Source: Prevotella melaninogenica
GTDB lineage: Bacteria > Bacteroidota > Bacteroidia > Bacteroidales > Bacteroidaceae
NCBI RefSeq assembly: GCF_018127925.1
Contig: NZ_CP072348.1
Location: 255,501-319,500, forward strand
DNA length: 64,000 bases
Direction of reading: 5' to 3'
The number at the start of each line of letters is the position of its first letter. Within the stretch, counting starts at the first letter, position 1. The translations under genes and the position numbers were made by a program. Positions 1 through 64,000 of this stretch are shown here, piece by piece. The notes under the pieces were generated by a model. That model searched no databases and was not told the origin of the DNA. It saw only the letters and a list, made by a program, of their open reading frames with translations.

Positions 1-1
1 A

Positions 2-175
2 GAGCAGGGCAGCAATGAGGTACATTTGGAGCGTTCACGTCAGGAGATAGCAGACTCGTTTGGTATCCAGAAGTTCTCCTTGCTTCGTGTTCTTTCTGAC
101 TTTGAGAAAGAGGGGGCGATAGAGATTCATGGACGAACAATCAAGATTCTGGATCGTAGGAAGATGTTGAAGTAA
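2..175 (+). CDS. Crp/Fnr-family transcriptional regulator, C-terminal fragment
   Basis: The window opens inside a gene; reading from base 2 gives 57 codons and a TAA at 173-175. The fragment is a winged helix-turn-helix end: RSRQEIADSFGI followed by SLLRVLSDFEKEGAI and a short wing (IEIHGRTIKIL). This is the layout of the Crp/Fnr DNA-binding domain, in which the second helix reads the operator and the wing follows. The N-terminal cyclic-nucleotide-binding-like sensor domain lies outside the window, so its ligand cannot be judged. It sits 49 bp upstream of an antiporter gene on the same strand; whether they share a transcript is unknown. Confidence 0.8.
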   Translation, partial: EQGSNEVHLERSRQEIADSFGIQKFSLLRVLSDFEKEGAIEIHGRTIKILDRRKMLK

Positions 176-224
176 GTGTTCTATCCCTTAAGTGTATTTT
201 ATTTATTCTATATTTTAAGAATTA

Positions 225-1160
225 ATGTTACTGAATATTTTATTTATAGTCGTGGGTATAGCCCTCGTTTTATGGGGTGCTGACCGCTTGACAGATGGTG
301 CTGTGGCTGTAGCTGAGAAGATGAAGATGCCGCAAATAGTAATAGGATTGACAATTGTCGCAATGGGTACAAGTATGCCTGAGTTCTGTGTAAGTTTTAT
401 TTCTGCATTGAAGGGGACATCAGACTTGGCAGTAGGTAATATTGTTGGTTCCAACATCTTTAATGCTTTACTCATTGTTGGTGTGTCGGCATTGGTGGCA
501 CCGATGACGATTATGGAGACAACGGTAAGAAAGGATATTCCTTTTGCACTTGTAGCATCAGCTTTGTTGTTGATAATGTGTCTCGATGGAGATATTAGTA
601 GGCTTGATGCTGGTATTCTCTTTGTGATGTTCCTTATCTTTATGTATATGACACTTAAAGGTGCTAAGAAGCAAGGAGCGGATGCTGAAGAGGCTATAGA
701 GGGTGAAGGAAAGAAGCCGATGGCTACTTGGTTATCTGTTGTATGGATTCTTGTCGGATTACTTTGTTTGATAGGAGGAAGTAACTTGTTTGTAGAAGGG
801 GCTACGGCTGTTGCAACAAATCTTGGTGTGTCAGAGGCTGTGATAGGTTTAACAATCGTGGCAGGAGGAACTTCTCTTCCTGAATTGGCAACAAGTGTTG
901 TGTCAGCTCGTAAAGGGAATAGCGGTATTGCCATAGGGAATGTACTCGGTTCTAATGTGTTTAACATTCTTGCAATCCTTGGTATTACGGGTATGATAAC
1001 CCCAATGACATTGAAAGGTATTACTTATATAGACCTTTCTATGCTGGTTATCTCAATCATGCTTGTATGGCTCTTCTCGTTTACGAAGTACAAGATTGAA
1101 CGCTGGGAGGGAGCTGTGCTTACGGCTGTGTTTGTAGGTTATATCTACTCCTTATTATAA
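225..1160 (+). CDS. Calcium/sodium antiporter (CaCA family, YrbG-like)
   Basis: A 311-residue inner-membrane exchanger expected to swap Ca2+ for Na+ (or K+/H+). The two inverted alpha repeats that form the ion path are clear: GTSMPE at about 48-53 with GNIVGSNIFN at 71-80, and GGTSLPE at 214-220 with GNVLGSNVFN at 238-247. About ten hydrophobic segments are present, split by a charged cytoplasmic loop at about 145-167 (KGAKKQGADAEE). Length and layout match bacterial YrbG/ECM27 members. The ATG start gives an N-terminus beginning in the first membrane helix, as usual for the family. The ion pair transported cannot be read from sequence alone. Confidence 0.9.
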   Translation: MLLNILFIVVGIALVLWGADRLTDGAVAVAEKMKMPQIVIGLTIVAMGTSMPEFCVSFISALKGTSDLAVGNIVGSNIFNALLIVGVSALVAPMTIMETTVRKDIPFALVASALLLIMCLDGDISRLDAGILFVMFLIFMYMTLKGAKKQGADAEEAIEGEGKKPMATWLSVVWILVGLLCLIGGSNLFVEGATAVATNLGVSEAVIGLTIVAGGTSLPELATSVVSARKGNSGIAIGNVLGSNVFNILAILGITGMITPMTLKGITYIDLSMLVISIMLVWLFSFTKYKIERWEGAVLTAVFVGYIYSLL

Positions 1161-1304
1161 TACATTCTTTGGCTTATCAAAGGGAGCTTTTGCGTTCTAC
1201 CCTAGCTCATCTCCCTATATAATAAAAGGTGTTTATTCGGCTTATTAAATTACGGTAGAAGGCTTACAATCATATTTCTTATCTTTCACAAACCGTATCC
1301 TTTA

Positions 1305-1340
1305 CTCCCCCTCTCTGTTGAGAGAGGCTGGGAGGTGAGG
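1305..1340. repeat. GC-rich REP-like palindrome (CCCCTCTCT/AGAGAGG)
   Basis: An inverted repeat CCTCTCT-gttg-AGAGAGG followed by ctgggaggtgagg. Related GC-rich hairpins with the same trailing GGGNGGTGAGG-like tail occur at 40816-40851 and 56296-56340, and the hairpins after the cassette lipoproteins look like relatives. It is probably one copy of a genome-wide intergenic palindrome family. Confidence 0.6.
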
Positions 1341-1384
1341 ATGTTTTTTCCCTCAATTTATTCTTTTATTCCACATTTTCTTTT

Positions 1385-1392
1385 TACCTTTG
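1385..1392 (+). promoter_or_regulatory. Cassette A promoter -7 box
   Basis: TACCTTTG matches the Bacteroidetes -7 consensus TAnnTTTG. Identical boxes stand at the same place in cassettes B, C and D. Only 4 bp separate the box from the GTG of the leader ORF, so the transcript would be nearly leaderless for that ORF. Confidence 0.75.
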
Positions 1393-1396
1393 CGCC

Positions 1397-1555
<159 letters not shown>

Positions 1556-1610
1556 TCATATCTTTTTTCTTCCAGCCTACGCGCGCGCGAAGCGTGGCGT
1601 AACCCTTGTA

Positions 1611-1649
1611 AACAAAGGACTTCACGGAGTTTCCTTTGTTCGCTTTTTT
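1611..1649 (+). terminator. Terminator-like hairpin in the cassette A leader
   Basis: AACAAAGGA (1611-1619) pairs with TCCTTTGTT (1632-1640), then CGC and six T. This is the form of an intrinsic terminator, yet it lies about 280 bp before the cassette's structural genes. It is conserved in all four copies. A second inverted repeat, CAGGCAG/CTGCCTG at 1768-1795, follows in the leader. Attenuation is inferred from position and shape only. Confidence 0.6.
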
Positions 1650-1926
1650 GTGCTCGTTTGCGAGCAGGCTAAAAGGCAAAATAAGAAACGTTTAACGACT
1701 GAATTTACCACAATAATTCATCTTAATTCTCTAATTAAAGTTTGTTTTCTCTCGTTGATTTCTCGGGCAGGCAGTGGTAATGCGCTGTCTGCCTGTAGAG
1801 GGGGAGAGGGCAGACCGTTAGAAGGGATAGACGAGAAGGCTATCAGGATGTATATAATAAAAGGTGAGCAACAAAGCCACATAATAGAGAGTAGATAACA
1901 ACTATTTTTAATCAAATCAAAAAGCA

Positions 1927-2133
1927 ATGAGAAAGAAACAAGAAAAGAAAGATTATTCTGCACCACGTTGCATGATAATCCAAGTAAGCGAAACCACTTA
2001 TTTGATGGACAGTTCTTTCCCTGGTCAGCACAACCCAGCTCAGTCAGGCGGAACCTTTGGTGATGCTAAGCAGGCTCCAAGCTGGATGACTGAAAGCGAA
2101 GAAGCAACAGAGCATTCTTCATGGGAAGACTAA
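1927..2133 (+). CDS. Small acidic conserved protein of cassette A (68 aa)
   Basis: A 68-residue protein with no family I recognise. It starts with a basic stretch (MRKKQEKK) and carries APRCMIIQVSE, SFPGQHNPAQ and an acidic end finishing SSWED. Near-identical copies stand at the same place in cassettes B and D; C has a diverged 70-residue homologue that keeps the AP-C-I-QVSE core, SQHNP and the AWED end. There is no signal peptide or lipobox. It begins about 370 bp after the leader ORF and ends 55 bp before the lipoprotein gene. Conservation over four copies, including protein-level substitutions (S/T, F/Y), argues that it is a real gene. Similar short acidic ORFs are common before Prevotella surface-protein genes. 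Confidence 0.75.
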   Translation: MRKKQEKKDYSAPRCMIIQVSETTYLMDSSFPGQHNPAQSGGTFGDAKQAPSWMTESEEATEHSSWED

Positions 2134-2188
2134 CAGAGAGTTATTAACAAAGTAAAGAAAACAAAATCACAAAAAGAAGAAACAGACA

Positions 2189-3757
2189 ATGAAAAAGAAA
2201 TTATTTAAGACCTGCCTGTTATCATTCGCAGCTTTCTGCGGGCTCACATTCTCGTTTGCATCCTGTGCCAATGAAGACGTAGCGCAGAACCCAAACAACA
2301 CAGATAACGATAAGAACCTGACGACCTTCACAGCGGGTGACCCTTCAACGCGCACCTCAATGGAGAGCGACGGCAAGTTCTTTTGGGAAGCAGGCGACAA
2401 GATTTGGGTAAAAGACGATGATGGTACATGGCAACAAAGCAGCAACGCCCCTACAGCAAAGACAGATAACTTTAAGTTCAAAGTGCCTGGCACTTACACA
2501 GCCCACACGTCATACGAGGTTTACTACCCAGGTAAGAATGGTAGTCAGGACCAAGTAACCATCTCTGCTAACCAGAGTCAAGCAGAGCCAAACACTACAG
2601 CTCACTTCGGTGCAGCAGGCGATTGCGGTATGGCAACAGCAACTAAAGTGCCAGGAAAACAGCAGTTCGCTTTTACCCTTGACCATAAGGCTGCATATCT
2701 CCTCTTCTTGCCACGCACGAGCAACACTGTTTTGCATAAATGTTACCTAACCAAAGTAGAGGTAAATTCTGACAATGATATTACCGATACTTACACCCTT
2801 GACCCAACAACAGGCGAACTCACAGGCACAGGTACAGGCAAGCAGATTGTTCTCACGACAAAGGGTAGCGGAACATTTGCTAACGGTTTTCCTTTAACGA
2901 ATAATGCAACAAGTGCCGCTACCAATGGTTCTTACGTAGTTATAAAGCCAGGCACCCATATACTCAAGATACGTTATTGGGTGAAAGACGTTGCAACAAA
3001 CGTAGAGGGAACAATAACCAAGACATTAGCATCAGCTACCTACGAACAAAACAAGTATTATAACATCACTGCAAACCTTAATGTACATGATTACGACGGC
3101 GACCATTATTACATGTGGGACGCCAGGAAACAATACTGGAAAGGTCACGAATGGTGGTCAGCCAATAAAGACCAGCCAGTGTTGAACGGTAACAGTAACG
3201 GCAACTACGCCCAGAGCAACGCTGACTCTCGTTACTACAACACAAGTTACCCAGGTTACGGCAAAAGCAACCCCGCTACTCACACATCATGCAAAGACCT
3301 TCCCAATGCTAACGAGCTGTCTTGGTATTGCATGTACGGCGATCCTCGTTGGGATGCAGACGAATTATGGACAACTATGGGTCATTTATATAAAGGTGGT
3401 ATGTGGTTTAAGAAGAAGTCCGTATTACAGACAGAGCATCATTACGACACCGAGAAATCTGCCGACGGTTCAACCGACTTGCGTACAACATACAAGCAAT
3501 ATAGGAACAGCAATAGTAGTATTAAAAACTCAGGCCTCCCTTCCGCCACCGATGCAGGTAATTACTTCTACCTGCCCGCCTTGGGTCAGTACGGCTCTGG
3601 TCAGCTGTACAGCGTTGGCTACACCGGCAACTATTGGTCGTCAAGTGCTTACCCGTTTAGCAGCGACGACGCGTACGGCCTGAGCTTCGGCAGTGGCATC
3701 GTCCTCGTGATCTTCGGCGGCCGCGACAACGGGTACAGGGTCGGCGGGTTCGAGTAG
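2189..3757 (+). CDS. Fimbrillin-like lipoprotein A with variable C-terminal domain
   Basis: A 522-residue exported lipoprotein. The signal peptide (MKKKLFKTCLLSF...) ends in the lipobox FASC with Cys26 as lipid anchor. Residues about 30-300 have the Thr/Ser/Gly-rich beta-sandwich look of fimbrillin/Mfa-like proteins (TFTAGDPSTRTSM, FWEAGDKIWVKDD, KFKVPG, VYYPG). From about 300 (HYYMWDA) a second domain begins with WYCMYGDPRWDADELW near 379-394 and ends in a C-type-lectin-like tail with YWSSSAYP, as in Fibrobacter-major-domain (TIGR02145-like) proteins. Residues 465-522 are the hypervariable segment. Paralogues are at 9081, 20192 and 41693. It probably sits on the outer surface; its ligand is unknown. 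Confidence 0.85.
   Translation: MKKKLFKTCLLSFAAFCGLTFSFASCANEDVAQNPNNTDNDKNLTTFTAGDPSTRTSMESDGKFFWEAGDKIWVKDDDGTWQQSSNAPTAKTDNFKFKVPGTYTAHTSYEVYYPGKNGSQDQVTISANQSQAEPNTTAHFGAAGDCGMATATKVPGKQQFAFTLDHKAAYLLFLPRTSNTVLHKCYLTKVEVNSDNDITDTYTLDPTTGELTGTGTGKQIVLTTKGSGTFANGFPLTNNATSAATNGSYVVIKPGTHILKIRYWVKDVATNVEGTITKTLASATYEQNKYYNITANLNVHDYDGDHYYMWDARKQYWKGHEWWSANKDQPVLNGNSNGNYAQSNADSRYYNTSYPGYGKSNPATHTSCKDLPNANELSWYCMYGDPRWDADELWTTMGHLYKGGMWFKKKSVLQTEHHYDTEKSADGSTDLRTTYKQYRNSNSSIKNSGLPSATDAGNYFYLPALGQYGSGQLYSVGYTGNYWSSSAYPFSSDDAYGLSFGSGIVLVIFGGRDNGYRVGGFE
3581..3757 (+). other. Candidate DGR-type variable region, cassette A
   Basis: From TTGGGT to the stop codon the four lipoprotein genes agree at silent sites but differ at the first two bases of many codons ending in C. 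Upstream of TTGGGT the copies differ at ordinary synonymous sites instead (ctgccc, ttgccc, ctacct, cttcct). This boundary and the NNC pattern fit adenine-directed mutagenesis of AAC codons copied from a template repeat. No template is found in the window. Confidence 0.65.
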
Positions 3758-3777
3758 TCCTAAAAGCCCCACCCCGA

Positions 3778-3797
3778 CCCTCCCCAAAAGGGGAGGG
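3778..3797. repeat. Hairpin CCCTCCCC-AAAA-GGGGAGGG after the variable region
   Basis: A perfect 8-bp stem with a 4-nt loop begins 21 bp after the lipoprotein stop, behind a conserved tcctaaaagccccacccc block. The same hairpin follows all four variable regions (loop AAAA in A-C, GAAA in D). The 8-bp stem/4-nt loop resembles the target-site hairpin of the Bordetella phage DGR. It could also be a REP-like element or a transcription terminator. Confidence 0.8.
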
Positions 3798-3835
3798 AGC
3801 CTAACAGGATAAGGGAGGATGAGAGGCAAAGGAAA

Positions 3836-4053
3836 ATCTAACCCGTTGCAAGAAAATTTATAACCCGTTAGAAATTTATGGGGAACGTGTTAGCGAGAAA
3901 TTTCTAACAGGTTAGAATTTTACAGGGAACGTGTTAGCGAGAAATTTCTGACGGGTCGGAAGAAAATTTCTCTACGGTGAGAAATTTACGTACCTACGGT
4001 TGGAAAGAAATTTTTCACAAAGGAAAATTTTCTTCTGACCGTAGGAAAATTTA
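3836..4053. repeat. Array of AT-rich palindromic repeats, cassette A
   Basis: Between the lipoprotein and the HU-like gene lie repeated units of the type GAAATTTCTAACGGGTTAGAAATTT, separated by ggggaacgtgttagcga. The array ends in a 22-bp inverted repeat running from CCTACGGTTGGAAAG to CTTCTGACCGTAGG. Related arrays sit at the same place in the other three cassettes, with different unit numbers. No coding potential is visible. Confidence 0.8.
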
Positions 4054-4296
4054 AAGGCCTCCTTTGTCTCTGAAAATAGATGACTGGAAGTTACAATTTT
4101 CTATAAACGGAAAAGCTATTATCTTGAAGACAAAGAAGGTTTCTAACCGGAAAAACAAAGAGAAAAACATTGACACAACAAACTGGATAAAACCTTATTC
4201 AGACGAGAACATGAAAAACGGAGAATAAACCATGGAACAAACCAAGGTGTAAATGCCGTAAAAACTTAAATATTTACTTTTAAAAACAAAACAATT

Positions 4297-4731
4297 ATGA
4301 AGATTAAACTTCAAAAGAAAAAGAATCCGCAAAAGCGGACGGAGGAAAAGTACTATGCTAATCCTGTAAATCTTGGTAAGAAGACCTTGCGAGACATTGC
4401 ACGCGACATTGCGGGGCGTTCTTCGCTGACACGTGGCGACATCGAAAACGTGCTGGCAAACTTTATGGATTGTCTGCCTCATTATCTCCGCGACGGCTTT
4501 AGCGTGCAGTTAGGAGAATTTGGCACGATGCGCCTGACATTGTCGAGCGAGGGAGCTGCGACGGAAAAGGCCTTTAAGACCGAGACGATTAAGCCACGCG
4601 TAACGTTTACGCCAGGTGTAGAGCTGAAAGCTGCGCTACGTGAGAACTCGTATGAAACAGTGAAGGAGGAAAAATCGGGCTCTGAGGAAGAAGGGGGCGG
4701 AAAGGGTCCCGGACCTTTGCCAGAAAGCTAA
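4297..4731 (+). CDS. HU-family DNA-binding protein of cassette A
   Basis: A 144-residue protein of the HU-related group (TIGR01201-like). It has a basic N-terminus (KIKLQKKKNPQKR), a helical dimer part with RDIAGRSSLTRGDIENVL at about 35-53, the HU-type turn QLGEFGTMRL at 71-80, and a flexible Gly/Pro/Glu tail from about 125. HU and IHF relatives bend DNA non-specifically or at structured sites. Its repeated placement directly after a palindrome array and a variable lipoprotein gene suggests a local role, such as recombination or transcription of the cassette; this is inference. The core is almost identical between copies, while the tail drifts. It ends about 40 bp before a strong terminator. 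Confidence 0.9.
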   Translation: MKIKLQKKKNPQKRTEEKYYANPVNLGKKTLRDIARDIAGRSSLTRGDIENVLANFMDCLPHYLRDGFSVQLGEFGTMRLTLSSEGAATEKAFKTETIKPRVTFTPGVELKAALRENSYETVKEEKSGSEEEGGGKGPGPLPES

Positions 4732-4770
4732 AAGGAGGGTTGTCTGTTAGGCAAAGATAAACAAAAAAGG

Positions 4771-4796
4771 AGGGTGTGTCAAAATTGACACACCCT
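4771..4796. terminator. Bidirectional terminator between HU A and the TlpA-like gene
   Basis: AGGGTGTGTCAA and TTGACACACCCT form a 12-bp perfect stem with a 2-nt loop, flanked by A-rich sequence on the left and CTCTTT on the right. It lies between convergent genes and can serve both. Confidence 0.85.
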
Positions 4797-4828
4797 CTTT
4801 CCTATTTGTTCTACCTTCTGTTTTTTAC

Positions 4829-5665
4829 TTATTTTAGCTTTTCTGCCAGTACGTCTAGCAGTTTCTGCTCTCTGAGGTCCATGGCTACAATCTTTCCTTC
4901 TGGGTCAAGGAGAAAATTGGAAGGGATGCTGCGGATACCATACATTGCGGATGCTGCCGACTCCCAACCTTTGAGGTCTGACATCTGAGGCCAAGTCATG
5001 CCTAACTTCTCAACAGCGGCTGACCATTGCAGCTTCTTGTTGTCGAAGCTGATGCCGATAATCTCCAGACCTTTGTCTTTGAAACGCTTGTAAGCCTCTA
5101 CGACATTTGGCATTTCTGCACGACATGGACCGCACCAGCTTGCCCAAAAGTCTACCAATACATACTTGCCTTTACCAACCCAATCGCTTAGCTTTACCTG
5201 CTTACCATTGAGGTCTTCCATAGTGAGGTCCTTATACATAGAACCAGGTTGACGCAATTTGTAAGACTCGAATAACTGTTTTGGCTTTGTCATTTCAGGC
5301 TCATTATAGTAGCCAGTGTTAGGATCGCAAAGTTCTTTCAACTCATCGAACTCAACGTCATACATAATCTTAGCAACGTATTTCGCTGGGAACTTTGTGT
5401 CTTTAAACTTCCTTGCAATCTCTAAGGCTGTATTCTTCTGTACATTGTAAAGAGAGTCGGCTTTTCCCATAATCTCATTCAACTTAGCCTTCTCTGCATC
5501 TGTGAAGGTTGTAGGATCTTTCTTGCCGAAAGCCTGATAGGCTGCCTCAAGTGATTTATACTGTGTCTCTATCTGAGACATTTTCTCTTCGTATGGCTTG
5601 ATGTCCTGTGCATTTGCAGTGAAAACAGTTGTAGCCAACGCTGTCATTAAAATAATCTTCTTCAT
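4829..5665 (-). CDS. TlpA/AhpC-TSA-type periplasmic thiol-disulfide oxidoreductase
   Basis: A 278-residue exported redox protein. It has a cleavable signal peptide (about 1-19, ending TANA), a helical N-terminal region (20-140) of the kind seen in Bacteroidetes TlpA proteins (DUF4369/helical linker type), and a thioredoxin domain from about 145. The active site is WCGPC at 177-181, and the cis-proline follows in RSIPSNF at about 245-251. It should reduce or oxidise cysteine pairs in the periplasm; the partner cannot be told. It is convergent with the cassette A HU gene and has its own -7 box 26 bp upstream of the start. Confidence 0.9.
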   Translation of the reverse strand: MKKIILMTALATTVFTANAQDIKPYEEKMSQIETQYKSLEAAYQAFGKKDPTTFTDAEKAKLNEIMGKADSLYNVQKNTALEIARKFKDTKFPAKYVAKIMYDVEFDELKELCDPNTGYYNEPEMTKPKQLFESYKLRQPGSMYKDLTMEDLNGKQVKLSDWVGKGKYVLVDFWASWCGPCRAEMPNVVEAYKRFKDKGLEIIGISFDNKKLQWSAAVEKLGMTWPQMSDLKGWESAASAMYGIRSIPSNFLLDPEGKIVAMDLREQKLLDVLAEKLK

Positions 5666-5690
5666 GTTATTTATTCTTTTGATAAGGCTA

Positions 5691-5698
5691 CAAAAGTA
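5691..5698 (-). promoter_or_regulatory. -7 box of the TlpA-like gene
   Basis: CAAAAGTA on the plus strand reads TACTTTTG on the minus strand, a match to TAnnTTTG, placed 26 bp before the ATG. Confidence 0.55.
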
Positions 5699-5728
5699 AT
5701 GAATTTCTGCTTATCACAATGGTAAATT

Positions 5729-5974
5729 ATGTTTTTTTATGCGTTTACGACCTTTTTATATGTAATTGGGAATGTCGAATATGCCATGAGCGCGAGTTTA
5801 ATGATGCTTTTATACCGCAATCATTTTGGAAATACAAGTGGTGTACCAGTAGAGCCAACTAATCCTAAACCTGGTGACAGAGGAGAGTCAGGTGGAGTAG
5901 AAGGTTTTGAAGCAAAAGAAAACGAATGGGCGAAATTGCATTCACTCCTTGGGAAGATTAAGCTTCTATGGTAA
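5729..5974 (+). CDS. Hypothetical small protein (81 aa), doubtful
   Basis: An ORF of 81 codons with no family I recognise. The first 35 residues are hydrophobic; the rest is a Pro/Gly/Glu-rich tail (PTNPKPGDRGESGG) ending in a lysine- and leucine-rich segment (SLLGKIKLLW). It faces away from the TlpA-like gene. The composition of the second half (residues about 28-70) recalls the small acidic Prevotella proteins that end in Trp-rich tails, so an internal ATG may be the real start or it may be a decayed relative. No clear ribosome-binding site precedes the first ATG. It may be non-coding. Confidence 0.3.
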   Translation: MFFYAFTTFLYVIGNVEYAMSASLMMLLYRNHFGNTSGVPVEPTNPKPGDRGESGGVEGFEAKENEWAKLHSLLGKIKLLW

Positions 5975-6135
5975 AAGAGCAATATATTTTTAGTCACGTC
6001 TAAACTTATATTGTATATAACTTAAGTGTGTTAGAATACTGATTCTATCGACAGACAGAGCGCCTGTTCTTGTAGTTCAGTGTTTTAACACACTTTTCTT
6101 TTCTATAGAAGTTAGGTTGTTTGGATAAAAATGTG

Positions 6136-6143
6136 TACCTTTG
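6136..6143 (+). promoter_or_regulatory. -7 box of the queuosine transporter operon
   Basis: TACCTTTG matches TAnnTTTG and stands 17 bp before the preQ1 aptamer, placing the transcript start just ahead of the riboswitch. Confidence 0.75.
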
Positions 6144-6160
6144 CAGCCACTTAATTAAAT

Positions 6161-6195
6161 AGGGGTACTTGATCAACCCCCTTTAACAAAACAAG
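6161..6195 (+). promoter_or_regulatory. preQ1-I riboswitch
   Basis: The 35-nt element has stem AGGGG/CCCCU, a loop with CUUG, the unpaired C before CCCC that pairs with preQ1 in known structures, and the A-rich tail UUUAACAAAACAAG. This tail is almost the same as that of the Thermoanaerobacter tengcongensis class I aptamer. Loop CUUG can pair with the 3' CAAG to make the pseudoknot. The tail ends 3 nt before the ATG of the transporter gene, so ligand binding should hide the translation start. The downstream genes (preQ1 transporter and QueF) agree. Confidence 0.92.
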
Positions 6196-6198
6196 ACA

Positions 6199-6891
6199 AT
6201 GACAAAAAGTAAACAACAAGTGAGTGTGCTGTTTATGCTTTTCAGCATCCTCTTTTGCGTTTGCCTTATTGCGGCAAACATCCTCGAGACAAAGCAAATC
6301 TCTGTGTTAGGTATCTCATTGACAGGTGGACTCATCGTCTTCCCTATCTCCTACATCATCAACGACTGTGTTTGTGAGGTATGGGGATTCCAAAAAGCGC
6401 GTCTGTTGATATGGACGGGCTTTGCGATGAACTTCTTCTTTGTGGCAATGGGTGCGTTGTGTGATTGGATTCCAGGTGCCCCTTATTGGACTAATGAAGC
6501 AGGTTTCCATGCTATCTTTGGTTTGGCTCCACGTGTGGCAGCAGCCTCTTTCGTTGCTTTCATTGTAGGTTCATTCGCTAATGCCTATGTGATGAGTAAG
6601 ATGAAGATTCGCGATAAGGGACGTAACTTCTCATTGCGTGCAATTCTTAGTACTATTGTGGGTGAGAGTTTCGACTCAGTTATCTTCTTCCCATTGGCAT
6701 TAGGGGGTGTTGTTCCAACAGAAGAACTCCCTAAGCTCATGCTTTGGCAGGTATTATTGAAGACAGTTTATGAGGTTATCGCTCTTCCAATCACCATTCG
6801 TATAGTAAAGGCTTTGAAGAAACATGAGGGAGAAGATGCTTACGATAATGATGTAAACTATAGTATTTGGAAGATATTTGCATTAAGTTAA
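6199..6891 (+). CDS. yhhQ: Queuosine precursor transporter (VUT/YhhQ family)
   Basis: A 230-residue membrane protein with about six to seven hydrophobic segments. Family signs are the early NILETKQI and GGLIVFPISYIINDCVCEVWGF stretch and the later SFANAYVMSKMK and GESFDSVIFFPLA segments, typical of YhhQ/COG1738. It imports preQ0/preQ1 (or related deazapurines) for tRNA queuosine synthesis. The preQ1 riboswitch ends directly before the start codon and queF follows 82 bp downstream, so function is supported by sequence, regulation and neighbours. queC, queD and queE are not in this window. Confidence 0.95.
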   Translation: MTKSKQQVSVLFMLFSILFCVCLIAANILETKQISVLGISLTGGLIVFPISYIINDCVCEVWGFQKARLLIWTGFAMNFFFVAMGALCDWIPGAPYWTNEAGFHAIFGLAPRVAAASFVAFIVGSFANAYVMSKMKIRDKGRNFSLRAILSTIVGESFDSVIFFPLALGGVVPTEELPKLMLWQVLLKTVYEVIALPITIRIVKALKKHEGEDAYDNDVNYSIWKIFALS

Positions 6892-6903
6892 ATAAAACAC
6901 AAG

Positions 6904-6954
6904 TTAAGCCAATAACGTTTATTGCACATTAGGGTACTAAACTTATTGGCTTAA
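6904..6954 (+). terminator. Inverted repeat between the transporter gene and queF
   Basis: TTAAGCCAATAA (6904-6915) and TTATTGGCTTAA (6943-6954) are perfect 12-bp complements with a 27-nt loop, followed by TTTCTTT. It may be a partial terminator or a processing hairpin that sets the level of queF relative to the transporter gene. Confidence 0.5.
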
Positions 6955-6973
6955 TTTCTTTAAAAAGAAGAAT

Positions 6974-7429
6974 ATGGAAAGAGAAAAAGAAGGTTTAAAG
7001 TCATTAGGTTCAAAGACTCAATACAGAATGGATTATGCACCAGAGGTGTTGGAATCATTTGTTAACAAGCATCCTGATAATGACTATTGGGTACGCTTCA
7101 ACTGCCCTGAGTTTACCAGTTTATGTCCTATTACAGGTCAACCAGACTTTGCTGAGATTCGTATTTCATACATTCCAGACGTGCGAATGGTTGAGAGTAA
7201 GAGTTTGAAGCTTTATCTTTTTAGCTTCCGTAACCACGGTGACTTCCATGAGGATTGTGTAAATACGATAATGAAGGATCTTATCAAGTTGATGGATCCT
7301 AAGTACATCGAGGTTACAGGAATCTTTACCCCACGTGGTGGTATCAGCATCTATCCATACGCTAACTATGGTCGTAAGGGTACGAAGTACGAGCAGTTAG
7401 CCGAGCAACGATTTATCACGCACGAATAA
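6974..7429 (+). CDS. queF: NADPH-dependent 7-cyano-7-deazaguanine reductase QueF
   Basis: A 151-residue cytosolic enzyme that reduces the nitrile of preQ0 to the amine of preQ1, the last free-base step before insertion into tRNA. It is the short single-domain (Bacillus-type) form. The catalytic Cys51 lies in [11 protein letters not shown] with Asp58, and the QueF signature ESKSLKLY is at 74-81, followed by FRNHGDFHE at 85-93 with the conserved His/Glu. It probably belongs to the preQ1-riboswitch transcript, although a hairpin lies between it and the transporter gene. The product preQ1 would be the ligand that represses import. Confidence 0.97.
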
Positions 7430-7594
7430 AGGAATAGTATCCATATTTAGAACGTAAGGTTTTAGATTTTATTAGTAAGACTGAATGGATAAGGGTAGAA
7501 CTCTTTCATGTTTAATCTAATGTATGATTAACTTGATTACGCTATTACGTATAAATCTACTTCTCATTGATTTTGTTCTTTCTAAAACTTTTCT

Positions 7595-7681
7595 CCCCCT
7601 TAACAAGACGAGGATGTATCAAAATGCAAATACCATTTTGATAATCTTACAGTTTGAAACAATCCAATAAAAAATAAGGGT
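7595..7681. repeat. Partial copy of the MITE-like element at 11519-11699
   Basis: GAGGATGTATCAAAATGCAAAT followed by ttttgataatcttacag and gaaacaatccaataaaa matches the left half of the element at 11519-11590. Its outer flank ccccttaacaagac also matches the right flank of that element in inverse orientation. The right end is missing here. Confidence 0.7.
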
Positions 7682-7729
7682 CTTCAGCAATTTGGAGTGA
7701 TACCTTTTGAGATTAAAACTTTGAAAAAA

Positions 7730-8010
7730 GGTCACACAGAGAAATGGAGAGCACAGAGGTTTTATATAGCAGAAATCGTTAGACACAGAGGCACCGTTGG
7801 TGCGTGGAGGAACAGAGGATATTTGCGAGTTTTATTAATGTTTTTGTCTACTTCATTACAAAGCGGTGGTTTGCAAGATTTCTTAAAAACGTTCTTTACC
7901 AAAGCTATCAGCAACACCTACACACTACGCCTCTGTCGCTCTTTGTGCCTTTGGCACCTCCGTGATATTGTCTGCTCTCACCTCCGTGTTCTCCCCCTCT
8001 CTGTGTGCCT
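7730..8010. repeat. Long fold-back repeat with cacagag/ctctgtg arms
   Basis: The left arm at 7730-7759 (cacacagagaaatggagag) is complementary to the right arm at 7981-8009 (ctccccctctctgtgtg), with about 24 of 29 positions pairing. Further inner segments (acacagaggcacc and ggcacctccgtg) also pair. It is probably a non-coding dispersed repeat. Confidence 0.65.
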
Positions 8011-8068
8011 TTTATATATAGTAGGCTTACTTTATCACTCCATATTTAGGAAGAACCTAAAATATACT

Positions 8069-8199
8069 GTTGAAGCGTATGCCTTTATCTCATTATGTCT
8101 TCATTCTCCAAAATTAATTCAAAGACTTTATTAAAAGAGTTCGCGAACAAATCAAAAAAAGTTCGCGAACTTTTTCTAAATTGTTCGCGAACTTTTTTC
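8069..8199 (-). repeat. Cassette B 3' element: three GTTCGCGAAC palindromes plus shared tail
   Basis: Perfect 10-bp palindromes GTTCGCGAAC lie at 8140-8149, 8161-8170 and 8183-8192, each next to A/T runs. Beyond them (reading the minus strand) follows a block with gaatgaaga and catacgcttcaa, which recurs after the palindromes of cassettes C and D. Cassette A lacks both. The palindromes could be protein-binding sites or weak terminators. Confidence 0.75.
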
Positions 8200-8290
8200 A
8201 TTTATCTTTGACTAACAATCTTACTTTTCATTTCAAACCTGGCTTATTAGCTGCTTTCCTCCTTGAGCATTAGTAGCAGCAGGAGAGAGA

Positions 8291-8725
8291 TTACTCTGGC
8301 ACAGGTCCTGGGCTGCCCCCTGTTTTAGGTGCAGGTTTAGCACTGAGGTGTTCTTCCTTCACCGTCTCATACGAGTTATCATGCAGAGCCGATTTTAGTT
8401 CTACGCCCGGTGTAAACGTTACGCGCGGCTTGATGGTTTCTGTCTTAAAAGCCTTTTCCGTTGCAGCCCCCTCGCTTGAAAGAGTCAGGCGCATCGTGCC
8501 AAACTCCCCCAACTGCACGCTAAAGCCATCGCGGAGATAATGAGGCAGACAGTCCATAAAGTTTGACAACACGTTTTCGATGTCACCACGTGTCAGCGAA
8601 GAACGTCCCGCAATGTCATGCGCAATATCTCGCAAGGTCTTCTTACCAAGATTTACAGGATTAGCATAGAACTTTTCCTCTGTCCGCTTCTGCGGATTCT
8701 TTTTCTTTTGGAGTTTAATCTTCAT
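8291..8725 (-). CDS. HU-family DNA-binding protein of cassette B
   Basis: A 144-residue HU-related protein, nearly identical to the cassette A copy over residues 1-125: basic start KIKLQKKKNPQKR, helix RDIAHDIAGRSSLTRGDI, beta-turn QLGEFGTMRL. The tail differs (EEHLSAKPAPKTGGSPGPVPE), showing that only the tail drifts freely. It lies downstream of lipoprotein B behind a palindrome array and before the GTTCGCGAAC palindromes. The family binds and bends DNA; a role special to the cassette is only suggested by its position in all four copies. Confidence 0.9.
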   Translation of the reverse strand: MKIKLQKKKNPQKRTEEKFYANPVNLGKKTLRDIAHDIAGRSSLTRGDIENVLSNFMDCLPHYLRDGFSVQLGEFGTMRLTLSSEGAATEKAFKTETIKPRVTFTPGVELKSALHDNSYETVKEEHLSAKPAPKTGGSPGPVPE

Positions 8726-8836
8726 AATTGTTTTGTTTTTGAAAGTAAATATTTAAGTTTTTACGGTATTTCCATTCCTTGGAAATTCTCACTCCCCTTC
8801 AGCTATTTCCACAGCCAAAGGTAAGCCTTAAAATTA

Positions 8837-9003
8837 CCTACGGTCAGAAGAAAATTTTCCTTTGTGAAAAATTTCTTTCCGACCGTAGGCACGTAAATTT
8901 CTCACCGTAGAGAAATTTTCTTCCGACCCGTTAGAAATTTCTTGCTAACACGTTCCCTGTAAATTTCTAACACGTTAGAAATTTTCTTGCAACGGGTTAG
9001 ATT
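8837..9003. repeat. Array of AT-rich palindromic repeats, cassette B
   Basis: Same design as in cassette A, read on the minus strand: units of gaaatttctaac and gttagaaattt with gggaacgtgttag spacers, and the CCTACGGTC...GACCGTAGG inverted repeat nearest the HU gene. It is shorter than the array in A. Confidence 0.8.
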
Positions 9004-9040
9004 TTCCCTTGTCTCTCATCCTCCTTTATCCAGTTAGGCT

Positions 9041-9060
9041 CCCTCCCCTTTTGGGGAGGG
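9041..9060. repeat. Hairpin CCCTCCCC-TTTT-GGGGAGGG after variable region B
   Basis: Perfect 8-bp stem with a 4-nt loop, 21 bp beyond the lipoprotein stop, at the same place as in the other cassettes. It is either the target hairpin of a DGR or a REP-like/terminator hairpin. Confidence 0.8.
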
Positions 9061-9080
9061 TCGGGGTGGGGCTTTTAGGA

Positions 9081-9260
9081 CTACTGAAACGACTCTGCCC
9101 TGAACCCGTAGCCGCGGTAGCCGTAGCTGTACACGTAGACGTTACCACTGCCGAAGTACAGGGCGTACGCGCCGTTGCTGCTCCATGGGTAAGCACTTGA
9201 CGACCAATAGTAGCCGTAGTTGCCAACGTCTTTCAGCTGACCATAGTTGTAGTAACCCAA
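9081..9260 (-). other. Candidate DGR-type variable region, cassette B
   Basis: The last 60 codons, from TTGGGT to the stop. B is one codon longer than A, C and D, with an extra NNC codon in the tail. It is the most tyrosine-rich version (many TAC codons), as expected when AAC codons receive T at the first base. Constant blocks YYWSSSAYP, FGSG and the NNC columns align with the other copies. Confidence 0.65.
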
Positions 9261-10649
9261 GGCGGGCAAGTAGAAGTAATTGCCTGCGTCAGCGGCGGAA
9301 GGAAGGCCGGAGTTGTTGATACTACTGCTGTTGTTGTTATATTCCTTTCTTGTTGTACGCAGGTCGGTCGTACCGTCGGCAGATTTCTCGGTGTCGTAAT
9401 GATGCTCGGCTTGTAATACAGACTTCTTCTTAAACCACATGCCACCTTTATATAAATGCCCCATCGTTGTCCATAACTCGTCACCGTCCCAACGTGGATC
9501 ACCGTACATACAGTACCAAAACATCTCGTTAGCGTTAGGAAGACCTGCGCAAGTCTGGGTAGCATTGAAAGATGAACCGCTGCCCTCGTGATACCAACGA
9601 GAGTCAGTGTTGCTCTGGGCGTAGTTTGAAGAACTGTTGCCGTCGAGGGTTGGCTGACCAGTGTTTCCTGGCAGGTGCTTTGTCCATTCATAACCGTACC
9701 AATATTGATTCTGTGCATCCCACATGTAATAATGGTCGCCGTCGTAATTACGTACGTTAAGATTAGCAGTGACGTTGTAGTACTTGTTCTGATCGTAGGT
9801 AGCAGAAGGCAATGTCTTAGTTATTGTTCCCTCAACATTTGTTGCTATGTCCTTTACCCAATAACGTATTTTGAGGGTATGGGTACCTGGCTTTATAACA
9901 ACGTAAGAACCATTAGTAGCAGCACTTGTGCTAGTGTTGGTTAAAGGGAAACCATTAGCGTATGTTCCGCTACCCTTTGTCGTGAGAACAATCTGCTTAC
10001 CTGTACCTGTACCCGTGAGTTCGCCTGTTGCTGGGTTGAGGGTATATGTACTGGTAATGTCATCGTCTGAATTTACTTCTATCTTTGTCAAGTAGCAGTC
10101 ATGTAAGATAGTGTTACTGGTACGTGGCAAGAAGAGAAGGTAAGCAGCCTTGTGGTCGAGTGTGAAAGCAAATCCATTCTTTGAATTTGACCATGTGGCA
10201 TCTGCTATACCGCAATCACCTGATGTACCAAAATGAGCGGTAGTGTTGGGCTCTCCTTGGCTTTGGCTTCCAGCAATTGTAACTTGATCCTGATTGCCGC
10301 TCTGACCAGGGTAATAAACCTTATAGGTGCTGCTTTGTGTAAACTTACCAGGCACTTTAAACTTAAAGCTGGCAGTCTTTGCTGTAGGGGCGTTGCTGCT
10401 TTGTTGCCATGTACCATCATCGTCTTTTACCCAAATCTTATCGCCTGCTTCCCAAAAGAACTTGCCGTCGCTCTCCATTGAGGTACGAGTTGATGGGTCA
10501 CCTGCTGTAAAGGTTGTCAAGTTCTTGTCGTTATCTGTACTGTTTGGGTTCTGCGCTACGTCTTCATTGGCACAGGATGCAAACGCTAATGTGAACCCGC
10601 AGAAAGCTGCGAATGATAGCAGGCGGGTCTTAAATAATTCCTTTTTCAT
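9081..10649 (-). CDS. Fimbrillin-like lipoprotein B with variable C-terminal domain
   Basis: A 522-residue paralogue of the lipoprotein at 2189. Signal peptide MKKELFKTRLLSF with lipobox FASC (Cys26). The Thr-rich fimbrillin-like part (TFTAGDPSTRTSM, FWEAGDKIWVKDD) is almost the same as in A, with changes concentrated in the middle (FTQSSTYKVYYPGQSGNQ) and after MWDAQNQYW. The C-terminal lectin-like domain has WYCMYGDPRWDGDELW and ends with a tyrosine- and glycine-rich tail. The cassette is oriented against A, with 3.6 kb between the two HU genes. Probably surface-exposed; ligand unknown. Confidence 0.85.
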   Translation of the reverse strand: MKKELFKTRLLSFAAFCGFTLAFASCANEDVAQNPNSTDNDKNLTTFTAGDPSTRTSMESDGKFFWEAGDKIWVKDDDGTWQQSSNAPTAKTASFKFKVPGKFTQSSTYKVYYPGQSGNQDQVTIAGSQSQGEPNTTAHFGTSGDCGIADATWSNSKNGFAFTLDHKAAYLLFLPRTSNTILHDCYLTKIEVNSDDDITSTYTLNPATGELTGTGTGKQIVLTTKGSGTYANGFPLTNTSTSAATNGSYVVIKPGTHTLKIRYWVKDIATNVEGTITKTLPSATYDQNKYYNVTANLNVRNYDGDHYYMWDAQNQYWYGYEWTKHLPGNTGQPTLDGNSSSNYAQSNTDSRWYHEGSGSSFNATQTCAGLPNANEMFWYCMYGDPRWDGDELWTTMGHLYKGGMWFKKKSVLQAEHHYDTEKSADGTTDLRTTRKEYNNNSSSINNSGLPSAADAGNYFYLPALGYYNYGQLKDVGNYGYYWSSSAYPWSSNGAYALYFGSGNVYVYSYGYRGYGFRAESFQ

Positions 10650-10707
10650 TGTCTGTTTCTTCTTTTTCGATTTTGTTTTCTTTACTTGGTTAATAACTCT
10701 CTCTCTC

Positions 10708-10914
10708 TTAGTCTTCCCATGAAGAATGCTCGGTTGCTTCTTCGCTTTCTGTCATCCAACTTGGAGCCTGCTTGGCATCACCAGAGGTTCCGCCTGACTG
10801 GGCTGGGTTGTGCTGACCGGGGTAAGACGTGTCCATCAAATAAGTGGTTTCGCTTACTTGGATTATCATGCAACATGGGGCAGAATAATCCTTCTTTTCT
10901 TGTTTCTTTCTCAT
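10708..10914 (-). CDS. Small acidic conserved protein of cassette B (68 aa)
   Basis: Almost identical to the 68-residue protein of cassette A: basic start MRKKQEKK, core QVSETTYLMD, then SYPGQHNPAQSGG and the acidic end HSSWED. Differences from A are few (S/T, F/Y, R/C), mostly conservative. It ends 58 bp before the lipoprotein start and follows the long structured leader. No domain is recognised; there is no signal peptide. Confidence 0.75.
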   Translation of the reverse strand: MRKKQEKKDYSAPCCMIIQVSETTYLMDTSYPGQHNPAQSGGTSGDAKQAPSWMTESEEATEHSSWED

Positions 10915-11210
10915 TGCTTTTTGATTTGATTAAAAATAGTTGTTACTGTTCTATAGATGTGGCTTCATTACGCCACCTTTATATATACATCCTGACGATC
11001 TCATTATTTATCCTTTCTGATTGCCTGATTTTTCCTTTCTGATTGCTTGCCCTCTCCCTCTCTACAGGCAGACAGCATATCACTGCTGCCTGCCTGAGAA
11101 ATCAACGAGAGAAAACAAACTATTATTAGAGAATTACAATTATCTGTTACGGTAAAATCAGTGCTAAAAACGTTCTTATTTTGCTTTCTTGACAGCTCGC
11201 AAATAGGTAC

Positions 11211-11249
11211 AAAAAAGCGAACAAAGGAAACTCCTAGAAGTCCTTTGTT
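11211..11249 (-). terminator. Terminator-like hairpin in the cassette B leader
   Basis: On the minus strand AACAAAGGA and TCCTTTGTT pair and are followed by CGC and six T, the same form and place as in cassettes A, C and D. The loop differs (ttctaggagt), so the stem is conserved more strictly than the loop. Confidence 0.6.
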
Positions 11250-11311
11250 TACAAGCGTTACGCCACGCTTCGCGCGCGCGTAGGATGGAAGAAAAAAAGT
11301 ATGATTAAACG

Positions 11312-11455
11312 CTAGGTGCGCCTGTGTGTGTGTGTGTGTGTGTGTGTTAGCAAAATATCTGAAACTACCAAATATAAAGCACTAAAAAAGGCAAAGAAAC
11401 TAAGATTTCTTTGCTGTGCTAAATTTATCTGATATGTCGTTGCTAATTTGTTCAC
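11312..11455 (-). CDS. Cassette B leader ORF with Thr-His repeat tail
   Basis: A 47-codon ORF from GTG (11455). The inner ATG of copies A, C and D is ACG here, so only the GTG start remains. The hydrophobic core FFAFFSALYLVVSDILL is kept. The AC tract has 12 units, which puts the end in another frame: the Thr-His repeats are followed by RRT and a TAG. No function is known; see the copy at 1397. Confidence 0.4.
   Translation of the reverse strand: MNKLATTYQINLAQQRNLSFFAFFSALYLVVSDILLTHTHTHTHRRT
11323..11347. repeat. (AC)12 microsatellite, cassette B
   Basis: Twelve AC units (TG on the plus strand) between GCTA and GGCGC of the leader ORF; four fewer than in cassettes A and C. Confidence 0.95.
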
Positions 11456-11460
11456 GGTCG

Positions 11461-11468
11461 CAAAGGTA
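11461..11468 (-). promoter_or_regulatory. Cassette B promoter -7 box
   Basis: CAAAGGTA on the plus strand is TACCTTTG on the minus strand, at the same spacing from the leader GTG as in the other copies, within 1 bp. The upstream sequence (caatttattctt) resembles that of cassette A. Confidence 0.75.
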
Positions 11469-11518
11469 AGAAGAATAAATTGAATGGGCAAGGAAAAGAT
11501 GAAAAAAACTCACCCCGC

Positions 11519-11699
11519 GAGGAATGTGTCGAAATGCAAATACCCTTTTGATAATCTTACAGTCTGAAACAATCCAATAAAAATAACCATTTCTGTACCC
11601 GATTTTGAGTAAGAAAATGGTCTTTTCTTTGCCTTTAAAAGAATCCTACTTATAAATTGAAGGTTGTCAAGTTATTAATTTGCATTTTGACACATCCTC
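11519..11699. mobile_element. MITE-like element of about 181 bp
   Basis: The left end GAGGAATGTGTCGAAATGCAAAT (11519-11541) and right end (11677-11699, inverse reading GAGGATGTGTCAAAATGCAAAT) are imperfect terminal inverted repeats of about 22 bp. The inside has no ORF. The left half recurs at 7610-7681. It has the form of a non-autonomous miniature element, inserted just upstream of the cassette B promoter. Target duplications are not obvious. Confidence 0.6.
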
Positions 11700-11753
11700 G
11701 TCTTGTTAGGGGGAAGAGAATATAGCTATGATAACAACCAGGGGCATAGCTCC

Positions 11754-13049
11754 TTATTCATGATAGCTATTTAGCTTTGAAAGATAGAACTTCTTAAAGT
11801 CGCTCCATCGATAGTAATATGGTGTAGAGGTCTTTGGAAGGGGTAGCGTCGCTTCCTCCTCGTTGAGTAAGACCTTCACGAGAACATCAGCTTTTGGATT
11901 CTTCGGATTCTTATAGAAAACAAACTGGATGTTAGCAGCCATAGGGACAATGCGTGTAGAACTCCAACCCTTTAGGGTAAGACTGTCAATGTCTGAAACC
12001 TTGATGTCATTGTTATTAAGATTCAGTAGGCACGTCAATGGCATAACCATCGTGTCATGACCGAAACGAAGGGTTGCACCTGGGTGAGGGAGCGCCAGAC
12101 AAGAATCAGCATCAGTGATAATCTTACGCAAGAGATTACGCTGTGAGAAAGGTTGATTACCTCCGCTTTGTGGTGCACTGGCATAACGTAAGTACCACCA
12201 AGCATTGCTCCTCTGCCATAGTCGGTACAACTCATCGGCTGTAAAGAGGTTGTATAGCGAGAGCGAATGGCGTATCTCTGAGTTCTGAACAATGCTTGCC
12301 AAACTGAAAAGGTCGAAGGTAAGCTGTCCTGCATCCACCTTCTTTGTCACGTATTCCTTATCCTTAAAGAGACGAGCCATCAACGGTTTGGTGTCAATAT
12401 TGCGTTTACCCCACTCGTCAATCGTATTCTTTATAGCACTGCTATCCCTTTGATGAGAGAGTTTCTTGTCTGGTTGCTTCATAAAATACATGTCATGTGC
12501 GCTCGCATCATGCCTAATTCTTAAACGAGGATTATGCCGAATCAGTTCCTGCAGTTCGTTCTCCATGGATAGAATACAGCGGATAACGTCCGTCGACTTG
12601 GCATCCACCCATACCGAATCACGGAATACAGAAGGGAAACGACGATACATTCTTCGTGCAATCTGCTGATGCTGCTGTGCTCCTAATGGTGTCAACTCTC
12701 CCCATCGTTTATAAGACTCTGCATACATGAGGCGTAATTTCTTCAAGATGTCCTTTCCTTCATTGGTCAACACACCAGCCGAATCAGCTTGCTGTAGGGT
12801 TTCTATAGGACGGAGATACTGTTGCTCATGAATGAGATAGCGTGATCCATGTCGCCCATAATGCGATAAATATACAGGAAGATAGCCTGAAGGAGCAGGC
12901 GTTAGCCTACCCGAAGGAGCTGGGTAAGCAAGGTAATTGTTGGCAGAAAGCTCAGGATGCTCACTGATCTGCTTCCTGAATGATTGTGCTGTGACGTGTA
13001 ACGATGCTGAGATGGCTAACGCACAAAGCAAGATAAGTTGTTTTTTCAT
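11754..13049 (-). CDS. Exported histidine-type phosphatase (MINPP/phytase-like)
   Basis: A 431-residue exported enzyme with a signal peptide (about 1-22, ending VTAQS). The catalytic motif of histidine acid phosphatases, RHGSR, is at 66-70 in SHYGRHGSRYL, and the later acid motif is GHDT at about 331 (RFGHDTMVMPL). This combination is that of clade-2 histidine phosphatases; Bacteroidetes members include inositol polyphosphate phosphatases. It should release phosphate from organic esters in the periplasm or at the surface. A -7 box CAAAGGTA lies 30 bp before the start. The substrate is not determined by sequence. Confidence 0.85.
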   Translation of the reverse strand: MKKQLILLCALAISASLHVTAQSFRKQISEHPELSANNYLAYPAPSGRLTPAPSGYLPVYLSHYGRHGSRYLIHEQQYLRPIETLQQADSAGVLTNEGKDILKKLRLMYAESYKRWGELTPLGAQQHQQIARRMYRRFPSVFRDSVWVDAKSTDVIRCILSMENELQELIRHNPRLRIRHDASAHDMYFMKQPDKKLSHQRDSSAIKNTIDEWGKRNIDTKPLMARLFKDKEYVTKKVDAGQLTFDLFSLASIVQNSEIRHSLSLYNLFTADELYRLWQRSNAWWYLRYASAPQSGGNQPFSQRNLLRKIITDADSCLALPHPGATLRFGHDTMVMPLTCLLNLNNNDIKVSDIDSLTLKGWSSTRIVPMAANIQFVFYKNPKNPKADVLVKVLLNEEEATLPLPKTSTPYYYRWSDFKKFYLSKLNSYHE

Positions 13050-13078
13050 ATCGTTGTGATTTGATCTAAACTACTGTG

Positions 13079-13086
13079 CAAAGGTA
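13079..13086 (-). promoter_or_regulatory. -7 box of the histidine phosphatase gene
   Basis: CAAAGGTA on the plus strand reads TACCTTTG on the minus strand, 30 bp upstream of the ATG. Confidence 0.6.
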
Positions 13087-13179
13087 ATCATTTTCTATAA
13101 ACATACGTAATAGAGTTTAAGTTAAAGGCTCATTCCATGTAAATGTCTATACTGCTTTATCCCATTCTTATGGTATTGC

Positions 13180-13260
13180 TGGTGTCGTTTATGCCCTCCG
13201 CACTAATGGTGCTCACCCTCCGCACTATATGTGCTGAGCATTAGCACCAATGGTGTTGGG
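13180..13260. repeat. 22-bp palindromic tandem repeat cluster (copy 1)
   Basis: Units of about 22 bp with GCAC and GTGC half-sites separated by 6-7 bp (ccgcactaatggtgct, ccgcactatatgtgct, ttagcaccaatggtg). Related clusters stand in intergenic DNA at 34341-34406 and 56080-56126. The rest of the 420-bp spacer (13050-13468) shows only promoter boxes. Confidence 0.7.
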
Positions 13261-13392
13261 AATCTACACATAGGTAAGGAAGGGTAGGATTGGTCTGTTG
13301 TGAACCTATAAGCGTATGGAATAAGGTACTAAACGATAGTCTAAAAATACTTAAAACACTTTTGTTTACATGTAAATATCAAAGATAAATAC

Positions 13393-13400
13393 TATCTTTG
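13393..13400 (+). promoter_or_regulatory. -7 box of the amidotransferase-like gene
   Basis: TATCTTTG matches TAnnTTTG, 69 bp before the ATG at 13469. Confidence 0.55.
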
Positions 13401-13468
13401 TTTCGTTCATAGTAGGTTGACTATGCGCAAACTTGACTATAAAAAATTACAAACTAACATAAACAATT

Positions 13469-14599
13469 ATGCTACGAAAAACGTTTTTCATCATTGCCAT
13501 GTGCTTGGTAGGACTGAGTGCATGGAGTATGGGAGTAGGAAACAAGGTACGTGTGGGTGTTTTCCAAGGTAATGGCGGTGCACAAACGTGTATTTGGGAA
13601 ACGATTGCATCCATACAATTGGATCCTGATATGACGGTCAGAACTATCACTACGGGTGATATTGCGAACGGTGCATTGAAGGATTTGGATGCTATCATCA
13701 TCCCAGGAGGTGAGGGAGTGACGCAGTATATGAATCTTGGAGAGGAGAACATGGAACGAATAAGAAACTTTATTCGTTCTGGAAAAGGTGCTGTGGGTAT
13801 CTGTGCTGGTGCCTATCTCTTTACAGACACACCAGGATATGCTTGTATGCACATCAATGGTGGAAAGGCAATTGATATCGTGCATGATAACCGTGGGCAT
13901 GGTATATCAGCCTTCTCCCTCACGGCAGAAGGTAAAAACTATTCCCTGAACTTGCTAAGCGTGATAAGTCATACGTCATGTATTACGAAGGTCCTGTCCT
14001 TGTCAAGAGTGACAGTTATTCCACTTCCTTACACAACTATGGCGATAATGGAGACCGATGTGCATGAAGAGGGTAATGCCCCAGCAAACATGACGAATAA
14101 TCGACCTTTCTTTATCGCCAATGAATATGGGAAAGGACGTGTCTTTAGTAGTATCTCACACCCAGAGGCAACACAAGGAATGATGTGGATGATACCACGC
14201 ATGGTGCGTTGGACATTACGCATGCCAGTTGTAGCATATTCGAAGCGGGTCGTTAATCCCGATTTATACAATCGTGAGATTCTCATGACGAAAGATGATT
14301 TGAGAAAGGAACGTGGATATTATAGAACATTCTTATATGGTTCGCCTAATGAGAAGATAGCAGCACTCGACTGGTTACAGGCATGTCGGTCATGGGATGC
14401 TAAGCGTTGGGTGCAAGGATTACTCTTTGATAACAGCCCTGCAGTAAGAGAACGGACGGCTCGCTTTATTGCTGAAACCGATTATCTTCCTTTCTTATCA
14501 GACTTAGAAGCAGCTTGTAGGGTAGAGCGTGATGAGCAAACGAAACAAAGAATGGTGAAGCATCTTGAGCATCTGAAAGCGCTACTGGCGCATAAATAA
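13469..14599 (+). CDS. Exported class I glutamine-amidotransferase-like protein (BPL_N type) with an internal compensated frameshift
   Basis: A 376-residue exported protein (signal peptide about 1-22). The N-terminal part has the amidotransferase-like fold of the biotin-protein-ligase N-terminal family: DAIIIPGGEG at about 74-83 and the nucleophile elbow GICAGAYL with Cys112. Residues 157-198 look wrong (NYSLNLLSVISHTSC...). The frame one base earlier reads LFPELAKRDKSYVMYYEGP and stays open to 14060, with the family-like motif YYEGP. So one A seems lost at the A-run near 13934-13938 and one base gained near 14055-14062. After that the expected frame resumes (FFIANEYGKGRVF, SHPE). It may be damaged, or the bases may be read wrongly. 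Substrate unknown. Confidence 0.75.
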   Translation: MLRKTFFIIAMCLVGLSAWSMGVGNKVRVGVFQGNGGAQTCIWETIASIQLDPDMTVRTITTGDIANGALKDLDAIIIPGGEGVTQYMNLGEENMERIRNFIRSGKGAVGICAGAYLFTDTPGYACMHINGGKAIDIVHDNRGHGISAFSLTAEGKNYSLNLLSVISHTSCITKVLSLSRVTVIPLPYTTMAIMETDVHEEGNAPANMTNNRPFFIANEYGKGRVFSSISHPEATQGMMWMIPRMVRWTLRMPVVAYSKRVVNPDLYNREILMTKDDLRKERGYYRTFLYGSPNEKIAALDWLQACRSWDAKRWVQGLLFDNSPAVRERTARFIAETDYLPFLSDLEAACRVERDEQTKQRMVKHLEHLKALLAHK

Positions 14600-14686
14600 T
14601 ACTCGTCTTGTAGGGGCTATTATTAGGTAGAAACGTATTAGATTCAGTCACTGCTCCGAATGAGTAGTTGCTTAAAAAACAAACTT

Positions 14687-14768
14687 TCCTGTCACTTCTG
14701 TCATTCAAAGTTATGGGTTAATGCGCTTAGAGACAGTGCTGTTATGAAAAATGTTAAATGTGACAGCA
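14687..14768. repeat. 82-bp intergenic element with TGCTGTCA ends (copy 1)
   Basis: Reading the minus strand it starts TGCTGTCACATTTAACAT and ends TGACAGAAGTGACAGGA. Two further copies of 81 bp are at 30308-30388 and 52707-52787. The ends are conserved and complementary; the middle is not. Confidence 0.7.
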
Positions 14769-14882
14769 AAACGAAATTAAACTTATTATGGTAATAGGGG
14801 GTAATAAGTTCTTCTCGTTTTAGTAGTTTTTCACTCCGCTTTTGGGAAGAGTCAGATTTTGGTTCGATGATGATAGAATAAA

Positions 14883-14921
14883 AAAAGGCAGTTTCGAATC
14901 AAGCTTCGAAACTGCCTTTTC
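14883..14921. terminator. Terminator of the tmRNA gene
   Basis: AAAAGGCAGTTTCGAA and TTCGAAACTGCCTTTT form a 16-bp stem with a short loop (tcaagc), A-rich on the left, T-rich on the right. It lies between the tmRNA (minus) and the amidotransferase-like gene (plus) and can serve both. Confidence 0.85.
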
Positions 14922-14953
14922 TGTTTGACAAAATCTCCTTTGAGATTAAGAAG

Positions 14954-15351
14954 TGGACCTGGTGGGAGTCGAACCCACGTCCGCACAAGGAAACCATACG
15001 CTTTCTACACGTTTATTCCAGCCTTCGATTTTCGTATGTCGGCAAGACCTGGACCACCAACCGACATCTTATCCTCTAAATTTTCATCAGTGCATCGAGG
15101 CATACACTGACTATTTCCGATTGAACCTGCATCGCTTACTCTCCAGATTCGGAACAACATCCTCGGAGCGATGTCTCGTCCAACTATCTAATAGTCGGAT
15201 AAAGCCAGTAACCTACTGTACTTCGGTTAGGCAGCGAGAGCGTAATTGTTTTCGCCAATTAATTTTTCGATAACTGAGATTTAGGAGCCAGTCAACAATG
15301 CTCCGCGTGCTTACGTACCATCTCGTCTTGCCGTCAAATCCAAACAAGCCC
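14954..15351 (-). ncRNA. ssrA: Transfer-messenger RNA (tmRNA)
   Basis: Minus-strand RNA of about 398 nt. The 3' part has the tRNA-like T-arm (GTGGGTTCGACTCCCAC) and acceptor strand CAGGTCC-A. The 5' end GGGCTTG pairs with it over 7 bp, with G-U pairs. The tag frame at 15227-15256 reads GENNYALAA then TAA, the Bacteroidetes-type proteolysis tag. CCA is not encoded after the discriminator A. tmRNA rescues stalled ribosomes together with SmpB, which is not in this window. A TATATTTG box at 15444-15451 (minus) may be its promoter, giving a 5' precursor of about 90 nt. Confidence 0.95.
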
Positions 15352-15443
15352 ATAGTACTATGAGGAATTTTATAGGTTTAAGGAGACGTCAGTCGCCCTT
15401 GTTTTTCTATTCTTTCCTCTTCTGTTTCCACTGAATCAGACTG

Positions 15444-15451
15444 CAAATATA
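15444..15451 (-). promoter_or_regulatory. Possible -7 box of ssrA
   Basis: CAAATATA on the plus strand reads TATATTTG on the minus strand, 93 bp before the mature tmRNA 5' end. Confidence 0.4.
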
Positions 15452-15534
15452 AGGAGAGTTCACGAAACTACCAAATCTTTAAGTACTTTTCTGCTTAATT
15501 TCATAGATAATTGCCCTCTGTCTGAAATTTATTG

Positions 15535-15542
15535 TAACTTTG
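15535..15542 (+). promoter_or_regulatory. -7 box of mfd
   Basis: TAACTTTG fits TAnnTTTG and lies 19 bp before the ATG of mfd, predicting a very short leader. Confidence 0.65.
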
Positions 15543-15561
15543 CAAGCACAACGCATTTGCG

Positions 15562-18500
15562 ATGAAGATACAAGACATACAGAAACTATACGCTATGCTG
15601 CCACAGGCAGGAGCGATACAGAAGATACAGAAAGATAAGTTGATAAGAACTGTTTTTCTGCAAGGACTCGTGGCTTCAGCTGCTCCGATGTTCTTTGCAT
15701 CAATAGCTGAACGATGGAAGACAACGACTGTTTTCGTGTTGAATGACAATGACGAGGCGGGTTATTTCTACAATGACCTCAAGACTATTGCTATGCCTGC
15801 AGATGGTGAAGGAAAGGTGGCAGAGGTGCTGTTTTTCCCATCGTCTTATCGTCGTGCAGTGAAATATGGACAACGTGATGCGGGTAATGAAATCCTGCGT
15901 ACAGAGGTGTTAACACGTCTTTCTGCCCTTGCCTCGGGTGCTGACAACGCTCTACCGCTTTATATTGTGACTGAGCCTTCAGCCCTTTCAGAACTTGTTG
16001 TGTCAAAAAAGCAGTTGGATGAACGTCGTTTGACATTGACAGTTGACCAGCATATTGATATTGTGGAGGTGGAGAAAACCTTACGTTCTTTTGGTTTTAC
16101 AGAGACGGATTACGTCTATGAACCAGGTCAGTTTGCTGTGCGTGGTAGTATTATAGACGTCTATTCCTTCTCAAATGAACTTCCTTTCCGTATCGATTTC
16201 TTCGGTGATGACATAGAAACCATTCGCAACTTTGAAGTGGAGACGCAGCTGTCTACTGAGAAGTTGACACGTATTGAGATTGTTCCAGAGCTGACAATGA
16301 TGTCAGAAGAGAAGGTACCTTTCCTACAGTTCTTACCAGAAGATGCCGTGTTGGCATTTAAGGACTTCCTCTATGTGCGTGATGCGATTGATAATATCTA
16401 TCAAGAAGGCTTTACTAATCAGGCTTTGACAGAGAAGTTAGAGGGTAAGACGGAGTTAGAACAGCGCGAATTGGAAGTGGCTTTCCGTAAGGAAGGACAA
16501 CTGGTGCCAGCCTCACGTTGGATGAACGATGCACTTGATTTCCGTCGTATAGAGTTTGGTATGAATCACTCTACCTCTGATCAAGCAAAGAAGAAGGATG
16601 GTTCATGGGCTACTATTAACTTCAGTACCTCGCCACAACCACTCTTCCACAAGAACTTTGACTTGCTGTCTAAGACGCTTCGTGACTATCTTCTGCAAGG
16701 TTATAAACTCTATATCTTTGCAGATAGCGAGAAGCAGACTATACGTTTGAGGGATATCTTCGATTCATTGTCAGATACAAATGTCTCACCTGACTCTGAG
16801 AATCTGTCTGTAGCTGAACTGTCTGGGGAGGGGCAGGACGCGACGGTGGGAGCTTTACCTTTCACGCCAGTCAATCGAACACTACATGAAGGTTTTGTTG
16901 ATAGTACGTTGAAAGTATGTTTCTTTACCGATCATCAGATTTTCGACCGTTTCCATAAGTACAACCTCAAGTCAGACAAGGCTCGTCAAGGTAAGATGGC
17001 TTTGACAATGAAAGAGCTGCAGGAGATGGAACCTGGTGACTTCTTAGTGCATGTTGACTTTGGTATAGGTAAGTTTGCTGGTCTGGTTCGTGTACCTGCT
17101 GGTGATTCATATCAAGAGATGATACGTCTTGTTTATCAGCATAATGATATTGTGGACGTATCTATTCACTCGCTCTATAAGATTAGTAAGTATCGTCGTG
17201 GTGATAGTGGTGAAGCACCACGATTGTCTGTTCTTGGTTCAGGTGCTTGGGATCGACTGAAAGAAAAGGCGAAGAAGCGTATCAAGGATATTGCTCGCGA
17301 CCTTATCAAACTTTATGCTAAGCGACGTCGTGAGAAGGGATTTGCCTTTTCTCCAGACTCGTTTATGCAGCATGAATTGGAGGCTTCATTCCTTTATGAA
17401 GATACGCCCGACCAGTTGAAGGCTACACAAGAACTCAAACAAGATATGGAGAGCGCACGTCCGATGGATCGTCTGGTTTGTGGTGACGTGGGCTTTGGTA
17501 AGACGGAGGTAGCTATTCGTGCTGCTTTCAAGGCTGCTGTAGATAATAAACAGGTAGCTGTGCTTGTGCCAACAACTGTATTAGCTTTCCAGCATTACCA
17601 AACTTTCAAGAAGCGATTGAAGGATATGCCTGTGCGTGTTGACTACCTCTCACGTGCTCGCAGTGCTAAACAAACTAAACAGGTGTTGGAGGATTTGGCA
17701 GAGGGAAAGATTAATATTCTTGTTGGTACGCATAAGTTGATAGGGAAGTCGGTGAAGTGGCATGACCTCGGACTACTTATCATTGATGAAGAACAGAAGT
17801 TTGGTGTGTCTACAAAGGAGAAACTTCGCCAGCTGAAAACAAATGTTGACACGCTGACAATGTCGGCAACGCCTATTCCACGTACGCTCCAGTTCTCGCT
17901 GATGGGTGCACGTGACATGAGTATTATGCGCACACCACCAGTCAATCGTTATCCTATTCAGACGGAGATAGTCCCCTTCTCATACGAGTTGATAGCAGAT
18001 GCTATTAACTTTGAGATGAGTCGTAACGGGCAGGTTTATTTCGTCAATAACCTCGTTAGTAATCTTCCTGAGATAGCAAATCTTATTAAGAGATACGTTC
18101 CCGACTGTCGTATCGCCATCGGACACGGACAGATGAAGCCTGAGAAGCTGGAGGAGATAGTGATGGGCTTTATGAACTATGATTATGATGTACTGCTTTC
18201 AACAACGATTGTAGAGAATGGTATTGATATTTCCAACGCCAATACTATCATCATCAACGATGCCCAACGCTTTGGCCTCTCCGACCTGCATCAGATGCGT
18301 GGACGTGTGGGGCGTTCTAATAAAAAAGCTTTCTGCTATTTTCTTACTCCACCTTTGGCTGCACTAAAACCTCAGGCACGTCGCCGTCTGGAAGCATTGG
18401 AAACCTTCTCCGATCTTGGTAGTGGATTTAATCTTGCTATGCAGGACCTCGATATACGTGGTGCAGGAAACCTCTTAGGCTCTGAGCAAAGTGGATTTAT

Positions 18501-19092
18501 AGAGGATTTGGGATATGAAACCTATCAGAAAATTCTCAATCAGGCAGTAATTGAACTGAAAAACGATGAGTTCCAAGAACTTTATCAAGAGGATATGAAC
18601 GACGGAAAGCTGATTACGGGCAATGATTTCATAGATGATTGTGCCATAGAGAGCGATCTTGAGATGTACTTCCCCGATAACTACGTACCTGGCAGTTCAG
18701 AGCGTATGTTGCTTTATCGTGAGCTTAATAATATTGAGAAGGATGAAGACCTCGAAGCCTATCGTAAGCATCTACAGGATCGTTTCGGCCCTGTTCCCCC
18801 TCAGAGTGAGGAATTAATGCAGGTTGTTGTGCTCCGTCGTATGGGCAAGCAGATAGGCTGTGAGAAGATTATCCTTAAGCAAGGACGTATGCAAATGCAG
18901 TTTGTGTCTGACCCTAATAGTGTCTATTATCAGAGTGCAGCCTTTGACAAGATTCTCAACTATATTGGTCATCATCCTCGCCGTTGCAATCTGAAGGAGC
19001 GGAATGGTAAGCGTTTTATGGTGGTCAGCGATGTTATGACGGTGAGAGAAGGAGTGATGATTTTGCGTGAGATAGAGCATCCTCTATCATGA
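15562..19092 (+). CDS. mfd: Transcription-repair coupling factor Mfd
   Basis: A 1176-residue DNA translocase that removes RNA polymerase stalled at lesions and recruits UvrA. Order of parts: N-terminal UvrB-like module (about 1-330); RNA-polymerase-interacting CarD/Tudor-like domain starting near 480 (LQEMEPGDFLVHVDFGIGKF); superfamily-2 motor with Walker A GDVGFGKTE at about 640-648, DEEQ box near 741-744 (LLIIDEEQKFG) and motif VI QMRGRVGRS near 911-919; C-terminal UvrA-binding/autoinhibitory domain (TRCF) from about 1000. Full length for the family. It stands alone, diverging from tmRNA, with a short leader. The stop codon lies in a hairpin (ATCCTCTATCA/TGATAGAGGAT). Confidence 0.97.
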   Translation: MKIQDIQKLYAMLPQAGAIQKIQKDKLIRTVFLQGLVASAAPMFFASIAERWKTTTVFVLNDNDEAGYFYNDLKTIAMPADGEGKVAEVLFFPSSYRRAVKYGQRDAGNEILRTEVLTRLSALASGADNALPLYIVTEPSALSELVVSKKQLDERRLTLTVDQHIDIVEVEKTLRSFGFTETDYVYEPGQFAVRGSIIDVYSFSNELPFRIDFFGDDIETIRNFEVETQLSTEKLTRIEIVPELTMMSEEKVPFLQFLPEDAVLAFKDFLYVRDAIDNIYQEGFTNQALTEKLEGKTELEQRELEVAFRKEGQLVPASRWMNDALDFRRIEFGMNHSTSDQAKKKDGSWATINFSTSPQPLFHKNFDLLSKTLRDYLLQGYKLYIFADSEKQTIRLRDIFDSLSDTNVSPDSENLSVAELSGEGQDATVGALPFTPVNRTLHEGFVDSTLKVCFFTDHQIFDRFHKYNLKSDKARQGKMALTMKELQEMEPGDFLVHVDFGIGKFAGLVRVPAGDSYQEMIRLVYQHNDIVDVSIHSLYKISKYRRGDSGEAPRLSVLGSGAWDRLKEKAKKRIKDIARDLIKLYAKRRREKGFAFSPDSFMQHELEASFLYEDTPDQLKATQELKQDMESARPMDRLVCGDVGFGKTEVAIRAAFKAAVDNKQVAVLVPTTVLAFQHYQTFKKRLKDMPVRVDYLSRARSAKQTKQVLEDLAEGKINILVGTHKLIGKSVKWHDLGLLIIDEEQKFGVSTKEKLRQLKTNVDTLTMSATPIPRTLQFSLMGARDMSIMRTPPVNRYPIQTEIVPFSYELIADAINFEMSRNGQVYFVNNLVSNLPEIANLIKRYVPDCRIAIGHGQMKPEKLEEIVMGFMNYDYDVLLSTTIVENGIDISNANTIIINDAQRFGLSDLHQMRGRVGRSNKKAFCYFLTPPLAALKPQARRRLEALETFSDLGSGFNLAMQDLDIRGAGNLLGSEQSGFIEDLGYETYQKILNQAVIELKNDEFQELYQEDMNDGKLITGNDFIDDCAIESDLEMYFPDNYVPGSSERMLLYRELNNIEKDEDLEAYRKHLQDRFGPVPPQSEELMQVVVLRRMGKQIGCEKIILKQGRMQMQFVSDPNSVYYQSAAFDKILNYIGHHPRRCNLKERNGKRFMVVSDVMTVREGVMILREIEHPLS

Positions 19093-19107
19093 TCTTTGAT
19101 AGAGGAT
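19079..19107 (+). terminator. Hairpin overlapping the mfd stop codon
   Basis: ATCCTCTATCA and TGATAGAGGAT are perfect 11-bp complements with a 7-nt loop. No long T-run follows, so it may be a weak terminator or an mRNA-stabilising end. The rest of the spacer to 19403 shows no gene or clear repeat. Confidence 0.5.
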
Positions 19108-19403
19108 AGGTTTACAGTTCCCTCACTAACCAATGTTTGTTGACTAAAGTGATGTAATTAAGAAAGGATTATTTTTGCTGTGGAACTAACTATACTTCTT
19201 TGTTCTAAATCGGTTTATTAGGTCATAAATCCATTATCCTTATTATATTGCTTCCTAATCGCCCAACAAAATATATTCTAGCTCTAATGAACCGATTTAG
19301 GATAAAGGTAAAAGAGAAAGTTCTTACTCTGTCTTTTTCTCGGTTATTCTATCTAAATGATATATTTCTTTAGGATTTCCTTGCCAATTCTAAAAAGAAG
19401 TCT

Positions 19404-19411
19404 TACCTTTG
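19404..19411 (+). promoter_or_regulatory. Cassette C promoter -7 box
   Basis: TACCTTTG, 5 bp before the leader GTG. The 60 bp upstream (ctcggttattct, ttgccaattctaaaaag) matches cassette D, so C and D share a longer promoter region than A and B do with them. Confidence 0.75.
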
Positions 19412-19416
19412 CGCCC

Positions 19417-19575
<159 letters not shown>

Positions 19576-19630
19576 TCATACATTTTTTCTTCCATCCTAC
19601 GCGCGCGCGAAGCGTGGCGTAACGCTTGTA

Positions 19631-19669
19631 AACAAAGGACTTCACGGAGTTTCCTTTGTTCGCTTTTTT
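19631..19669 (+). terminator. Terminator-like hairpin in the cassette C leader
   Basis: AACAAAGGA (19631-19639) and TCCTTTGTT (19652-19660), then CGC and six T. Just before it AAGCGT-ggcgta-ACGCTT makes another 6-bp hairpin, so alternative folds are possible. Confidence 0.6.
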
Positions 19670-19930
19670 GTGCCCGTTTGCGAGCCGTCAAGAAAGCCAA
19701 ATAAGAACGTTTTAGGCACTGATTTTATCACAAAAGATAATTGTAATTCTCTGATAATAGTTTGTTTTCTCTCGTTGATTTCTCAGGCAGGCAGTGGTAA
19801 TACGCTGTCTGCCTGTAGAGGGGGGGGAGTGTGCAGACGGTTAAGAGGGTTATTAGGATGTATATAATAGAAGGTGAGCAACAAAGCCACATAGAGAGTA
19901 GATAACAACTATTTTAATCAAATCAAAAAG

Positions 19931-20143
19931 ATGATGAAAACAAAAGAAAGAAAAGTCTATCATGCGCCACAGTGCCAGATAGCACAAGTGAGTGAAGTAA
20001 CTTCTCTTATGTCTACCTCTTTCCCTAGTCAGCACAACCCAGGCCATCACGCTTCAGGTCCATCAAGTGCTAAAGCTGTAACAGAATGGGAAGACGTAGA
20101 TGTAGAGAGCGGTAAAGAAAGTTCTTCTGCATGGGAAGATTAA
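19931..20143 (+). CDS. Small acidic conserved protein of cassette C (70 aa)
   Basis: The diverged member of the four small proteins. It keeps the basic start (MMKTKERK), APQCQIAQVSEV, SFPSQHNPG and the end SSAWED, but has a different middle (HHASGPSSAKAVTEWEDVDVESG). The conserved parts show which residues matter: the A-P-x-C core, QVSE, QHNP and the terminal WED. It ends 48 bp before the lipoprotein gene. No known family, no signal peptide. Confidence 0.75.
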   Translation: MMKTKERKVYHAPQCQIAQVSEVTSLMSTSFPSQHNPGHHASGPSSAKAVTEWEDVDVESGKESSSAWED

Positions 20144-20191
20144 GCAAGAGAGTTATTAACAAAAAACAGAATCACAAAGAACAGACAGACA

Positions 20192-21781
20192 ATGAAAAAG
20201 AATTTATTTAAGACACGCCTGTTATCGTTCGCCGCTTTCTGCGGACTTGCGTTGGCTTTCGCATCGTGTGCCAATGAAGACGTAGCACAGGGCACAACTG
20301 GCACAGAGACTGATAACGATAAAAACCTCACTACCTTTGTTGCAGGTGATGAGGCTAAAACCCGTACCACAATGGATTACACCAGTGGTAATTTCTTTTG
20401 GGAGGCTGGCGACTATATCTATGTAAAGGACGACAACAACGTATGGCGCAAGAGTAGCAACGCTCCAACAGGTAAGGTTGCCTCTTTTAAGTTTAAGGTG
20501 CCTGGCAAGTTTACTGCAAGCGCCAGCTATAAGGTTTATTACCCTGGCAAGAACGGTAACAATGATCAGGTAACAATTCCAGCAGCTCAAAGCCAATCAG
20601 AGCCAAACAGCACCGCTCACTTTGGTGTGTCAGGCGACTGCGGAACAGCCACAGCAACAGGAACCGTAGGTGGTGGTTCATTCTCTTTTGCGCTTGATCA
20701 TCAAGCAGCCATCCTTGTTCTCCAGCCTTATAACCCAAACGCAACCTTAAATGATTGCTATCTGACGAAAGTTGAAGTAACTTCCGACAATAACATCACA
20801 GGAACTTACACGCTTGACCCATCAAGTGGCGAGCTTACCGGTACAGGTACAGGTAAACAGATTGTTGTTACAACATCAGGAAGCAGTACTTCGCCTAATG
20901 GTTTCCCAATAAAGAAAGTAGCCAGCGTAACAGATAACAGTGCTTATGTGCTTATCAAAGCGGGTACACATACGCTCACAGTAAAATACACCTTAAAAGA
21001 TATTGCCACCAATGTTGAGGGAACTATCACTAAGACCCTAAGTGCTTTCAATTACGACAAGAACACCTACTACGATATGACAGCCAATCTTGACATAAAG
21101 GATTACGACGGCGACCATTACTACATGTGGGATGCTCAGGAACAATATTGGAAAGGATTCGAATGGACAAAGAACTTGGCATCAGGTGTAGGCCAGCCAA
21201 CTCTCAGCCAAGGTCTTTCAGGCGCAACAACTTCCAGCAACTACGCTCAGAACAACACTGACTCACGTTACTACCACGAGGGCGGCGGTTCAGGTCGTTT
21301 CGATGCCACCCAGACTTGCGCAGGTCTTCCTAACGCTAACGAGATGTCTTGGTATTGCATGTACGGCGATCCTCGTTGGGATGCAGATGAATTATGGACT
21401 ACTATGGGTCATTTATATAAAGGTGGTATGTGGTTTAAGAAGAGGTCCGTGTTGATAGCAGAAGGTAAATACGACACTGAAATATCTGCAGATAATACAA
21501 CAGATTTACGTACAACACACAAGACTTATACCAACACCAGTAGCAGTATTAACTCTGGTGTTCCTTCTGATGCCGATCTAAGTAATTACTTTTATCTACC
21601 TGTCTTGGGTTACTACGACTCTGGTCAGCTGAACATCGTTGGCCTCGGCTGCGCCTATTGGGCGTCAAGTGCTCACCCGTTGGGTAGCGACGTCACGTAC
21701 GCCCTGTACTTCGAAAGTGGTATCGTCGCCGTGCAAAACTACTACCGCAGGCACGGGTTTAGGGCTGGGCAGTTCCAGTAG
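20192..21781 (+). CDS. Fimbrillin-like lipoprotein C with variable C-terminal domain
   Basis: The most diverged of the four lipoproteins (529 residues). Signal peptide MKKNLFKTRLLSF with lipobox FASC. The fimbrillin-like part begins TFVAGDEAKTRTTM and has FWEAGDYIYVKDD. The C-terminal domain has HYYMWDAQEQYW, then WYCMYGDPRWDADELWTTMGHLYKGGMWFKK, which is identical or nearly so in all copies. The tail from residue 472 is variable, with LGYYDSGQL and the altered constant block YWASSAHP. Like the small protein before it, this copy split off earlier than A, B and D. Probably surface-exposed. Confidence 0.85.
   Translation: MKKNLFKTRLLSFAAFCGLALAFASCANEDVAQGTTGTETDNDKNLTTFVAGDEAKTRTTMDYTSGNFFWEAGDYIYVKDDNNVWRKSSNAPTGKVASFKFKVPGKFTASASYKVYYPGKNGNNDQVTIPAAQSQSEPNSTAHFGVSGDCGTATATGTVGGGSFSFALDHQAAILVLQPYNPNATLNDCYLTKVEVTSDNNITGTYTLDPSSGELTGTGTGKQIVVTTSGSSTSPNGFPIKKVASVTDNSAYVLIKAGTHTLTVKYTLKDIATNVEGTITKTLSAFNYDKNTYYDMTANLDIKDYDGDHYYMWDAQEQYWKGFEWTKNLASGVGQPTLSQGLSGATTSSNYAQNNTDSRYYHEGGGSGRFDATQTCAGLPNANEMSWYCMYGDPRWDADELWTTMGHLYKGGMWFKKRSVLIAEGKYDTEISADNTTDLRTTHKTYTNTSSSINSGVPSDADLSNYFYLPVLGYYDSGQLNIVGLGCAYWASSAHPLGSDVTYALYFESGIVAVQNYYRRHGFRAGQFQ
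21605..21781 (+). other. Candidate DGR-type variable region, cassette C
   Basis: The last 59 codons including the stop. Although the rest of gene C is clearly diverged from A, B and D, silent positions in this segment are the same as in the others, so the segment has been homogenised. Variable codons keep the NNC form (atc, ctc, gcc, gtc, tac). Confidence 0.65.
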
Positions 21782-21801
21782 TCCTAAAAGCCCCACCCCA
21801 A

Positions 21802-21821
21802 CCCTCCCCAAAAGGGGAGGG
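21802..21821. repeat. Hairpin CCCTCCCC-AAAA-GGGGAGGG after variable region C
   Basis: Same 8-bp stem/4-nt loop and distance from the stop as in the other cassettes. Confidence 0.8.
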
Positions 21822-21859
21822 AGCCTAACGGGATAAAGGGAGGATGGGAAACAAGAAAA

Positions 21860-22013
21860 AAATCTAACGGGTTAGAAACTTGCGGGGAACGTGTTAGCAA
21901 GAAATTTCTAACGCTTCGGAAGAAAATTTCTCTACGGTGAGAAATTTACGTACCTACGGTTGGAAAGAAATTTTTCACAAAGGAAAATTTTCTTCTGACC
22001 GTAGGAAAATTTA
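21860..22013. repeat. Array of AT-rich palindromic repeats, cassette C
   Basis: A shorter array than in A: one ggttagaaact/gggaacgtgttagc unit, then aaatttctaac, ggtgagaaattt and the CCTACGGTTGG...GACCGTAGG inverted repeat. The following 240 bp to the HU gene match cassette A closely. Confidence 0.8.
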
Positions 22014-22256
22014 AAGCCCATCTTTGTCTCTGAAATAGATGACTGGATGTTACAATTTTCTATAAACGGAGATGCTATTATCTTGAGGACAAAGAAGGTT
22101 TCTAACTGGAAAAAACAAAGAGAAAACCATTGACACTACAAACTGGATAAAACCTTATTCAGACGAGAACATGAAAAACGGAGAATAAACCATGGAACAA
22201 ACCAAGGTGTAAATGCCGTAAAAACTTAAATATTTACTTTTAAAAACAAAACAATT

Positions 22257-22691
22257 ATGAAGATTAAACTCCAAAAGAAAAAGAATCCGCAGAAGCGGAC
22301 AGAAGAAAAGTATTATGCTAATCCTGTAAATCTTGGGAAGAAGACCTTGCGGGATGTTGCGCGTGACATTGCAGGGCGTTCTTCGCTGACCCGTGGTGAC
22401 ATTGAGAACGTGCTGGCGAACTTTATGGATTGTCTGCCTCATTATCTCCGCGATGGTTTTAGCGTGCAGTTAGGCGAGTTTGGCACAATGCGCCTGACAC
22501 TGTCAAGCGAGGGGGCTGCGACGGTAAAGGCTTTCAAGACGGAGACGATCAAACCGCGCGTAACATTTACGCCAGGTGTGGAACTAAAGGCCGCTTTGCG
22601 CGAGAACTCGTATGAGACAGTGAAAGAGGAAAAATCGGGCTCTAAGGAAGAAGGGGGCGGAAAGACTCCCGGACCTTCGCCAGAAGGCTAA
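22257..22691 (+). CDS. HU-family DNA-binding protein of cassette C
   Basis: A 144-residue HU-related protein differing from the cassette A copy at a handful of residues (for example RDVARDIAG, TVKAFKTE, tail KEEGGGKTPGPSPEG), although the neighbouring lipoprotein is strongly diverged. Features are the same: basic arm, helix RDIAGRSSLTRGDIENVL-like, turn QLGEFGTMRL at 71-80, Gly/Pro tail. Slow change in the HU gene next to fast change in the lipoprotein indicates different selection on the two. Confidence 0.9.
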   Translation: MKIKLQKKKNPQKRTEEKYYANPVNLGKKTLRDVARDIAGRSSLTRGDIENVLANFMDCLPHYLRDGFSVQLGEFGTMRLTLSSEGAATVKAFKTETIKPRVTFTPGVELKAALRENSYETVKEEKSGSKEEGGGKTPGPSPEG

Positions 22692-22731
22692 AAGGGGGCT
22701 TGCCAGTTAGGCAAAGATAAATGAAAAAAGA

Positions 22732-22840
22732 GTTCGCGAACAAATCGAAAATTGTTCGCGAACTTTTTTGATTGAGTAAATCAGGGAATGAAGATTGAAT
22801 GGTATAAGGACATACGCTTCAATGATATGCTTTAAGACAG
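22732..22840 (+). repeat. Cassette C 3' element: two GTTCGCGAAC palindromes plus shared tail
   Basis: Palindromes at 22732-22741 and 22754-22763, then gaatgaagattgaatgg and catacgcttcaa, the same order as in cassettes B and D. This marks the 3' limit of the duplicated unit. Nothing else is seen up to the next gene apart from a -7 box. Confidence 0.75.
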
Positions 22841-22974
22841 AATAACATGAGAACATAATATATTTTAGACAGAATGTGTTTTTTATACAGAACAAGATGA
22901 TGGACATAGAAGAAGACTGAAAGGTAAACAGTAATAAAAGCATGGAAAAACTTGCAAAACTCATAAATGATGCT

Positions 22975-22982
22975 TAAATTTG
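22975..22982 (+). promoter_or_regulatory. -7 box of the M20 dipeptidase gene
   Basis: TAAATTTG fits TAnnTTTG, 31 bp before the ATG. Confidence 0.5.
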
Positions 22983-23013
22983 CGTACATTAGAAAATCAA
23001 TAAATAAAGAATT

Positions 23014-24375
23014 ATGATTAAGAAGTATGTAGAAGAGAATAAAGACAGAATGCTCGAGGAGTTGTTCAGTCTGATACGCATACCAAGCGTAAGTGCACAA
23101 CCAGCTCATAAGGAGGACATGGTACGCTGTGCTGAGCGTTGGAAGGAACTGCTGCTTGAGGCTGGTGTTGACAAAGCTGAGGTGATGCCATCAAAGGGTA
23201 ATCCAATGGTTTACGCTGAGAGAATGGTTGACCCTAATGCAAAGACGGTATTGGTTTATGGTCACTATGACGTGATGCCAGCTGAACCTTTCGAACTTTG
23301 GAAGACTGAACCATTTGAGCCAGTTATTAAGGATGGTCATATCTGGGCACGTGGTGCTGATGATGATAAGGGTCAGTCATTCATGCAGGCAAAGGCATTT
23401 GAGTATCTTAATAAAAATGACTTGTTGAAGCATAATATGAAGTTCATCTTTGAAGGTGAGGAAGAGATTGGCTCTGGTAGCCTCGGTCCATTCATTGAGG
23501 AGCATAAAGAACTCTTAGCTTGCGATGTAATCCTCGTTTCTGATACTGGTCTTATCGGTCCTGATACTCCTTCTATCACAACAGGTTTGCGTGGTTTGTC
23601 TTACTGGCAGATAGAGGTTACTGGTCCTAATCGTGACCTTCACTCAGGAACTTTCGGTGGTGCAGTGGCTAACCCTATCAATGTCCTTTGTAAGTTGATA
23701 GCTGACGTAACTGGTCCTGATGGTAAGATTCTCATTCCTGGCTTCTATGATGATGTTGAGGAGGCTTCTGATGAGGAGCGCAAACTTGTTGCATCAATTC
23801 CTTTTGATGAAGAAGAGTATAAGAAGTCTCTCGGTGTGAAGGCACTCTTTGGTGAAGAAGGTTACAGTACTATTGAGCGTACCGGTTATCGTCCAACATT
23901 TGATGTATGCGGTATCTGGGGTGGCTACACAGGTGATGGTGCGAAGACCGTTATTCCTTCAAAGGCATATGCAAAGCTTTCTTCACGTCTTGTTCCACAT
24001 CAGAATCATACAAAGATTAGCCAGTTGGTAGTAGACTATTTCAACAGTGTTGCTCCAGATTATGTTACTGTGAAGGTTGAGAAACATCACGGTGGTCATG
24101 GTTATGTCTGTCCTATCGACTTCCCAGCCTATAAAGCAGCTGAACGTGGCTTCGAAGCTGTATTCGGTAAACGTCCACTGCCAGTACGTATCGGTGGTAG
24201 TATTCCAATCATTTCTACTTTCGAGAAGTTGCTCGGTGTGAAGACTGTTCTCATGGGCTTCGGCTTGGAGTCAAATGCTATTCACTCTCCGAATGAGAAT
24301 ATGCCAGTAGATCTCTGGTTGAAGGGAATTGAGACAATCATAAACTTCCACCTCGAATACGATAAGGAGGCGTAA
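23014..24375 (+). CDS. M20-family dipeptidase
   Basis: A 453-residue cytosolic metallopeptidase of the M20 (carnosinase/CPG2-like) group. Zinc ligands and catalytic residues are in order: GHYDVMP with His84 and Asp86, ARGADDDKGQ around Asp116-117, and EGEEEIGS with Glu149-150 as general base and metal bridge. The inserted lid/dimer domain starts near 195 (DLHSGTFGG). Length and the late GHGYVCP and HSPNENMP motifs fit dipeptidases acting on unsubstituted peptides. It lies alone between the end of cassette C and a small lipoprotein gene. Peptide use agrees with the asaccharolytic side of Prevotella metabolism. Confidence 0.92.
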   Translation: MIKKYVEENKDRMLEELFSLIRIPSVSAQPAHKEDMVRCAERWKELLLEAGVDKAEVMPSKGNPMVYAERMVDPNAKTVLVYGHYDVMPAEPFELWKTEPFEPVIKDGHIWARGADDDKGQSFMQAKAFEYLNKNDLLKHNMKFIFEGEEEIGSGSLGPFIEEHKELLACDVILVSDTGLIGPDTPSITTGLRGLSYWQIEVTGPNRDLHSGTFGGAVANPINVLCKLIADVTGPDGKILIPGFYDDVEEASDEERKLVASIPFDEEEYKKSLGVKALFGEEGYSTIERTGYRPTFDVCGIWGGYTGDGAKTVIPSKAYAKLSSRLVPHQNHTKISQLVVDYFNSVAPDYVTVKVEKHHGGHGYVCPIDFPAYKAAERGFEAVFGKRPLPVRIGGSIPIISTFEKLLGVKTVLMGFGLESNAIHSPNENMPVDLWLKGIETIINFHLEYDKEA

Positions 24376-24667
24376 GTTTGACATTAAGACACACTGTAAG
24401 GTGTGTTAAGACATAGTAACAAAGGAACATTGTTCTCTGTAGTAACAGATTCTTTTATTTAATGGCTTTTATTGCAGGGAATGATTTTCCTTTTACTTTT
24501 TATAAAAACCATTGCGTACATACACGTTGGTTGTGTTGGTAGGAATGGACTGGAATAAAACAGAGTAGATTGTGTCAAAATAAAGTAGAGAAAGTCAGTC
24601 TGCTATAGTAACAGTCTCATTTAAGTGAGTTTAGTAATGATAAAATAATCTTTAAATTCATGTTATT

Positions 24668-25027
24668 ATGATTAAATATCTATACATTATAGCATCTTTA
24701 ATGTTATTTCTCTTTGTGGGATGTACAAAAGAAGACGTAGATGTAGATGGTGACTACAAGTATGTTAAGACGGATACGATAAGCGTATTATCACATAAAG
24801 AAGACTACTTCTATCCAGGTACATCTATTAGATCGAAAAATAAAGGCTACGTTATAGTAGACAAAGATATGAGAAAATCTGTTGTATCTCATATTGATGG
24901 ATTTGATAGTATCTATGAAGAGGGACACGAATACCTTATCATAGTAAAAGTATATGGTCCACGTTATGAGATGCCAGATTTGTATGGATATAGATACAAG
25001 TTTGTTAGTTTAATTAGTAAAAAGTAA
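24668..25027 (+). CDS. Small lipoprotein with DUF4377-like domain
   Basis: A 119-residue lipoprotein: a hydrophobic signal with lipobox FVGC (Cys19), then an acidic linker (EDVDVDGDY) and a domain ending FDSIYEEGHEYLIIVKV with a final Tyr-rich strand. The YEEG-x-EY pattern is that of DUF4377, a short domain in secreted Bacteroidetes proteins. Function unknown. It has its own 290-bp upstream spacer, in which I see no repeat or RNA, and ends before a strong bidirectional terminator. Confidence 0.7.
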   Translation: MIKYLYIIASLMLFLFVGCTKEDVDVDGDYKYVKTDTISVLSHKEDYFYPGTSIRSKNKGYVIVDKDMRKSVVSHIDGFDSIYEEGHEYLIIVKVYGPRYEMPDLYGYRYKFVSLISKK

Positions 25028-25130
25028 ATTAAATCTGAACCTCCTGTATTTATTTTCTAATGTTTATCTACAATTGATTTGTACTACAATAGTTTCTAAG
25101 TTGTATAAAGACAAAGTCACTTGTGTAAAT

Positions 25131-25168
25131 AGTAACGGCCATAACCCACTAAGGTTATGGCTGTTACT
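25131..25168. terminator. Bidirectional terminator
   Basis: AGTAACGGCCATAACC and GGTTATGGCTGTTACT pair over 16 positions with one G-U, 6-nt loop, with T-rich flank on the right. It separates the lipoprotein gene (plus) from the GT2 operon end (minus). Confidence 0.85.
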
Positions 25169-25185
25169 GTTATTTGGTTTAAATC

Positions 25186-25932
25186 TTAGTTCTTTATCTT
25201 AGGATACTTTCTGAACCAACCATCCATACGGAGTCGGATGACACCGAAGAAGGCTTCTGAGAAGATGCCACCGCTCATCTTGCTTGTTCCCTCACGACGA
25301 TTTACGAAGATGACAGGTACTTCCTTAATCTTGAAACCAATCTTGAAAGAGGTGTACTTCATCTCGATTTGGAAGGCATACCCCTTAAAACGAATCATGT
25401 CTAATGGAATTGTCTCAAGAACACGACGACGATAGCATACGAAACCCGCTGTCGTGTCATGCACGTGGAAACCTGTTACTGCACGAACATACTTGCTGGC
25501 AAAGTAACTCATCAATACACGTCCGATAGGCCAATTTACAACGTTTACTCCACTGACATAACGTGAACCAATTGCAACATCGTAACCTTCGTCATGGGTT
25601 GCAGCATAAAGGCGAGGAAGGTCGTTAGGGTCGTGGCTAAAGTCAGCATCCATCTCAATAATGTATTCGTAGCCATGTTCTAAAGCCCACTTGAAACCTG
25701 TGATATAGGCTGTACCCAAACCTAATTTACCAGAACGCTCAATGATAAAGAGACGATCAGAGAACTCCGTCTTAATCAGATTATGTACGATTTGTGCCGT
25801 CCCATCAGGACTACCATCGTCAATTACCAGAATGTGAAAAAGTTTCTCCAATCGGAATACCGCTCGGATTATCTTCTCTATATTCTCCTTTTCGTTGTAT
25901 GTCGGTATAATTACAATGCTATCGCTTGTCAT
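25186..25932 (-). CDS. Polyprenyl-phosphate mannosyltransferase (GT2, Dpm1-like)
   Basis: A 248-residue family 2 glycosyltransferase. The nucleotide-sugar site is VIDDGSPDGTA with DDGSPDGT at 38-45, and the metal-binding DxD-type motif is MDADFSHDP at 94-102. The close match to bacterial polyprenol monophosphomannose synthases (VIIPTYNEKENI at the start, soluble, no C-terminal membrane domain) suggests transfer of mannose from GDP-mannose to a lipid carrier. It is the last gene of a minus-strand group led by pyrC, 65 bp after plsC. Confidence 0.9.
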   Translation of the reverse strand: MTSDSIVIIPTYNEKENIEKIIRAVFRLEKLFHILVIDDGSPDGTAQIVHNLIKTEFSDRLFIIERSGKLGLGTAYITGFKWALEHGYEYIIEMDADFSHDPNDLPRLYAATHDEGYDVAIGSRYVSGVNVVNWPIGRVLMSYFASKYVRAVTGFHVHDTTAGFVCYRRRVLETIPLDMIRFKGYAFQIEMKYTSFKIGFKIKEVPVIFVNRREGTSKMSGGIFSEAFFGVIRLRMDGWFRKYPKIKN

Positions 25933-25997
25933 AGATTTTTGTTTTTATAGGACAAATGTAGTATAAAAATATGATACTAACAAGTTTTTGTCTATTT

Positions 25998-26810
25998 TTA
26001 TTGGTCTGGATTCTCTACGAAACCTTGGTATTCGGGAGAAAGACCAGCCATAACAGAATCGTATGCTTCATTTAGCGTTTGCTTCTCGAATTCAGCACCT
26101 TTTCCTTTTGGGAAGATTGGTTTGTGAATAGTGAGGCTAAGTCGATGCCATACAGGGAAATGCCAGTCCTTAGTACGAGGCATAACGTCGAAGGAACCAT
26201 TGATGGTAAGTGGACATACTGGTAGCTGAAGCTCATCAGCTAACATGAAAGCTCCACGACGGAACTTACCCATGTGACCAGTAAAACTACGTGCACCTTC
26301 TGGGAATACGACGACAGACATTCCTTCACGAAGGGTTTCACGTGCAGTGTCGTATGTTTTTTTGATTTTACTTGCACCACTCTTATCCACATAAATATGA
26401 TGTGCTTTCTCGCATGCTAATCCTACCAAAGGTATCTTACGGATAGCTTTTTTCATCATCCACTTGAAATTACGACCGAGAAAACCGTAAATCAGAAAGA
26501 TGTCGAAAGCACCTTGATGATTGCTTACAAAGACATAGCTTTGCTTAGGATCAAGATTCTCACGTCCTTCAATCTTTACAGGAAGAAAGAGTATTCGAAT
26601 GGTAAACCACGACCACCATTTCCCTGGGTAGTATCCCCAGAAATGTCCATTACCTATTTGACAGCCAATAGTTGTTGTTAATGCTGTTAGTATAGACGCA
26701 AAGAGGAAGAGCGGGAAGGCAATGAATAGCATGTAAATTCTATACAAAAACGTAATAACCAGCATGGCTATTGAGGATTGCCTTTGTTGTTGTGTTGCAG
26801 TATTACTCAT
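25998..26810 (-). CDS. plsC: 1-acyl-sn-glycerol-3-phosphate acyltransferase (PlsC)
   Basis: About 270 residues from the ATG at 26810 (MSNTATQQQ), chosen because AAAGGA precedes it and because the earlier ATG at 26843 lies within the upstream gene. It acylates lysophosphatidate to phosphatidate at the inner membrane. Motifs: an N-terminal membrane helix, the catalytic HX4D box in SNHQGAFD, the glycerol-phosphate site FPEGARSFTG, and a late PVCPLTI. It is cotranscribed with the phosphoesterase gene just upstream, 19 bp away. Confidence 0.92.
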   Translation of the reverse strand: MSNTATQQQRQSSIAMLVITFLYRIYMLFIAFPLFLFASILTALTTTIGCQIGNGHFWGYYPGKWWSWFTIRILFLPVKIEGRENLDPKQSYVFVSNHQGAFDIFLIYGFLGRNFKWMMKKAIRKIPLVGLACEKAHHIYVDKSGASKIKKTYDTARETLREGMSVVVFPEGARSFTGHMGKFRRGAFMLADELQLPVCPLTINGSFDVMPRTKDWHFPVWHRLSLTIHKPIFPKGKGAEFEKQTLNEAYDSVMAGLSPEYQGFVENPDQ

Positions 26811-26829
26811 AGATGTATCCTTTTTAATT

Positions 26830-28002
26830 TTAATTCTTAACATGTAATGTTATCACCGCTATTTCGTTAGGCATATTAAGGCGGAAGGGTACCAGACCAC
26901 CCAATCCTGCTGTAATATATAGATAGCGTCCGTTCTGTTCATAAAGTCCATAATCCTCCTGTTGGCGGATACTTGTTGGTCGCCATCCAAAGATTTGCAT
27001 CTGTCCGCCGTGTGTATGTCCGCTTAATGTAAGCTGTGCTGTGGTTTTAGGAAGAATAGAACGTTTCCAGGCTGATGGATCATGCTGTAACATAATCACA
27101 AACGGATTTGGTCCTATTCCTTGCATTGCTTTTCTATAGTTGGAATAGTTCGGGAATGGTGGTCTTCCGTCGTTTTCTGTGCCACAAACATATATAGACT
27201 CTTTTGCTGGTGATGTTATTTCTGTGTTTTGATTGCGTAGAAGAGTCCATTTTAATATTTTTTCTTCTGCTTTTATCAAGCGTACTTCCTCTGCAGCCTT
27301 CTCTTTAGCATTACCTTTGATGTATTCCGTATAGTCATGGTTTCCTAAGACAGAGATAGTCCCTTTCATAGGCTGACGGATTACTGAAGCCATTTTCTCA
27401 ACCTCTTCAGGGCGTATGTTTTGTAAATCACCAGTAAAGCAAATGAGGTTGGCTTTCTGCTTTTCAATGCTATCCATCTCTGCTTTCAGAATCTTACTGC
27501 GCCAGCCATTGAAGGTGCCGAGGTGTAAGTCAGATACATGCACAATCCGATAGCCATCAAAAGACTTTGGTAAATCCTTAAAATAGAGGTCTACATGTTT
27601 TACTTGTATGTTAGAAACCCCATATGTGAGCCCATATATAAATGTTCCAACGGCAAAACAGCCAAGGAGTATACCTATATAATGTCCCCAGTTTTGATTT
27701 GTGCGGATGATATATTTCCGAATGATTGAACCCAAGAAGGAGGTGAGTGCAAAGATAGCCTTAGGTCCAACAAGCAAACCGAGAAGGAATATATATGTAT
27801 TCAGCCAGGTGAGGTTGTTAGGCGCAAAGTCGCGTATGGAAGCCATAGCACAGGTATAGATGACCATACCGATAGAAGGTAACCACCATAACAGGCGTTG
27901 CCACCAAGCTATGGGGTAACGTTTGCGGAAATAGTGCATGTCTATATAGAGGTCAGACAGGACTATTATTAATATAAGATATACAACGATTCTGGCTATC
28001 AT
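26830..28002 (-). CDS. Membrane-anchored metallophosphoesterase (YkuE-like)
   Basis: A 390-residue protein: four N-terminal membrane segments (about 1-130), then a calcineurin-type phosphoesterase. The metal-binding motifs are in order: VSDLHLG, FTGDLQN, LGNHDYT, then LQHDPS and LSGHTHGGQM. Members of this group include lipid or nucleotide pyrophosphatases (UDP-diacylglucosamine hydrolases are distant kin), but the substrate is unknown. Its ATG overlaps the stop of the MetH-activation gene (ATGA), so the two are translationally coupled. Neighbouring plsC and GT2 hint at an envelope-lipid role. Confidence 0.88.
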   Translation of the reverse strand: MIARIVVYLILIIVLSDLYIDMHYFRKRYPIAWWQRLLWWLPSIGMVIYTCAMASIRDFAPNNLTWLNTYIFLLGLLVGPKAIFALTSFLGSIIRKYIIRTNQNWGHYIGILLGCFAVGTFIYGLTYGVSNIQVKHVDLYFKDLPKSFDGYRIVHVSDLHLGTFNGWRSKILKAEMDSIEKQKANLICFTGDLQNIRPEEVEKMASVIRQPMKGTISVLGNHDYTEYIKGNAKEKAAEEVRLIKAEEKILKWTLLRNQNTEITSPAKESIYVCGTENDGRPPFPNYSNYRKAMQGIGPNPFVIMLQHDPSAWKRSILPKTTAQLTLSGHTHGGQMQIFGWRPTSIRQQEDYGLYEQNGRYLYITAGLGGLVPFRLNMPNEIAVITLHVKN

Positions 28003-28838
28003 TTCTTCAATAGGGTAGAAGCAAGATACTTCCTTAACTCTTCAACAGGCTTATTACGACGACGTGCATAGTCTTCTAATTGGTCATCATCAATCTTTCC
28101 TAAGTCGAAATATCGGCTTTGAGGATGTGCAAACATAAAGCCCGATACGCTGGCATGAGGTACCATCATTCCACTTTCTGTAAGGTTGATACCAATCCCC
28201 TTCATATCCAATAGTTCGTACAAAAGAAAATTCATACTTGTGTCTGGGATGGATGGATAGCCCACAGCAGGGCGTATGCCTTGATATCTCTCTGCAAGAA
28301 GATCTTTTATAGTAAGTTGCTCATCAGCTGCATACCCCCAATACTTCTTGCGTACATCCTCGTGAAATTTCTCTGCTGTAGCCTCAGCTAATCGGTCAGC
28401 TAAGGTCTGCGAAAGCATACGTTGGTAGGGATCTTCCTCATTGTTGCTTGTAAATGCAGCATCAACAGAAGTTGCAAAGAGTCCAATTGCATCCTTGATA
28501 TCTGAAGAGGCTGGGCGTATGAAATCTGCCAAACAGAGGTTTGGTTTGTCTGGAATAACTTTCTGCTGGCGCAACATTGGAACACGTGTACCATTGATAA
28601 TGATATCATCGCCTTCACTATTGGCTTCACATAGTGCAAAGACAGCACGTGTGTGATATCTCCCTTCCATGTCAGCCAATAATTTCTCAGCTTCTGAATG
28701 CAACTCCAGTTGTGCATCTTTTGCCTTACCATTCATTGACCAAGCATAAAAGAAGTATGCCCAGTTGATGTAAGGAACTATTTCGCTGATATTGTATGTT
28801 ATTATCTTACTTTTGTTATCTACTTTGTTTTCAATCAT
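27999..28838 (-). CDS. Stand-alone activation domain of B12-dependent methionine synthase
   Basis: A 279-residue protein equal to the C-terminal reactivation domain of MetH (PF02965). The AdoMet-binding signature is RPAVGYPSIPD at about 203-213, followed by a SGFMFAHPQSRYFDLGKI stretch; the early part has YFFYAWSMNG and ADFIRP. In full-length MetH this domain reductively methylates inactive cob(II)alamin. Here it is a separate gene in a pyrC operon. It probably serves a truncated MetH encoded elsewhere, as in other Bacteroidetes; the partner is not in this window. Confidence 0.88.
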   Translation of the reverse strand: MIENKVDNKSKIITYNISEIVPYINWAYFFYAWSMNGKAKDAQLELHSEAEKLLADMEGRYHTRAVFALCEANSEGDDIIINGTRVPMLRQQKVIPDKPNLCLADFIRPASSDIKDAIGLFATSVDAAFTSNNEEDPYQRMLSQTLADRLAEATAEKFHEDVRKKYWGYAADEQLTIKDLLAERYQGIRPAVGYPSIPDTSMNFLLYELLDMKGIGINLTESGMMVPHASVSGFMFAHPQSRYFDLGKIDDDQLEDYARRRNKPVEELRKYLASTLLKK

Positions 28839-28844
28839 TATAAC

Positions 28845-30194
28845 TTAGTTATCATTTCGAAAAGTAATCCTTTCACCATGTATGGTGTTATCAAACTCTT
28901 CCTTATTTAACAGGTGGTTTCCATTACAGAAGGTATGTAAGACACGCCATTGATAGGTGTGTCCCATCATTGGACTCCACTTGCATTTACTCTGAATACA
29001 ATCTTCGTTCACCGTCCATGGTTGGTCTGGTGCAACGATAGTAATATCGGCTTTATAACCTTTACGTAGGAAACCTCGTTGGTCAATACGGAAAAGACGA
29101 GCCGGTGCGTGTGACATTAGGTTAACCATCTGTTCTATTGTAAGAACACCTTTGTCAACCAATTCAAGCATGGTGACGAGTGAGAACTGAACCATCGGCA
29201 TACCTGATGCAGCCTTAGAGCAGCCACCTTGCTTCTGTGCCCATAGGTGTGGAGCATGATCAGTACCAATGACCGTAATGCGTCCATCCGTGAGTGCCTG
29301 ACGAATAGCATCTCTATCAGTTATCGTCTTGACAGAAGGATTGCATTTTATGAGTGCTTTCTTTGTAAGATAATCCTCGTTAGAGAAAGCAATATGTGCA
29401 ATAACAGCCTCTAAAGTAATCCTTCCTTCATCTTCTGGGTGATTAGCCAATGATAATTCTTTTGCTGTAGAGATATGAGCAATGTGCAGTTGTGTTTTGT
29501 ACTTTCGTGCTAATTCCACAGCTAAAAGCGAGGAAGCCCAGCATGCCTCAGCACTGCGTATTTCCCAATGATGTGTAATATCTGGGTCGTCGCCAGATTG
29601 TTCTTTGGCAACTTTCATATTCTCGTTGATAATACCAGAATCCTCACAGTGTGTCATCACTGGCAGATTCAACTCTGCAGCAGTACGGAAAGTCATTTCT
29701 AATGCTTCTCGTCGATCAACAAGCATATTCCCTGTTGAGGCTCCCATAAAGAGTTTTATTCCCGGAATAGTGTGGATATCTAATTGAGGGAATAGTGTCT
29801 GATTTGTATTCGTTGCACCAATAAAGAAGCTATAGTTGACATGACTTGAGCGTTTTGCTCGTTCCCACTTGTCTTGTAAAGCCTCTAATGTTGTTGTCTG
29901 TGGACTGGTGTTTGGCATCTCAAAATAAGAGGTGACGCCACCATATGCAGCAGCACGACTTTCACTTTCAATGTCTCCCTTTTCCGTTAGTCCCGGCTCA
30001 CGAAAGTGAACGTGATCATCAATAACACCAGGTAGTACAAAGCACCCCGTGGCGTTGACGATTTCGTCAAATTCTCCACGGGGTGTTTCGTTGTTTTCTA
30101 TAATCTCTATGATACAATCGTCCTCTATGATGAGCGAACCAATAAAGCTTCGCCCTTCATTGACGATAGTTCCACCTTGAATGAGTCTCCTCAT
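28845..30194 (-). CDS. pyrC: Dihydroorotase (PyrC, class I)
   Basis: A 449-residue amidohydrolase closing carbamoyl-aspartate to dihydroorotate in pyrimidine synthesis. Zinc ligands: DDHVHFREPG with His61 and His63, later histidines in THCEDSG and IAHIST, and the catalytic Asp in GTDHAPH. Length fits class I enzymes. It is the first gene of a five-gene minus-strand operon (pyrC, MetH activation domain, phosphoesterase, plsC, GT2), with 6 bp to the next gene. Confidence 0.95.
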   Translation of the reverse strand: MRRLIQGGTIVNEGRSFIGSLIIEDDCIIEIIENNETPRGEFDEIVNATGCFVLPGVIDDHVHFREPGLTEKGDIESESRAAAYGGVTSYFEMPNTSPQTTTLEALQDKWERAKRSSHVNYSFFIGATNTNQTLFPQLDIHTIPGIKLFMGASTGNMLVDRREALEMTFRTAAELNLPVMTHCEDSGIINENMKVAKEQSGDDPDITHHWEIRSAEACWASSLLAVELARKYKTQLHIAHISTAKELSLANHPEDEGRITLEAVIAHIAFSNEDYLTKKALIKCNPSVKTITDRDAIRQALTDGRITVIGTDHAPHLWAQKQGGCSKAASGMPMVQFSLVTMLELVDKGVLTIEQMVNLMSHAPARLFRIDQRGFLRKGYKADITIVAPDQPWTVNEDCIQSKCKWSPMMGHTYQWRVLHTFCNGNHLLNKEEFDNTIHGERITFRNDN

Positions 30195-30307
30195 ATATTA
30201 TATTCTTTATTGTTAGAGGTTGTTTGTTGATTCTTCCGAGATAGGAAGTGAGAGAATTCTACTAAAGTAAGAAGGAATATATTACTAATAGTAGTTTTAT
30301 TTTCTTT

Positions 30308-30388
30308 TGCTGTCATTTTAACATATTGTTTCAACATTCTATAATTCAATTAGTTAAATAACAGAATTGAGTGACGGAAGTGACAGCA
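30308..30388. repeat. 81-bp intergenic element with TGCTGTCA ends (copy 2)
   Basis: Starts TGCTGTCATTTTAACAT and ends GTGACGGAAGTGACAGCA. Same length and ends as the copy at 52707-52787. It lies in the 326-bp spacer upstream of pyrC, which otherwise holds no gene. Confidence 0.75.
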
Positions 30389-30520
30389 ACCTTCGTGTAG
30401 AATAAATAGTTTGTTGTCTATGAACTCTTTATCCGAAGCTCAAAACACTCCTATAGAACCTTATCAAGCAATCGTTCTATCAGCGTAGAACTTAGAACAT
30501 ACGATAGTCGGGACCATAAC

Positions 30521-31369
30521 TTACTCTGGAATAGAGTCACCAGCCATCTGTGTAGGAGTCGGAGGTGCTACAGCAGCATTAGGAGTTGTTCCCGCAGCAT
30601 CATTGGTTCCTGCAGGGTCAACCATTCCGTTCATCTCCTTTTGTGCTTGTAGGAAGTCGGTATAGAATGCTTTTATCTGAGGATTCTGCTTAAAGGTATC
30701 TGTAGCCTTCGACATAATGAATTCTATCCATGATGGCAACTGATTAATCGCATTGGCATACATATAATCATTCATCCATACAGGGTAAGCATTAGGTGTT
30801 GTCTCGTAGCTGATACGTGTAAGGAAACACCATGGACCAAGAATGTTATTGAAGTTCTCTGTAATGAACTTCGTAAAGAGTTTGTCACCCTTGTCATATA
30901 CGTTCAATGCTTTCTTAATAAGTTGAGCATTCACTGTTTCCTCATCATGACCATTCATAATGGCAGCACTTTCCTCATGATCTATTTCTGCATATTGATT
31001 GCGTAGTTGTGTAAATTTCGTCCAGAAATCATTCAGCTTGTCATTCAGCGGTGTGCCACTGACACGCTGTTGTGTGTTGTCCAGTTTAACTGCAATATCT
31101 CCCTTTTCAATAACTACTGGGAACTGTAAGTTGATGTCATCCATGAATATCTGTGCGACCTTAGTAGAGTCGACGGTACCATGGAAAGCAAACTGACCAT
31201 GAACGACGTCACATGAATCTAAGTTAATCAGTGAGTCAGCTTGGTCTGTTTTTAGGTATAACTTTCTTCCATCCAAGCTTGATACGTTGGATGTTCCCTG
31301 TATATTGAATGAGTTGGCACATGACGTAAACACGATAAGTGTTAGAAGTGCGTAAAGAATTTTATTCAT
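30521..31369 (-). CDS. DUF4369 lipoprotein
   Basis: A 282-residue lipoprotein with lipobox FTSC (Cys17). Residues about 20-120 are the DUF4369 beta domain (FNIQGTSNVSSLDGRKLYL, QFAFHGTVDS), which in Bacteroidetes often precedes a thioredoxin domain. Here there is none: the rest is helical and ends in an Ala/Pro/Thr-rich tail (GTTPNAAVAPPTPTQ). So it has the N-terminal half of a TlpA-type protein without the redox half. It is transcribed away from pyrC's promoter region and follows the divIC pair on the same strand. Confidence 0.8.
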   Translation of the reverse strand: MNKILYALLTLIVFTSCANSFNIQGTSNVSSLDGRKLYLKTDQADSLINLDSCDVVHGQFAFHGTVDSTKVAQIFMDDINLQFPVVIEKGDIAVKLDNTQQRVSGTPLNDKLNDFWTKFTQLRNQYAEIDHEESAAIMNGHDEETVNAQLIKKALNVYDKGDKLFTKFITENFNNILGPWCFLTRISYETTPNAYPVWMNDYMYANAINQLPSWIEFIMSKATDTFKQNPQIKAFYTDFLQAQKEMNGMVDPAGTNDAAGTTPNAAVAPPTPTQMAGDSIPE

Positions 31370-31477
31370 AGATAATTAAACTGGTTCTATTTCTTCTCAG
31401 ACAAAATTACATTCTATAATTGAAGCCGAGAAACTTTTTTATTCAAATTAAAACTATCTCTAAGCTTTTAGCTTTTT

Positions 31478-31912
31478 TTAGGTACTTGGACTTTCGCTTT
31501 CCTTCTTTAGTTCGTAGCTGATACGATGAGTAGTATACATCTCTATGATAGCAGAAATAAGTAGGAGTATAACCCAATTGTGATGGAAAATACTTACATA
31601 GCTGCTATAGCTATCTAATGAACCTGCAAAAACAGGACGAAGGAAATGGTAGGAGTCTTCTACCATAAAGAATCCTGCAAGAATGAATCCCCATCCTGCA
31701 AGTGACATAATCTTACGTAAACGACGAATTGAAAGAGATGTTCCAAGGTATCGCTGACGTGACTGCATAAGAGAAAAGGCAACAGCACCAGCAAGCATTA
31801 GCCAACAGGCTATTGGTTGAATCAAAAGGAAAGCGTACAAGCCTGCACCTATAACCATTATGATTCCTCCCAAAAGGTAAATAATTGATTCGAGTTTATT
31901 CAGTTGTCTCAT
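31478..31912 (-). CDS. Four-helix membrane protein next to divIC
   Basis: A 144-residue protein from the ATG at 31912 (MRQLNKLES), which overlaps the end of divIC by 17 bp and so is probably coupled to it. Four hydrophobic segments are seen (ESIIYLLGGIIMVIGAGLYAF, CWLMLAGAVAF, LAGWGFILAGFF, WVILLLISAII), with a basic loop (RQRYLGTSLSIRRLRK) between the second and third. I do not recognise a named family. Its fixed position next to the divisome gene suggests, but does not show, an envelope role. Confidence 0.7.
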   Translation of the reverse strand: MRQLNKLESIIYLLGGIIMVIGAGLYAFLLIQPIACWLMLAGAVAFSLMQSRQRYLGTSLSIRRLRKIMSLAGWGFILAGFFMVEDSYHFLRPVFAGSLDSYSSYVSIFHHNWVILLLISAIIEMYTTHRISYELKKESESPST

Positions 31913-32240
31913 TTTTAGCTGTGTTTTCAGTTTGATGCTCATCATCGCTCAACACGAAGATATCTTCGTTGTCAGCCTTCATGAAGTAACGCTCTCGGGC
32001 AACGCGTGCAATAGCCTTTGGGTCTGTCTTTAGTTCCTTAAGCTGTTGCATGTCATGCTGATATTGGCTGTCATACTTTCGGATTTCAGTTTTTAAGTCT
32101 TCAATCTGATAAGCATACTCTATACGTTTCATAAAACTGTTCTCATCTAAAACGCCTACAATGAGTACGCCCAAGATGATGACGATATGAAACTTAAATC
32201 GGCTGAAAAAATTGTAAATATGTCCGGTAATCTTACTCAC
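31896..32240 (-). CDS. Septum formation initiator FtsB/DivIC-like
   Basis: A 114-residue bitopic protein of the cell-division FtsBL group: a short cytoplasmic start, one membrane helix (FHIVIILGVLIVGVL), then a periplasmic coiled coil (YQIEDLKTEIRKYDSQY) and the family-typical ARERYFMKADNEDIFVL end. I choose GTG at 32240 because the first ATG (32303) lies upstream of the predicted transcript start: the -7 box is at 32260-32267. An AAAGAAG ribosome-binding site precedes the GTG. Confidence 0.85.
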   Translation of the reverse strand: MSKITGHIYNFFSRFKFHIVIILGVLIVGVLDENSFMKRIEYAYQIEDLKTEIRKYDSQYQHDMQQLKELKTDPKAIARVARERYFMKADNEDIFVLSDDEHQTENTAKNETTE

Positions 32241-32259
32241 TTCTTTACATTCTTTTTTG

Positions 32260-32267
32260 CAAAAGTA
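32260..32267 (-). promoter_or_regulatory. -7 box of the divIC pair
   Basis: CAAAAGTA on the plus strand reads TACTTTTG on the minus strand, 20 bp before the GTG start. It decides the start choice for the divIC gene. Confidence 0.55.
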
Positions 32268-32363
32268 AGGAAAAGATTGCATATCGGAGCATGAAACATA
32301 CATATTTTTAGCAAATTAACAATTTAATTCTTTCCTCCTTCCTCCTCTTTTCTTAACTTTTAT

Positions 32364-32371
32364 TACCTTTG
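32364..32371 (+). promoter_or_regulatory. -7 box of dnaX
   Basis: TACCTTTG, 25 bp before the ATG at 32396. Confidence 0.7.
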
Positions 32372-32395
32372 CATATACAATTAGAATTTGAAACT

Positions 32396-34207
32396 ATGGA
32401 TGAATATATTGTTTCGGCGCGAAAGTATCGTCCGATGTCCTTTGATTCCGTTGTTGGACAACAGGCGTTGACGACTACGCTGAAGAATGCTGTGAAGAGT
32501 GGTAAGCTGGCTCATGCCTACCTTTTCTGCGGTCCACGAGGAGTGGGCAAGACTACTTGTGCTCGAATTTTTGCGAAGGCTATCAACTGTGAACATCCAA
32601 CAGCTGATGGTGAGGCTTGTAACGAGTGTGAGAGTTGTAAGGCGTTTGGAGAAGGAAGAAGCTATAATATCTTCGAATTAGATGCTGCCAGCAATAACTC
32701 TGTTGAGAACATCAAGTCATTGATGGATCAGACGCGTATTCCGCCACAGGTTGGTCGCTATAAGGTCTTTATCATTGATGAGGTTCATATGCTCTCTACA
32801 GCTGCCTTTAATGCTTTTCTAAAGACTTTGGAGGAACCGCCTGCACACGTTATCTTCATCCTTGCAACAACAGAAAAACATAAGATTCTCCCAACGATTC
32901 TCTCTCGCTGTCAGATTTACGACTTCGAGCGTATGACGGTTCCTAATATCATCAACCATCTTAAGCGTGTTGCTGAGAAGGAGAACATTCAATTTGACGA
33001 AGAGGCTCTGAACGTTATTGCTGAGAAAGCGGATGGCGGAATGCGTGACGCGCTCTCAATATTCGATCAGGCTGCAAGTTTCTCACAAGGAAATATCACT
33101 TATCAGAAGGTGATTGAGGACTTGAATGTACTCGATGCAGAGAATTATTTTAATATCATCGACCTTGCTTTAGAGAATAAAGTGAGTGAGATAATGGTTC
33201 TCTTGAACAGCGTTATTAATAAGGGATTTGATGGTGGACATCTTGTGAATGGTTTGGCATCTCATGTCCGTAATGTGTTGATGGCAAAGGATGCACAGAC
33301 ACTTCCTTTGCTTGAAGTAAGCGAACAACTGCGTAATCGCTATCAGTTGCAGGCACAAAAATGCCCTATCAACTTCCTTTATACGGCTTTGCAGATTATG
33401 AACCGTTGTGATGTGGAATATCGTCAGAGTTCTAATAAACGTTTGTTGGTGGAACTGACGCTCATCCAAGTAGCGCAAATTACGCAGAAGGATGATGATG
33501 TCCCAGCCTCGGGGCGCAGCCCTAAGCGATTAAAATCCCTGTTCAAGAATCTTATTCTGAAGGCTCAACAGAGACCGACTCCGCAGGTGGTCGGGAGCCT
33601 AAAGCGTGATGATACTGCTGCTCGTGGTTCTAATGATAGCGACGTAGTGTCTGTAGAGGTCGTGTCTTCACCAGAGAAACCCGTCACAGAAACGTCTGGC
33701 GTACGTCCTAAGGTGAATGTATCTTCTGGTCTTCCGAATTCTGTTAATCTCGGTTCATTGACGATGTCATTTGACAATCTACTCAAGACTGATAAGAAGA
33801 AAAAGCAGGATGAGGAAGTTGAAATAACTAATAAGGATGAACATGAAGGCTTTACACAGCAAGACCTTGTTGTGAGTTGGCGTGCTATGTGTTCACGAAT
33901 GCCAGAGCGTATGCAAGCTTTGTCGCAACGCATGAAGAATATCACGCCTACTATTTCAGAGTATCCAGCAATCTTGGTACTTGCTGATAATAATATTCAG
34001 CTCAACGAAATGCTTGCTATCAAGTCGCGTATTCGTGCTACTTTGGCAAAGGAATTGCGTAATGGGCAGATTGAAGTAGAGATTCGTCTTGCTAAGCATG
34101 AGGAAATTAAACCTATGCTTACACCTCGTGAGTCTTTGAGTAAACTTTTGGAAACGAATCATCCTGTTAAGAAACTTATCGATACATTAGGTTTGTGCTT
34201 GGATTAA
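32396..34207 (+). CDS. dnaX: DNA polymerase III subunit gamma/tau (DnaX)
   Basis: About 603 residues from the ATG at 32396 (MDEYIVSARKYRP), the family's usual start; an earlier ATG at 32369 overlaps the -7 box. It is the clamp-loader ATPase. Walker A is GPRGVGKTT, the four-cysteine zinc module follows (CxxxxxxxxCxxCxxC, in CNECESC), then the DExx box IIDEVHMLS and sensor 1 LATTEKHK. Residues beyond about 370 are a low-complexity linker and a tau-type C-terminal domain. It diverges from divIC. A programmed frameshift for a shorter gamma form is not evident to me. Confidence 0.95.
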   Translation: MDEYIVSARKYRPMSFDSVVGQQALTTTLKNAVKSGKLAHAYLFCGPRGVGKTTCARIFAKAINCEHPTADGEACNECESCKAFGEGRSYNIFELDAASNNSVENIKSLMDQTRIPPQVGRYKVFIIDEVHMLSTAAFNAFLKTLEEPPAHVIFILATTEKHKILPTILSRCQIYDFERMTVPNIINHLKRVAEKENIQFDEEALNVIAEKADGGMRDALSIFDQAASFSQGNITYQKVIEDLNVLDAENYFNIIDLALENKVSEIMVLLNSVINKGFDGGHLVNGLASHVRNVLMAKDAQTLPLLEVSEQLRNRYQLQAQKCPINFLYTALQIMNRCDVEYRQSSNKRLLVELTLIQVAQITQKDDDVPASGRSPKRLKSLFKNLILKAQQRPTPQVVGSLKRDDTAARGSNDSDVVSVEVVSSPEKPVTETSGVRPKVNVSSGLPNSVNLGSLTMSFDNLLKTDKKKKQDEEVEITNKDEHEGFTQQDLVVSWRAMCSRMPERMQALSQRMKNITPTISEYPAILVLADNNIQLNEMLAIKSRIRATLAKELRNGQIEVEIRLAKHEEIKPMLTPRESLSKLLETNHPVKKLIDTLGLCLD

Positions 34208-34641
34208 GTAACTCTGTTTCTGTCCTGTTACGGCTAATGTTGCTCATCAATATCTTACAGATAAATAAGAAGTTAGTGTTCTTTTAGCAGGAAAAGAAAG
34301 GCTTAAAAGTGGTTTACAGTCGGCTTTAAGTTGTTGTGTTGATGCTTCGCACGCTTGGTGCTGATGCCCCGCACATGTCGTGCTGATACTTCGCACATGT
34401 CGTGCTGATGGTAAACACGAATCTTATTGGGAGGTAAAAATGCTGCGTTTCTAAGTATTTTAGGCTGCTATAATTATCAATGACATTCTGTATTGAGGGT
34501 ATACTATTCTGGTTCTATTGGACAGCAAAAGAAGAATTTAATATTTTCAGAAGCATATACGTACATTATTATAAAAGTTAAAATAGCGTAATGGTAGTTC
34601 TATTCGGCATTATTTCAGTATTTTTGTACGTTATTTAGGCA
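34208..34641. other. Spacer with 22-bp tandem repeats
   Basis: No gene is seen. The spacer contains the tandem repeat at 34341-34406 and the lptD promoter: TATTTTTG at 34619-34626 fits TAnnTTTG, 15 bp before the ATG. Confidence 0.6.
34341..34406. repeat. Three tandem 22-bp palindromic repeats (copy 2)
   Basis: Three adjacent 22-bp units: gatgcttcgcacgcttggtgct, then two of the form gatNc(t/c)(t/c)cgcacatgtcgtgct. Each unit contains GCAC and GTGC half-sites. Related clusters are at 13180-13260 and 56080-56126. Confidence 0.8.
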
Positions 34642-37488
34642 ATGAGAAATAAGAGCATTATATTCCTATTATCCTTTGTTGTTGTTTTTGCAATGGCAAG
34701 TGTCAATATGCCTGTGCCTCAAGGTAAGAAAACCAAGAAGGCTAAGGCAAGTGCTGTTGTGGTTGATACGCTATTGGAAAGACAAAGTCCAAAGGATGGT
34801 AAGGCGGTCGATAAGAATATCCCAGATACCACAAAGATGGATTCTCTTCAGTTGGCTATCTATCATCATAATAAAGCAATAGACGATTCTATTCGTGCCG
34901 ATAGCATGATGCGTGCACGTTCGAATGGAATTGATGCACCTGTTAAGTATTCTGCAGAGGACTCTCTCGTTTATGATGCAGAGTCGGGTACAGCATATCT
35001 GTATGGTAACTCAAAGGTTGATTATGAGAATATGAAGCTTACGAGTGACAAGGTACATATGAATCTTGATAAAAGTACTGTGCGTGCAACAGGTACAGTC
35101 GATTCTACAGCAGAGGGTGGAATCAAGGGAAAGCCTGTCTTTACTATGGGTAAAGATGAATATAAGAGTGACACAATGGCTTTCAACTTTAAGTCAAAGA
35201 AAGGCTTGATTAAGGGTATTTATACCGAACAGCAAGATGGTTTCTTGAGTGGAGAAGTTGGAAAACGTGACTCTACGGGTTCTGTTTACTTGCAACATGG
35301 TCGTTACACTACTTGTGATAAGCCTCATCCAGACTTTTACATTGCTCTTTCTCGTGCAAAGGTTCGCCCAGGTAAGGATGTTGTCTTTGGACCAGCTTAT
35401 CTCGTAGTGGCGGACGTTCCTTTACCATTGGCAATTCCATACGGCTTCTTTCCCTTCTCAAAGAAGTATTCAAGTGGATTTATTATGCCAAGCTATGGTG
35501 ATGAAAGTGATCGTGGTTTCTATCTTCGTGATGGTGGTTACTACTTTGCCATTAGTGATAAGTGGGACTTGAAACTCTTAGGTGAAATCTACACCAGAGG
35601 TTCTTGGGGTGTTTCTGCAGCCAGCAACTACCGCAAGCGTTATAGATATTCAGGCTCATTCCTCTTTAGTTATCAGGATTCAAAGACTGGTGACAAAGGC
35701 TTGCCAGACTTTGCTGAACAGGAGAGTTTTAAGGTTCAGTGGAATCATCGCCAAGATCCGAAGGCGAATCCATATAGTTCGCTATCAGCAAGTGTGAACT
35801 TTGCGACATCAAGCTATGAGCGTAACAACCTCAATAGTATGTATAATCCGCAGACACTCACACAGTCTACGAGAACTTCTTCTGTAAGTTGGAGCACAGG
35901 TTTCTCAAGTATTGGACTCTCTTTGAGTGCTACTACAAACCTTGCACAGAATATGCGTGACTCTTCTATTCAGATAACACTGCCAGACTTGAACATTAGT
36001 TTGAGCCGATTCTATCCTTTCAAGCGTAAGCATCTTGTGGGTAAGGAACGTTGGTATGAGAAGATTTCGATGAGCTATACGGGTCAGTTGGCTAATTCTA
36101 TCTCAACGAAGGAAGATAAACTCTTACACTCTAATCTGATTAAAGACTGGAAAAATGCTTTCCAGCATACAATCCCTGTACAGGCAAACTTCACCTTGTT
36201 TAATTATATCAATGTGACGCCATCTTTCAATTTCACGGACCGTATGTATTCTAAGAAAGTGACACGTGGATGGGATAATATACATCAGAAAGAGGTGGTA
36301 AGAGATACTACGTATGGTTTCCATAATGTTTACAACTGGAGTATGAGTGTGGGTGCCAGCACGAAATTATATGGTTTCTGGGTACCTAATAGAAAATTAT
36401 TTGGCGATAAGATTCAGGCTATCCGCCATGTTATTACGCCACAGGTTTCTTTCTCATACTCACCAAACTTCGGTGCACGTCGTTATGGCTACTATGATAG
36501 CTATCAGTACACAGATGCAAGTGGTAACGTGAAACTTATTGAATACTCACCTTATCAAGATGAGCTTTATAGTGTGCCCGGTAAGTACAAGACTGAGATG
36601 ATCAGTTGGGATGTTAGCAATAACATCGAAATGAAGATTAAGAGCGATAAGGATACTACTGGTTATAAGAAGATAAGTATCATTGATGAGTTAGGAGCAA
36701 GTATGTCTTACAATGCTGCAGCAGACTATCATCGTTGGAGTGACCTTAGTATGCGTCTGCGTTTGAAGTGGTGGAAGAATTATACCTTCTCAATGAATGC
36801 ACAGTTTGCTACTTATGCTTACGAACTTGATGCTAATGGTAAGCCTTACGTAGGTAATCATACAGAGTGGGGATATGGTCGTTTACCTCGTTTCCAAGGT
36901 ATGTCGCAGAACTTCTCATTCACTTTGAGTCCAGAGAAGTTGAAGAAGTGGTTCGGACGTAAGGATGATAAAGATGAGGATAAGGTGTCAGTAGATAGCG
37001 ATGGCCCAGATACTAACATCGAATCAAACATGGATGATGACCTTGAAAAGGGAAAATATGCTGCTAAGAAGAAGCGTGGTAATATTGCTGAGACGGATGA
37101 CGATGGTTACATGAGTTTCAATATGCCATGGTCATTGACAATCGGTTATGGTATTACGATGCGTGAGAATACAGCGGGTAGGTTCAATACTAAGACGATG
37201 CGTTACCCTTATAAGTTCACACAGACGTTGAACTTCTCTGGTAATATTCGTATCAGTGATGGCTGGAACATTAACTTCTCAAGTGGTTACGACTTTGAAA
37301 ACCATGCGATGAGTATGACAACAGCCAGTCTGTCACGTGACCTCCACTGTTTTAATATGAGTGCTTCTGTAGTTTTAGCACCATATACATCTTACAACTT
37401 TACCTTCCGTTGTAATGCTGCAACGCTGACAGATGCGTTGAAGTATGATAAGCGAAGTGGTATTACGAATGCTATACAGTGGTATTAA
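34642..37488 (+). CDS. lptD: LPS-assembly protein LptD-like (OstA)
   Basis: A 948-residue outer-membrane protein. It has a signal peptide (about 1-25), then an OstA/LptA-like beta-jellyroll region (VKYSAEDSLVYDAESGTAYLYGNSKVDYENMKLTSDKV at about 97-134) and, from about 280, a long beta-barrel with alternating aromatic strands (GYYFAISDKWDLKLLGEIYTRGSWG). The barrel ends at the C-terminus with FRCNAATLTDALKYDKRSGI. The family places lipopolysaccharide in the outer leaflet with LptE. It is longer than E. coli LptD (784), as usual in Bacteroidetes. A terminator follows 24 bp after the stop. Confidence 0.88.
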   Translation: MRNKSIIFLLSFVVVFAMASVNMPVPQGKKTKKAKASAVVVDTLLERQSPKDGKAVDKNIPDTTKMDSLQLAIYHHNKAIDDSIRADSMMRARSNGIDAPVKYSAEDSLVYDAESGTAYLYGNSKVDYENMKLTSDKVHMNLDKSTVRATGTVDSTAEGGIKGKPVFTMGKDEYKSDTMAFNFKSKKGLIKGIYTEQQDGFLSGEVGKRDSTGSVYLQHGRYTTCDKPHPDFYIALSRAKVRPGKDVVFGPAYLVVADVPLPLAIPYGFFPFSKKYSSGFIMPSYGDESDRGFYLRDGGYYFAISDKWDLKLLGEIYTRGSWGVSAASNYRKRYRYSGSFLFSYQDSKTGDKGLPDFAEQESFKVQWNHRQDPKANPYSSLSASVNFATSSYERNNLNSMYNPQTLTQSTRTSSVSWSTGFSSIGLSLSATTNLAQNMRDSSIQITLPDLNISLSRFYPFKRKHLVGKERWYEKISMSYTGQLANSISTKEDKLLHSNLIKDWKNAFQHTIPVQANFTLFNYINVTPSFNFTDRMYSKKVTRGWDNIHQKEVVRDTTYGFHNVYNWSMSVGASTKLYGFWVPNRKLFGDKIQAIRHVITPQVSFSYSPNFGARRYGYYDSYQYTDASGNVKLIEYSPYQDELYSVPGKYKTEMISWDVSNNIEMKIKSDKDTTGYKKISIIDELGASMSYNAAADYHRWSDLSMRLRLKWWKNYTFSMNAQFATYAYELDANGKPYVGNHTEWGYGRLPRFQGMSQNFSFTLSPEKLKKWFGRKDDKDEDKVSVDSDGPDTNIESNMDDDLEKGKYAAKKKRGNIAETDDDGYMSFNMPWSLTIGYGITMRENTAGRFNTKTMRYPYKFTQTLNFSGNIRISDGWNINFSSGYDFENHAMSMTTASLSRDLHCFNMSASVVLAPYTSYNFTFRCNAATLTDALKYDKRSGITNAIQWY

Positions 37489-37511
37489 TAAGATAAAATG
37501 CACTTCATAAG

Positions 37512-37532
37512 ACGGACGGTTCTCCCGTCCGT
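37512..37532 (+). terminator. Terminator after lptD
   Basis: ACGGACGG-ttctc-CCGTCCGT, an 8-bp GC-rich stem followed by tattgattt. Confidence 0.65.
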
Positions 37533-37578
37533 TATTGATTTGAATCCTTTTATAAACAATACAAACGTTTAAAAGAAT

Positions 37579-38754
37579 ATGAAGAAACAGACACAGGCTA
37601 TTCATCAGCCTTATAAGCGTAGAGATGCATATGATGCGTTGAGTATGCCCATCTATAATGCGGTTGCTTTTGAGTTTGATAATGCAAAAGTGATGGCTGA
37701 TGCCTTTTGTGGACGTATTGATGCGCCTGATTATTCACGTGTGGAGAACCCAACAGTGACTAATCTCGAACAGCGTGTTAAGGCTTTGACGGGTGCTGAG
37801 AATGTTATTGCTCTCAACTCGGGTATGGCTGCTATCAGTAATACGCTTTTTTCTGTTGTTGAACAGGGTAAGAACGTTATCACGTCACGCCATCTCTTTG
37901 GTAATACCTACTCTTTGCTTACATCAACACTAAGTAGATTGGGAGTAGAGGCAAGACTTTGTGACCTTACAGATGTTGAGGCTGTAGAACGATTGATAGA
38001 TGATAATACGTGTTGTCTGTTCCTTGAAATTATGACAAATCCTCAACTTGAGGTGGTTGATGTACGTGCTTTGGCTACAATAGCGCACCAACATGGCATC
38101 CCTGTCATTGCTGATACTACGCTTATTCCTTTTACACAGTTCTCTGCAAAGGACTTGGGAATTGACGTTGAGGTTGTTTCAAGTACAAAATATATTAGTG
38201 GTGGTGCAACTTCTTTGGGTGGTCTTGTTATTGATTATGGTACGTTCCCTTCTATTGGTAAGCGCCTCTTGAATGAGATGCTCTTTAACCTTGGAGCTTA
38301 TATGACACCACAGGTTGCCTATATGCAGACCTTAGGCTTAGAGACTTTGGATGTACGCTATCGTGTTCAAGCAGGTAATGCCTTGGAGTTGGCACAAAGA
38401 CTACGTACGCTCAAACTTATTTGTAAGGTGAATTATGTGGGCTTGGAGGATAATCCTTATCATCAGTTGGCTGTGAGTCAGTATGGTGAAACAGCGGGAG
38501 CAATGGTCACAATAGACTTAGAGAGTCAAGAGGCTTGCTTCAGAATGCTCGATAACTTGAAACTCATTCATCGTGCAACTAACCTCTTTGATAATCGTAC
38601 CTTGGCTATCCACCCAGCAAGTACTATCTTTGGACTTTTCACTGCTGAGGAGCGTGCAGCAATGGATGTGCAAGACACTACCATACGTCTCAGTATTGGT
38701 TTGGAAAGTGTTGATGATTTATTTGATGATATTAAGCAAGCTTTGGAAGCATGA
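37579..38754 (+). CDS. PLP-dependent Cys/Met metabolism enzyme (cystathionine gamma-synthase/lyase family)
   Basis: A 391-residue fold-type I PLP enzyme. The internal aldimine lysine is Lys204 in SSTKYISGG; the phosphate/cofactor motif YSRVENPT is at 53-60 and NSGMAAIS at 80-87. The family includes cystathionine gamma-synthase, O-acetylhomoserine sulfhydrylase, cystathionine beta-lyase and methionine gamma-lyase; I cannot separate these by sequence. Its stop overlaps the start of the next gene (ATGA), a MalY/PatB-type C-S lyase, so the two form a transsulfuration or thiol-releasing pair. Confidence 0.88.
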   Translation: MKKQTQAIHQPYKRRDAYDALSMPIYNAVAFEFDNAKVMADAFCGRIDAPDYSRVENPTVTNLEQRVKALTGAENVIALNSGMAAISNTLFSVVEQGKNVITSRHLFGNTYSLLTSTLSRLGVEARLCDLTDVEAVERLIDDNTCCLFLEIMTNPQLEVVDVRALATIAHQHGIPVIADTTLIPFTQFSAKDLGIDVEVVSSTKYISGGATSLGGLVIDYGTFPSIGKRLLNEMLFNLGAYMTPQVAYMQTLGLETLDVRYRVQAGNALELAQRLRTLKLICKVNYVGLEDNPYHQLAVSQYGETAGAMVTIDLESQEACFRMLDNLKLIHRATNLFDNRTLAIHPASTIFGLFTAEERAAMDVQDTTIRLSIGLESVDDLFDDIKQALEA

Positions 38755-39929
38755 TAAAGACTTATAATTTTGATGAAGTAATCGACCGTTCGGGAAGTGG
38801 TGACTTGAAGCATGAGGCACTTCTTCCACGTTGGGGACGTAATGACCTGCTACCTCTATGGGTGGCTGATATGGATTTTGCTACTCCTGATTTCGTTGTG
38901 GATGCCCTCAAAGAGCGTCTTTCACATCCGATTTTCGGTTATACTATCGAACCAACCGACTATCGCCTCGCTATCATCGACTGGATACGTGCGCATCATG
39001 ATTGGGAAGTTAAGTCAGAGTGGCTGAGTTTTATTCCTGGTATTGTTAGGGGTATCGGCTTTGTGGTGAATGTATTTACGGAACTTGACGAAAAAGTTAT
39101 TATACAACCACCTGTCTATCATCCATTCCGTTTGACGCCAGAGGCTAATCATCGTAAGGTGGTTTTCAATCCGCTTCGTCTCCGTGAGGATGGATATTAT
39201 GACATGGATTTTGATAATCTTGCAGAGGTTTGCGATGATAAATGCCGTGTACTTATCCTCTCTAATCCTCATAACCCTGCAGGATTATGTTGGTCAGAAG
39301 AGACATTACGTCGCTTGGCAGACTTCTGCTACGAGCATAATATTCTTGTCATTAGCGATGAGATACATAGCGATATGGATCTCTTTGGCAATCGTCATAT
39401 ACCATTTGCAAGTGTGTCAGAGCGTGCTGCGGAAATTAGTATTACTTTTGCAGCACCGACAAAGACCTTTAATATGGCAGGTATTGTTAGTTCATTTGCT
39501 ATCGTTCCAAACGAAGAACTGCGCAATCGCTTCTATGGTTGGTTGAAGGCTAACGAATTAGATGAGCCTACGCTCTTTGCACCAATAGCCACGATAGCTG
39601 CTTATCGAAAGGGAGAGGAGTGGCGTAAGCAGATGTTGGCGTATGTAGAAGACAATGTTCTCTTTGTCGAAGATTTCTGTCGTGAACATATTCCAAGTGT
39701 TCGTCCACTTCGTCCACAGGCAAGTTTCCTTGTTTGGTTGGATTGTCATGGATTGGGATTGAAGCATAAAGAACTGTTGAATCTCTTTATTGATAAGGCT
39801 CATCTTGCGTTGAACGATGGTAGAATGTTTGGTCCTGGTGGAGAAGGCTTTATGCGTTTGAATGTGGGTACACCGCGTTCTATACTTCGTCAGGCGTTGG
39901 AACAGTTGGCGAAAGCTGTAAATGAATAA
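38751..39929 (+). CDS. MalY/PatB-type C-S lyase (cystathionine beta-lyase-like aminotransferase)
   Basis: A 392-residue class I/II aminotransferase-fold enzyme of the PatB/MalY group. Typical signs are LPLWVADMDFATPD at about 33-46, SNPHNPAG near 174-181, ISDEIHSD near 200, and the PLP lysine near 238 in PTKTFNMAG. These enzymes cleave cystathionine or cysteine to a thiol, pyruvate and ammonia, and in oral bacteria can release H2S. It overlaps the preceding PLP gene by 4 bp and is followed 15 bp later by a nitroreductase. Confidence 0.9.
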   Translation: MIKTYNFDEVIDRSGSGDLKHEALLPRWGRNDLLPLWVADMDFATPDFVVDALKERLSHPIFGYTIEPTDYRLAIIDWIRAHHDWEVKSEWLSFIPGIVRGIGFVVNVFTELDEKVIIQPPVYHPFRLTPEANHRKVVFNPLRLREDGYYDMDFDNLAEVCDDKCRVLILSNPHNPAGLCWSEETLRRLADFCYEHNILVISDEIHSDMDLFGNRHIPFASVSERAAEISITFAAPTKTFNMAGIVSSFAIVPNEELRNRFYGWLKANELDEPTLFAPIATIAAYRKGEEWRKQMLAYVEDNVLFVEDFCREHIPSVRPLRPQASFLVWLDCHGLGLKHKELLNLFIDKAHLALNDGRMFGPGGEGFMRLNVGTPRSILRQALEQLAKAVNE

Positions 39930-39944
39930 TAAAACAGAATTGTT

Positions 39945-40460
39945 ATGGAAGCATTAGAAGCATTGTTAACACGTCGTAGCATACGTGCTTATGAAGAGCG
40001 TATGCCTGCACAGGAGTTGATTGATAAGGTGATGGAGGCTGGTCTTTACGCTGCAAGCGGAAAGAATATGCAGACTGCTATCATCGTTGAAGTGACTAAT
40101 AAAGAGGTATGTAACCGCTTATCGGCGATTAATGGTGAGATAATGGGCGTAACGAGTGACCCTTTCTATGGTGCGCCCGTAGTCCTTGCAGTGTTGGCGG
40201 ATAAGAGTAGTCCTAATCATGTTTATGATGGTGCGTTGATGATGGGCAATCTTATGAACGCTGCTCATGCTTTAGGTTTGGGTAGCTGTTGGATTAATCG
40301 TGCCAAGCAAACTTTTGAGCGCGAAGATGGAAAGCAGATGTTGAAAGAGTGGGGTATAGAAGGCGATTATGAAGGTATCGGCTTCTGTATTCTTGGTTAC
40401 GCAGCAAAGGAAGGCAAGACCTTATCACGCAAGGAAAATCGTATTTTCTATGTGAAGTAA
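39945..40460 (+). CDS. Nitroreductase-family flavoprotein
   Basis: A 171-residue FMN-dependent reductase. The N-terminal FMN-phosphate motif is RRSIRAYEER at 8-17; YAASGKNMQ follows at about 32-40, and GSCWINRA near 105-112 is typical of the nitroreductase core. The short length fits the single-domain group. The electron acceptor in the cell is unknown. It is the third gene of the unit with the two PLP enzymes, so a link to sulfur amino-acid metabolism is possible but not shown. Confidence 0.88.
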   Translation: MEALEALLTRRSIRAYEERMPAQELIDKVMEAGLYAASGKNMQTAIIVEVTNKEVCNRLSAINGEIMGVTSDPFYGAPVVLAVLADKSSPNHVYDGALMMGNLMNAAHALGLGSCWINRAKQTFEREDGKQMLKEWGIEGDYEGIGFCILGYAAKEGKTLSRKENRIFYVK

Positions 40461-40509
40461 GGAGTTGAATCAGTGCTACCTGATAAACATAGGTTGTTCT
40501 GTCTTAAGA

Positions 40510-40594
40510 CATTCCCTTGAAGCGTATGTCTTTCTGCATTCTGTCTTCATTCTTTGAAAAGTTATTCAAAGACCCTACCAAAAAGTTCGCGAAC
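40510..40594 (-). repeat. Cassette D 3' element: one GTTCGCGAAC palindrome plus shared tail
   Basis: The palindrome is at 40585-40594. Reading the minus strand it is followed by gaatgaagacagaatgc and catacgcttcaa, as in cassettes B and C. Only one palindrome is present here, against three in B and two in C. Confidence 0.7.
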
Positions 40595-40815
40595 TTTTTT
40601 TGATTTATTCTTGATTAAAGCTAATCCTTTCCCATAAATAATTTGTGGAGAGAGGAGAAGCCTCTCAACTCCCCCGAACGAGGAAGAGCCCCATTTGCAG
40701 AATATTCGCCATAAGGCTTACATTATAAGGTTTACGCTAAAAATCTTTGCTGTATGCCGTTTGGTTTATCATCCACAATAATGCATTCAAACATGTGGGG
40801 GTATCTCGGTGTTCA

Positions 40816-40851
40816 CTCCCCTCTCCAATAGGAGAGGGGTTGGGGGTGAGG
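40816..40851. repeat. GC-rich REP-like palindrome
   Basis: CCCCTCTCC-aata-GGAGAGGGG followed by ttgggggtgagg. It lies just downstream of the cassette D HU gene and may act as its terminator. Related copies are at 1305 and 56296. Confidence 0.7.
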
Positions 40852-40858
40852 CTGCTTC

Positions 40859-41305
40859 CTACTCTGGCACTGGTCCAGGATTCTTTCCACTTCCCTCGTC
40901 TTTATGAGAAGGTTTTGGACTGGACTTTTCCTCCTTCACTGTTTCATACGAGTTATTACGCAGCGCAGCTTTCAGTTCTACACCTGGCGTAAACGTTACA
41001 CGTGGCTTAATCGTCTCGGTCTTAAAAGCCTTTTCCGTCGCAGTTCCCTCGCTTGATAATGTCAGGCGCATCGTGCCAAACTCGCCCAACTGCACGCTAA
41101 AGCCGTCACGAAGATAATGAGGCAGGCAATCCATAAAGTTTGCCAGCACGTTCTCAATGTCACCACGTGTCAGCGAAGAACGCCCCGCAATGTCATGCGC
41201 AATATCTCGCAGGGTCTTTTTCCCTACGTTCACAGGACTTGCATAAAACTTACCCGGTCCAGTCTTTGTACCCGGCTTTCTTCTTTCAATCAATTTGATT
41301 TTCAT
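40859..41305 (-). CDS. HU-family DNA-binding protein of cassette D
   Basis: A 148-residue HU-related protein. The core (KKTLRDIAHDIAGRSSLTRGD, QLGEFGTMRL) is the same as in the other copies, but the first 25 residues differ (MKIKLIERRKPGTKTGPGKFYASPVNVG) and the tail is KPSHKDEGSGKNPGPVPE. The 5' untranslated region also differs from copies A-C (tgcagcaacacg instead of aaatatttac). So D acquired another N-terminus and upstream region, perhaps by recombination with a further HU paralogue. Confidence 0.9.
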   Translation of the reverse strand: MKIKLIERRKPGTKTGPGKFYASPVNVGKKTLRDIAHDIAGRSSLTRGDIENVLANFMDCLPHYLRDGFSVQLGEFGTMRLTLSSEGTATEKAFKTETIKPRVTFTPGVELKAALRNNSYETVKEEKSSPKPSHKDEGSGKNPGPVPE

Positions 41306-41504
41306 TGTGTTTAAGATTTTATTAGTTATTACTTACTTGTGCTGCACATTGCAGCAACACGTTTTTCATTAGTTTCTTTCTTTTACCCAGTTTGATAGGC
41401 TCAATCAAAGCGTGTTTGTTCACTATTCAAAAGAAATAAAAACCTCCGCAAAGCTTTGAAAATCCGCACGATGCAAAGGTTTAAAACGCATATTTGGTCA
41501 GAGT

Positions 41505-41617
41505 AAAATTTCTAACGGGTCGGAAGAAAATTTCTAACGGGTTAGAAATTTACGGGGAACGTGTTAGCGAGAAATTTCTAACGGGTTAGAAATTTTCTTG
41601 CAACCCGTTAGATTTTC
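41505..41617. repeat. Array of AT-rich palindromic repeats, cassette D
   Basis: The shortest of the four arrays: GAAATTTCTAACGGGTTAGAAATTT-type units with one gggaacgtgttagc spacer. The CCTACGGT...ACCGTAGG hairpin of A-C is absent. Confidence 0.75.
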
Positions 41618-41652
41618 TCTTATCTCTCATCCTCCCTTTATCCAGTTAGGCG

Positions 41653-41672
41653 CCCTCCCCTTTCGGGGAGGG
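41653..41672. repeat. Hairpin CCCTCCCC-GAAA-GGGGAGGG after variable region D
   Basis: On the coding (minus) strand the 8-bp stem has a GAAA loop. The distance to the stop is the same as in the other copies. Confidence 0.8.
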
Positions 41673-41692
41673 TCGGGGTGGGGCTTTTAGGA

Positions 41693-41869
41693 CTACTCAA
41701 ACCCGCCGACCCTCATCCCGTAGTCGCGGGTGAAGCCGTTCACGCTGACGTTGCCACTGCCGAAGCCCAGGAAGTATGCGAGGGTGCGGCTCCCTGGGAA
41801 AGCACTTGACGACCAATAGTTGCCGCCGTCACGAATGTAGTACAGCTCACCAGAGTAGTAGTAACCCAA
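41693..41869 (-). other. Candidate DGR-type variable region, cassette D
   Basis: The last 59 codons including the stop, from TTGGGT to TAG. Variable NNC codons (tac, gac, ggc, aac, acc, ctc, ttc, agc) stand at the same columns as in A-C, and the constant blocks NYWSSSA and FGSGNV are shared. A codon such as gtt in A-C is att here, and ggc is cgt. Confidence 0.65.
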
Positions 41870-43258
41870 GGCAGGAAGGTAGAAGTAATTACCTGCATCG
41901 GCGGCGGAAGGGATGCCAGAGTTGTTGATACTATTGCTGCCGTTGATGTAGTACTTCCATGTTGTACGCAAGTCGGTTGAACCGTCGGCAGATTTCTCGG
42001 TGTCGTAATGATGCTCTGTCAGTAGAACAGACTTCTTCTTAAACCACATACCACCTTTATATAAATGACCCATAGTTGTCCATAATTCATCTGTATCCCA
42101 ACGTGGATCGCCGTACATGCAATACCAAGACAGCTCGTTAGCGTTTGGAAGGTCTTTGCATGATGCGTGAGTGGCATCGAAGCGACCTGAACCGCCGCCC
42201 TCGTGGTAGTAACGAGAGTCAGTGTTGCTCTTGGGGTAGTTTGGATTAGCTGGCTGTGTCGTAAGTGTTGGCTGCCATGGAGCTGCGCTATTCCATTCAT
42301 GACCTGCCCAATAATTCTGCTGAGCATCCCACATGTAATACTTTGTTCCGTCGTAATCACGTACATTAAGGTTTGCAGTGATATTATAATATTTGTTTTG
42401 GTCGTAGGTAGCTGATGATAATATCTTGGTTATAGTTCCCTCTACGTTTGTTGCAATGTCCTTCACCCAATAACGTATCTTGAGTGTATGGGTGCCTGGC
42501 TTTATAACTACGTAAGAACCATTGGTAGCGGCGCTTGTGGAGTTGTTAGTTAAAGGGAAACCGTTAGGGTATGCTCCGCTACCACCTGTTGAAACAATAA
42601 TTTGCTTACCTGTACCTGTGCCTGTGAGTTTGCCTGTTGTTGGGTCAAGGGTGTAAGTATCGGTAATATCATTGTCTGAATTTACCTCTACTTTGGTTAG
42701 GTAACAATTATGCAAAATAGTGTTGCTCGTGCGTGGCAAGAGGAGGAGATATGCAGCCTTATGGTCAAGGGTAAAAGCGAACTGCTGTTTTCCTGATACT
42801 TTAGTTGCTGTTGCCATACCGCAATCGCCTGCTGCACCGAAGTGAGATGTAGTGTTTGGCTCTGCTTGACTTTGAGAAGCAGTGATAACAGCTTGGTCAT
42901 TGCTACCGCCTTGACCTGGATAGTAAACCTCGTATGACGTGTGGGCTGTGTAAATGCCAGGCACTTTGAACTTAAAGTTATCTGTCTTACCTGTTGGTGA
43001 GTTACTACTTGCGTGCCATGCACCGTTATCGTCCTTTACATAAATCTTGTCGCCTGCTTCCCAAAAGAACTTGCCGTCGCTCTGCATTGAGGTGCGCGTT
43101 GAGGGGTCACCCGCTGTGAAGGTCGTCAGGTTCTTGTCGTTATCTGTGTTGTTTGGGTTCTGCACTACGTCTTCATTAGCACAGGATGCAAACGCGAATG
43201 TGAGCCCGCAGAAAGCTGCGAATGAAAGCAAGCGGGTCTTGAATAATTTCTTTTTCAT
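41693..43258 (-). CDS. Fimbrillin-like lipoprotein D with variable C-terminal domain
   Basis: About 521 residues from the ATG at 43258, which gives the same MKKKLFKTRLLSF signal peptide and FASC lipobox as the other copies; the frame stays open further upstream but has no conserved start there. The fimbrillin-like part is close to A (TSYEVYYPGQGGSNDQ, FGAAGDCGMATATK). The C-terminal domain holds WYCMYGDPRWDTDELW and ends in a variable tail with NYWSSSAFPGS. It shares the GGFE end with A, while B and C end in F-Q. Mosaic similarity between copies suggests past exchange. Probably surface-exposed. Confidence 0.85.
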   Translation of the reverse strand: MKKKLFKTRLLSFAAFCGLTFAFASCANEDVVQNPNNTDNDKNLTTFTAGDPSTRTSMQSDGKFFWEAGDKIYVKDDNGAWHASSNSPTGKTDNFKFKVPGIYTAHTSYEVYYPGQGGSNDQAVITASQSQAEPNTTSHFGAAGDCGMATATKVSGKQQFAFTLDHKAAYLLLLPRTSNTILHNCYLTKVEVNSDNDITDTYTLDPTTGKLTGTGTGKQIIVSTGGSGAYPNGFPLTNNSTSAATNGSYVVIKPGTHTLKIRYWVKDIATNVEGTITKILSSATYDQNKYYNITANLNVRDYDGTKYYMWDAQQNYWAGHEWNSAAPWQPTLTTQPANPNYPKSNTDSRYYHEGGGSGRFDATHASCKDLPNANELSWYCMYGDPRWDTDELWTTMGHLYKGGMWFKKKSVLLTEHHYDTEKSADGSTDLRTTWKYYINGSNSINNSGIPSAADAGNYFYLPALGYYYSGELYYIRDGGNYWSSSAFPGSRTLAYFLGFGSGNVSVNGFTRDYGMRVGGFE

Positions 43259-43317
43259 TGTCTGTTTCTTCTTTTTGTGTGATTTTGTTTTCTTTACTTG
43301 GTTAATAACTCTCTCTG

Positions 43318-43524
43318 TTAGTCTTCCCATGAAGAATGCTCTGTCTCTTCTTCACTTTCTGTCATCCAGTTTGGAGCCTGCTTGGCATCACCAAAACTTC
43401 CGCCTGGCTGGGCTGGATTGTGCTGACCGGGGTAAGACGTGTCCATCAAATAAGTGGTTTCGCTTACTTGGATTATCATGCAACGTGGTGCAGAATAATC
43501 CTTCTTTTCTTGTTTCTTTCTCAT
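43318..43524 (-). CDS. Small acidic conserved protein of cassette D (68 aa)
   Basis: Nearly identical to the copies in cassettes A and B: MRKKQEKK, QVSETTYLMD, SYPGQHNPAQPGG, the acidic end ESEEETEHSSWED. Differences are single residues (PGGSFG, APNW, EE for EA). It ends 59 bp before the lipoprotein start. No recognised domain. Confidence 0.75.
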   Translation of the reverse strand: MRKKQEKKDYSAPRCMIIQVSETTYLMDTSYPGQHNPAQPGGSFGDAKQAPNWMTESEEETEHSSWED

Positions 43525-43797
43525 TGCTTTTTTGATTTGATTAAAAATAGTTGCTATCTACTCTCTATGTGGCTTCGTTGCTCACCTTTTATTATATACA
43601 TCCTGATAACCTTATTATCTATTCCTCCTAACCGCTTGCCTTCCCCCTCTACAGGCAGACAGCGTATCACTGCTGCCTACCCGAGAAATCAACGAGAGAA
43701 AACAAACTATTATCAGAGAATTACAATTATTTGTTACGGTAATTTCAGTGCTTAAAACGTTCTTATTTTGCTTTCTTGACAGCTCGCAAACGGGCAC

Positions 43798-43836
43798 AAA
43801 AAAGCGAACAAAGGAAACTCCGTGAAGTCCTTTGTT
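43798..43836 (-). terminator. Terminator-like hairpin in the cassette D leader
   Basis: On the minus strand AACAAAGGA/TCCTTTGTT with inner loop cttcacggagtt, then CGC and six T: identical to copies A and C. Confidence 0.6.
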
Positions 43837-43898
43837 TACAAGGGTTACGGCACGCTTCGCGCGCGCGTAGGATGGAAGAAAAAAAGTATGATTAAACG

Positions 43899-44036
43899 CT
43901 AGGTGCGCCTGTGTGTGTGTGTGTGTGTTAGCAAAATATCTGAGACTACCAAATATAAAGCTCTAAAAAAGGCAAAGAAATCAAAGTTTCTTTGCTGTGC
44001 TGGATTGGTCTGATATGTCATTGCTAATTGTTTCAC
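43899..44036 (-). CDS. Cassette D leader ORF with Thr-His repeat tail
   Basis: A 45-codon ORF from GTG (44036) or ATG (44021), beginning VKQLAMTYQTNPAQQ and keeping FFAFFRALYLVVSDILL. The AC tract has only nine units, so the Thr-His run is the shortest, and the end is RRT then TAG, in the same register as copy B. Function unknown. Confidence 0.4.
   Translation of the reverse strand: MKQLAMTYQTNPAQQRNFDFFAFFRALYLVVSDILLTHTHTHRRT
43910..43928. repeat. (AC)9 microsatellite, cassette D
   Basis: Nine AC units on the minus strand, the shortest of the four tracts (16, 12, 16, 9). Confidence 0.95.
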
Positions 44037-44041
44037 GGGTG

Positions 44042-44049
44042 CAAAGGTA
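44042..44049 (-). promoter_or_regulatory. Cassette D promoter -7 box
   Basis: CAAAGGTA on the plus strand reads TACCTTTG on the minus strand. The upstream region matches cassette C (ttgccaattctaaaaag, ctcggttattct). Confidence 0.75.
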
Positions 44050-44344
44050 AGACATCTTTTTAGAATTGGCAAGAAAATCTTAAAAAAACATATAAATTAG
44101 ACAGAATAACCGAGAAAAAGAAAAGGTAACAGAAAGATAAAAAGGAGGCAGAAAGAAGGAAAGAGTAACAAATGAACTCTTTCTCTTTACTTTTAACTGA
44201 AATCTATTATTAGAGGCTGAACAGATTTTATTTGGTTTGGTCAGAATGCATAATATGATAAGATTAATAAGATTATTGTGGGATAATAATCGATTTGAAC
44301 TAAAATTTTATAGCATAGCAATAATAGAGTGCTAAAAGTAAAAG

Positions 44345-44395
44345 TAGCCTCAATACATAAGAATGCTTGATGGCATTTCAAATGTATTGAGGCTA
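44345..44395. terminator. Terminator after the zinc-ribbon gene
   Basis: TAGCCTCAATACAT and ATGTATTGAGGCTA form a 14-bp perfect stem; the loop contains a second small hairpin (gaatgc/gcattt). Flanks are A- and T-rich. The remaining spacer (44050-44344) shows no gene. Confidence 0.8.
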
Positions 44396-44455
44396 TTTTC
44401 TATCTTTCAGAAGATGAAAGACTTTAATCCTCTATGGGATAAAAAGGGCTAATGA

Positions 44456-45277
44456 TTATTCTCCCTCCTCTTCCTTCTTCTTACGAGTTGCTCTACGCTT
44501 CTTAGGCTTCTCCTCTGTCTTGTCAACCTTTACACCAGCCAACTCTGGGTCGATAAGAATACGACCACAGTACTCACAAACGATAATCTTCTTGTGAATC
44601 TTCACATCCAACTGGCGCTGAGGTGGAATCTTGTTGAAGCAACCACCACAAGCATCACGCTGTACGTAAACAATACCCAAACCATTGCGAGCACCACGAC
44701 GAATACGCTTGAAGCTACGGAGCAATCCTGGCTCAATCTTAGTCTCAAGCTCTGCAGCCTTCTCTTTGAGCAAACCTTCCTCCTCACGTGTCTCCTGCAT
44801 AATCTCGTCGAGCTCGTTACGCTTCTCTTCTAAGGCGTGCTGACGATCCTCGAGCAATGCACGGTTGGCTTCCAAGTCCTTACGCTTCTCTTCAACCTTA
44901 ATCTGAGCCTCTTTAATCTTCTTGTTGCAAAGCTCAATCTCAAGTGTCTGGAACTCGATTTCCTTTGTCAATGTGTCGTACTCACGGTTGTTTGCAACAG
45001 AGTCCAACTGCTTGTTGTAACGCTCCAAACTTGCCTGAGCATCAACGATGTTACCCTTCTTCTGGGTAATAGCATTCTGATAATCCTTAATGTCCTGCTC
45101 TATCTTCTCAATACGAGTGTGCAGACCTTCCAACTCGTCTTCCAAGTCGCGTACCTCAAGTGGTAACTCACCACGCAATGCACGTTTCTCGTCGATTCCT
45201 GACAGGGTTGTCTGTAACAGGAAAAGGGCCTTCAATTTCTCCTCTACTGGTAACTCTTTTGGATCTTTCTTTGCCAT
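44456..45277 (-). CDS. Coiled-coil protein with C4 zinc ribbon
   Basis: A 273-residue cytosolic protein. Residues about 30-185 form a long, highly charged coiled coil; the end has two CxxC knuckles, CGGC at 210-213 and CEYC at 234-237, the zinc-ribbon arrangement of PF02591 proteins. A lysine-rich tail (KKRRATRKKKEEEGE) follows. The family is widespread and often next to Nif3, as here (168 bp apart, same strand). Its role is not settled; a nucleic-acid-binding function is suggested by the basic tail. Confidence 0.85.
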   Translation of the reverse strand: MAKKDPKELPVEEKLKALFLLQTTLSGIDEKRALRGELPLEVRDLEDELEGLHTRIEKIEQDIKDYQNAITQKKGNIVDAQASLERYNKQLDSVANNREYDTLTKEIEFQTLEIELCNKKIKEAQIKVEEKRKDLEANRALLEDRQHALEEKRNELDEIMQETREEEGLLKEKAAELETKIEPGLLRSFKRIRRGARNGLGIVYVQRDACGGCFNKIPPQRQLDVKIHKKIIVCEYCGRILIDPELAGVKVDKTEEKPKKRRATRKKKEEEGE

Positions 45278-45445
45278 AGTTCTTATGTTTGTTTAATTCA
45301 AAATTCAGAATTCAAAATTCATAATTATGATTACTGTTGTTTTAGGAGTTTAGGAGTGAGAGGAGTTAAGACAACACCACAGACTCCATTCGTCCAACTT
45401 CTTAACAATTAACTTGTTTACTTGTCCAACTTGTCAACTCGTCCA

Positions 45446-46261
45446 CTAAAAATACCCTATAGGATTCGTATTAATCTCAGACAAGTAGCACTTTACGCTT
45501 GGGCATTCTCGTTCGATAACGTCACGTAACACCTCAGTGGTGAACTGCTCACTCTGATAATGTCCGATGACACAAATCTGTATCTCTTGCTCATAACCAA
45601 AGAACTCATGATAACTCATCTCACCTGTCATAAAGGCATCTGCGCCTGCTGCAATAGCATCCTGCAAGAGGAATGCTCCCGAGCCTCCACAGAGAGCAAT
45701 GGTACGAATCTCACGACGTAGTAACTCATTGGTTTGAACACACTCTGCATCAAACTTCTTCTTCAATAACAGTATCAAATCGTCTGCTGCTAAAGGCTCC
45801 TCAAACTCGCCGATGACACCATCGCCGCCTGTTACGGATTTGCCGGTCTGTGGATTCACCACTTGCTTGTTTCGGCCAAAGAAACGTAGGTTCTTAAGTC
45901 CTAACTTCTCTGCTATCTTGTAGTTGACACCGCCCACAGCTGAGTCTAAGTTTGTGTGCATAGCAGCGATGACGATATCGTTCTTAATAGCCTTTATCAC
46001 TGTGCGCTGCACATAGTTGGCGTCTGTCACTTGTGCTAATTTACGGAAGATGAGTGGATGGTGCGCAACAATCAAGTTACACCCCCGAAGGATAGCTTCG
46101 TCTACCACTTTCTCTGTCACGTCAAGACACAATAAAGCCCCTGATACTTCCGCCTCTGTCAATCCAACTTGTAGGCCAGCATTATCATAGCTTTCCTGCA
46201 AGGGCAAAGGCGCGAATCGTTCAAGGGCATCAATTACTTCCTTTATTTTCACGCTACGCAT
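45446..46261 (-). CDS. Nif3-like dinuclear metal-centre protein
   Basis: A 271-residue protein of the Nif3/YbgI (DUF34) family: ring-shaped hexamers with a two-metal site. Metal ligands are visible as VAHHPLIF with His67-68, MHTNLD near 101-106, and the late GHYQSEQF. This is the short form without the inserted PII-like domain. The biochemical role is unresolved; some members are linked to GTP cyclohydrolase-type or NAD-repair activity. A TATCTTTG box (minus) at 46275-46282 lies 13 bp before the ATG. It is followed by the zinc-ribbon gene. Confidence 0.9.
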   Translation of the reverse strand: MRSVKIKEVIDALERFAPLPLQESYDNAGLQVGLTEAEVSGALLCLDVTEKVVDEAILRGCNLIVAHHPLIFRKLAQVTDANYVQRTVIKAIKNDIVIAAMHTNLDSAVGGVNYKIAEKLGLKNLRFFGRNKQVVNPQTGKSVTGGDGVIGEFEEPLAADDLILLLKKKFDAECVQTNELLRREIRTIALCGGSGAFLLQDAIAAGADAFMTGEMSYHEFFGYEQEIQICVIGHYQSEQFTTEVLRDVIERECPSVKCYLSEINTNPIGYF

Positions 46262-46347
46262 AAGTTTTAGGCTGCAAAGATAAGAAAATTATTCGATTTT
46301 CACAACCTTTGCAGCCTAATTTATTTTCTTTCTATTTCAAAGTAGAT

Positions 46348-47256
46348 TTACTCTTGGATGATCAGATAGCGCGACACATTCCAAAACTTCTCTGGGTCTG
46401 TAATGGTGAGTGTTGTCGTTCTGTCTTCATTCTGCGTGAGTGTATAACTACCTTTTGGGTTCTGGGATAAGAGCTTTGGACTCGATGAGTTAATTGTCAG
46501 TGTCTTCAGTTCTTTGCTGTTAGCCTCTGTAAACAGATCTTTTGTTACATTGTTATTATCCACTTTCTTAGAGAAAAGTGATGTCTTCAAAAGACCTTTC
46601 TCCTTCAGAGTTTCTTTGTTAGCAATGATATAGTAGACTTTGTCTGACTCCTTATCTTCTTTAATTCTTTGCTTCTCTTTAGTTTTCAGTTGAGCATATT
46701 CGCGCTCCAAAGCTGCCATGTTGAACCTGTAACGCATTGCATCAACGCTGTTAGCTTGGTTCATAACGATGTATTTAAGCTGGTCTACAGTGACATCCTT
46801 GCGACTTGCAACCTGCTCTAATTGGGTTACACGATCCCCTTTCTCCTTCAGCTGTGATGAAAGGAACTCTATTACCTTGTAAAGGTTTTCTACAGTGGGA
46901 TTAGACTCTGCTGGTGCATCCACTTTTTTTACCTTCTCGTTCAGCAGTTTATCAATCTGGTTTTGCTTCTCTCTAAGCAGTGAACCAAGTCCCCTAATCT
47001 GCTGAATAATCTTCGATTTCTTGTCCGTATGCTCAGTAGTCTTGCAGAGCATTGCCTCTTGAGAAGAGATGGCGTCAAGGTTAGCTGAAATCTCATCTAT
47101 TGATGCTGTCAGCTGACTTATAGCCTCTGCCTCTCTTGACGGAGGAGTTACATTGATACGTTCTCTGACAGGAGTCGGACGCTTCACATCCTCACAAGAT
47201 GTGAAAGCTACAACACCTACAAATGCTATCAGAGCTGTTAATTTATTACGTTTCAT
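46348..47256 (-). CDS. Hypothetical coiled-coil lipoprotein
   Basis: About 302 residues from the ATG at 47256 (MKRNKLTAL), chosen because it begins a proper lipoprotein signal (lipobox FTSC, Cys21) and has a CAAAGATA box (TATCTTTG, minus) at 47281-47288; the earlier in-frame ATG lies upstream of that box. After a Pro-rich linker (KRPTPVRERINVTPP) come long charged helices (about 40-200) with REKQNQIDKLLNEKVKK and a second helical block, then a small beta domain ending FWNVSRYLIIQE. No family recognised. It may be a periplasmic scaffold. Confidence 0.7.
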   Translation of the reverse strand: MKRNKLTALIAFVGVVAFTSCEDVKRPTPVRERINVTPPSREAEAISQLTASIDEISANLDAISSQEAMLCKTTEHTDKKSKIIQQIRGLGSLLREKQNQIDKLLNEKVKKVDAPAESNPTVENLYKVIEFLSSQLKEKGDRVTQLEQVASRKDVTVDQLKYIVMNQANSVDAMRYRFNMAALEREYAQLKTKEKQRIKEDKESDKVYYIIANKETLKEKGLLKTSLFSKKVDNNNVTKDLFTEANSKELKTLTINSSSPKLLSQNPKGSYTLTQNEDRTTTLTITDPEKFWNVSRYLIIQE

Positions 47257-47398
47257 CTGTATAATCATCGAATGACAGTGCAAAGATACTCTAATTATGC
47301 GAAGAAACGTCATATTAAATATTAAAAATACTAATAAAAGGAGAAACTTATGCTGCTCCTTCTTTTGTTATGCTATTTCTTTGATAAACAGTTGAATT

Positions 47399-48352
47399 TT
47401 ATCTTATAATAACCTTATGTGTTTTGCCATTCGTTTCCTTGATTATATTCACACCATGTTGTATATTTTCAAGACGTTTACCAGATAGGTCATAAATCGT
47501 TTTTGTGCCTTCCTTCTGCTGCTTATAAACGCTAATACCTGTTGGGTTGTCTTCTTCCCAAATAAACGTTGTTGTCACTCCTTCCTCTCCTGACTGTATG
47601 TCCTTTTCTACGACACCACTTGCATTCTGGTTATACGTAATTGTGAAATTATCATCACTTGTCCAGCCAAAATAGTCTTTATCTATCTCCGTATAGCGCA
47701 CAGCAGTCACTGGATGCTGGAATACTTTACCAAAGTATCCTGCTAAAAGTTGTCCGTATGGTGAGATACCTTCATAATTGGCAATTGAGGTAATTGGATT
47801 AACAATTAGAGATAGATATTTGTTGGTGATGCTTTTGTTGTATTCATAAGCTACCTGTCCTACTTTTTTATTATCTCGGAAATGCTCTACAAGTGTTATA
47901 TCTCCGTCGATCCATGTCAATTTATACTCTGTGCCTGTACGTTCATTGTTTGTTATTACAATCTTTGTCAGTTCCCCAGCTGTATTATATGTGTAGTTAT
48001 AGTCTGCCCAATATTCAGGCTCTCCTTCATACGGAATTAAGTTTATTTTTTCTGAAACAACTCTATTATTCTGGAGAACAGTTGTTCGGATATCTTTATT
48101 TTTGATATTTTCATTCTCATAGAATGTTTGAACGACCTTGTCATTACTATACGTATACTTGCTACTACGTTTTAAGTGGTCATCAGCAATATATTCAACA
48201 GACTCTATAAGTCTTCCTTTTTCATCATACTTTAATTCAAAGTAAGAATTGTCATCGGTCATCTTCAACAATTTCTTATCGTTCTGTGCACTTATGGTCT
48301 GACCAAACACAATGATGGTAATAAGTAATAAGTAGATTCTCTTCATATACAA
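47399..48352 (-). CDS. Exported protein with short C-terminal sorting-like motif
   Basis: A 317-residue secreted protein. The signal peptide ends near residue 22 (TISAQ). The body has repeated short beta motifs of YD-repeat/DUF4595 style (YFELKYDEKGRLIESVEY, ADYNYTYNTAGELTKIV). The end TIYDLSGKRLENIQHGVNII...KVIIR is the kind of short C-terminal domain seen in Prevotella secreted proteins and may be a type IX secretion-like signal. No enzyme motif is visible. The start could be the second ATG (48346). Confidence 0.65.
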   Translation of the reverse strand: MYMKRIYLLLITIIVFGQTISAQNDKKLLKMTDDNSYFELKYDEKGRLIESVEYIADDHLKRSSKYTYSNDKVVQTFYENENIKNKDIRTTVLQNNRVVSEKINLIPYEGEPEYWADYNYTYNTAGELTKIVITNNERTGTEYKLTWIDGDITLVEHFRDNKKVGQVAYEYNKSITNKYLSLIVNPITSIANYEGISPYGQLLAGYFGKVFQHPVTAVRYTEIDKDYFGWTSDDNFTITYNQNASGVVEKDIQSGEEGVTTTFIWEEDNPTGISVYKQQKEGTKTIYDLSGKRLENIQHGVNIIKETNGKTHKVIIR

Positions 48353-48610
48353 TATATTTAAAATTTATAAATAGTCATTCTTTTATCAACTGCAAAATTA
48401 ATGAAAAAACGTTAAATAAGAATCTATTACCTATTAAATTAAAACCAATAGAGATTTAATGTTTCTTGTAGTATCCAATGATCCTAACTTATCTGATAGT
48501 TATGCTCCTTGAAGTAGGGGGCAAAACAAGTATTGCAAAGCTTCTTTTGCTTTCCTAATTCTGTTGAAGAATTACCGAATTTACCTATGTCTGCGATTTT
48601 TTATCGTGAG

Positions 48611-48687
48611 AGGAAATATTTTTCTTCATGAAAAGAAATATTTTCTTTCATGAACATAAATATTTCTTTTCATGAAAATAATTTGGT
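48611..48687. repeat. Iterated TTCATGAAAAGAAATATT palindromic repeats
   Basis: Within the 450-bp spacer the words aatattt, ctt(t)catgaa and aagaaat are repeated three times in alternating orientation, so several hairpins can form. The rest of the spacer (48353-48803) shows no gene. Confidence 0.6.
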
Positions 48688-48803
48688 GTTGTTTGTCTTT
48701 TGATTTATCACAATTGCTTTATAGGCTTCGTGTCTATATACAATTCAGGCTTATTAGTCCAATAACTTAATCGAGTAATGAGGGCTAATAAGCTTGAAGG
48801 GGT

Positions 48804-51074
48804 TTATCCTAATGCAAGGATACGTTCTAAGTCTTTTTCTTCACCTACTACCCATAGGACGTCACCTGTCTGCAGACAGCGGGAAGGAGTGATGAGTGTG
48901 AGGTTCTTCTGGCCTTCATCAACACCCACAACCATGCAGTTGTATTCATCACGAATACCGCTGTCTTTAAGCGTCTTACCAATGAAAGGACTTGTTTTAG
49001 AGATAGTGAAACTGCGGAGTTTCATTTCATGTTTCTCTATGTCCGTAATCGTTGGCTGTAGTTCAGCTTTCATTGCTTTTGAAAGTTTTGTAAGCTGTTC
49101 GTCATCACCAATGGCTTGCAGTTTGTCGCCAGGGAAGAGAATCGTACCACCATTCGGAATATTGATACGTTGAGAACCACGAAGAATACTACTGATATGT
49201 ACACCAAAGCGGTTACGTAGCTTTAGGCTATACAATGTCTTACCTGCCCATAGAGAATCATCAGGCAGTTCAAGATTGGCGATATGAATATCTCGGTCTA
49301 TCAGATGGTCGGCAAAGAGTGGTTTCTTCTTTCCTTGTATCTGTGCCTCTATATCACGACTTCGGAGGTTCTGGATAAAGAGACGTTCCAAAGTAATACT
49401 TCGTTTCTTGAGCCAACGAGATAGTAGTATCAATATCAATAAGCCCACCGCAACAGCAATCATCAATGCATTCTTAAAACGTGTGAGATAGTTACATACG
49501 TAGAAGATGAAACTAAGTGCAATGAGTACACGTGCAAGAATGGTTGCAGTGAGAGGTAGACGATTGATACGGCGGTCTGTCCAAAGTGCTTTAAACGCTT
49601 CTGAATGATTCTGTTTCATTACAATAGAACGTAGGAATGGTGCGATGAAGAGGATTGTAAGGAATCCACACACAGCATTTCCAATCCAGTGACTGCCTGT
49701 CCATTTTATGGATAAGTTTCTACAGATAGGTAGGGCAGCAGAGAACATGATAGCGATGACAGCTGCAGAGAGAATACCATAAATAAGGGTGTTGAATATC
49801 ATCTTCTTCATTAGAACCTTCCATAGATTATTAGTCGACGCACTCTCTCCTGCACTATTTGTTTGGATATGGGTAAGACGACGTACCCATTTTTTTGGAA
49901 GATGCTTAACGAGGACGTTATAGCATGGTTCTGCCGCACGAATCATATACGGAGTGAGGAAGGTTGTGATAACTGATACGGCTACGACAACCGGATAAAG
50001 GAATTCGCTGATAACACCTAAGGACTTTCCTAATGTTGCAATAATAAAGGCAAACTCGCCAACTTGTGCCATTGAGAATCCACAGCGCATAGCATTCTTG
50101 AGGGTCTGTCCACCGAGAAGATAGCCTAAGGTTCCAAACAGCGCCTGTCCGACGAGGATTGTTATGACAAGTAAGAGAATTGGTATAGCATATTCTACAA
50201 TAATTTGAGGCTTTACCAACATACCAACAGAGACGAAGAAAATCGCTCCAAAGAGATTCTTTACAGGATCTACAAGTCGGATGATTTTATCAGCCTCAAC
50301 CGTCTCTGCTAAGATACTTCCCATGACGAAAGCACCAAAGGCTGCACTGAAACCTACCTGTGTTGATATAACAGCCATAAGACAACAGAAGCCTAATGAC
50401 ACAATAAGCAAGGTCTCGCTGTTAAGGATTTTGCGGACAGAACGAAGGAAGAGTGGAATGGCAAAAAGTCCAACAACAAACCATAAAACGAGGAAGAAAC
50501 CAATCTTCATGATGCTTCCAAGAAGTTGTACGCCGTCAGGGCTGTTACCACTGGCAACAGTACTGAGCATCACCATCATCACAATGGCAAGGATATCCTC
50601 TAAGATAAGCACACTCATCACGGTAGAGGCGAAGCCTTGCTGTGTGAGTCCCATATCTGAGAAGGCTTTGTATATAATGGTTGTGGAACTCATTGCGACC
50701 ATACCTCCGAGGAAGATACAGTCCATCTCTTTCCATCCGAAGCTGTGTCCTACAATGACACCTAAGACCATCATACTGAAGATGATAGTACAGGCTGCGA
50801 TGATGGGGGAGGCTCCCATCTTGAGAATCTTCTTAATAGAGAAGTCTAATCCCAATGAGAACAATAAGAAGATGACACCAATGTCTGCCCATGTTTGTAT
50901 ATCGTCTTTGTCGACAACGCTCATGGTATAAGACATGTGGGGTGATACAAGAAAACCTGCTACAATGTATCCTAATACCAATGGTTGCTTGAGTTTCTTG
51001 AATAGAAGTGTTACAAATCCTGCTACAACGAGAATAAGGGCAAGGTCTTGGACCAATTCGGGTAGTTCTGACAT
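48804..51074 (-). CDS. CPA2-family cation:proton antiporter with two TrkA-C domains
   Basis: A 756-residue membrane protein. Residues about 1-390 are the Na+/H+-exchanger core with 12-13 helices (DIGVIFLLFSLGLDFSIKK near 66-84, GFSAAFGAFVMGSILAET near 239-256, MAQVGEFAFIIATLGK). About 430-560 holds a further membrane block. The end has two RCK-C (TrkA-C) regulatory domains: SLKLRNRFGVHISSI with FPGDKLQAIG, and FIGKTLKDSGIRDEYN with LQTGDVLWVVG. This resembles KefB/YbaL-type K+/H+ exchangers but lacks the Rossmann TrkA-N domain. Ion choice is not certain. Confidence 0.85.
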   Translation of the reverse strand: MSELPELVQDLALILVVAGFVTLLFKKLKQPLVLGYIVAGFLVSPHMSYTMSVVDKDDIQTWADIGVIFLLFSLGLDFSIKKILKMGASPIIAACTIIFSMMVLGVIVGHSFGWKEMDCIFLGGMVAMSSTTIIYKAFSDMGLTQQGFASTVMSVLILEDILAIVMMVMLSTVASGNSPDGVQLLGSIMKIGFFLVLWFVVGLFAIPLFLRSVRKILNSETLLIVSLGFCCLMAVISTQVGFSAAFGAFVMGSILAETVEADKIIRLVDPVKNLFGAIFFVSVGMLVKPQIIVEYAIPILLLVITILVGQALFGTLGYLLGGQTLKNAMRCGFSMAQVGEFAFIIATLGKSLGVISEFLYPVVVAVSVITTFLTPYMIRAAEPCYNVLVKHLPKKWVRRLTHIQTNSAGESASTNNLWKVLMKKMIFNTLIYGILSAAVIAIMFSAALPICRNLSIKWTGSHWIGNAVCGFLTILFIAPFLRSIVMKQNHSEAFKALWTDRRINRLPLTATILARVLIALSFIFYVCNYLTRFKNALMIAVAVGLLILILLSRWLKKRSITLERLFIQNLRSRDIEAQIQGKKKPLFADHLIDRDIHIANLELPDDSLWAGKTLYSLKLRNRFGVHISSILRGSQRINIPNGGTILFPGDKLQAIGDDEQLTKLSKAMKAELQPTITDIEKHEMKLRSFTISKTSPFIGKTLKDSGIRDEYNCMVVGVDEGQKNLTLITPSRCLQTGDVLWVVGEEKDLERILALG

Positions 51075-51291
51075 AAATCTTTTATGGAGTTAGAGGAGTT
51101 AGTGGGGTAGTTGGATGTTAAACCAATACCTTATTATGAGTAATCTTGTATGTGTTGTTTGTGGGAGAGGTTAGCTATAATTGAAAATCTCATAGTTAAA
51201 AGAAAAGGAGTTAAACCAACATAAATATATAGTTCATAAAAGTGTTGGTTTAACTCCGGTACGATATCTTTAACTAATTGATTTTCTGTAG

Positions 51292-52515
51292 TTAATCATT
51301 AAACTCAGCCGTTAGGCGGCAGATGTTAATGATAACCTGCATCGCTTTCTCCATTACCTGAACTGAAACAAATTCGTATGGTCCATGGAAGTTTACGCCA
51401 CCTGCAAAGATGTTTGGACAGGGAAGACCCTTGAATGAAAGCTGTGCACCGTCCGTACCGCCACGGATAGGCTGTACCTTTGGAGCTACATTTGCCTGCT
51501 GCATAGCCTGCAGAACTAACTCAATAACATGCATGTTAGGATCAATCTTCTCCTTCATGTTATAGTACTGGTCGTTCATCTTCAGTTCAACAGTTCCTTC
51601 ACCATACTTCTCATTCATCTTCTTCACGCAGTTCTCCATGAAGCGCTTGCGGTCTTCGAAATGCTCACGGTCGTGGTCACGGATGATATAGCTGAGTTTA
51701 GCTTCTTCACAGCGACTCTCAATACCTATGAGGTGATAGAAACCTTGATAACCTTCAGTCTCTTCTGGAATCTCTGTCTCTGGAATCATGTTATTGAACT
51801 CACATGCTAAACGACTGGCGTTTACCATCTTCCCCTTAGCATAACCTGTATGAACGCTTACGCCATGGATAAATACCTTAGCACCAGCAGCATTGAAGTT
51901 CTCATATTCAAGCTCACCGAGGTCGCCACCATCAATGGTATAGCCCCATTCGCAACCAAACTTCTCTACATCAAAGTGATGTGCACCCATACCAATCTCT
52001 TCGTCTGGGTTGAAAGCTATACGGATGTCACCATGTTCAATCTCGTCATGGTCGCGGAGGAAGCACATAGCCTGTACAATCTCTGCAATACCTGCTTTAT
52101 CATCGGCACCCAATAGGGTTGTACCGTCTGTTACGATGAGATCTTCTCCCTTATGCTCTAAAAGCTCAGGGAACATGCGTGGAGAGCTGACCATGTTAGG
52201 GTTAAGTTGTATGTCACCACCGTCATAGTTCTCTACAACACGTGCTTTGATATTAGCGCCACTGGCATCAAGTGCTGTGTCGTAGTGGGAAATGAAACCG
52301 ATGGTTGGAATCTTCTTCTTTGTATTGGCTGGGAGAGTGGCATAGATATAGCCCATCTCGTCCATTTCTACATCTTTCAATCCTTCACGCTCAAGTTCCT
52401 CCTTGAGATATTTCGCAAAGATGAGTTGCTTCGGTGTACTTGGCACTGTCTCTGAATCTTCAGCCGACTGTGTGTCAAACTTGGTGTAGTTGATAAATCT
52501 TTCTACTATTTCCAT
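51292..52515 (-). CDS. pepT: Peptidase T (tripeptide aminopeptidase)
   Basis: A 407-residue M20B zinc peptidase that removes the N-terminal residue of tripeptides in the cytosol. Active-site landmarks: ISHYDT with His77 and Asp79, [11 protein letters not shown] near 138-148, [14 protein letters not shown] near 173-186 (Glu base and metal bridge), and YTIDGG near 198. The last zinc ligand is in the C-terminal FHGPYEF. Full family length. A TATCTTTG box (minus) lies at 52583-52590. It fits a peptide-fermenting metabolism together with the M20 dipeptidase at 23014. Confidence 0.95.
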
Positions 52516-52582
52516 GATGTTACGGATATTTAGTTGTATATCTTTTTGCTGTGTCAGTGCTGCTAATTGCAGTCTGTCATCT

Positions 52583-52590
52583 GCAAAGAT
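52583..52590 (-). promoter_or_regulatory. -7 box of pepT
   Basis: CAAAGATA on the plus strand reads TATCTTTG on the minus strand, 68 bp before the ATG. Confidence 0.55.
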
Positions 52591-52706
52591 ACTATTTAAT
52601 TTTGAGAATGCCTAATGATAGAACATCTGCTGCTTCTTTTTAGGATTTCTTATTATGCTGAATAGGATATTACTATACATTCCATGAGTTTAGTTTTAAT
52701 TCCTTT

Positions 52707-52787
52707 TGCTGTCATTTTAACATTTGGTGTGAACTTGTTGTAAACTAATTAGTTATACCTTTATCACGACTGACAGAAGTGACAGCA
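52707..52787. repeat. 81-bp intergenic element with TGCTGTCA ends (copy 3)
   Basis: Starts TGCTGTCATTTTAACAT, ends TGACAGAAGTGACAGCA. It is exactly as long as the copy at 30308-30388. It lies between pepT and the DAACS symporter gene. Confidence 0.75.
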
Positions 52788-52838
52788 ACTCTTGTTTATA
52801 TAGTTTTATATCCTAAACCTCACACGCTATTGAATTTC

Positions 52839-54026
52839 TTAAGCAAGAACAGATGATTCTTTTTTCTTTCCAAAGAATTTATTGACTGCAAGGGCTATAG
52901 CTCCATCGCCTGTTACGTTGCAAGCTGTACCGAAACTGTCCATTGCTATGTACAAGGCAATCATTAATGCCTGTGCCTCTTCGTTAAAGCCTAATATACT
53001 TGACAAAGGTGCTAAGGCTGCCATAATTGCTCCACCAGGTACACCAGGAGCTGCTACCATAATAATAGCAAGCATGAGGATAAAGTAAATGAATAGTCCT
53101 GGGTCGTGTGGTAGGTCTGTTAACATGCAGATTGTCAAAGCACAAGCTGTGATCTTCATTGCACTACCACTGAGGTGAATTGTTGCACAAAGTGGTACGA
53201 CAAATCCTGCTACCTCTTCGCTGACGCCATTCTTCACTGTTTGCTTCAGTGTTACAGGAATTGTTGCTGCAGACGAACTTGTACCTAACGCAGTCAGGTA
53301 AGCTGGCAACATGTTCCACAGTAGTCTGAAAGGATTATGCTTAATGATAGCACCTGCAATGCAGAACTCATAGATAAGGATGAGAACATGAAGGACGAGG
53401 ATAACAATGATAATCTGTGAGAATACCAAGAGCACCTGTCGCGCCTGTCCGTTATGGGTCATGCTGAGGAAGACTCCAAAGATATAAAGGGGTAGGAGAG
53501 GGATAATAGCCTTCTCTATCACTTTCTCAATAATGGTCTTAAACTCATTAAAGAGGCTCTCCATAGTACGAAGGCCACCGTATGCAATACCCAATCCAGC
53601 TATGAATGAGAATACCAAACTACTCATCACATCAACCATGGCAGGAATATTGATAGTAAAGTAAGGGGTAAGTTCTGTTGCCTTGTCGATATGTGGCATT
53701 GCTCCTCCTGTGGAAGCAATCATAGAAGGGAATAACCATGTTCCTGTTCCGTAGGACAAGCCACCTGCTACGATGGTGTCTACATAGGCTATCGCTACTG
53801 TAGCAAGCAATAACTTACCCGCTTCTTTTCCAATTCCAGCAATAGCAGGCGTTACCAATCCAATGATAATCAGTGGTATCATAAAGCCAAGGAACTGACT
53901 GAAGATACTATTGAATGTCAGAAATGCCCTTACTGCTGGGTCTGGGAGATAATAGCCAAGGAATAGGCCAAGTAGTATGGCAATGATAACACGTGGTAGT
54001 AGTCCAATTTTGATTTTCTTTTGCAT
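52839..54026 (-). CDS. Dicarboxylate/amino acid:cation symporter (DAACS family)
   Basis: A 395-residue transporter of the glutamate/aspartate/serine-threonine type. Two re-entrant hairpins are marked by the serine-rich GTSSSAATIPVTL (near 248-260) and PGVPGGAIMAAL near 325-336; the substrate-binding helix has ALYIAMDSFGTACNVTGDGA. It takes up acidic or small neutral amino acids with Na+ or H+; which one is not clear. It stands alone. The tRNA-derived repeats lie upstream of its start. Confidence 0.9.
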   Translation of the reverse strand: MQKKIKIGLLPRVIIAILLGLFLGYYLPDPAVRAFLTFNSIFSQFLGFMIPLIIIGLVTPAIAGIGKEAGKLLLATVAIAYVDTIVAGGLSYGTGTWLFPSMIASTGGAMPHIDKATELTPYFTINIPAMVDVMSSLVFSFIAGLGIAYGGLRTMESLFNEFKTIIEKVIEKAIIPLLPLYIFGVFLSMTHNGQARQVLLVFSQIIIVILVLHVLILIYEFCIAGAIIKHNPFRLLWNMLPAYLTALGTSSSAATIPVTLKQTVKNGVSEEVAGFVVPLCATIHLSGSAMKITACALTICMLTDLPHDPGLFIYFILMLAIIMVAAPGVPGGAIMAALAPLSSILGFNEEAQALMIALYIAMDSFGTACNVTGDGAIALAVNKFFGKKKESSVLA

Positions 54027-54160
54027 ACTCTATTCTTTTAAGATGAATTATTCGATTTCTGAGCTAACGCGGTTGAACAAAAAAAGGATGAACAGTAAAC
54101 AACCATACATCCTTTGTTACAATCTATGACTCCATCGGGAGTTCTGTTTCTTCTTTTTTG

Positions 54161-54424
54161 TGACTCCTTTGGGATTCAAACCCAAGATCTTCAGAACATT
54201 TTTCTGACCTCATTCGGCTAAATGTCATCAAAGAACCGTCACTTTTCGTGACTCCTTTGGTATTCAAACCCAAGCCCTTCAGAACATTTTTCTGACCTCA
54301 TTCGGCTAAATGTCATCAAAGAACCGTCACTTTTCGTGACTCCTTTGGTATTCAAACCCAAGCCCTTCAGAACATTTTTCTGACCTCATTTGGCTAAATG
54401 TCATCAGATAATCGTCACTTTTTA
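54161..54424 (-). repeat. Three tandem 88-bp decayed copies of tRNA-Arg
   Basis: Units begin at 54161, 54249 and 54337, an exact 88-bp period. Each keeps the 3' acceptor strand and T-arm of the neighbouring tRNA (TGACTCC, ggtattcaaaccc) and the anticodon stem TCAGA/TCTGA. The anticodon loop is altered (aaaatgt, no U33) and the D-arm is broken. A shorter fourth fragment (tgactttattagag) lies before the intact tRNA. They look like tandem duplications of a tRNA fragment. Confidence 0.75.
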
Positions 54425-54457
54425 GTGACTTTATTAGAGAGGTTTGCCACTTTTTCG

Positions 54458-54531
54458 TGACTCCGTTGGGATTCAAACCCAAGACCTTCAGAACCGGAAT
54501 CTGACGCTCTATTCAGCTAAGCTACGGAGCC
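54458..54531 (-). tRNA. tRNA-Arg (anticodon CCG)
   Basis: A 74-nt cloverleaf on the minus strand. The acceptor GGCTCCG pairs with CGGAGTC (one G-U); D-arm GCTT/GAGC; anticodon stem TCAGA/TCTGA around loop TTCCGGT with CCG at 34-36; T-arm TTGGG-TTTGAAT-CCCAA; discriminator A. CCA is not encoded. Confidence 0.95.
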
Positions 54532-54757
54532 TAATGATTGTGCAAAGATACAGTAAAGTTTGCATAATTCCAAATGAACAGTAAACATTCTTGTTAAAGT
54601 TTATGATATAGAAGTGATGTTCTCAGAGCTTAGTAATATTCTTTATAACGAGTGGGAATATCAGATGTAAGCTATCATAAAGTTGTAATTTGTAGAGAAA
54701 ATATGTTATTTTGTAAGATTAAAGTGGTGTTTGTTTCTCAGTTTGATAATAAATATA

Positions 54758-54765
54758 TACCTTTG
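54758..54765 (+). promoter_or_regulatory. -7 box of asnA
   Basis: TACCTTTG, 43 bp before the ATG at 54809. Confidence 0.65.
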
Positions 54766-54808
54766 TGTGTAATTGCAACTGATAAACTATAAAAAGAAAG
54801 GAACAATA

Positions 54809-55846
54809 ATGAGCCAACTGATAAAGCCAGAAGGATATAAAGCAGTACTTGGCAAGCGCCAGACCGAGCAGGGAATCAAACTGATAAAGGAGTTCTTCCA
54901 GCAGAATTTAGCTACTGAACTGAGACTAAGTCGTGTTACGGCACCGTTGTTCGTGTTGAAGGGATTAGGTATCAATGATGACTTGAATGGTGTTGAGCGC
55001 CCTGTTTCCTTTCCGATTAAGGACTTGGAGGAAGCTGAGGCTGAGGTAGTACACTCTCTGGCAAAGTGGAAACGATTGACGTTGGCTGATTATGACATTC
55101 AACCAGGCTATGGTATCTATACAGATATGAATGCTATTCGAGCCGATGAGGAGTTAGATAATCTTCATTCACTTTATGTTGACCAGTGGGATTGGGAGGT
55201 GGTTATCACCGAAGGCGATAGAACACGTAGTTTTTTAGAGAATGTCGTTCGTCGTATTTATGCTGCTATTCTTCGTACAGAGTTCCTTGCTTGTGAGACC
55301 TATCCTCAGTTGGAACCTTTCCTTCCACAGACGATTCATTTTATTCATGCACAAGATTTGTTGGATATGTATCCTACACTGACAGCCAAGGAGCGTGAAG
55401 ATGAGGTTTGCAAGAAGTATGGTGCTGTATTTATTGAGGGTATCGGTTGCAGATTAAGTAATGGCGAGAAGCATGATGGTCGTGCTGCCGATTACGATGA
55501 TTGGTCAACTGTTGCAGAAGATGGTAAGACTGGCTTGAATGGTGATATCCTCATTTGGTATCCTATCTTAGGTCGTAGCATTGAACTTTCGTCTATGGGT
55601 GTTCGTGTGGATAAGACAGCCTTACTCCGTCAGTTGACGATAGAGAAGCAAGAAGAACGTGAGCAACTCTTCTTTCATCAACAGTTACTCTCTGATAAGC
55701 TGCCGTTATGTATTGGTGGTGGTATCGGACAGAGCCGTCTTTGTATGATAATGTTGCACAAGGCGCATATTGGTGAGATACAAGCAAGTATCTGGTCAGC
55801 AGAAATGAGAAGAGAGTGCGAAGAGGCTGGAATGCCGTTGATCTAA
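54809..55846 (+). CDS. asnA: Aspartate-ammonia ligase (AsnA)
   Basis: About 345 residues from the ATG at 54809 (MSQLIKPEGYKAVL), preceded by AAAGGAAC. It makes asparagine from aspartate, ammonia and ATP; the fold is that of class II aminoacyl-tRNA synthetases. Family marks: LRLSRVTAPLFVLKG near 37-51, DQWDWE near 116-121, a long central region with EGIGCRLSNGEKHDGRA, and the C-terminal GGGIGQSRLCM motif 3. Full length. It is a single gene with its own promoter and a strong terminator about 140 bp after the stop. Confidence 0.95.
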   Translation: MSQLIKPEGYKAVLGKRQTEQGIKLIKEFFQQNLATELRLSRVTAPLFVLKGLGINDDLNGVERPVSFPIKDLEEAEAEVVHSLAKWKRLTLADYDIQPGYGIYTDMNAIRADEELDNLHSLYVDQWDWEVVITEGDRTRSFLENVVRRIYAAILRTEFLACETYPQLEPFLPQTIHFIHAQDLLDMYPTLTAKEREDEVCKKYGAVFIEGIGCRLSNGEKHDGRAADYDDWSTVAEDGKTGLNGDILIWYPILGRSIELSSMGVRVDKTALLRQLTIEKQEEREQLFFHQQLLSDKLPLCIGGGIGQSRLCMIMLHKAHIGEIQASIWSAEMRRECEEAGMPLI

Positions 55847-55985
55847 CGCCTCACCTCCTCGACTCCTCTCCTGAATCAGTGGTCACTGAACGAAGGGTAG
55901 TAATGGGAGAATTATCTGTTTTGTAGGAAAAGAAGATCAAACCAACAATGGGCGTTATAAGCGACTAATCATATTGATAAAGCAA

Positions 55986-56030
55986 AAAGAGCCATATCAA
56001 ACTCTAAAAACGAGTTTGGTATGGCTCTTT
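55986..56030. terminator. Terminator downstream of asnA
   Basis: AAAGAGCCATATCAAACTC and GAGTTTGGTATGGCTCTTT form a stem of 18-19 positions with a G-U pair and loop taaaaac. Confidence 0.85.
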
Positions 56031-56079
56031 GGGTATCATAATGCAACGCTCAATCCATATCTAGCCTATGTGTTGGTGC

Positions 56080-56126
56080 TCAGCACGTGTGGTGCTCATG
56101 GTCAACACCAATGGTGCGGATGGCAT
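56080..56126. repeat. 22-bp palindromic repeat cluster (copy 3)
   Basis: tgttggtgct, cagcacgtgtggtgct and catggtcaacaccaatggtgc: GCAC/GTGC half-sites with the spacing of the clusters at 13180 and 34341. Confidence 0.6.
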
Positions 56127-56295
56127 ATTAAGTTCTAATATCTTATTGGATAGGCTCTATTTATTATCATATTCCGTATGGAAGGAGGTATGTTTAAGTC
56201 CTATCGAGCAGTAATCATTAATAAAGAGAGAATCTCTTATTCTGTTAGGACTCCCTTTTCCATTACTTCCCTTAGGTCAATGACCGTTGGTTTAG

Positions 56296-56340
56296 GAGAG
56301 GGGTAGGGGGGATTCCCCTCCTTTGGAGGGGTTAGGGGAG
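56296..56340. repeat. GC-rich REP-like palindrome
   Basis: CCCCTCC-ttt-GGAGGGG with gttaggggagg on its right and a second G-rich run on its left (ggagaggggtagggggga). It lies a few bases after the aguB stop and may terminate that gene. Confidence 0.65.
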
Positions 56341-56344
56341 GTTT

Positions 56345-57229
56345 TTAGTCGATAAACCTTTTAGTTATTTCCCCATACTCATCAATTCTTCTGTCACGTA
56401 GGAAAGGCCACCAACGGCGTACATTCTCGCTATGGTCGAGGTTGATGCTGAGAATAACACTATCCTCATCGTTGTCACAAGCGCGATAGAGTAGTTCTCC
56501 CTGTGGTCCAGCAACAAAACTGCTTCCCCAGAACTGTATGCCTTGAGTTTGCTCACTTGGGTCAGGTTCGTGACCGACACGGTTTACAGCGATTACTGGT
56601 AAACTGTTGGCAACGGCATGACCTCGCATGACTGTTGTCCATGCCTCACGCTGACGCTGTTTTTCCTCGTCAGTATCACTACTTTCATAGCCAATAGCTG
56701 TAGGGTAGATAAGCATATCTGCACCTTGCAATGCCATAAGGCGGGCTGCTTCAGGATACCACTGATCCCAGCAAACAAGTACACCAAGACGTCCTACGCT
56801 TGTGTCAATTGGGTGGAATCCGAGATCGCCTGGTGTGAAGTAGAACTTCTCATAGTAAGCTGGATCATCTGGAATATGCATCTTACGATATTTACCAGCA
56901 ATACTACCATCCTTCTCTATCACTACGGCAGTGTTATGATAAAGTCCTGGTGCACGTTTCTCAAAAAGTGATGTCACAATGACAATACCCAGTTCGCGTG
57001 CCAACTCACCATAAAAGCCAGTAGAGGGACCCGGTATCGTCTCAGCCAAGTCAAACTTGTTTACGTCCTCTGTCTGACAGAAGTAAAGTGAATTGTGCAG
57101 TTCTTGGAGGATAACAAGTTCCGCACCACGTTGTGCTAAGTTTGTAATCCCCTCAGCCAATCGCTCTATATTGTTTTTGATGTCCTCAACATTATGTTGT
57201 TGTAGGAAGCCTATCTTAAGTTCTCTCAT
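56345..57229 (-). CDS. aguB: N-carbamoylputrescine amidase (AguB)
   Basis: About 294 residues from the ATG at 57229 (MRELKIGFLQQHN); the frame is open further up but homologues begin here. Nitrilase-superfamily enzyme releasing putrescine, CO2 and ammonia from N-carbamoylputrescine. The Glu-Lys-Cys triad is seen in LVILQELHNS, YRKMHIPDD and VLVCWDQWYPEAARL. Its partner agmatine deiminase is immediately upstream (87 bp), so the pair makes putrescine from agmatine. Confidence 0.93.
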   Translation of the reverse strand: MRELKIGFLQQHNVEDIKNNIERLAEGITNLAQRGAELVILQELHNSLYFCQTEDVNKFDLAETIPGPSTGFYGELARELGIVIVTSLFEKRAPGLYHNTAVVIEKDGSIAGKYRKMHIPDDPAYYEKFYFTPGDLGFHPIDTSVGRLGVLVCWDQWYPEAARLMALQGADMLIYPTAIGYESSDTDEEKQRQREAWTTVMRGHAVANSLPVIAVNRVGHEPDPSEQTQGIQFWGSSFVAGPQGELLYRACDNDEDSVILSINLDHSENVRRWWPFLRDRRIDEYGEITKRFID

Positions 57230-57316
57230 AATAAAGGTGTTAGCCCTGTTTATGTTTATTGTTCTGTGTTCTTTTATTACTATTCCATCTTTTATCAACT
57301 CAAAAGATGGGTGGTT

Positions 57317-58384
57317 TTATCTGTTTAATGGTAGCTGCATCGTCAGACAGTGTATAGAACCATGCTGTCTGATAATAGTGCGGCTGTCAATACCTATGAT
57401 TTCACGATCAGGGAAAGCCTCTTGAATTGTGTCCAAAGCTACTTTGTCCTTTTCGGGCTGGTTGTAGGTTGGGACAAGTACAGCTCCATTGATGATAAGG
57501 AAGTTTGCATGTGTTGCAGGCAAACGTTCGTCATCATCATAGATAGCATCAGGCATAGGGAGACGAAGTAGGCGGTAAGGCTCACCGTCCATTGTGCGGA
57601 GCTGTTTTAGCTGTTCCTCTAAGAGTCGGAAATCCTCATAATGCTCATCTTCCTTATCGTCACACCCTATATATAATAAGGTGTTATTAGGTGCGATACG
57701 TACGATAGTATCAATATGTCCGTCTGTATCATCGCCTGCTAACTGACCATAATCTAACCATATAACTCGCTCTACATTTGGGAAGAATAGGCGCAATTGT
57801 TTGTCTATATCCTCTTGTGTGAGAGGCTGATTACGATGTGGTGCTATCAGACAACTCGTTGTTGTAAAGAGTGTACGGTCTCCATCGCTCTCTATTGAAC
57901 CACCCTCCAATACAAAATCCTTGTGGTTTTCTAATACTCCTTGGAGGAGTCCTGCCTCGTGAAGCTGACGGTTGATTCTATTATCCTTTTCTGCTCCAAA
58001 CTTCTCACCCCATCCGTTGAAACAGCAGTCAAGTAGACGAAGGGACTGGGAACTATCCTTCGATGCTTTGTTTGCTATGAGCGAAATCGGTGCAACGTCT
58101 CGTGCCCAAGTGTCATTATTGTCACAAGTGAAGAGCGTTATACGTTTCATCTGTTCCTCTGTCAGCCTTTCTTTCAGTAAGGAACCTACCATTTCTGTAT
58201 CACGTGCTGTGATAAGCAATGCTTCGTATCGGGTAATAGCATCTGCCATCTGGAGATAAACCTCAGTAATCTCCTCAAGATAAGGACGCCAGTCTGTATC
58301 TTCGTGTGGCCATATCAGTATAACTCCGCTTTGTGGTTCCCACTCTGCAGGTAATCGAAAGCTATGATTTTCCTTTGTGTTCAT
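57317..58384 (-). CDS. aguA: Agmatine deiminase (AguA)
   Basis: A 355-residue guanidino-modifying enzyme turning agmatine into N-carbamoylputrescine and ammonia. Signs: PAEWEPQSGVILIWP at about 12-26, WARDVAPIS near 93-101, the LEGGSIESDG loop, DDTDGHIDT with the catalytic Asp/His, and Cys346 in HGSIHCLTMQ. The ATG at 58384 is only 4 bp from a TATCTTTG box, so the mRNA may be leaderless. It forms an operon with aguB. Confidence 0.95.
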   Translation of the reverse strand: MNTKENHSFRLPAEWEPQSGVILIWPHEDTDWRPYLEEITEVYLQMADAITRYEALLITARDTEMVGSLLKERLTEEQMKRITLFTCDNNDTWARDVAPISLIANKASKDSSQSLRLLDCCFNGWGEKFGAEKDNRINRQLHEAGLLQGVLENHKDFVLEGGSIESDGDRTLFTTTSCLIAPHRNQPLTQEDIDKQLRLFFPNVERVIWLDYGQLAGDDTDGHIDTIVRIAPNNTLLYIGCDDKEDEHYEDFRLLEEQLKQLRTMDGEPYRLLRLPMPDAIYDDDERLPATHANFLIINGAVLVPTYNQPEKDKVALDTIQEAFPDREIIGIDSRTIIRQHGSIHCLTMQLPLNR

Positions 58385-58388
58385 AGTG

Positions 58389-58396
58389 CAAAGATA
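58389..58396 (-). promoter_or_regulatory. -7 box of aguAB
   Basis: CAAAGATA on the plus strand reads TATCTTTG on the minus strand, ending 4 bp from the aguA ATG, consistent with a leaderless or nearly leaderless mRNA. Confidence 0.6.
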
Positions 58397-58602
58397 AGAA
58401 AAGAAAATGTGATACTTGTCTTTCTGGCTTCTTTTTTATTATAATATATTCGTTTAGAGGATGTTGATATAAAGGCACGCATGGGTTGATATATGTCAAA
58501 TAGCGGGATTGATACGTGTCAATCTTATTGACGCAGGTCAAAATTTAATGGAAAAACGATGTGAAAGTGTAGGTTTCCTTTGTTAGATTTTGGAAAGTGT
58601 AC

Positions 58603-58610
58603 TAACTTTG
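58603..58610 (+). promoter_or_regulatory. -7 box of a short transcription unit
   Basis: TAACTTTG fits TAnnTTTG. It starts a unit of about 330 bp with a structured leader, a 34-codon ORF and a terminator. Confidence 0.6.
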
Positions 58611-58734
58611 CAAGCACAAAACAACACAAACGGCACCTCAATAGGATAACAAAGAGGTAGCCACTGAAAGGGCTTCAATCTTAATAGGAGCATAGGTAAA
58701 AGATTGTATAACTCAATAGAGGAAAGGAAACGTT

Positions 58735-58839
58735 ATGAAAGAGAAAGTAAAGAATATGAGTGTTATGCGTAAGATGTTTCATTATATGACAAATGTCATC
58801 CGTGAATACAATATAGGTCGTGTAAACTGTTTGGCATAA
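58735..58839 (+). CDS. Small peptide gene (34 aa)
   Basis: A 34-codon ORF starting MKEKVKNMSVMRKMFHY and ending GRVNCLA, preceded by a strong ribosome-binding site (gaggaaaggaaacgtt). The leader of about 118 nt after the -7 box can form two hairpins (GGC-CCTC/GAGG-GCC at about 58631-58661, and CAATCTT/AAGATTG further on). The peptide is basic with many Met/Phe/Tyr. No family is known to me. The compact promoter-leader-ORF-terminator layout suggests a real small gene or an sRNA. Confidence 0.5.
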   Translation: MKEKVKNMSVMRKMFHYMTNVIREYNIGRVNCLA

Positions 58840-58910
58840 ATCAGAAACAGACTTATTCTTGCGCGATTCGCATGTAGTTAAGAAAGAATAATTGAGAGAA
58901 TATAAAAAAG

Positions 58911-58944
58911 AATCGGGTTAGAGTCAATAGACTTTAATCCGATT
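58911..58944 (+). terminator. Terminator of the small-peptide unit
   Basis: AATCGGgTTAgAGT and ACTtTAAtCCGATT pair with two mismatches or wobbles, followed by attgttt. Between here and 59304 I see only AT-rich spacer. Confidence 0.65.
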
Positions 58945-59304
58945 ATTGTTTATGGAAGTTTCTCGGTTTATTTGACTTTGTTTATGAACTTAGGGAAGAA
59001 TGTATAAAGTTTTGTGATTGTTTTAACATGTTAAAGATTCCCTATTGTTTTTGCGGATAGATGAACTAATATAGGTTTACTCGCTTTTCTTGGTTTATTT
59101 GTAAATGTTATATTTGTTTAAAATGTAATGTTTTTGTTTGTGATAGAAAGAAAAGTTTTTCTTTAGCTTGTATATTTAATCTAAATTACTTAAATTTGTC
59201 CTCGGTTAAGTAATAGCTGAAAACAATAACCCGTTTGTGAAGAGGTGTCACTTAAGACTTCCCCACCATAGTAGCAACGTGGTTCAAATAATAAAACAAA
59301 AAAA

Positions 59305-59613
59305 ATGCCATGGGGAGTCGGCTCAAAAAAAGTTATGGAAGAGATGAATACTCCTAAGCCAAATAACAATTTGGCTCTTGCGATTTTCACAACTGTTTGT
59401 TGCTGTTTGCCAGCAGGTATCTATGCAATCATTCGTGCAATGAAGGTGAACGAGTTCTACATGATGAAGCAATACGATGAAGCTGTTTTAGCTGCTAATG
59501 ACGCTAAGAAGTGGAGTCTTATTGGTATTGTTGCAGGTGTGATTGGCACTATCCTTTACCTTGTTTGCTGTGGTGGTTTTGCTGCATTGAGCGCAATGAC
59601 AGGAGCTAACTAA
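59305..59613 (+). CDS. CD225/dispanin-family membrane protein
   Basis: Up to 102 residues; the real start may be the ATG at 59335 (MEEMNTPKP) since homologues begin with a short Pro/Asn-rich arm. Two membrane segments: NNLALAIFTTVCCCLPAGIYAII, with the cysteine cluster and following basic residue of the CD225 domain (PF04505), and LIGIVAGVIGTILYLVCCGGF; the loop between them is amphipathic (EFYMMKQYDEAVLAANDAKKW). Bacterial members are of unknown function. First of three small membrane-protein genes; the next starts 4 bp after its stop. Confidence 0.88.
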   Translation: MPWGVGSKKVMEEMNTPKPNNNLALAIFTTVCCCLPAGIYAIIRAMKVNEFYMMKQYDEAVLAANDAKKWSLIGIVAGVIGTILYLVCCGGFAALSAMTGAN

Positions 59614-59617
59614 GCCC

Positions 59618-59998
59618 TTGAAACGTACTATAAAGAATATAGGTTGGCTCTGTTTGGTAGCCTTTCTATTAATTCTATATTATTTCTATAACCCTGTTAC
59701 GACTTTATGGGCGTCTAAATGTCTCCTTAAGGGCGTAACAGGGTTTCAATGTCCTGGTTGTGGCATTCAACGTGCGTTGCATGCTTTATTGCAAGGGCGG
59801 TTTTCAGAAGCAATTCACTATAATTATTTTCTTCTATTTTCTGGACCATACATCTTATCATTTGGAGTACGCGCCTTACTTCCTAAAGGGAAGGCTAAGG
59901 ACAGTCTCACAAAGGTAATAGAAGATAAGCGGCTTATATGGTTGTATATAATTCTCTTTTTCATTTGGTTTATTGTGAGAAATATCCTAAAGATATAG
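59618..59998 (+). CDS. DUF2752 membrane protein
   Basis: A 126-residue protein starting at TTG (59618), 4 bp after the CD225 gene, so probably translationally coupled. The DUF2752 signature is FQCPGCGIQRALHALLQG at about 43-60, flanked by membrane helices (LCLVAFLLILYYFYNP; YFLLFSGPYILSFGV; LYIILFFIWFIV). The Cys pair in CPGCG may bind metal. Function unknown. Often found beside CD225 and TM2 genes in Bacteroidetes. Confidence 0.85.
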   Translation: MKRTIKNIGWLCLVAFLLILYYFYNPVTTLWASKCLLKGVTGFQCPGCGIQRALHALLQGRFSEAIHYNYFLLFSGPYILSFGVRALLPKGKAKDSLTKVIEDKRLIWLYIILFFIWFIVRNILKI

Positions 59999-60058
59999 TG
60001 GATATGGGTTTGGGGAACATGTAAAGTTATATAAATTATTAAACCTAAGGTAATCATT

Positions 60059-60400
60059 ATGGAATCAGATAAGGTGAATCATATATTGATGATGCTTTCA
60101 TCAAAAATCCCTGCAGGAAGTATTCCGAGTGTTCGTACAAGATTAGAGAACACTGATATTAGTGAGTCAGAGATATTAGCTCTCCACTCTCAGATGAAAG
60201 ATCCTTTGCTATCAATTCTTTTGTCAATATTTATCGGGACACTCGGTGTTGACCGTTTTTATATTGGTGATGTTGGTTTAGGTATTGGTAAGTTGTTGAC
60301 AGCTGGTGGTTGTGGTATCTGGTGGCTTATAGATATCTTCTTGATAGTAGATGCTACTAAGCAAAAGAACTTGGAACTGTTGTCATACTATCTTCGCTAA
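60059..60400 (+). CDS. TM2-domain protein
   Basis: A 113-residue protein with a soluble helical arm (about 1-45, IPSVRTRLENTDISESEI) and a TM2 domain: LLSILLSIFIGTLGVDRFYIGD, with the conserved GxDRFY turn, and GGCGIWWLIDIFLIVDATK, with the W-L-x-D-I motif. TM2 pairs of helices are found in many bacterial small membrane proteins of unknown role. It is the third gene of the CD225-DUF2752-TM2 set and is followed by a bidirectional terminator. Confidence 0.9.
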   Translation: MESDKVNHILMMLSSKIPAGSIPSVRTRLENTDISESEILALHSQMKDPLLSILLSIFIGTLGVDRFYIGDVGLGIGKLLTAGGCGIWWLIDIFLIVDATKQKNLELLSYYLR

Positions 60401-60431
60401 GAAAGATTAAACCTGCTGGGTTAAATAAGAT

Positions 60432-60474
60432 ATCCTTGTATAGTTATTTCTTGCTGGAATAACTATACAAGGAT
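60432..60474. terminator. Bidirectional terminator
   Basis: ATCCTTGTATAGTTATT and AATAACTATACAAGGAT are perfect 17-bp complements with a 9-nt loop, between the TM2 gene and the convergent cyclophilin gene. Confidence 0.85.
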
Positions 60475-60505
60475 GTTGTGCAATTTAATGTTTCATTATG
60501 TAGGC

Positions 60506-61252
60506 TTACAATAAGTCTACAGTTTCTATCTTAACATCTTCTGTTGGACGGTCGTTGCGGTCTGTATTGCAGTTTTGTATACGTTCAACGATATCAAGAC
60601 CTTCCTCCACCTCGCCGAAGACGGTGTACTGATTATCGAGGAAAGGAGTACCACCAACATTAGTATAAACTTCTATTTGTTCTTCTGTAAAGGTAGGCTT
60701 ACCTTGTTGCTTACAAATTGTTTTTGTTTGTTCTATCAGTTTGTCTTGTAGTTCTTGTAGTCCTACACGGTCACGATTACGTCTTAAATTCATTATCTCC
60801 TCGTGATGTTCTCTTGTAAGCTGATTGAATACCTGCTGCTCTTGTTGCATTGCCATCTGATGCTCCATTTGCTTCAGTTCTGCAGGCTTAAAGGTCTTTC
60901 CCCATACAATGTAAAACTGACTACCACTGCTTTCTCTCTCAGGGTTAACTTCATCACCAGTACGGGCTGCACTCAAGGCACCACGTTTGTGGAAGTATTG
61001 TGGATAAACAAACTCTGCAGGAATGGTATAGTCTGGTCCACCTGTACCTAACATCTTACCCTTCGGAGCATTCTTACTATCGGGTTCTCCACCTTGTATC
61101 ATAAAATCCTTTATTACTCGGTGGAAGAGTGTACCATTGAAATACCCTTCCTTTGCGAGTTTTAGAAAGTTATCACGATGTTTTGGGGTCTCGTCATAAA
61201 GGCGAATAATGATATCACCTTCTGTTGTTTTTATTTTAAGTCTTGTTGCCAT
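60506..61252 (-). CDS. Peptidyl-prolyl cis-trans isomerase, cyclophilin type
   Basis: A 248-residue cytosolic cyclophilin that speeds proline isomerisation in folding proteins. The core has FHRVIKDFMIQGGEPD at about 42-57, SGSQFYIVWGKT near 109-120 and the end VFGEVEEGLDIVERIQ. An unusual charged helical insert of about 70 residues (AELKQMEHQMAMQQEQQVFNQ...) splits the fold between strands; such inserts are seen in Bacteroidetes cyclophilins. There is no signal peptide. Confidence 0.92.
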   Translation of the reverse strand: MATRLKIKTTEGDIIIRLYDETPKHRDNFLKLAKEGYFNGTLFHRVIKDFMIQGGEPDSKNAPKGKMLGTGGPDYTIPAEFVYPQYFHKRGALSAARTGDEVNPERESSGSQFYIVWGKTFKPAELKQMEHQMAMQQEQQVFNQLTREHHEEIMNLRRNRDRVGLQELQDKLIEQTKTICKQQGKPTFTEEQIEVYTNVGGTPFLDNQYTVFGEVEEGLDIVERIQNCNTDRNDRPTEDVKIETVDLL

Positions 61253-61339
61253 AGCACAATTTATGAATGTTTCTTAATAAAGATATTTGTTGTGAATTTA
61301 TTAGCAATTACTTGTCAATTATAAACCTGTCCACTTCCC

Positions 61340-62149
61340 TCACAGTCCTCTTGCCTTATAGATTCTTTCTTTGGCATCGTTAATCTCCTGGAACTTCTTT
61401 TCAGCAGCCTTTCGGATATCGTCTCCAAGCGTAGAAACACGATCAGGATGATGTTTTAAAGCCATCTTGCGGTAAGCAGCCTTGACTTCATCATCAGTTG
61501 CTGATGGAGATATGCCTAACACCTTATAAGCATCTTCAATGTTGCTACTTGCTTTTGCTCCACTTTCTAAGTTGAGCATGGACTCAACGTCTTGCGCAGA
61601 AAGTCCAAGATATAAGGCAATCTCTTTTAGTGCAACAACTTCTTCTGGACTTACTATGCTATCTGCTTTTGCTATGATGACAAGGTAATTTAGTAATTGT
61701 AGTCGTTGACTATCACTCGTATGAAAACGTATCTCTGTGCAGCTCTTACGGATTGTTTCTTTAAATTGGTAAGGTCCTTGTTGCTTCTGTAAGTCAAATA
61801 ACTTTAGCAGAATTGATTCTCCTTGGCTTACAGCCTGTTCACCGAAGTTATGACGAAGGAATTGGCGTACATATTCCATCTCAGAGTGCATTATCTTTCC
61901 ATCGGCTTTTATAATGTAGGAGGAAAGGACAAGCATAGAGAATAAAAAGGAGTTGCGGTCTTCTTCAAACGGACGCGTGCCTCCAAAATGACTTTGCTCG
62001 CCATATCCGCTCTGTCTATTACCATCTCTATTATCGCCTGCAAATGCTTCGTCAAGCATTGTTCCTATACAATAGCCAACTAAACCACCCAGCATACTTC
62101 CGCTAAGTATCCAGCCTAATGCGCCACCAATCCATTTTCCTATTGCCAT
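61340..62149 (-). CDS. DjlA-like co-chaperone (TerB + DnaJ domains)
   Basis: A 269-residue protein. It begins with a glycine-rich hydrophobic segment (GGALGWILSGSMLGGLVGYCIG) that can lie in the membrane, continues with a TerB/DjlA-type helical domain (about 68-190, ADGKIMHSEMEYVRQFL, ADSIVSPEEV), and ends with a J-domain holding the HPD motif in LKHHPDRV near 230-237. It should stimulate DnaK. Same layout as E. coli DjlA. It lies 87 bp upstream of the cyclophilin gene on the same strand, so the two may form a folding unit. Confidence 0.9.
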   Translation of the reverse strand: MAIGKWIGGALGWILSGSMLGGLVGYCIGTMLDEAFAGDNRDGNRQSGYGEQSHFGGTRPFEEDRNSFLFSMLVLSSYIIKADGKIMHSEMEYVRQFLRHNFGEQAVSQGESILLKLFDLQKQQGPYQFKETIRKSCTEIRFHTSDSQRLQLLNYLVIIAKADSIVSPEEVVALKEIALYLGLSAQDVESMLNLESGAKASSNIEDAYKVLGISPSATDDEVKAAYRKMALKHHPDRVSTLGDDIRKAAEKKFQEINDAKERIYKARGL

Positions 62150-62287
62150 ATCATCTTCTATTTATATGAAATAACACCTGTTTTTAGTTTCATACTGACC
62201 TATAGACAAAGATAGTGCCAAAGTATGTTGGCTTATTGATTGTAAAGATTAATTAGAAGGCTATATGAGGATTATACAACTGTATTA

Positions 62288-62737
62288 TTAAATGTTTTGA
62301 TAGTCTGGAATTGTCTCAAGGAAAGCGTATGTTTGATTCTCATAATCCATTTTACAGATATAAGTATCTAAGCCATTTGATACAATCAGATAATCAACAT
62401 GGAGTAGGAGGTTGTAAACAGATATCTGTTCAAATACTTTCTGTGTTAATGGTATGGTTGGTGCTTTGTATTCAATAATCATTCTCGGACGAAGCTGATT
62501 ATCGTAAAGCACACTATCAGCACGGACTTTCTTCTCGCCAACTTGTAGTGGAACCTCGTTAGCAAGTAGGGTAACAGGGTAGCTCTTGTGTTCGATGAGG
62601 TAATGAATAAAGTGCTGGCGCACCCATTCCTCTGGAGTGAGTGCTATATACTTCCTGCGGAGTACATCAAAAATCTGCTTTCGTCCGTTTACCTCTCTTA
62701 CTCTAATCTGATAAGGAGGGAGGTTAAGCTGCATCAT
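62288..62737 (-). CDS. HSDR_N-type nuclease-domain protein
   Basis: A 149-residue protein with the N-terminal domain of type I restriction enzyme R subunits (PF13588) but nothing else. The PD-(D/E)xK core is visible: KVRADSVLYD (Asp near 91) and MIIEYKAPT (Glu and Lys near 108-110). No helicase or methylase genes are near, so it is not an active restriction system on its own. In Bacteroidetes a stand-alone copy beside holA is common. DNA cleavage is possible but not shown. Confidence 0.85.
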   Translation of the reverse strand: MMQLNLPPYQIRVREVNGRKQIFDVLRRKYIALTPEEWVRQHFIHYLIEHKSYPVTLLANEVPLQVGEKKVRADSVLYDNQLRPRMIIEYKAPTIPLTQKVFEQISVYNLLLHVDYLIVSNGLDTYICKMDYENQTYAFLETIPDYQNI

Positions 62738-62813
62738 ATCTAAATATCTTATATATAATAAGGTGTAAGGTGTATAGTGAAAGTCAAATGAAAATTTTGT
62801 TTTCTATCTCTTT

Positions 62814-62953
62814 TCTATTAACTTTGCATGAAAGACCATACTGCAAGATATAGGGAGGTATGTTTCCTAAGATAGTTTTCTATCAATATAGGACTTATAA
62901 CCTCAGTATTCTTGCCTCTATATATGGTTTATCTTTTATGCAAAGTTAATAAA
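62814..62953. promoter_or_regulatory. Facing promoters in a 22-bp inverted repeat
   Basis: TCTATTAACTTTGCATGAAAGA (62814-62835) and its near-complement at 62932-62953 each contain TAACTTTG, pointing towards one another: plus strand 62819-62826 for holA, minus strand 62941-62948 for the HSDR_N gene. The two transcripts would overlap in antisense over about 100 bp. Confidence 0.6.
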
Positions 62954-62960
62954 AAAGTAA

Positions 62961-63986
62961 ATGCCAGCAAAGCAAGGACCAACATTTCAGAGTATTATGC
63001 AGGATCTGAAGAATAAGAAGTTTGCTCCCATCTATATGCTGATGGGGGAAGAGTCTTATTATATCGATCAGATTTCTGGCTATATAGCAGAGCATGTTCT
63101 TTCTCCAGAAGAACGAGATTTTAATCAGACTATCTGTTTTGGATCAGATGTTACAGCTGTACAGGTAGCTGATATGGCACGACGTTATCCTATGATGGCG
63201 GAGTATCAGGTGATAATAGTCAAAGAGGCGCAGAATATTCGTTCCTTGGAAGCATTGGAGAAGTATCTCAAAAATCCCGTAAAATCAACCATCCTTGTAT
63301 GGTGTCATAAAAACGGGAAAATTGACGCACGTAAAAAAGCTGTAGGATTGGCACAGGCTGTCGGTGTCGTTTTTGAGAGTAAGAAGTTGCGCGACTATCA
63401 GCTACCTGATTTTATCCAAAGTTATTTGAAGGAGAGAAAAGTTAGTATCGACCCAAAGGCCTGTCAGATAATAGCTGATCATATTGGTGCGGATTTAAGT
63501 CGCCTCACTTCTGAGTTGGATAAGGTGCTTATCTCTCTTCCTGCAGATAATCTTCGTGTCACCCCAGAAGTTGTGGAGAAGGAGATAGGTGTCAGTAAAG
63601 ACTTCAATGCATTTGAACTTAGAAATGCGGTTGTACAGAAGGATTGTTTTAAAGCAAATCAGATTGTGAAATATTTTGACAATAATCCAAAAGCTGGTTC
63701 TCTTTATTCTTTCCTTCCATTACTCTTTTCTTATTTCCAAAGTTTGATGATAGTTCATTATTCTCCTCGAAAAAATACGGAACAAGATATCGCCGCTGCT
63801 TTAGATTTGCGTAATACATGGGGAGCTAAAGATTTTGTAATAGGGCAAAAGAATTATTCTGCTCGTAAAACGATGGACATAATTTCTAAGATTCGAGACA
63901 TCGATGGAAAGAGTAAAGGATTAGATAATCCTAATACTGGTACAGGAGATTTGATGAAAGAGCTAATTTTCTACATACTTCACTAA
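62961..63986 (+). CDS. holA: DNA polymerase III subunit delta (HolA)
   Basis: A 341-residue clamp-loader subunit that opens the beta clamp. It follows the HolA layout: KFAPIYMLMGEESYYIDQI at about 20-38 in the degenerate AAA+ domain (no working Walker A), then EEQ-like central parts, SRLTSELDKVLI near 185-196, and a C-terminal helical collar domain (FELRNAVVQKD onward). It works with DnaX, which is encoded at 32396 on the same strand but far away. Its leader of about 130 nt starts at a -7 box at 62819. Confidence 0.92.
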   Translation: MPAKQGPTFQSIMQDLKNKKFAPIYMLMGEESYYIDQISGYIAEHVLSPEERDFNQTICFGSDVTAVQVADMARRYPMMAEYQVIIVKEAQNIRSLEALEKYLKNPVKSTILVWCHKNGKIDARKKAVGLAQAVGVVFESKKLRDYQLPDFIQSYLKERKVSIDPKACQIIADHIGADLSRLTSELDKVLISLPADNLRVTPEVVEKEIGVSKDFNAFELRNAVVQKDCFKANQIVKYFDNNPKAGSLYSFLPLLFSYFQSLMIVHYSPRKNTEQDIAAALDLRNTWGAKDFVIGQKNYSARKTMDIISKIRDIDGKSKGLDNPNTGTGDLMKELIFYILH

Positions 63987-64000
63987 AAAATAGAAGGATT

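What the first reader, a model, noticed from the sequence alone, without database searches (positions are those of the whole stretch)
3581..3757. DGR-like variable regions in four paralogous lipoproteins, with no reverse transcriptase in the window
The last ~59 codons of the genes at 2189, 9081, 20192 and 41693 were compared by hand. At many columns the third base is fixed at C while the first two vary: agc/gac/atc/tac; tac/aac/ctc/gac; aac/tac/gcc/aac; gac/ggc/gtc/ctc; agc/tac/tac/ggc; ctc/tac/gcc/agc; ttc/agc/aac/ggc. Constant columns (tat tgg, agt gct, ctg, gtg, agg) are identical even at silent sites. This is what adenine-specific mutagenesis of AAC codons in a template repeat gives, and the fold (C-type-lectin-like tail with YWSSS) is that of known DGR targets. 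A few third-base differences (cag, aaa, caa, gaa, cgt) do not fit simple A-to-N change at AAC codons. The machinery would have to act in trans.
Basis: partly seen in the sequence, partly recalled or inferred. Interest (0 to 1): 0.92.

Follow-up and report, generated by a model that had tools for sequence, protein, structure and literature searches.

The report
Surface-protein repertoire without its mutator
This Prevotella genome carries more than forty copies of a pilus-like surface protein whose tips look scrambled by a known mutation machine (a diversity-generating retroelement), yet the machine itself was not found in the assembled genome, so this looks like a large repertoire left behind by, or supplied by, a mutator kept elsewhere.

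Summary
The four lipoproteins belong to a family with 49 matches in the genome; 43 were aligned. Near the C-terminus 21-22 NNC codons vary at bases 1 and 2 much as independent draws, while third bases and silent sites of constant codons stay nearly fixed in the best-kept copies. A template predicted from these VRs led to real template repeats beside DGR reverse transcriptases in other Prevotella; the closest (G005) has AAC/AAT at 18 of 21 variable columns and a full-length homologous target. So the VRs are very probably DGR-written. The machine was not found here: the three RTs are retron-like, Drt3a and Drt3b; no template repeat, no Avd. One further target keeps its place but lacks the cassette it has in P. 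vespertina and P. jejuni. The genes form a dispersed unit with an HU gene (42 of 43), with 2-16 family matches in eight relatives against 47 here. Leftover targets are known in Treponema denticola (2-6 genes). Whether the writer was lost or lives elsewhere is open.

The parts
2189..3757 (+). VR lipoprotein A (522 aa): lipobox (by eye), pilin-like N-terminal domain, C-terminal VR
   Evidence: fold modelled on B
3566..3754 (+). variable region of A
   Evidence: (copy L019: 7/114 changes at constant sites, 0/21 third bases not C)
4297..4731 (+). HU-HIG DNA-binding protein of unit A
1927..2133 (+). conserved 68-aa small ORF of unit A, no Pfam match
1505..1536 (+). (AC)16 microsatellite in the conserved leader of unit A
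9081..10649 (-). VR lipoprotein B (522 aa)
   Evidence: model
9084..9275 (-). variable region of B
   Evidence: (L004: 4/114, 1/21)
8291..8725 (-). HU-HIG protein of unit B
10708..10914 (-). conserved 68-aa small ORF of unit B
11323..11346 (-). (AC)12 microsatellite of unit B
20192..21781 (+). VR lipoprotein C (529 aa)
21590..21778 (+). variable region of C
   Evidence: (L022: 13/114, 4/21)
22257..22691 (+). HU-HIG protein of unit C
19931..20143 (+). conserved 70-aa small ORF of unit C
19525..19556 (+). (AC)16 microsatellite of unit C
41693..43330 (-). VR lipoprotein D (545 aa as an ORF; likely start 24 codons further in, by comparison with A-C)
41696..41884 (-). variable region of D
   Evidence: (L026: 12/114, 0/21)
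40859..41305 (-). HU-HIG protein of unit D
43910..43927 (-). (AC)9 microsatellite of unit D

Best explanation
The window holds 4 of about 43-46 chromosomal targets of a diversity-generating retroelement (DGR). Each is a pilin-like lipoprotein whose last ~60 codons were overwritten, copy by copy, by mutagenic retrohoming from one kind of template repeat with AAC at about 20 codons; template adenines became any base, the rest was copied faithfully. Shown: the pattern, the near-independence of copies, and TR+Avd+RT cassettes with homologous targets in the genus. Inferred: the writer acted in trans on the copies after they had duplicated and was then most likely lost from this lineage, leaving a standing repertoire of fixed binders whose older VRs now decay by ordinary mutation. 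The proteins probably sit at the cell surface, perhaps at pilus tips, and bind varied ligands (inferred from the fold of the N-terminal part and from DGR targets in general). My split: DGR-written 0.93; given that, writer lost from the cell line about 0.7 against supplied from outside (rival 1).
For: (1) Hypervariable bases 1+2 resemble independent draws over 903 pairs, while e.g. L005/L017 agree at 99.1% of VR constant sites with 68% backbone identity. (2) In the 20 best-kept copies 379 of 419 hypervariable third bases are C. (3) The hypervariable columns were fixed before any TR was seen; the TR of G005 has AAC/AAT at 18 of 21 of them and at 2 of the 37 other columns (Fisher 4.8e-10). Entropy of our 20 best-kept VRs is 1.31 bits at its A sites against 0.38, 0.36 and 0.15 at C, G and T; over all 43 it is 1.52 against 0.97, 0.75 and 0.45 (columns paired by hand). 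(4) That TR lies between an Avd-like gene (bAvd 39.0 bits, cut-off 40) and the RT, next to a target 37% identical to window protein B over 487 aligned positions. (5) In one search, 24 of 200 genomes, ours included, had a DNA match to the predicted TR; in 11 of the 24 one match lies just upstream of an RT found or 51 (coordinates compared by eye; two read in full). (6) A second target, the 909-aa gene of our genome, differs from the P. vespertina TR at 25 of 47 A and 12 of 127 other sites, and the cassette beside it in that species is missing here between flanks 85% and 90% identical. (7) Codon identity at constant residues, between 12 well-kept copies of ours and 8 of other species, is 0.90-0.97 in the VR and 0.51-0.65 in the backbone (copies were chosen partly for clean VRs, which favours this).
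Against: No exact TR for the lipoprotein VRs was found: not in this genome, not among the matches in 8 other genomes, where the only TRs seen are those of G005 and of the 909 type in P. jejuni and P. vespertina, nor in plasmid, phage or viral collections. The closest TR (G005) matches the predicted one at 83%. Over all 43 copies 262 of 901 hypervariable third bases are not C, and 68 of 944 residues are K, E, Q, M or W. Well-kept VRs also occur in genomes without any RVT_1 match (G122, G026), awkward for a single old loss; and RT-bearing P. vespertina has mostly decayed lipoprotein VRs, so VR freshness does not follow RT presence. The C-type-lectin fold was not confirmed.
Confidence: 0.7

Rival explanations
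1. The writer is not lost but external: a mobile or population-carried DGR (plasmid, phage, conjugative element, or RT-bearing cells exchanging DNA) rewrites or donates VRs in several oral Prevotella species in trans.
For: Well-kept VRs occur in genomes without a DGR RT: P. veroralis 2/114 and 0/21, G146 6/114 and 1/21, G122 8/114 with 1/21 and 8/114 with 2/21; G122 and G026 (P. veroralis) have no RVT_1 match at all. Constant-site codons are shared across species beyond the backbone (copies chosen partly for clean VRs). RTs of this kind lie within 1.1 kb of the TR-peptide match on 12 of 12 IMG/VR contigs, and a related RT sits on a Segatella plasmid.
Against: No copy of the needed TR in viral, plasmid or phage collections. 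A resident TR can be conserved too: P. jejuni and P. vespertina TRs differ at 12 of 174 sites while RT DNA is 81% identical, so shared constant sites do not prove transfer. The plasmid and IMG/VR RTs are only 37-48% identical to the P. jejuni RT.
Confidence: 0.25
2. No retroelement: ordinary duplication followed by strong diversifying selection on binding-site codons.
For: Surface proteins do diverge fast at binding sites; K, E, Q, M and W make up 68 of 944 hypervariable residues, which pure NNC would not give.
Against: Silent sites in the same stretch are more conserved than in the backbone; bases 1+2 saturate with the third base fixed in well-kept copies; TRs with A at the same columns exist.
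Confidence: 0.03
3. Gene conversion among paralogues shuffles a fixed set of VR alleles (as in pilin antigenic variation).
For: Backbones look mosaic: e.g. L022/L023 0.90 in the backbone but 0.63 in the next block.
Against: No excess sharing at hypervariable sites between copies against shuffled columns; tract exchange would carry hypervariable and constant sites together.
Confidence: 0.03
4. One of the three resident RTs (retron-like, Drt3a, Drt3b) writes the VRs.
For: The 441-aa retron-like RT is also in G146, G132, G124, G315 and P. jejuni.
Against: Best PADLOC matches are retron types XI/XII, Drt3a and Drt3b; the retron-like RT has QGFATSP where the P. jejuni RT has LPIGDLTSQ; neither it nor any other RVT_1 match is in G122 and G026, which have well-kept VRs; no TR was found here to copy.
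Confidence: 0.02

Closest known systems
Leftover DGR targets in Treponema denticola (PMC4891356; passages and section 10 read)
   Same: Scattered targets, many of them lipoproteins, with A-biased VRs; 8 listed isolates have 0 TR and 0 RT but 2-6 targets, read there as leftovers of lost core DGRs.
   Different: There up to 7 targets per genome; here 43 aligned copies, nearly all followed by an HU gene, with a decay gradient and empty sites in relatives for the two units tested.
Bacteroidetes-type DGR lipoprotein target, Mfa2 plus Fib_succ_major (PMC4159848; passages read)
   Same: Pilin/anchor-like lipoprotein with a C-terminal variable domain.
   Different: Found on a stool metagenome contig; no family of this size in the passages seen.
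Thiohalocapsa PB-PSB1 DGRs (PMC10907252; passages read)
   Same: Incomplete and remote loci, trans activity, 15 targets, RT-bearing structural variants in the population.
   Different: RTs are present in that genome; the targets are linked to defence sensors.
P. jejuni / P. vespertina DGR cassette (this work, L171, L139)
   Same: Target + accessory gene + Avd + TR + RT; the orthologous target survives in our genome.
   Different: Its TR codes a different constant frame (YWSAVP), so it does not explain the lipoprotein VRs (YWSSSA).
Remnant TR-VR homology without RT in cyanobacteria (PMC7517822; passages read)
   Same: Dispersed paralogues of a variable protein, one with TR-VR remnant and no RT nearby.
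   Different: Three paralogues, not dozens.
Multi-VR DGRs of Yan et al. 2019 (PMC6642488; passages and section 13 read)
   Same: Many VRs per TR.
   Different: The 91-pair case is called atypical there, with few A changes, its merged VRs lying in one giant adhesin.

Membership tests
DGR (complete element) | DGR-clade reverse transcriptase in the genome | tested here: not met
   Three RVT_1 matches: retron-like and Drt3a, Drt3b. A P. vespertina DGR RT finds nothing at E<=10 while ringing in P. vespertina, P. jejuni and G005; P. jejuni RT none at 1e-30
DGR (complete element) | template repeat matching the VRs | tested here: not met
   Of 40 scored DNA matches (of 43 candidates) the 33 at E<=0.011 lie in VR genes, the other 7 are short with E>=0.25; 49 of 49 peptide matches lie in long ORFs, while the same peptide finds TRs in G005, G200 and G201
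DGR (complete element) | Avd accessory protein | tested here: not met
   One weak match to the Avd model (25 bits, cut-off 80), far better as 23S_rRNA_IVP (138 bits) than bAvd (27.6, cut-off 40). Avd genes of the relatives also miss the NCBIfam cut-off (49 and 42 bits), so that model is not sensitive here; a bAvd search of the whole genome was not run
DGR target (variable protein) | VR differing from a TR mainly at template adenines | tested here: met
   Only against TRs of relatives; no TR of the same species available
DGR target (variable protein) | C-terminal VR with conserved scaffold between variable codons | tested here: met
DGR target (variable protein) | C-type-lectin (or Ig) fold of the variable domain | tested here: inconclusive
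DGR target (variable protein) | IMH / GC-rich hairpin next to the VR | tested here: inconclusive
   Strict GC hairpin within 90 nt in 11 of 49, and 4 of the 6 in the window; none seen beside VR/TR of three RT-bearing relatives
DGR target (variable protein) | ongoing VR change in a population | not testable with these tools
   No second strain or reads of this species at hand
Type V pilin (FimA/Mfa-like) superfamily | N-terminal fold | tested here: met

The most novel reading that the evidence does not exclude
A DGR that is not resident: one travelling or population-carried template and RT writes, in trans, dozens of remote surface-protein targets in several oral Prevotella species whose genomes keep only the targets. 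The sORF-lipoprotein-HU unit multiplies in the genome to enlarge the library, and microsatellites in its leader may choose which copy is expressed.
Probability: 0.25. Interest if true: 0.9.

Novelty: new variant of a known kind. Interest (0 to 1): 0.72.

Why it matters
It would be among the largest DGR-written protein repertoires known to me in one genome, and it stands there without its writer. The spread from almost clean to badly decayed VRs gives a way to date when writing stopped. It makes testable whether a bacterium can live off a library of pre-made binders, or receives diversification from outside. A large DGR survey says that its method would not detect remote targets (PMC8144416, passages), so such cases can be overlooked.

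Tried and rejected
Rejected: resident RTs as writers; the Avd-like match of this genome; gene conversion within VRs; a TR hidden in the genome. Led nowhere: exact VR 18-mer in viral contigs; TR in plasmids and phages; P. jejuni RT in viral contigs. The IMG/VR loci found with the TR peptide carry an RT within 1.1 kb of the match in 12 of 12; in the six whose ORFs I listed the targets, where shown, look by eye like tail proteins and the repeats are other ones. A 66-codon VR-like fragment in G132 is a broken relative of the lipoprotein, not a TR, judging by the ORFs beside it. I first leaned to a mobile TR because constant sites match across species; one search shows that resident TRs can be that conserved, so I lowered it. 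The hairpin as homing signal stays unproven. In one search two of the 19 ORFs scored (L078_1_5459, L072_1_15081) were not, or not clearly, family VRs, and L076 and L147 are the same gene; other P. vespertina VRs scored 21/114 with 12/21, 15/114 with 3/21, 25/114 with 10/21, 29/108 with 15/20, 18/114 with 2/21 and 2/111 with 2/21; H. enoeca 13/114 with 1/19 and 28/114 with 5/20; P. jejuni 6/114 with 3/21, 4/114 with 1/21 and 13/114 with 1/21. Whole-model and domain fold comparisons list no C-type-lectin match (the Foldseek search of the domain itself, did not run); this excludes nothing. Profile search of solved structures with the C-terminal alignment: none at E<=10. Paper searches showed no report of this repertoire, judged from the listed titles and abstract starts, in an open-licence library.

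Full report

The pattern. By entropy, 22 columns near the C-terminus vary at codon bases 1 and 2; 21 were kept for later counts. Over the 903 pairs of copies, identity at these bases is 0.33 on average, equal to the column expectation; it is 0.316 for the 10 pairs with backbone identity 0.85-0.90 and 0.328 for the 210 pairs under 0.60, with a weak overall rank correlation of 0.10. Shuffling columns gives the same spread and maximum. In contrast the constant codons of the same stretch are close to identical among the best-kept copies: L005 and L017 share 99.1% of VR constant sites but 68% of the backbone. So copies appear to have been written separately, after the genes had diverged, from a common source that varies only at set sites. 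A gradient runs from 3 to 47 changes in 114 constant sites and from 0 to 18 non-C third bases in 21 columns, the two correlating (Spearman 0.83): older VRs decay.

The template. From our VRs alone I wrote a guess of the template and searched 200 same-genus genomes: 24, ours included, had a DNA match (at most four candidates per genome were scored). The BPP-1 RT as query and a Prevotella RT place an RT just downstream of one match in 11 of the 24 (G003, G005, G066, G067, G099, G117, G125, G129, G142, G173, G177; coordinates compared by eye). I read two in full. In G005 the order is target, accessory gene, Avd-like gene, TR, RT; its TR codes LPALGNYNNGTLNNVGTNGNYWSSSPNPGNADNAYNLNFNSGEVNVNNNNRNNGYVAG and has AAC/AAT at 18 of 21 hypervariable columns and 2 of 37 others. 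The adjacent target is a full-length relative of window protein B, 37% identical. The G005 TR and its VR differ at 28 A sites and, in an ungapped comparison that slips near the end, at 24 others, so I do not use that pair as a test. This cassette is the strongest support for the DGR reading.

The missing machine. Here there are three RVT_1 matches: a 441-aa retron-like RT, a Drt3a and a Drt3b (588 bits). A P. vespertina DGR RT matches nothing here even at E<=10, while ringing in P. jejuni, P. vespertina and G005. No template was found by DNA or by peptide, though the same peptide finds TRs in three relatives. The one Avd-like match is a 23S_rRNA_IVP protein by score. At C2 ~125 kb our genome keeps the 909-aa target that in P. 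vespertina and P. jejuni heads a cassette with an open RT frame (the stop noted for the P. jejuni match is the end of that frame). Here the cassette is absent and the 909 gene is followed by the HU gene. Our 909-gene VR departs from the P. vespertina TR at 25 of 47 A sites and 12 of 127 others; the P. vespertina VR at 18 and 2; in P. jejuni 25 of 26 TR-VR differences are at A. Absence here could mean loss here or gain there; the A-biased VR of our copy favours loss. That TR differs in its constant frame from the lipoprotein VRs, so the lipoproteins need another TR, not seen in this clade.

The unit and its spread. The four window units share a leader, a small ORF (located in three of four), the lipoprotein and an HU-HIG gene. 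Genome-wide 42 of 43 core genes, and 46 of 49 in all, have a same-strand HU-like gene 205-690 bp downstream (four further subtypes match HU-HIG). The only four (AC)n runs of 16 bases or more in the window lie 580-674 bp upstream of the four genes. Units A and B are absent from the matching places in G132, G146 and G315 (in G315 the gap at B is longer; C and D not tested). With the VR peptide at E<=0.001 our genome has 47 matches against 2, 3 and 3 in G132, G146 and G315, 6 in G122 and in G005, and 7, 13 and 16 in P. veroralis, P. vespertina and P. jejuni (drafts may hide copies, and the counts of G005, P. vespertina and P. jejuni include a TR). So the family has multiplied in this lineage, or shrunk in the others.

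Lost or external. Well-kept VRs also occur in genomes without a DGR RT: P. veroralis 2/114 and 0/21, G146 6/114 and 1/21, G122 8/114 twice; G122 and G026, with G383 and G316, are the 4 of 17 genomes with no RVT_1 match at all. On the other side, RT-bearing P. vespertina has mostly decayed lipoprotein VRs. At constant residues, codon identity with our copies is 0.90-0.97 in VRs and 0.51-0.65 in backbones (12 of our 43 copies and 8 of the 19 relatives' ORFs, chosen partly for clean VRs). This suggests that VRs in several species were written rather recently from similar templates. Either the writer was lost several times, or it comes from outside. The latter is not required: the P. jejuni and P. 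vespertina TRs differ at only 12 of 174 sites while the RT DNA is 81% identical, so a resident TR also stays conserved. Viral, plasmid and phage collections gave no match to the needed TR. I keep loss as the leading reading and the external writer as the main rival.

Known and new. T. denticola isolates without RT and TR keep 2-6 targets (PMC4891356, section 10), so leftover targets are known. Thiohalocapsa PB-PSB1 has 15 targets, trans activity and RT-bearing variants in the population (PMC10907252, passages). A lipoprotein target with a pilin-anchor domain is known from a stool metagenome (PMC4159848, passages). What is new here, as far as I saw, is the size of the repertoire, its spread as a unit with an HU gene, and well-kept VRs in several RT-less genomes. 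The identity of G003 with P. vespertina and of G026 with P. veroralis rests on equal contig lengths; that G146 is a P. melaninogenica is my recollection of a chromosome length. The genome may hold masked stretches that no search here could see.

Noticed in passing
window 1505-1536, 11323-11346, 19525-19556, 43910-43927: The only four (AC)n microsatellites of 16+ bases in the window each lie in the leader of a VR unit, with 16, 12, 16 and 9 repeats; slip-strand switching of expression is possible.
   Followed up: partly
window 4297-4731, 8291-8725, 22257-22691, 40859-41305: An HU-HIG DNA-binding gene follows nearly every VR lipoprotein genome-wide (42 of 43); role unknown.
   Followed up: partly
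window 3778, 9041, 21802, 41653: GC hairpin (8-bp stem, 4-base loop) just after the stop of each of the four VR genes; 4 of 6 such hairpins in the window. Some other copies show different downstream inverted repeats by eye.
   Followed up: partly
L001 (G000:C2:1522703-1526293): 441-aa retron-like RT with a hydrophobic C-terminal tail, of the same length in five relatives; possibly a conserved defence gene.
   Followed up: partly
L002/L003 (G000:C1 ~524-527 kb): Drt3a and Drt3b side by side, likely a DRT3 anti-phage pair.
   Followed up: partly
L210-L221 (IMG/VR contigs): DGR-type RTs 39-48% identical to the P. jejuni RT near repeats of YWS type; in the six listed, targets look like tail proteins by eye where shown.
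   Followed up: partly
L222 (Segatella hominis 317-kb plasmid NZ_CP137560.1): RT 37% identical to the P. jejuni DGR RT on a plasmid of a related genus; TR and target not examined.
   Followed up: no
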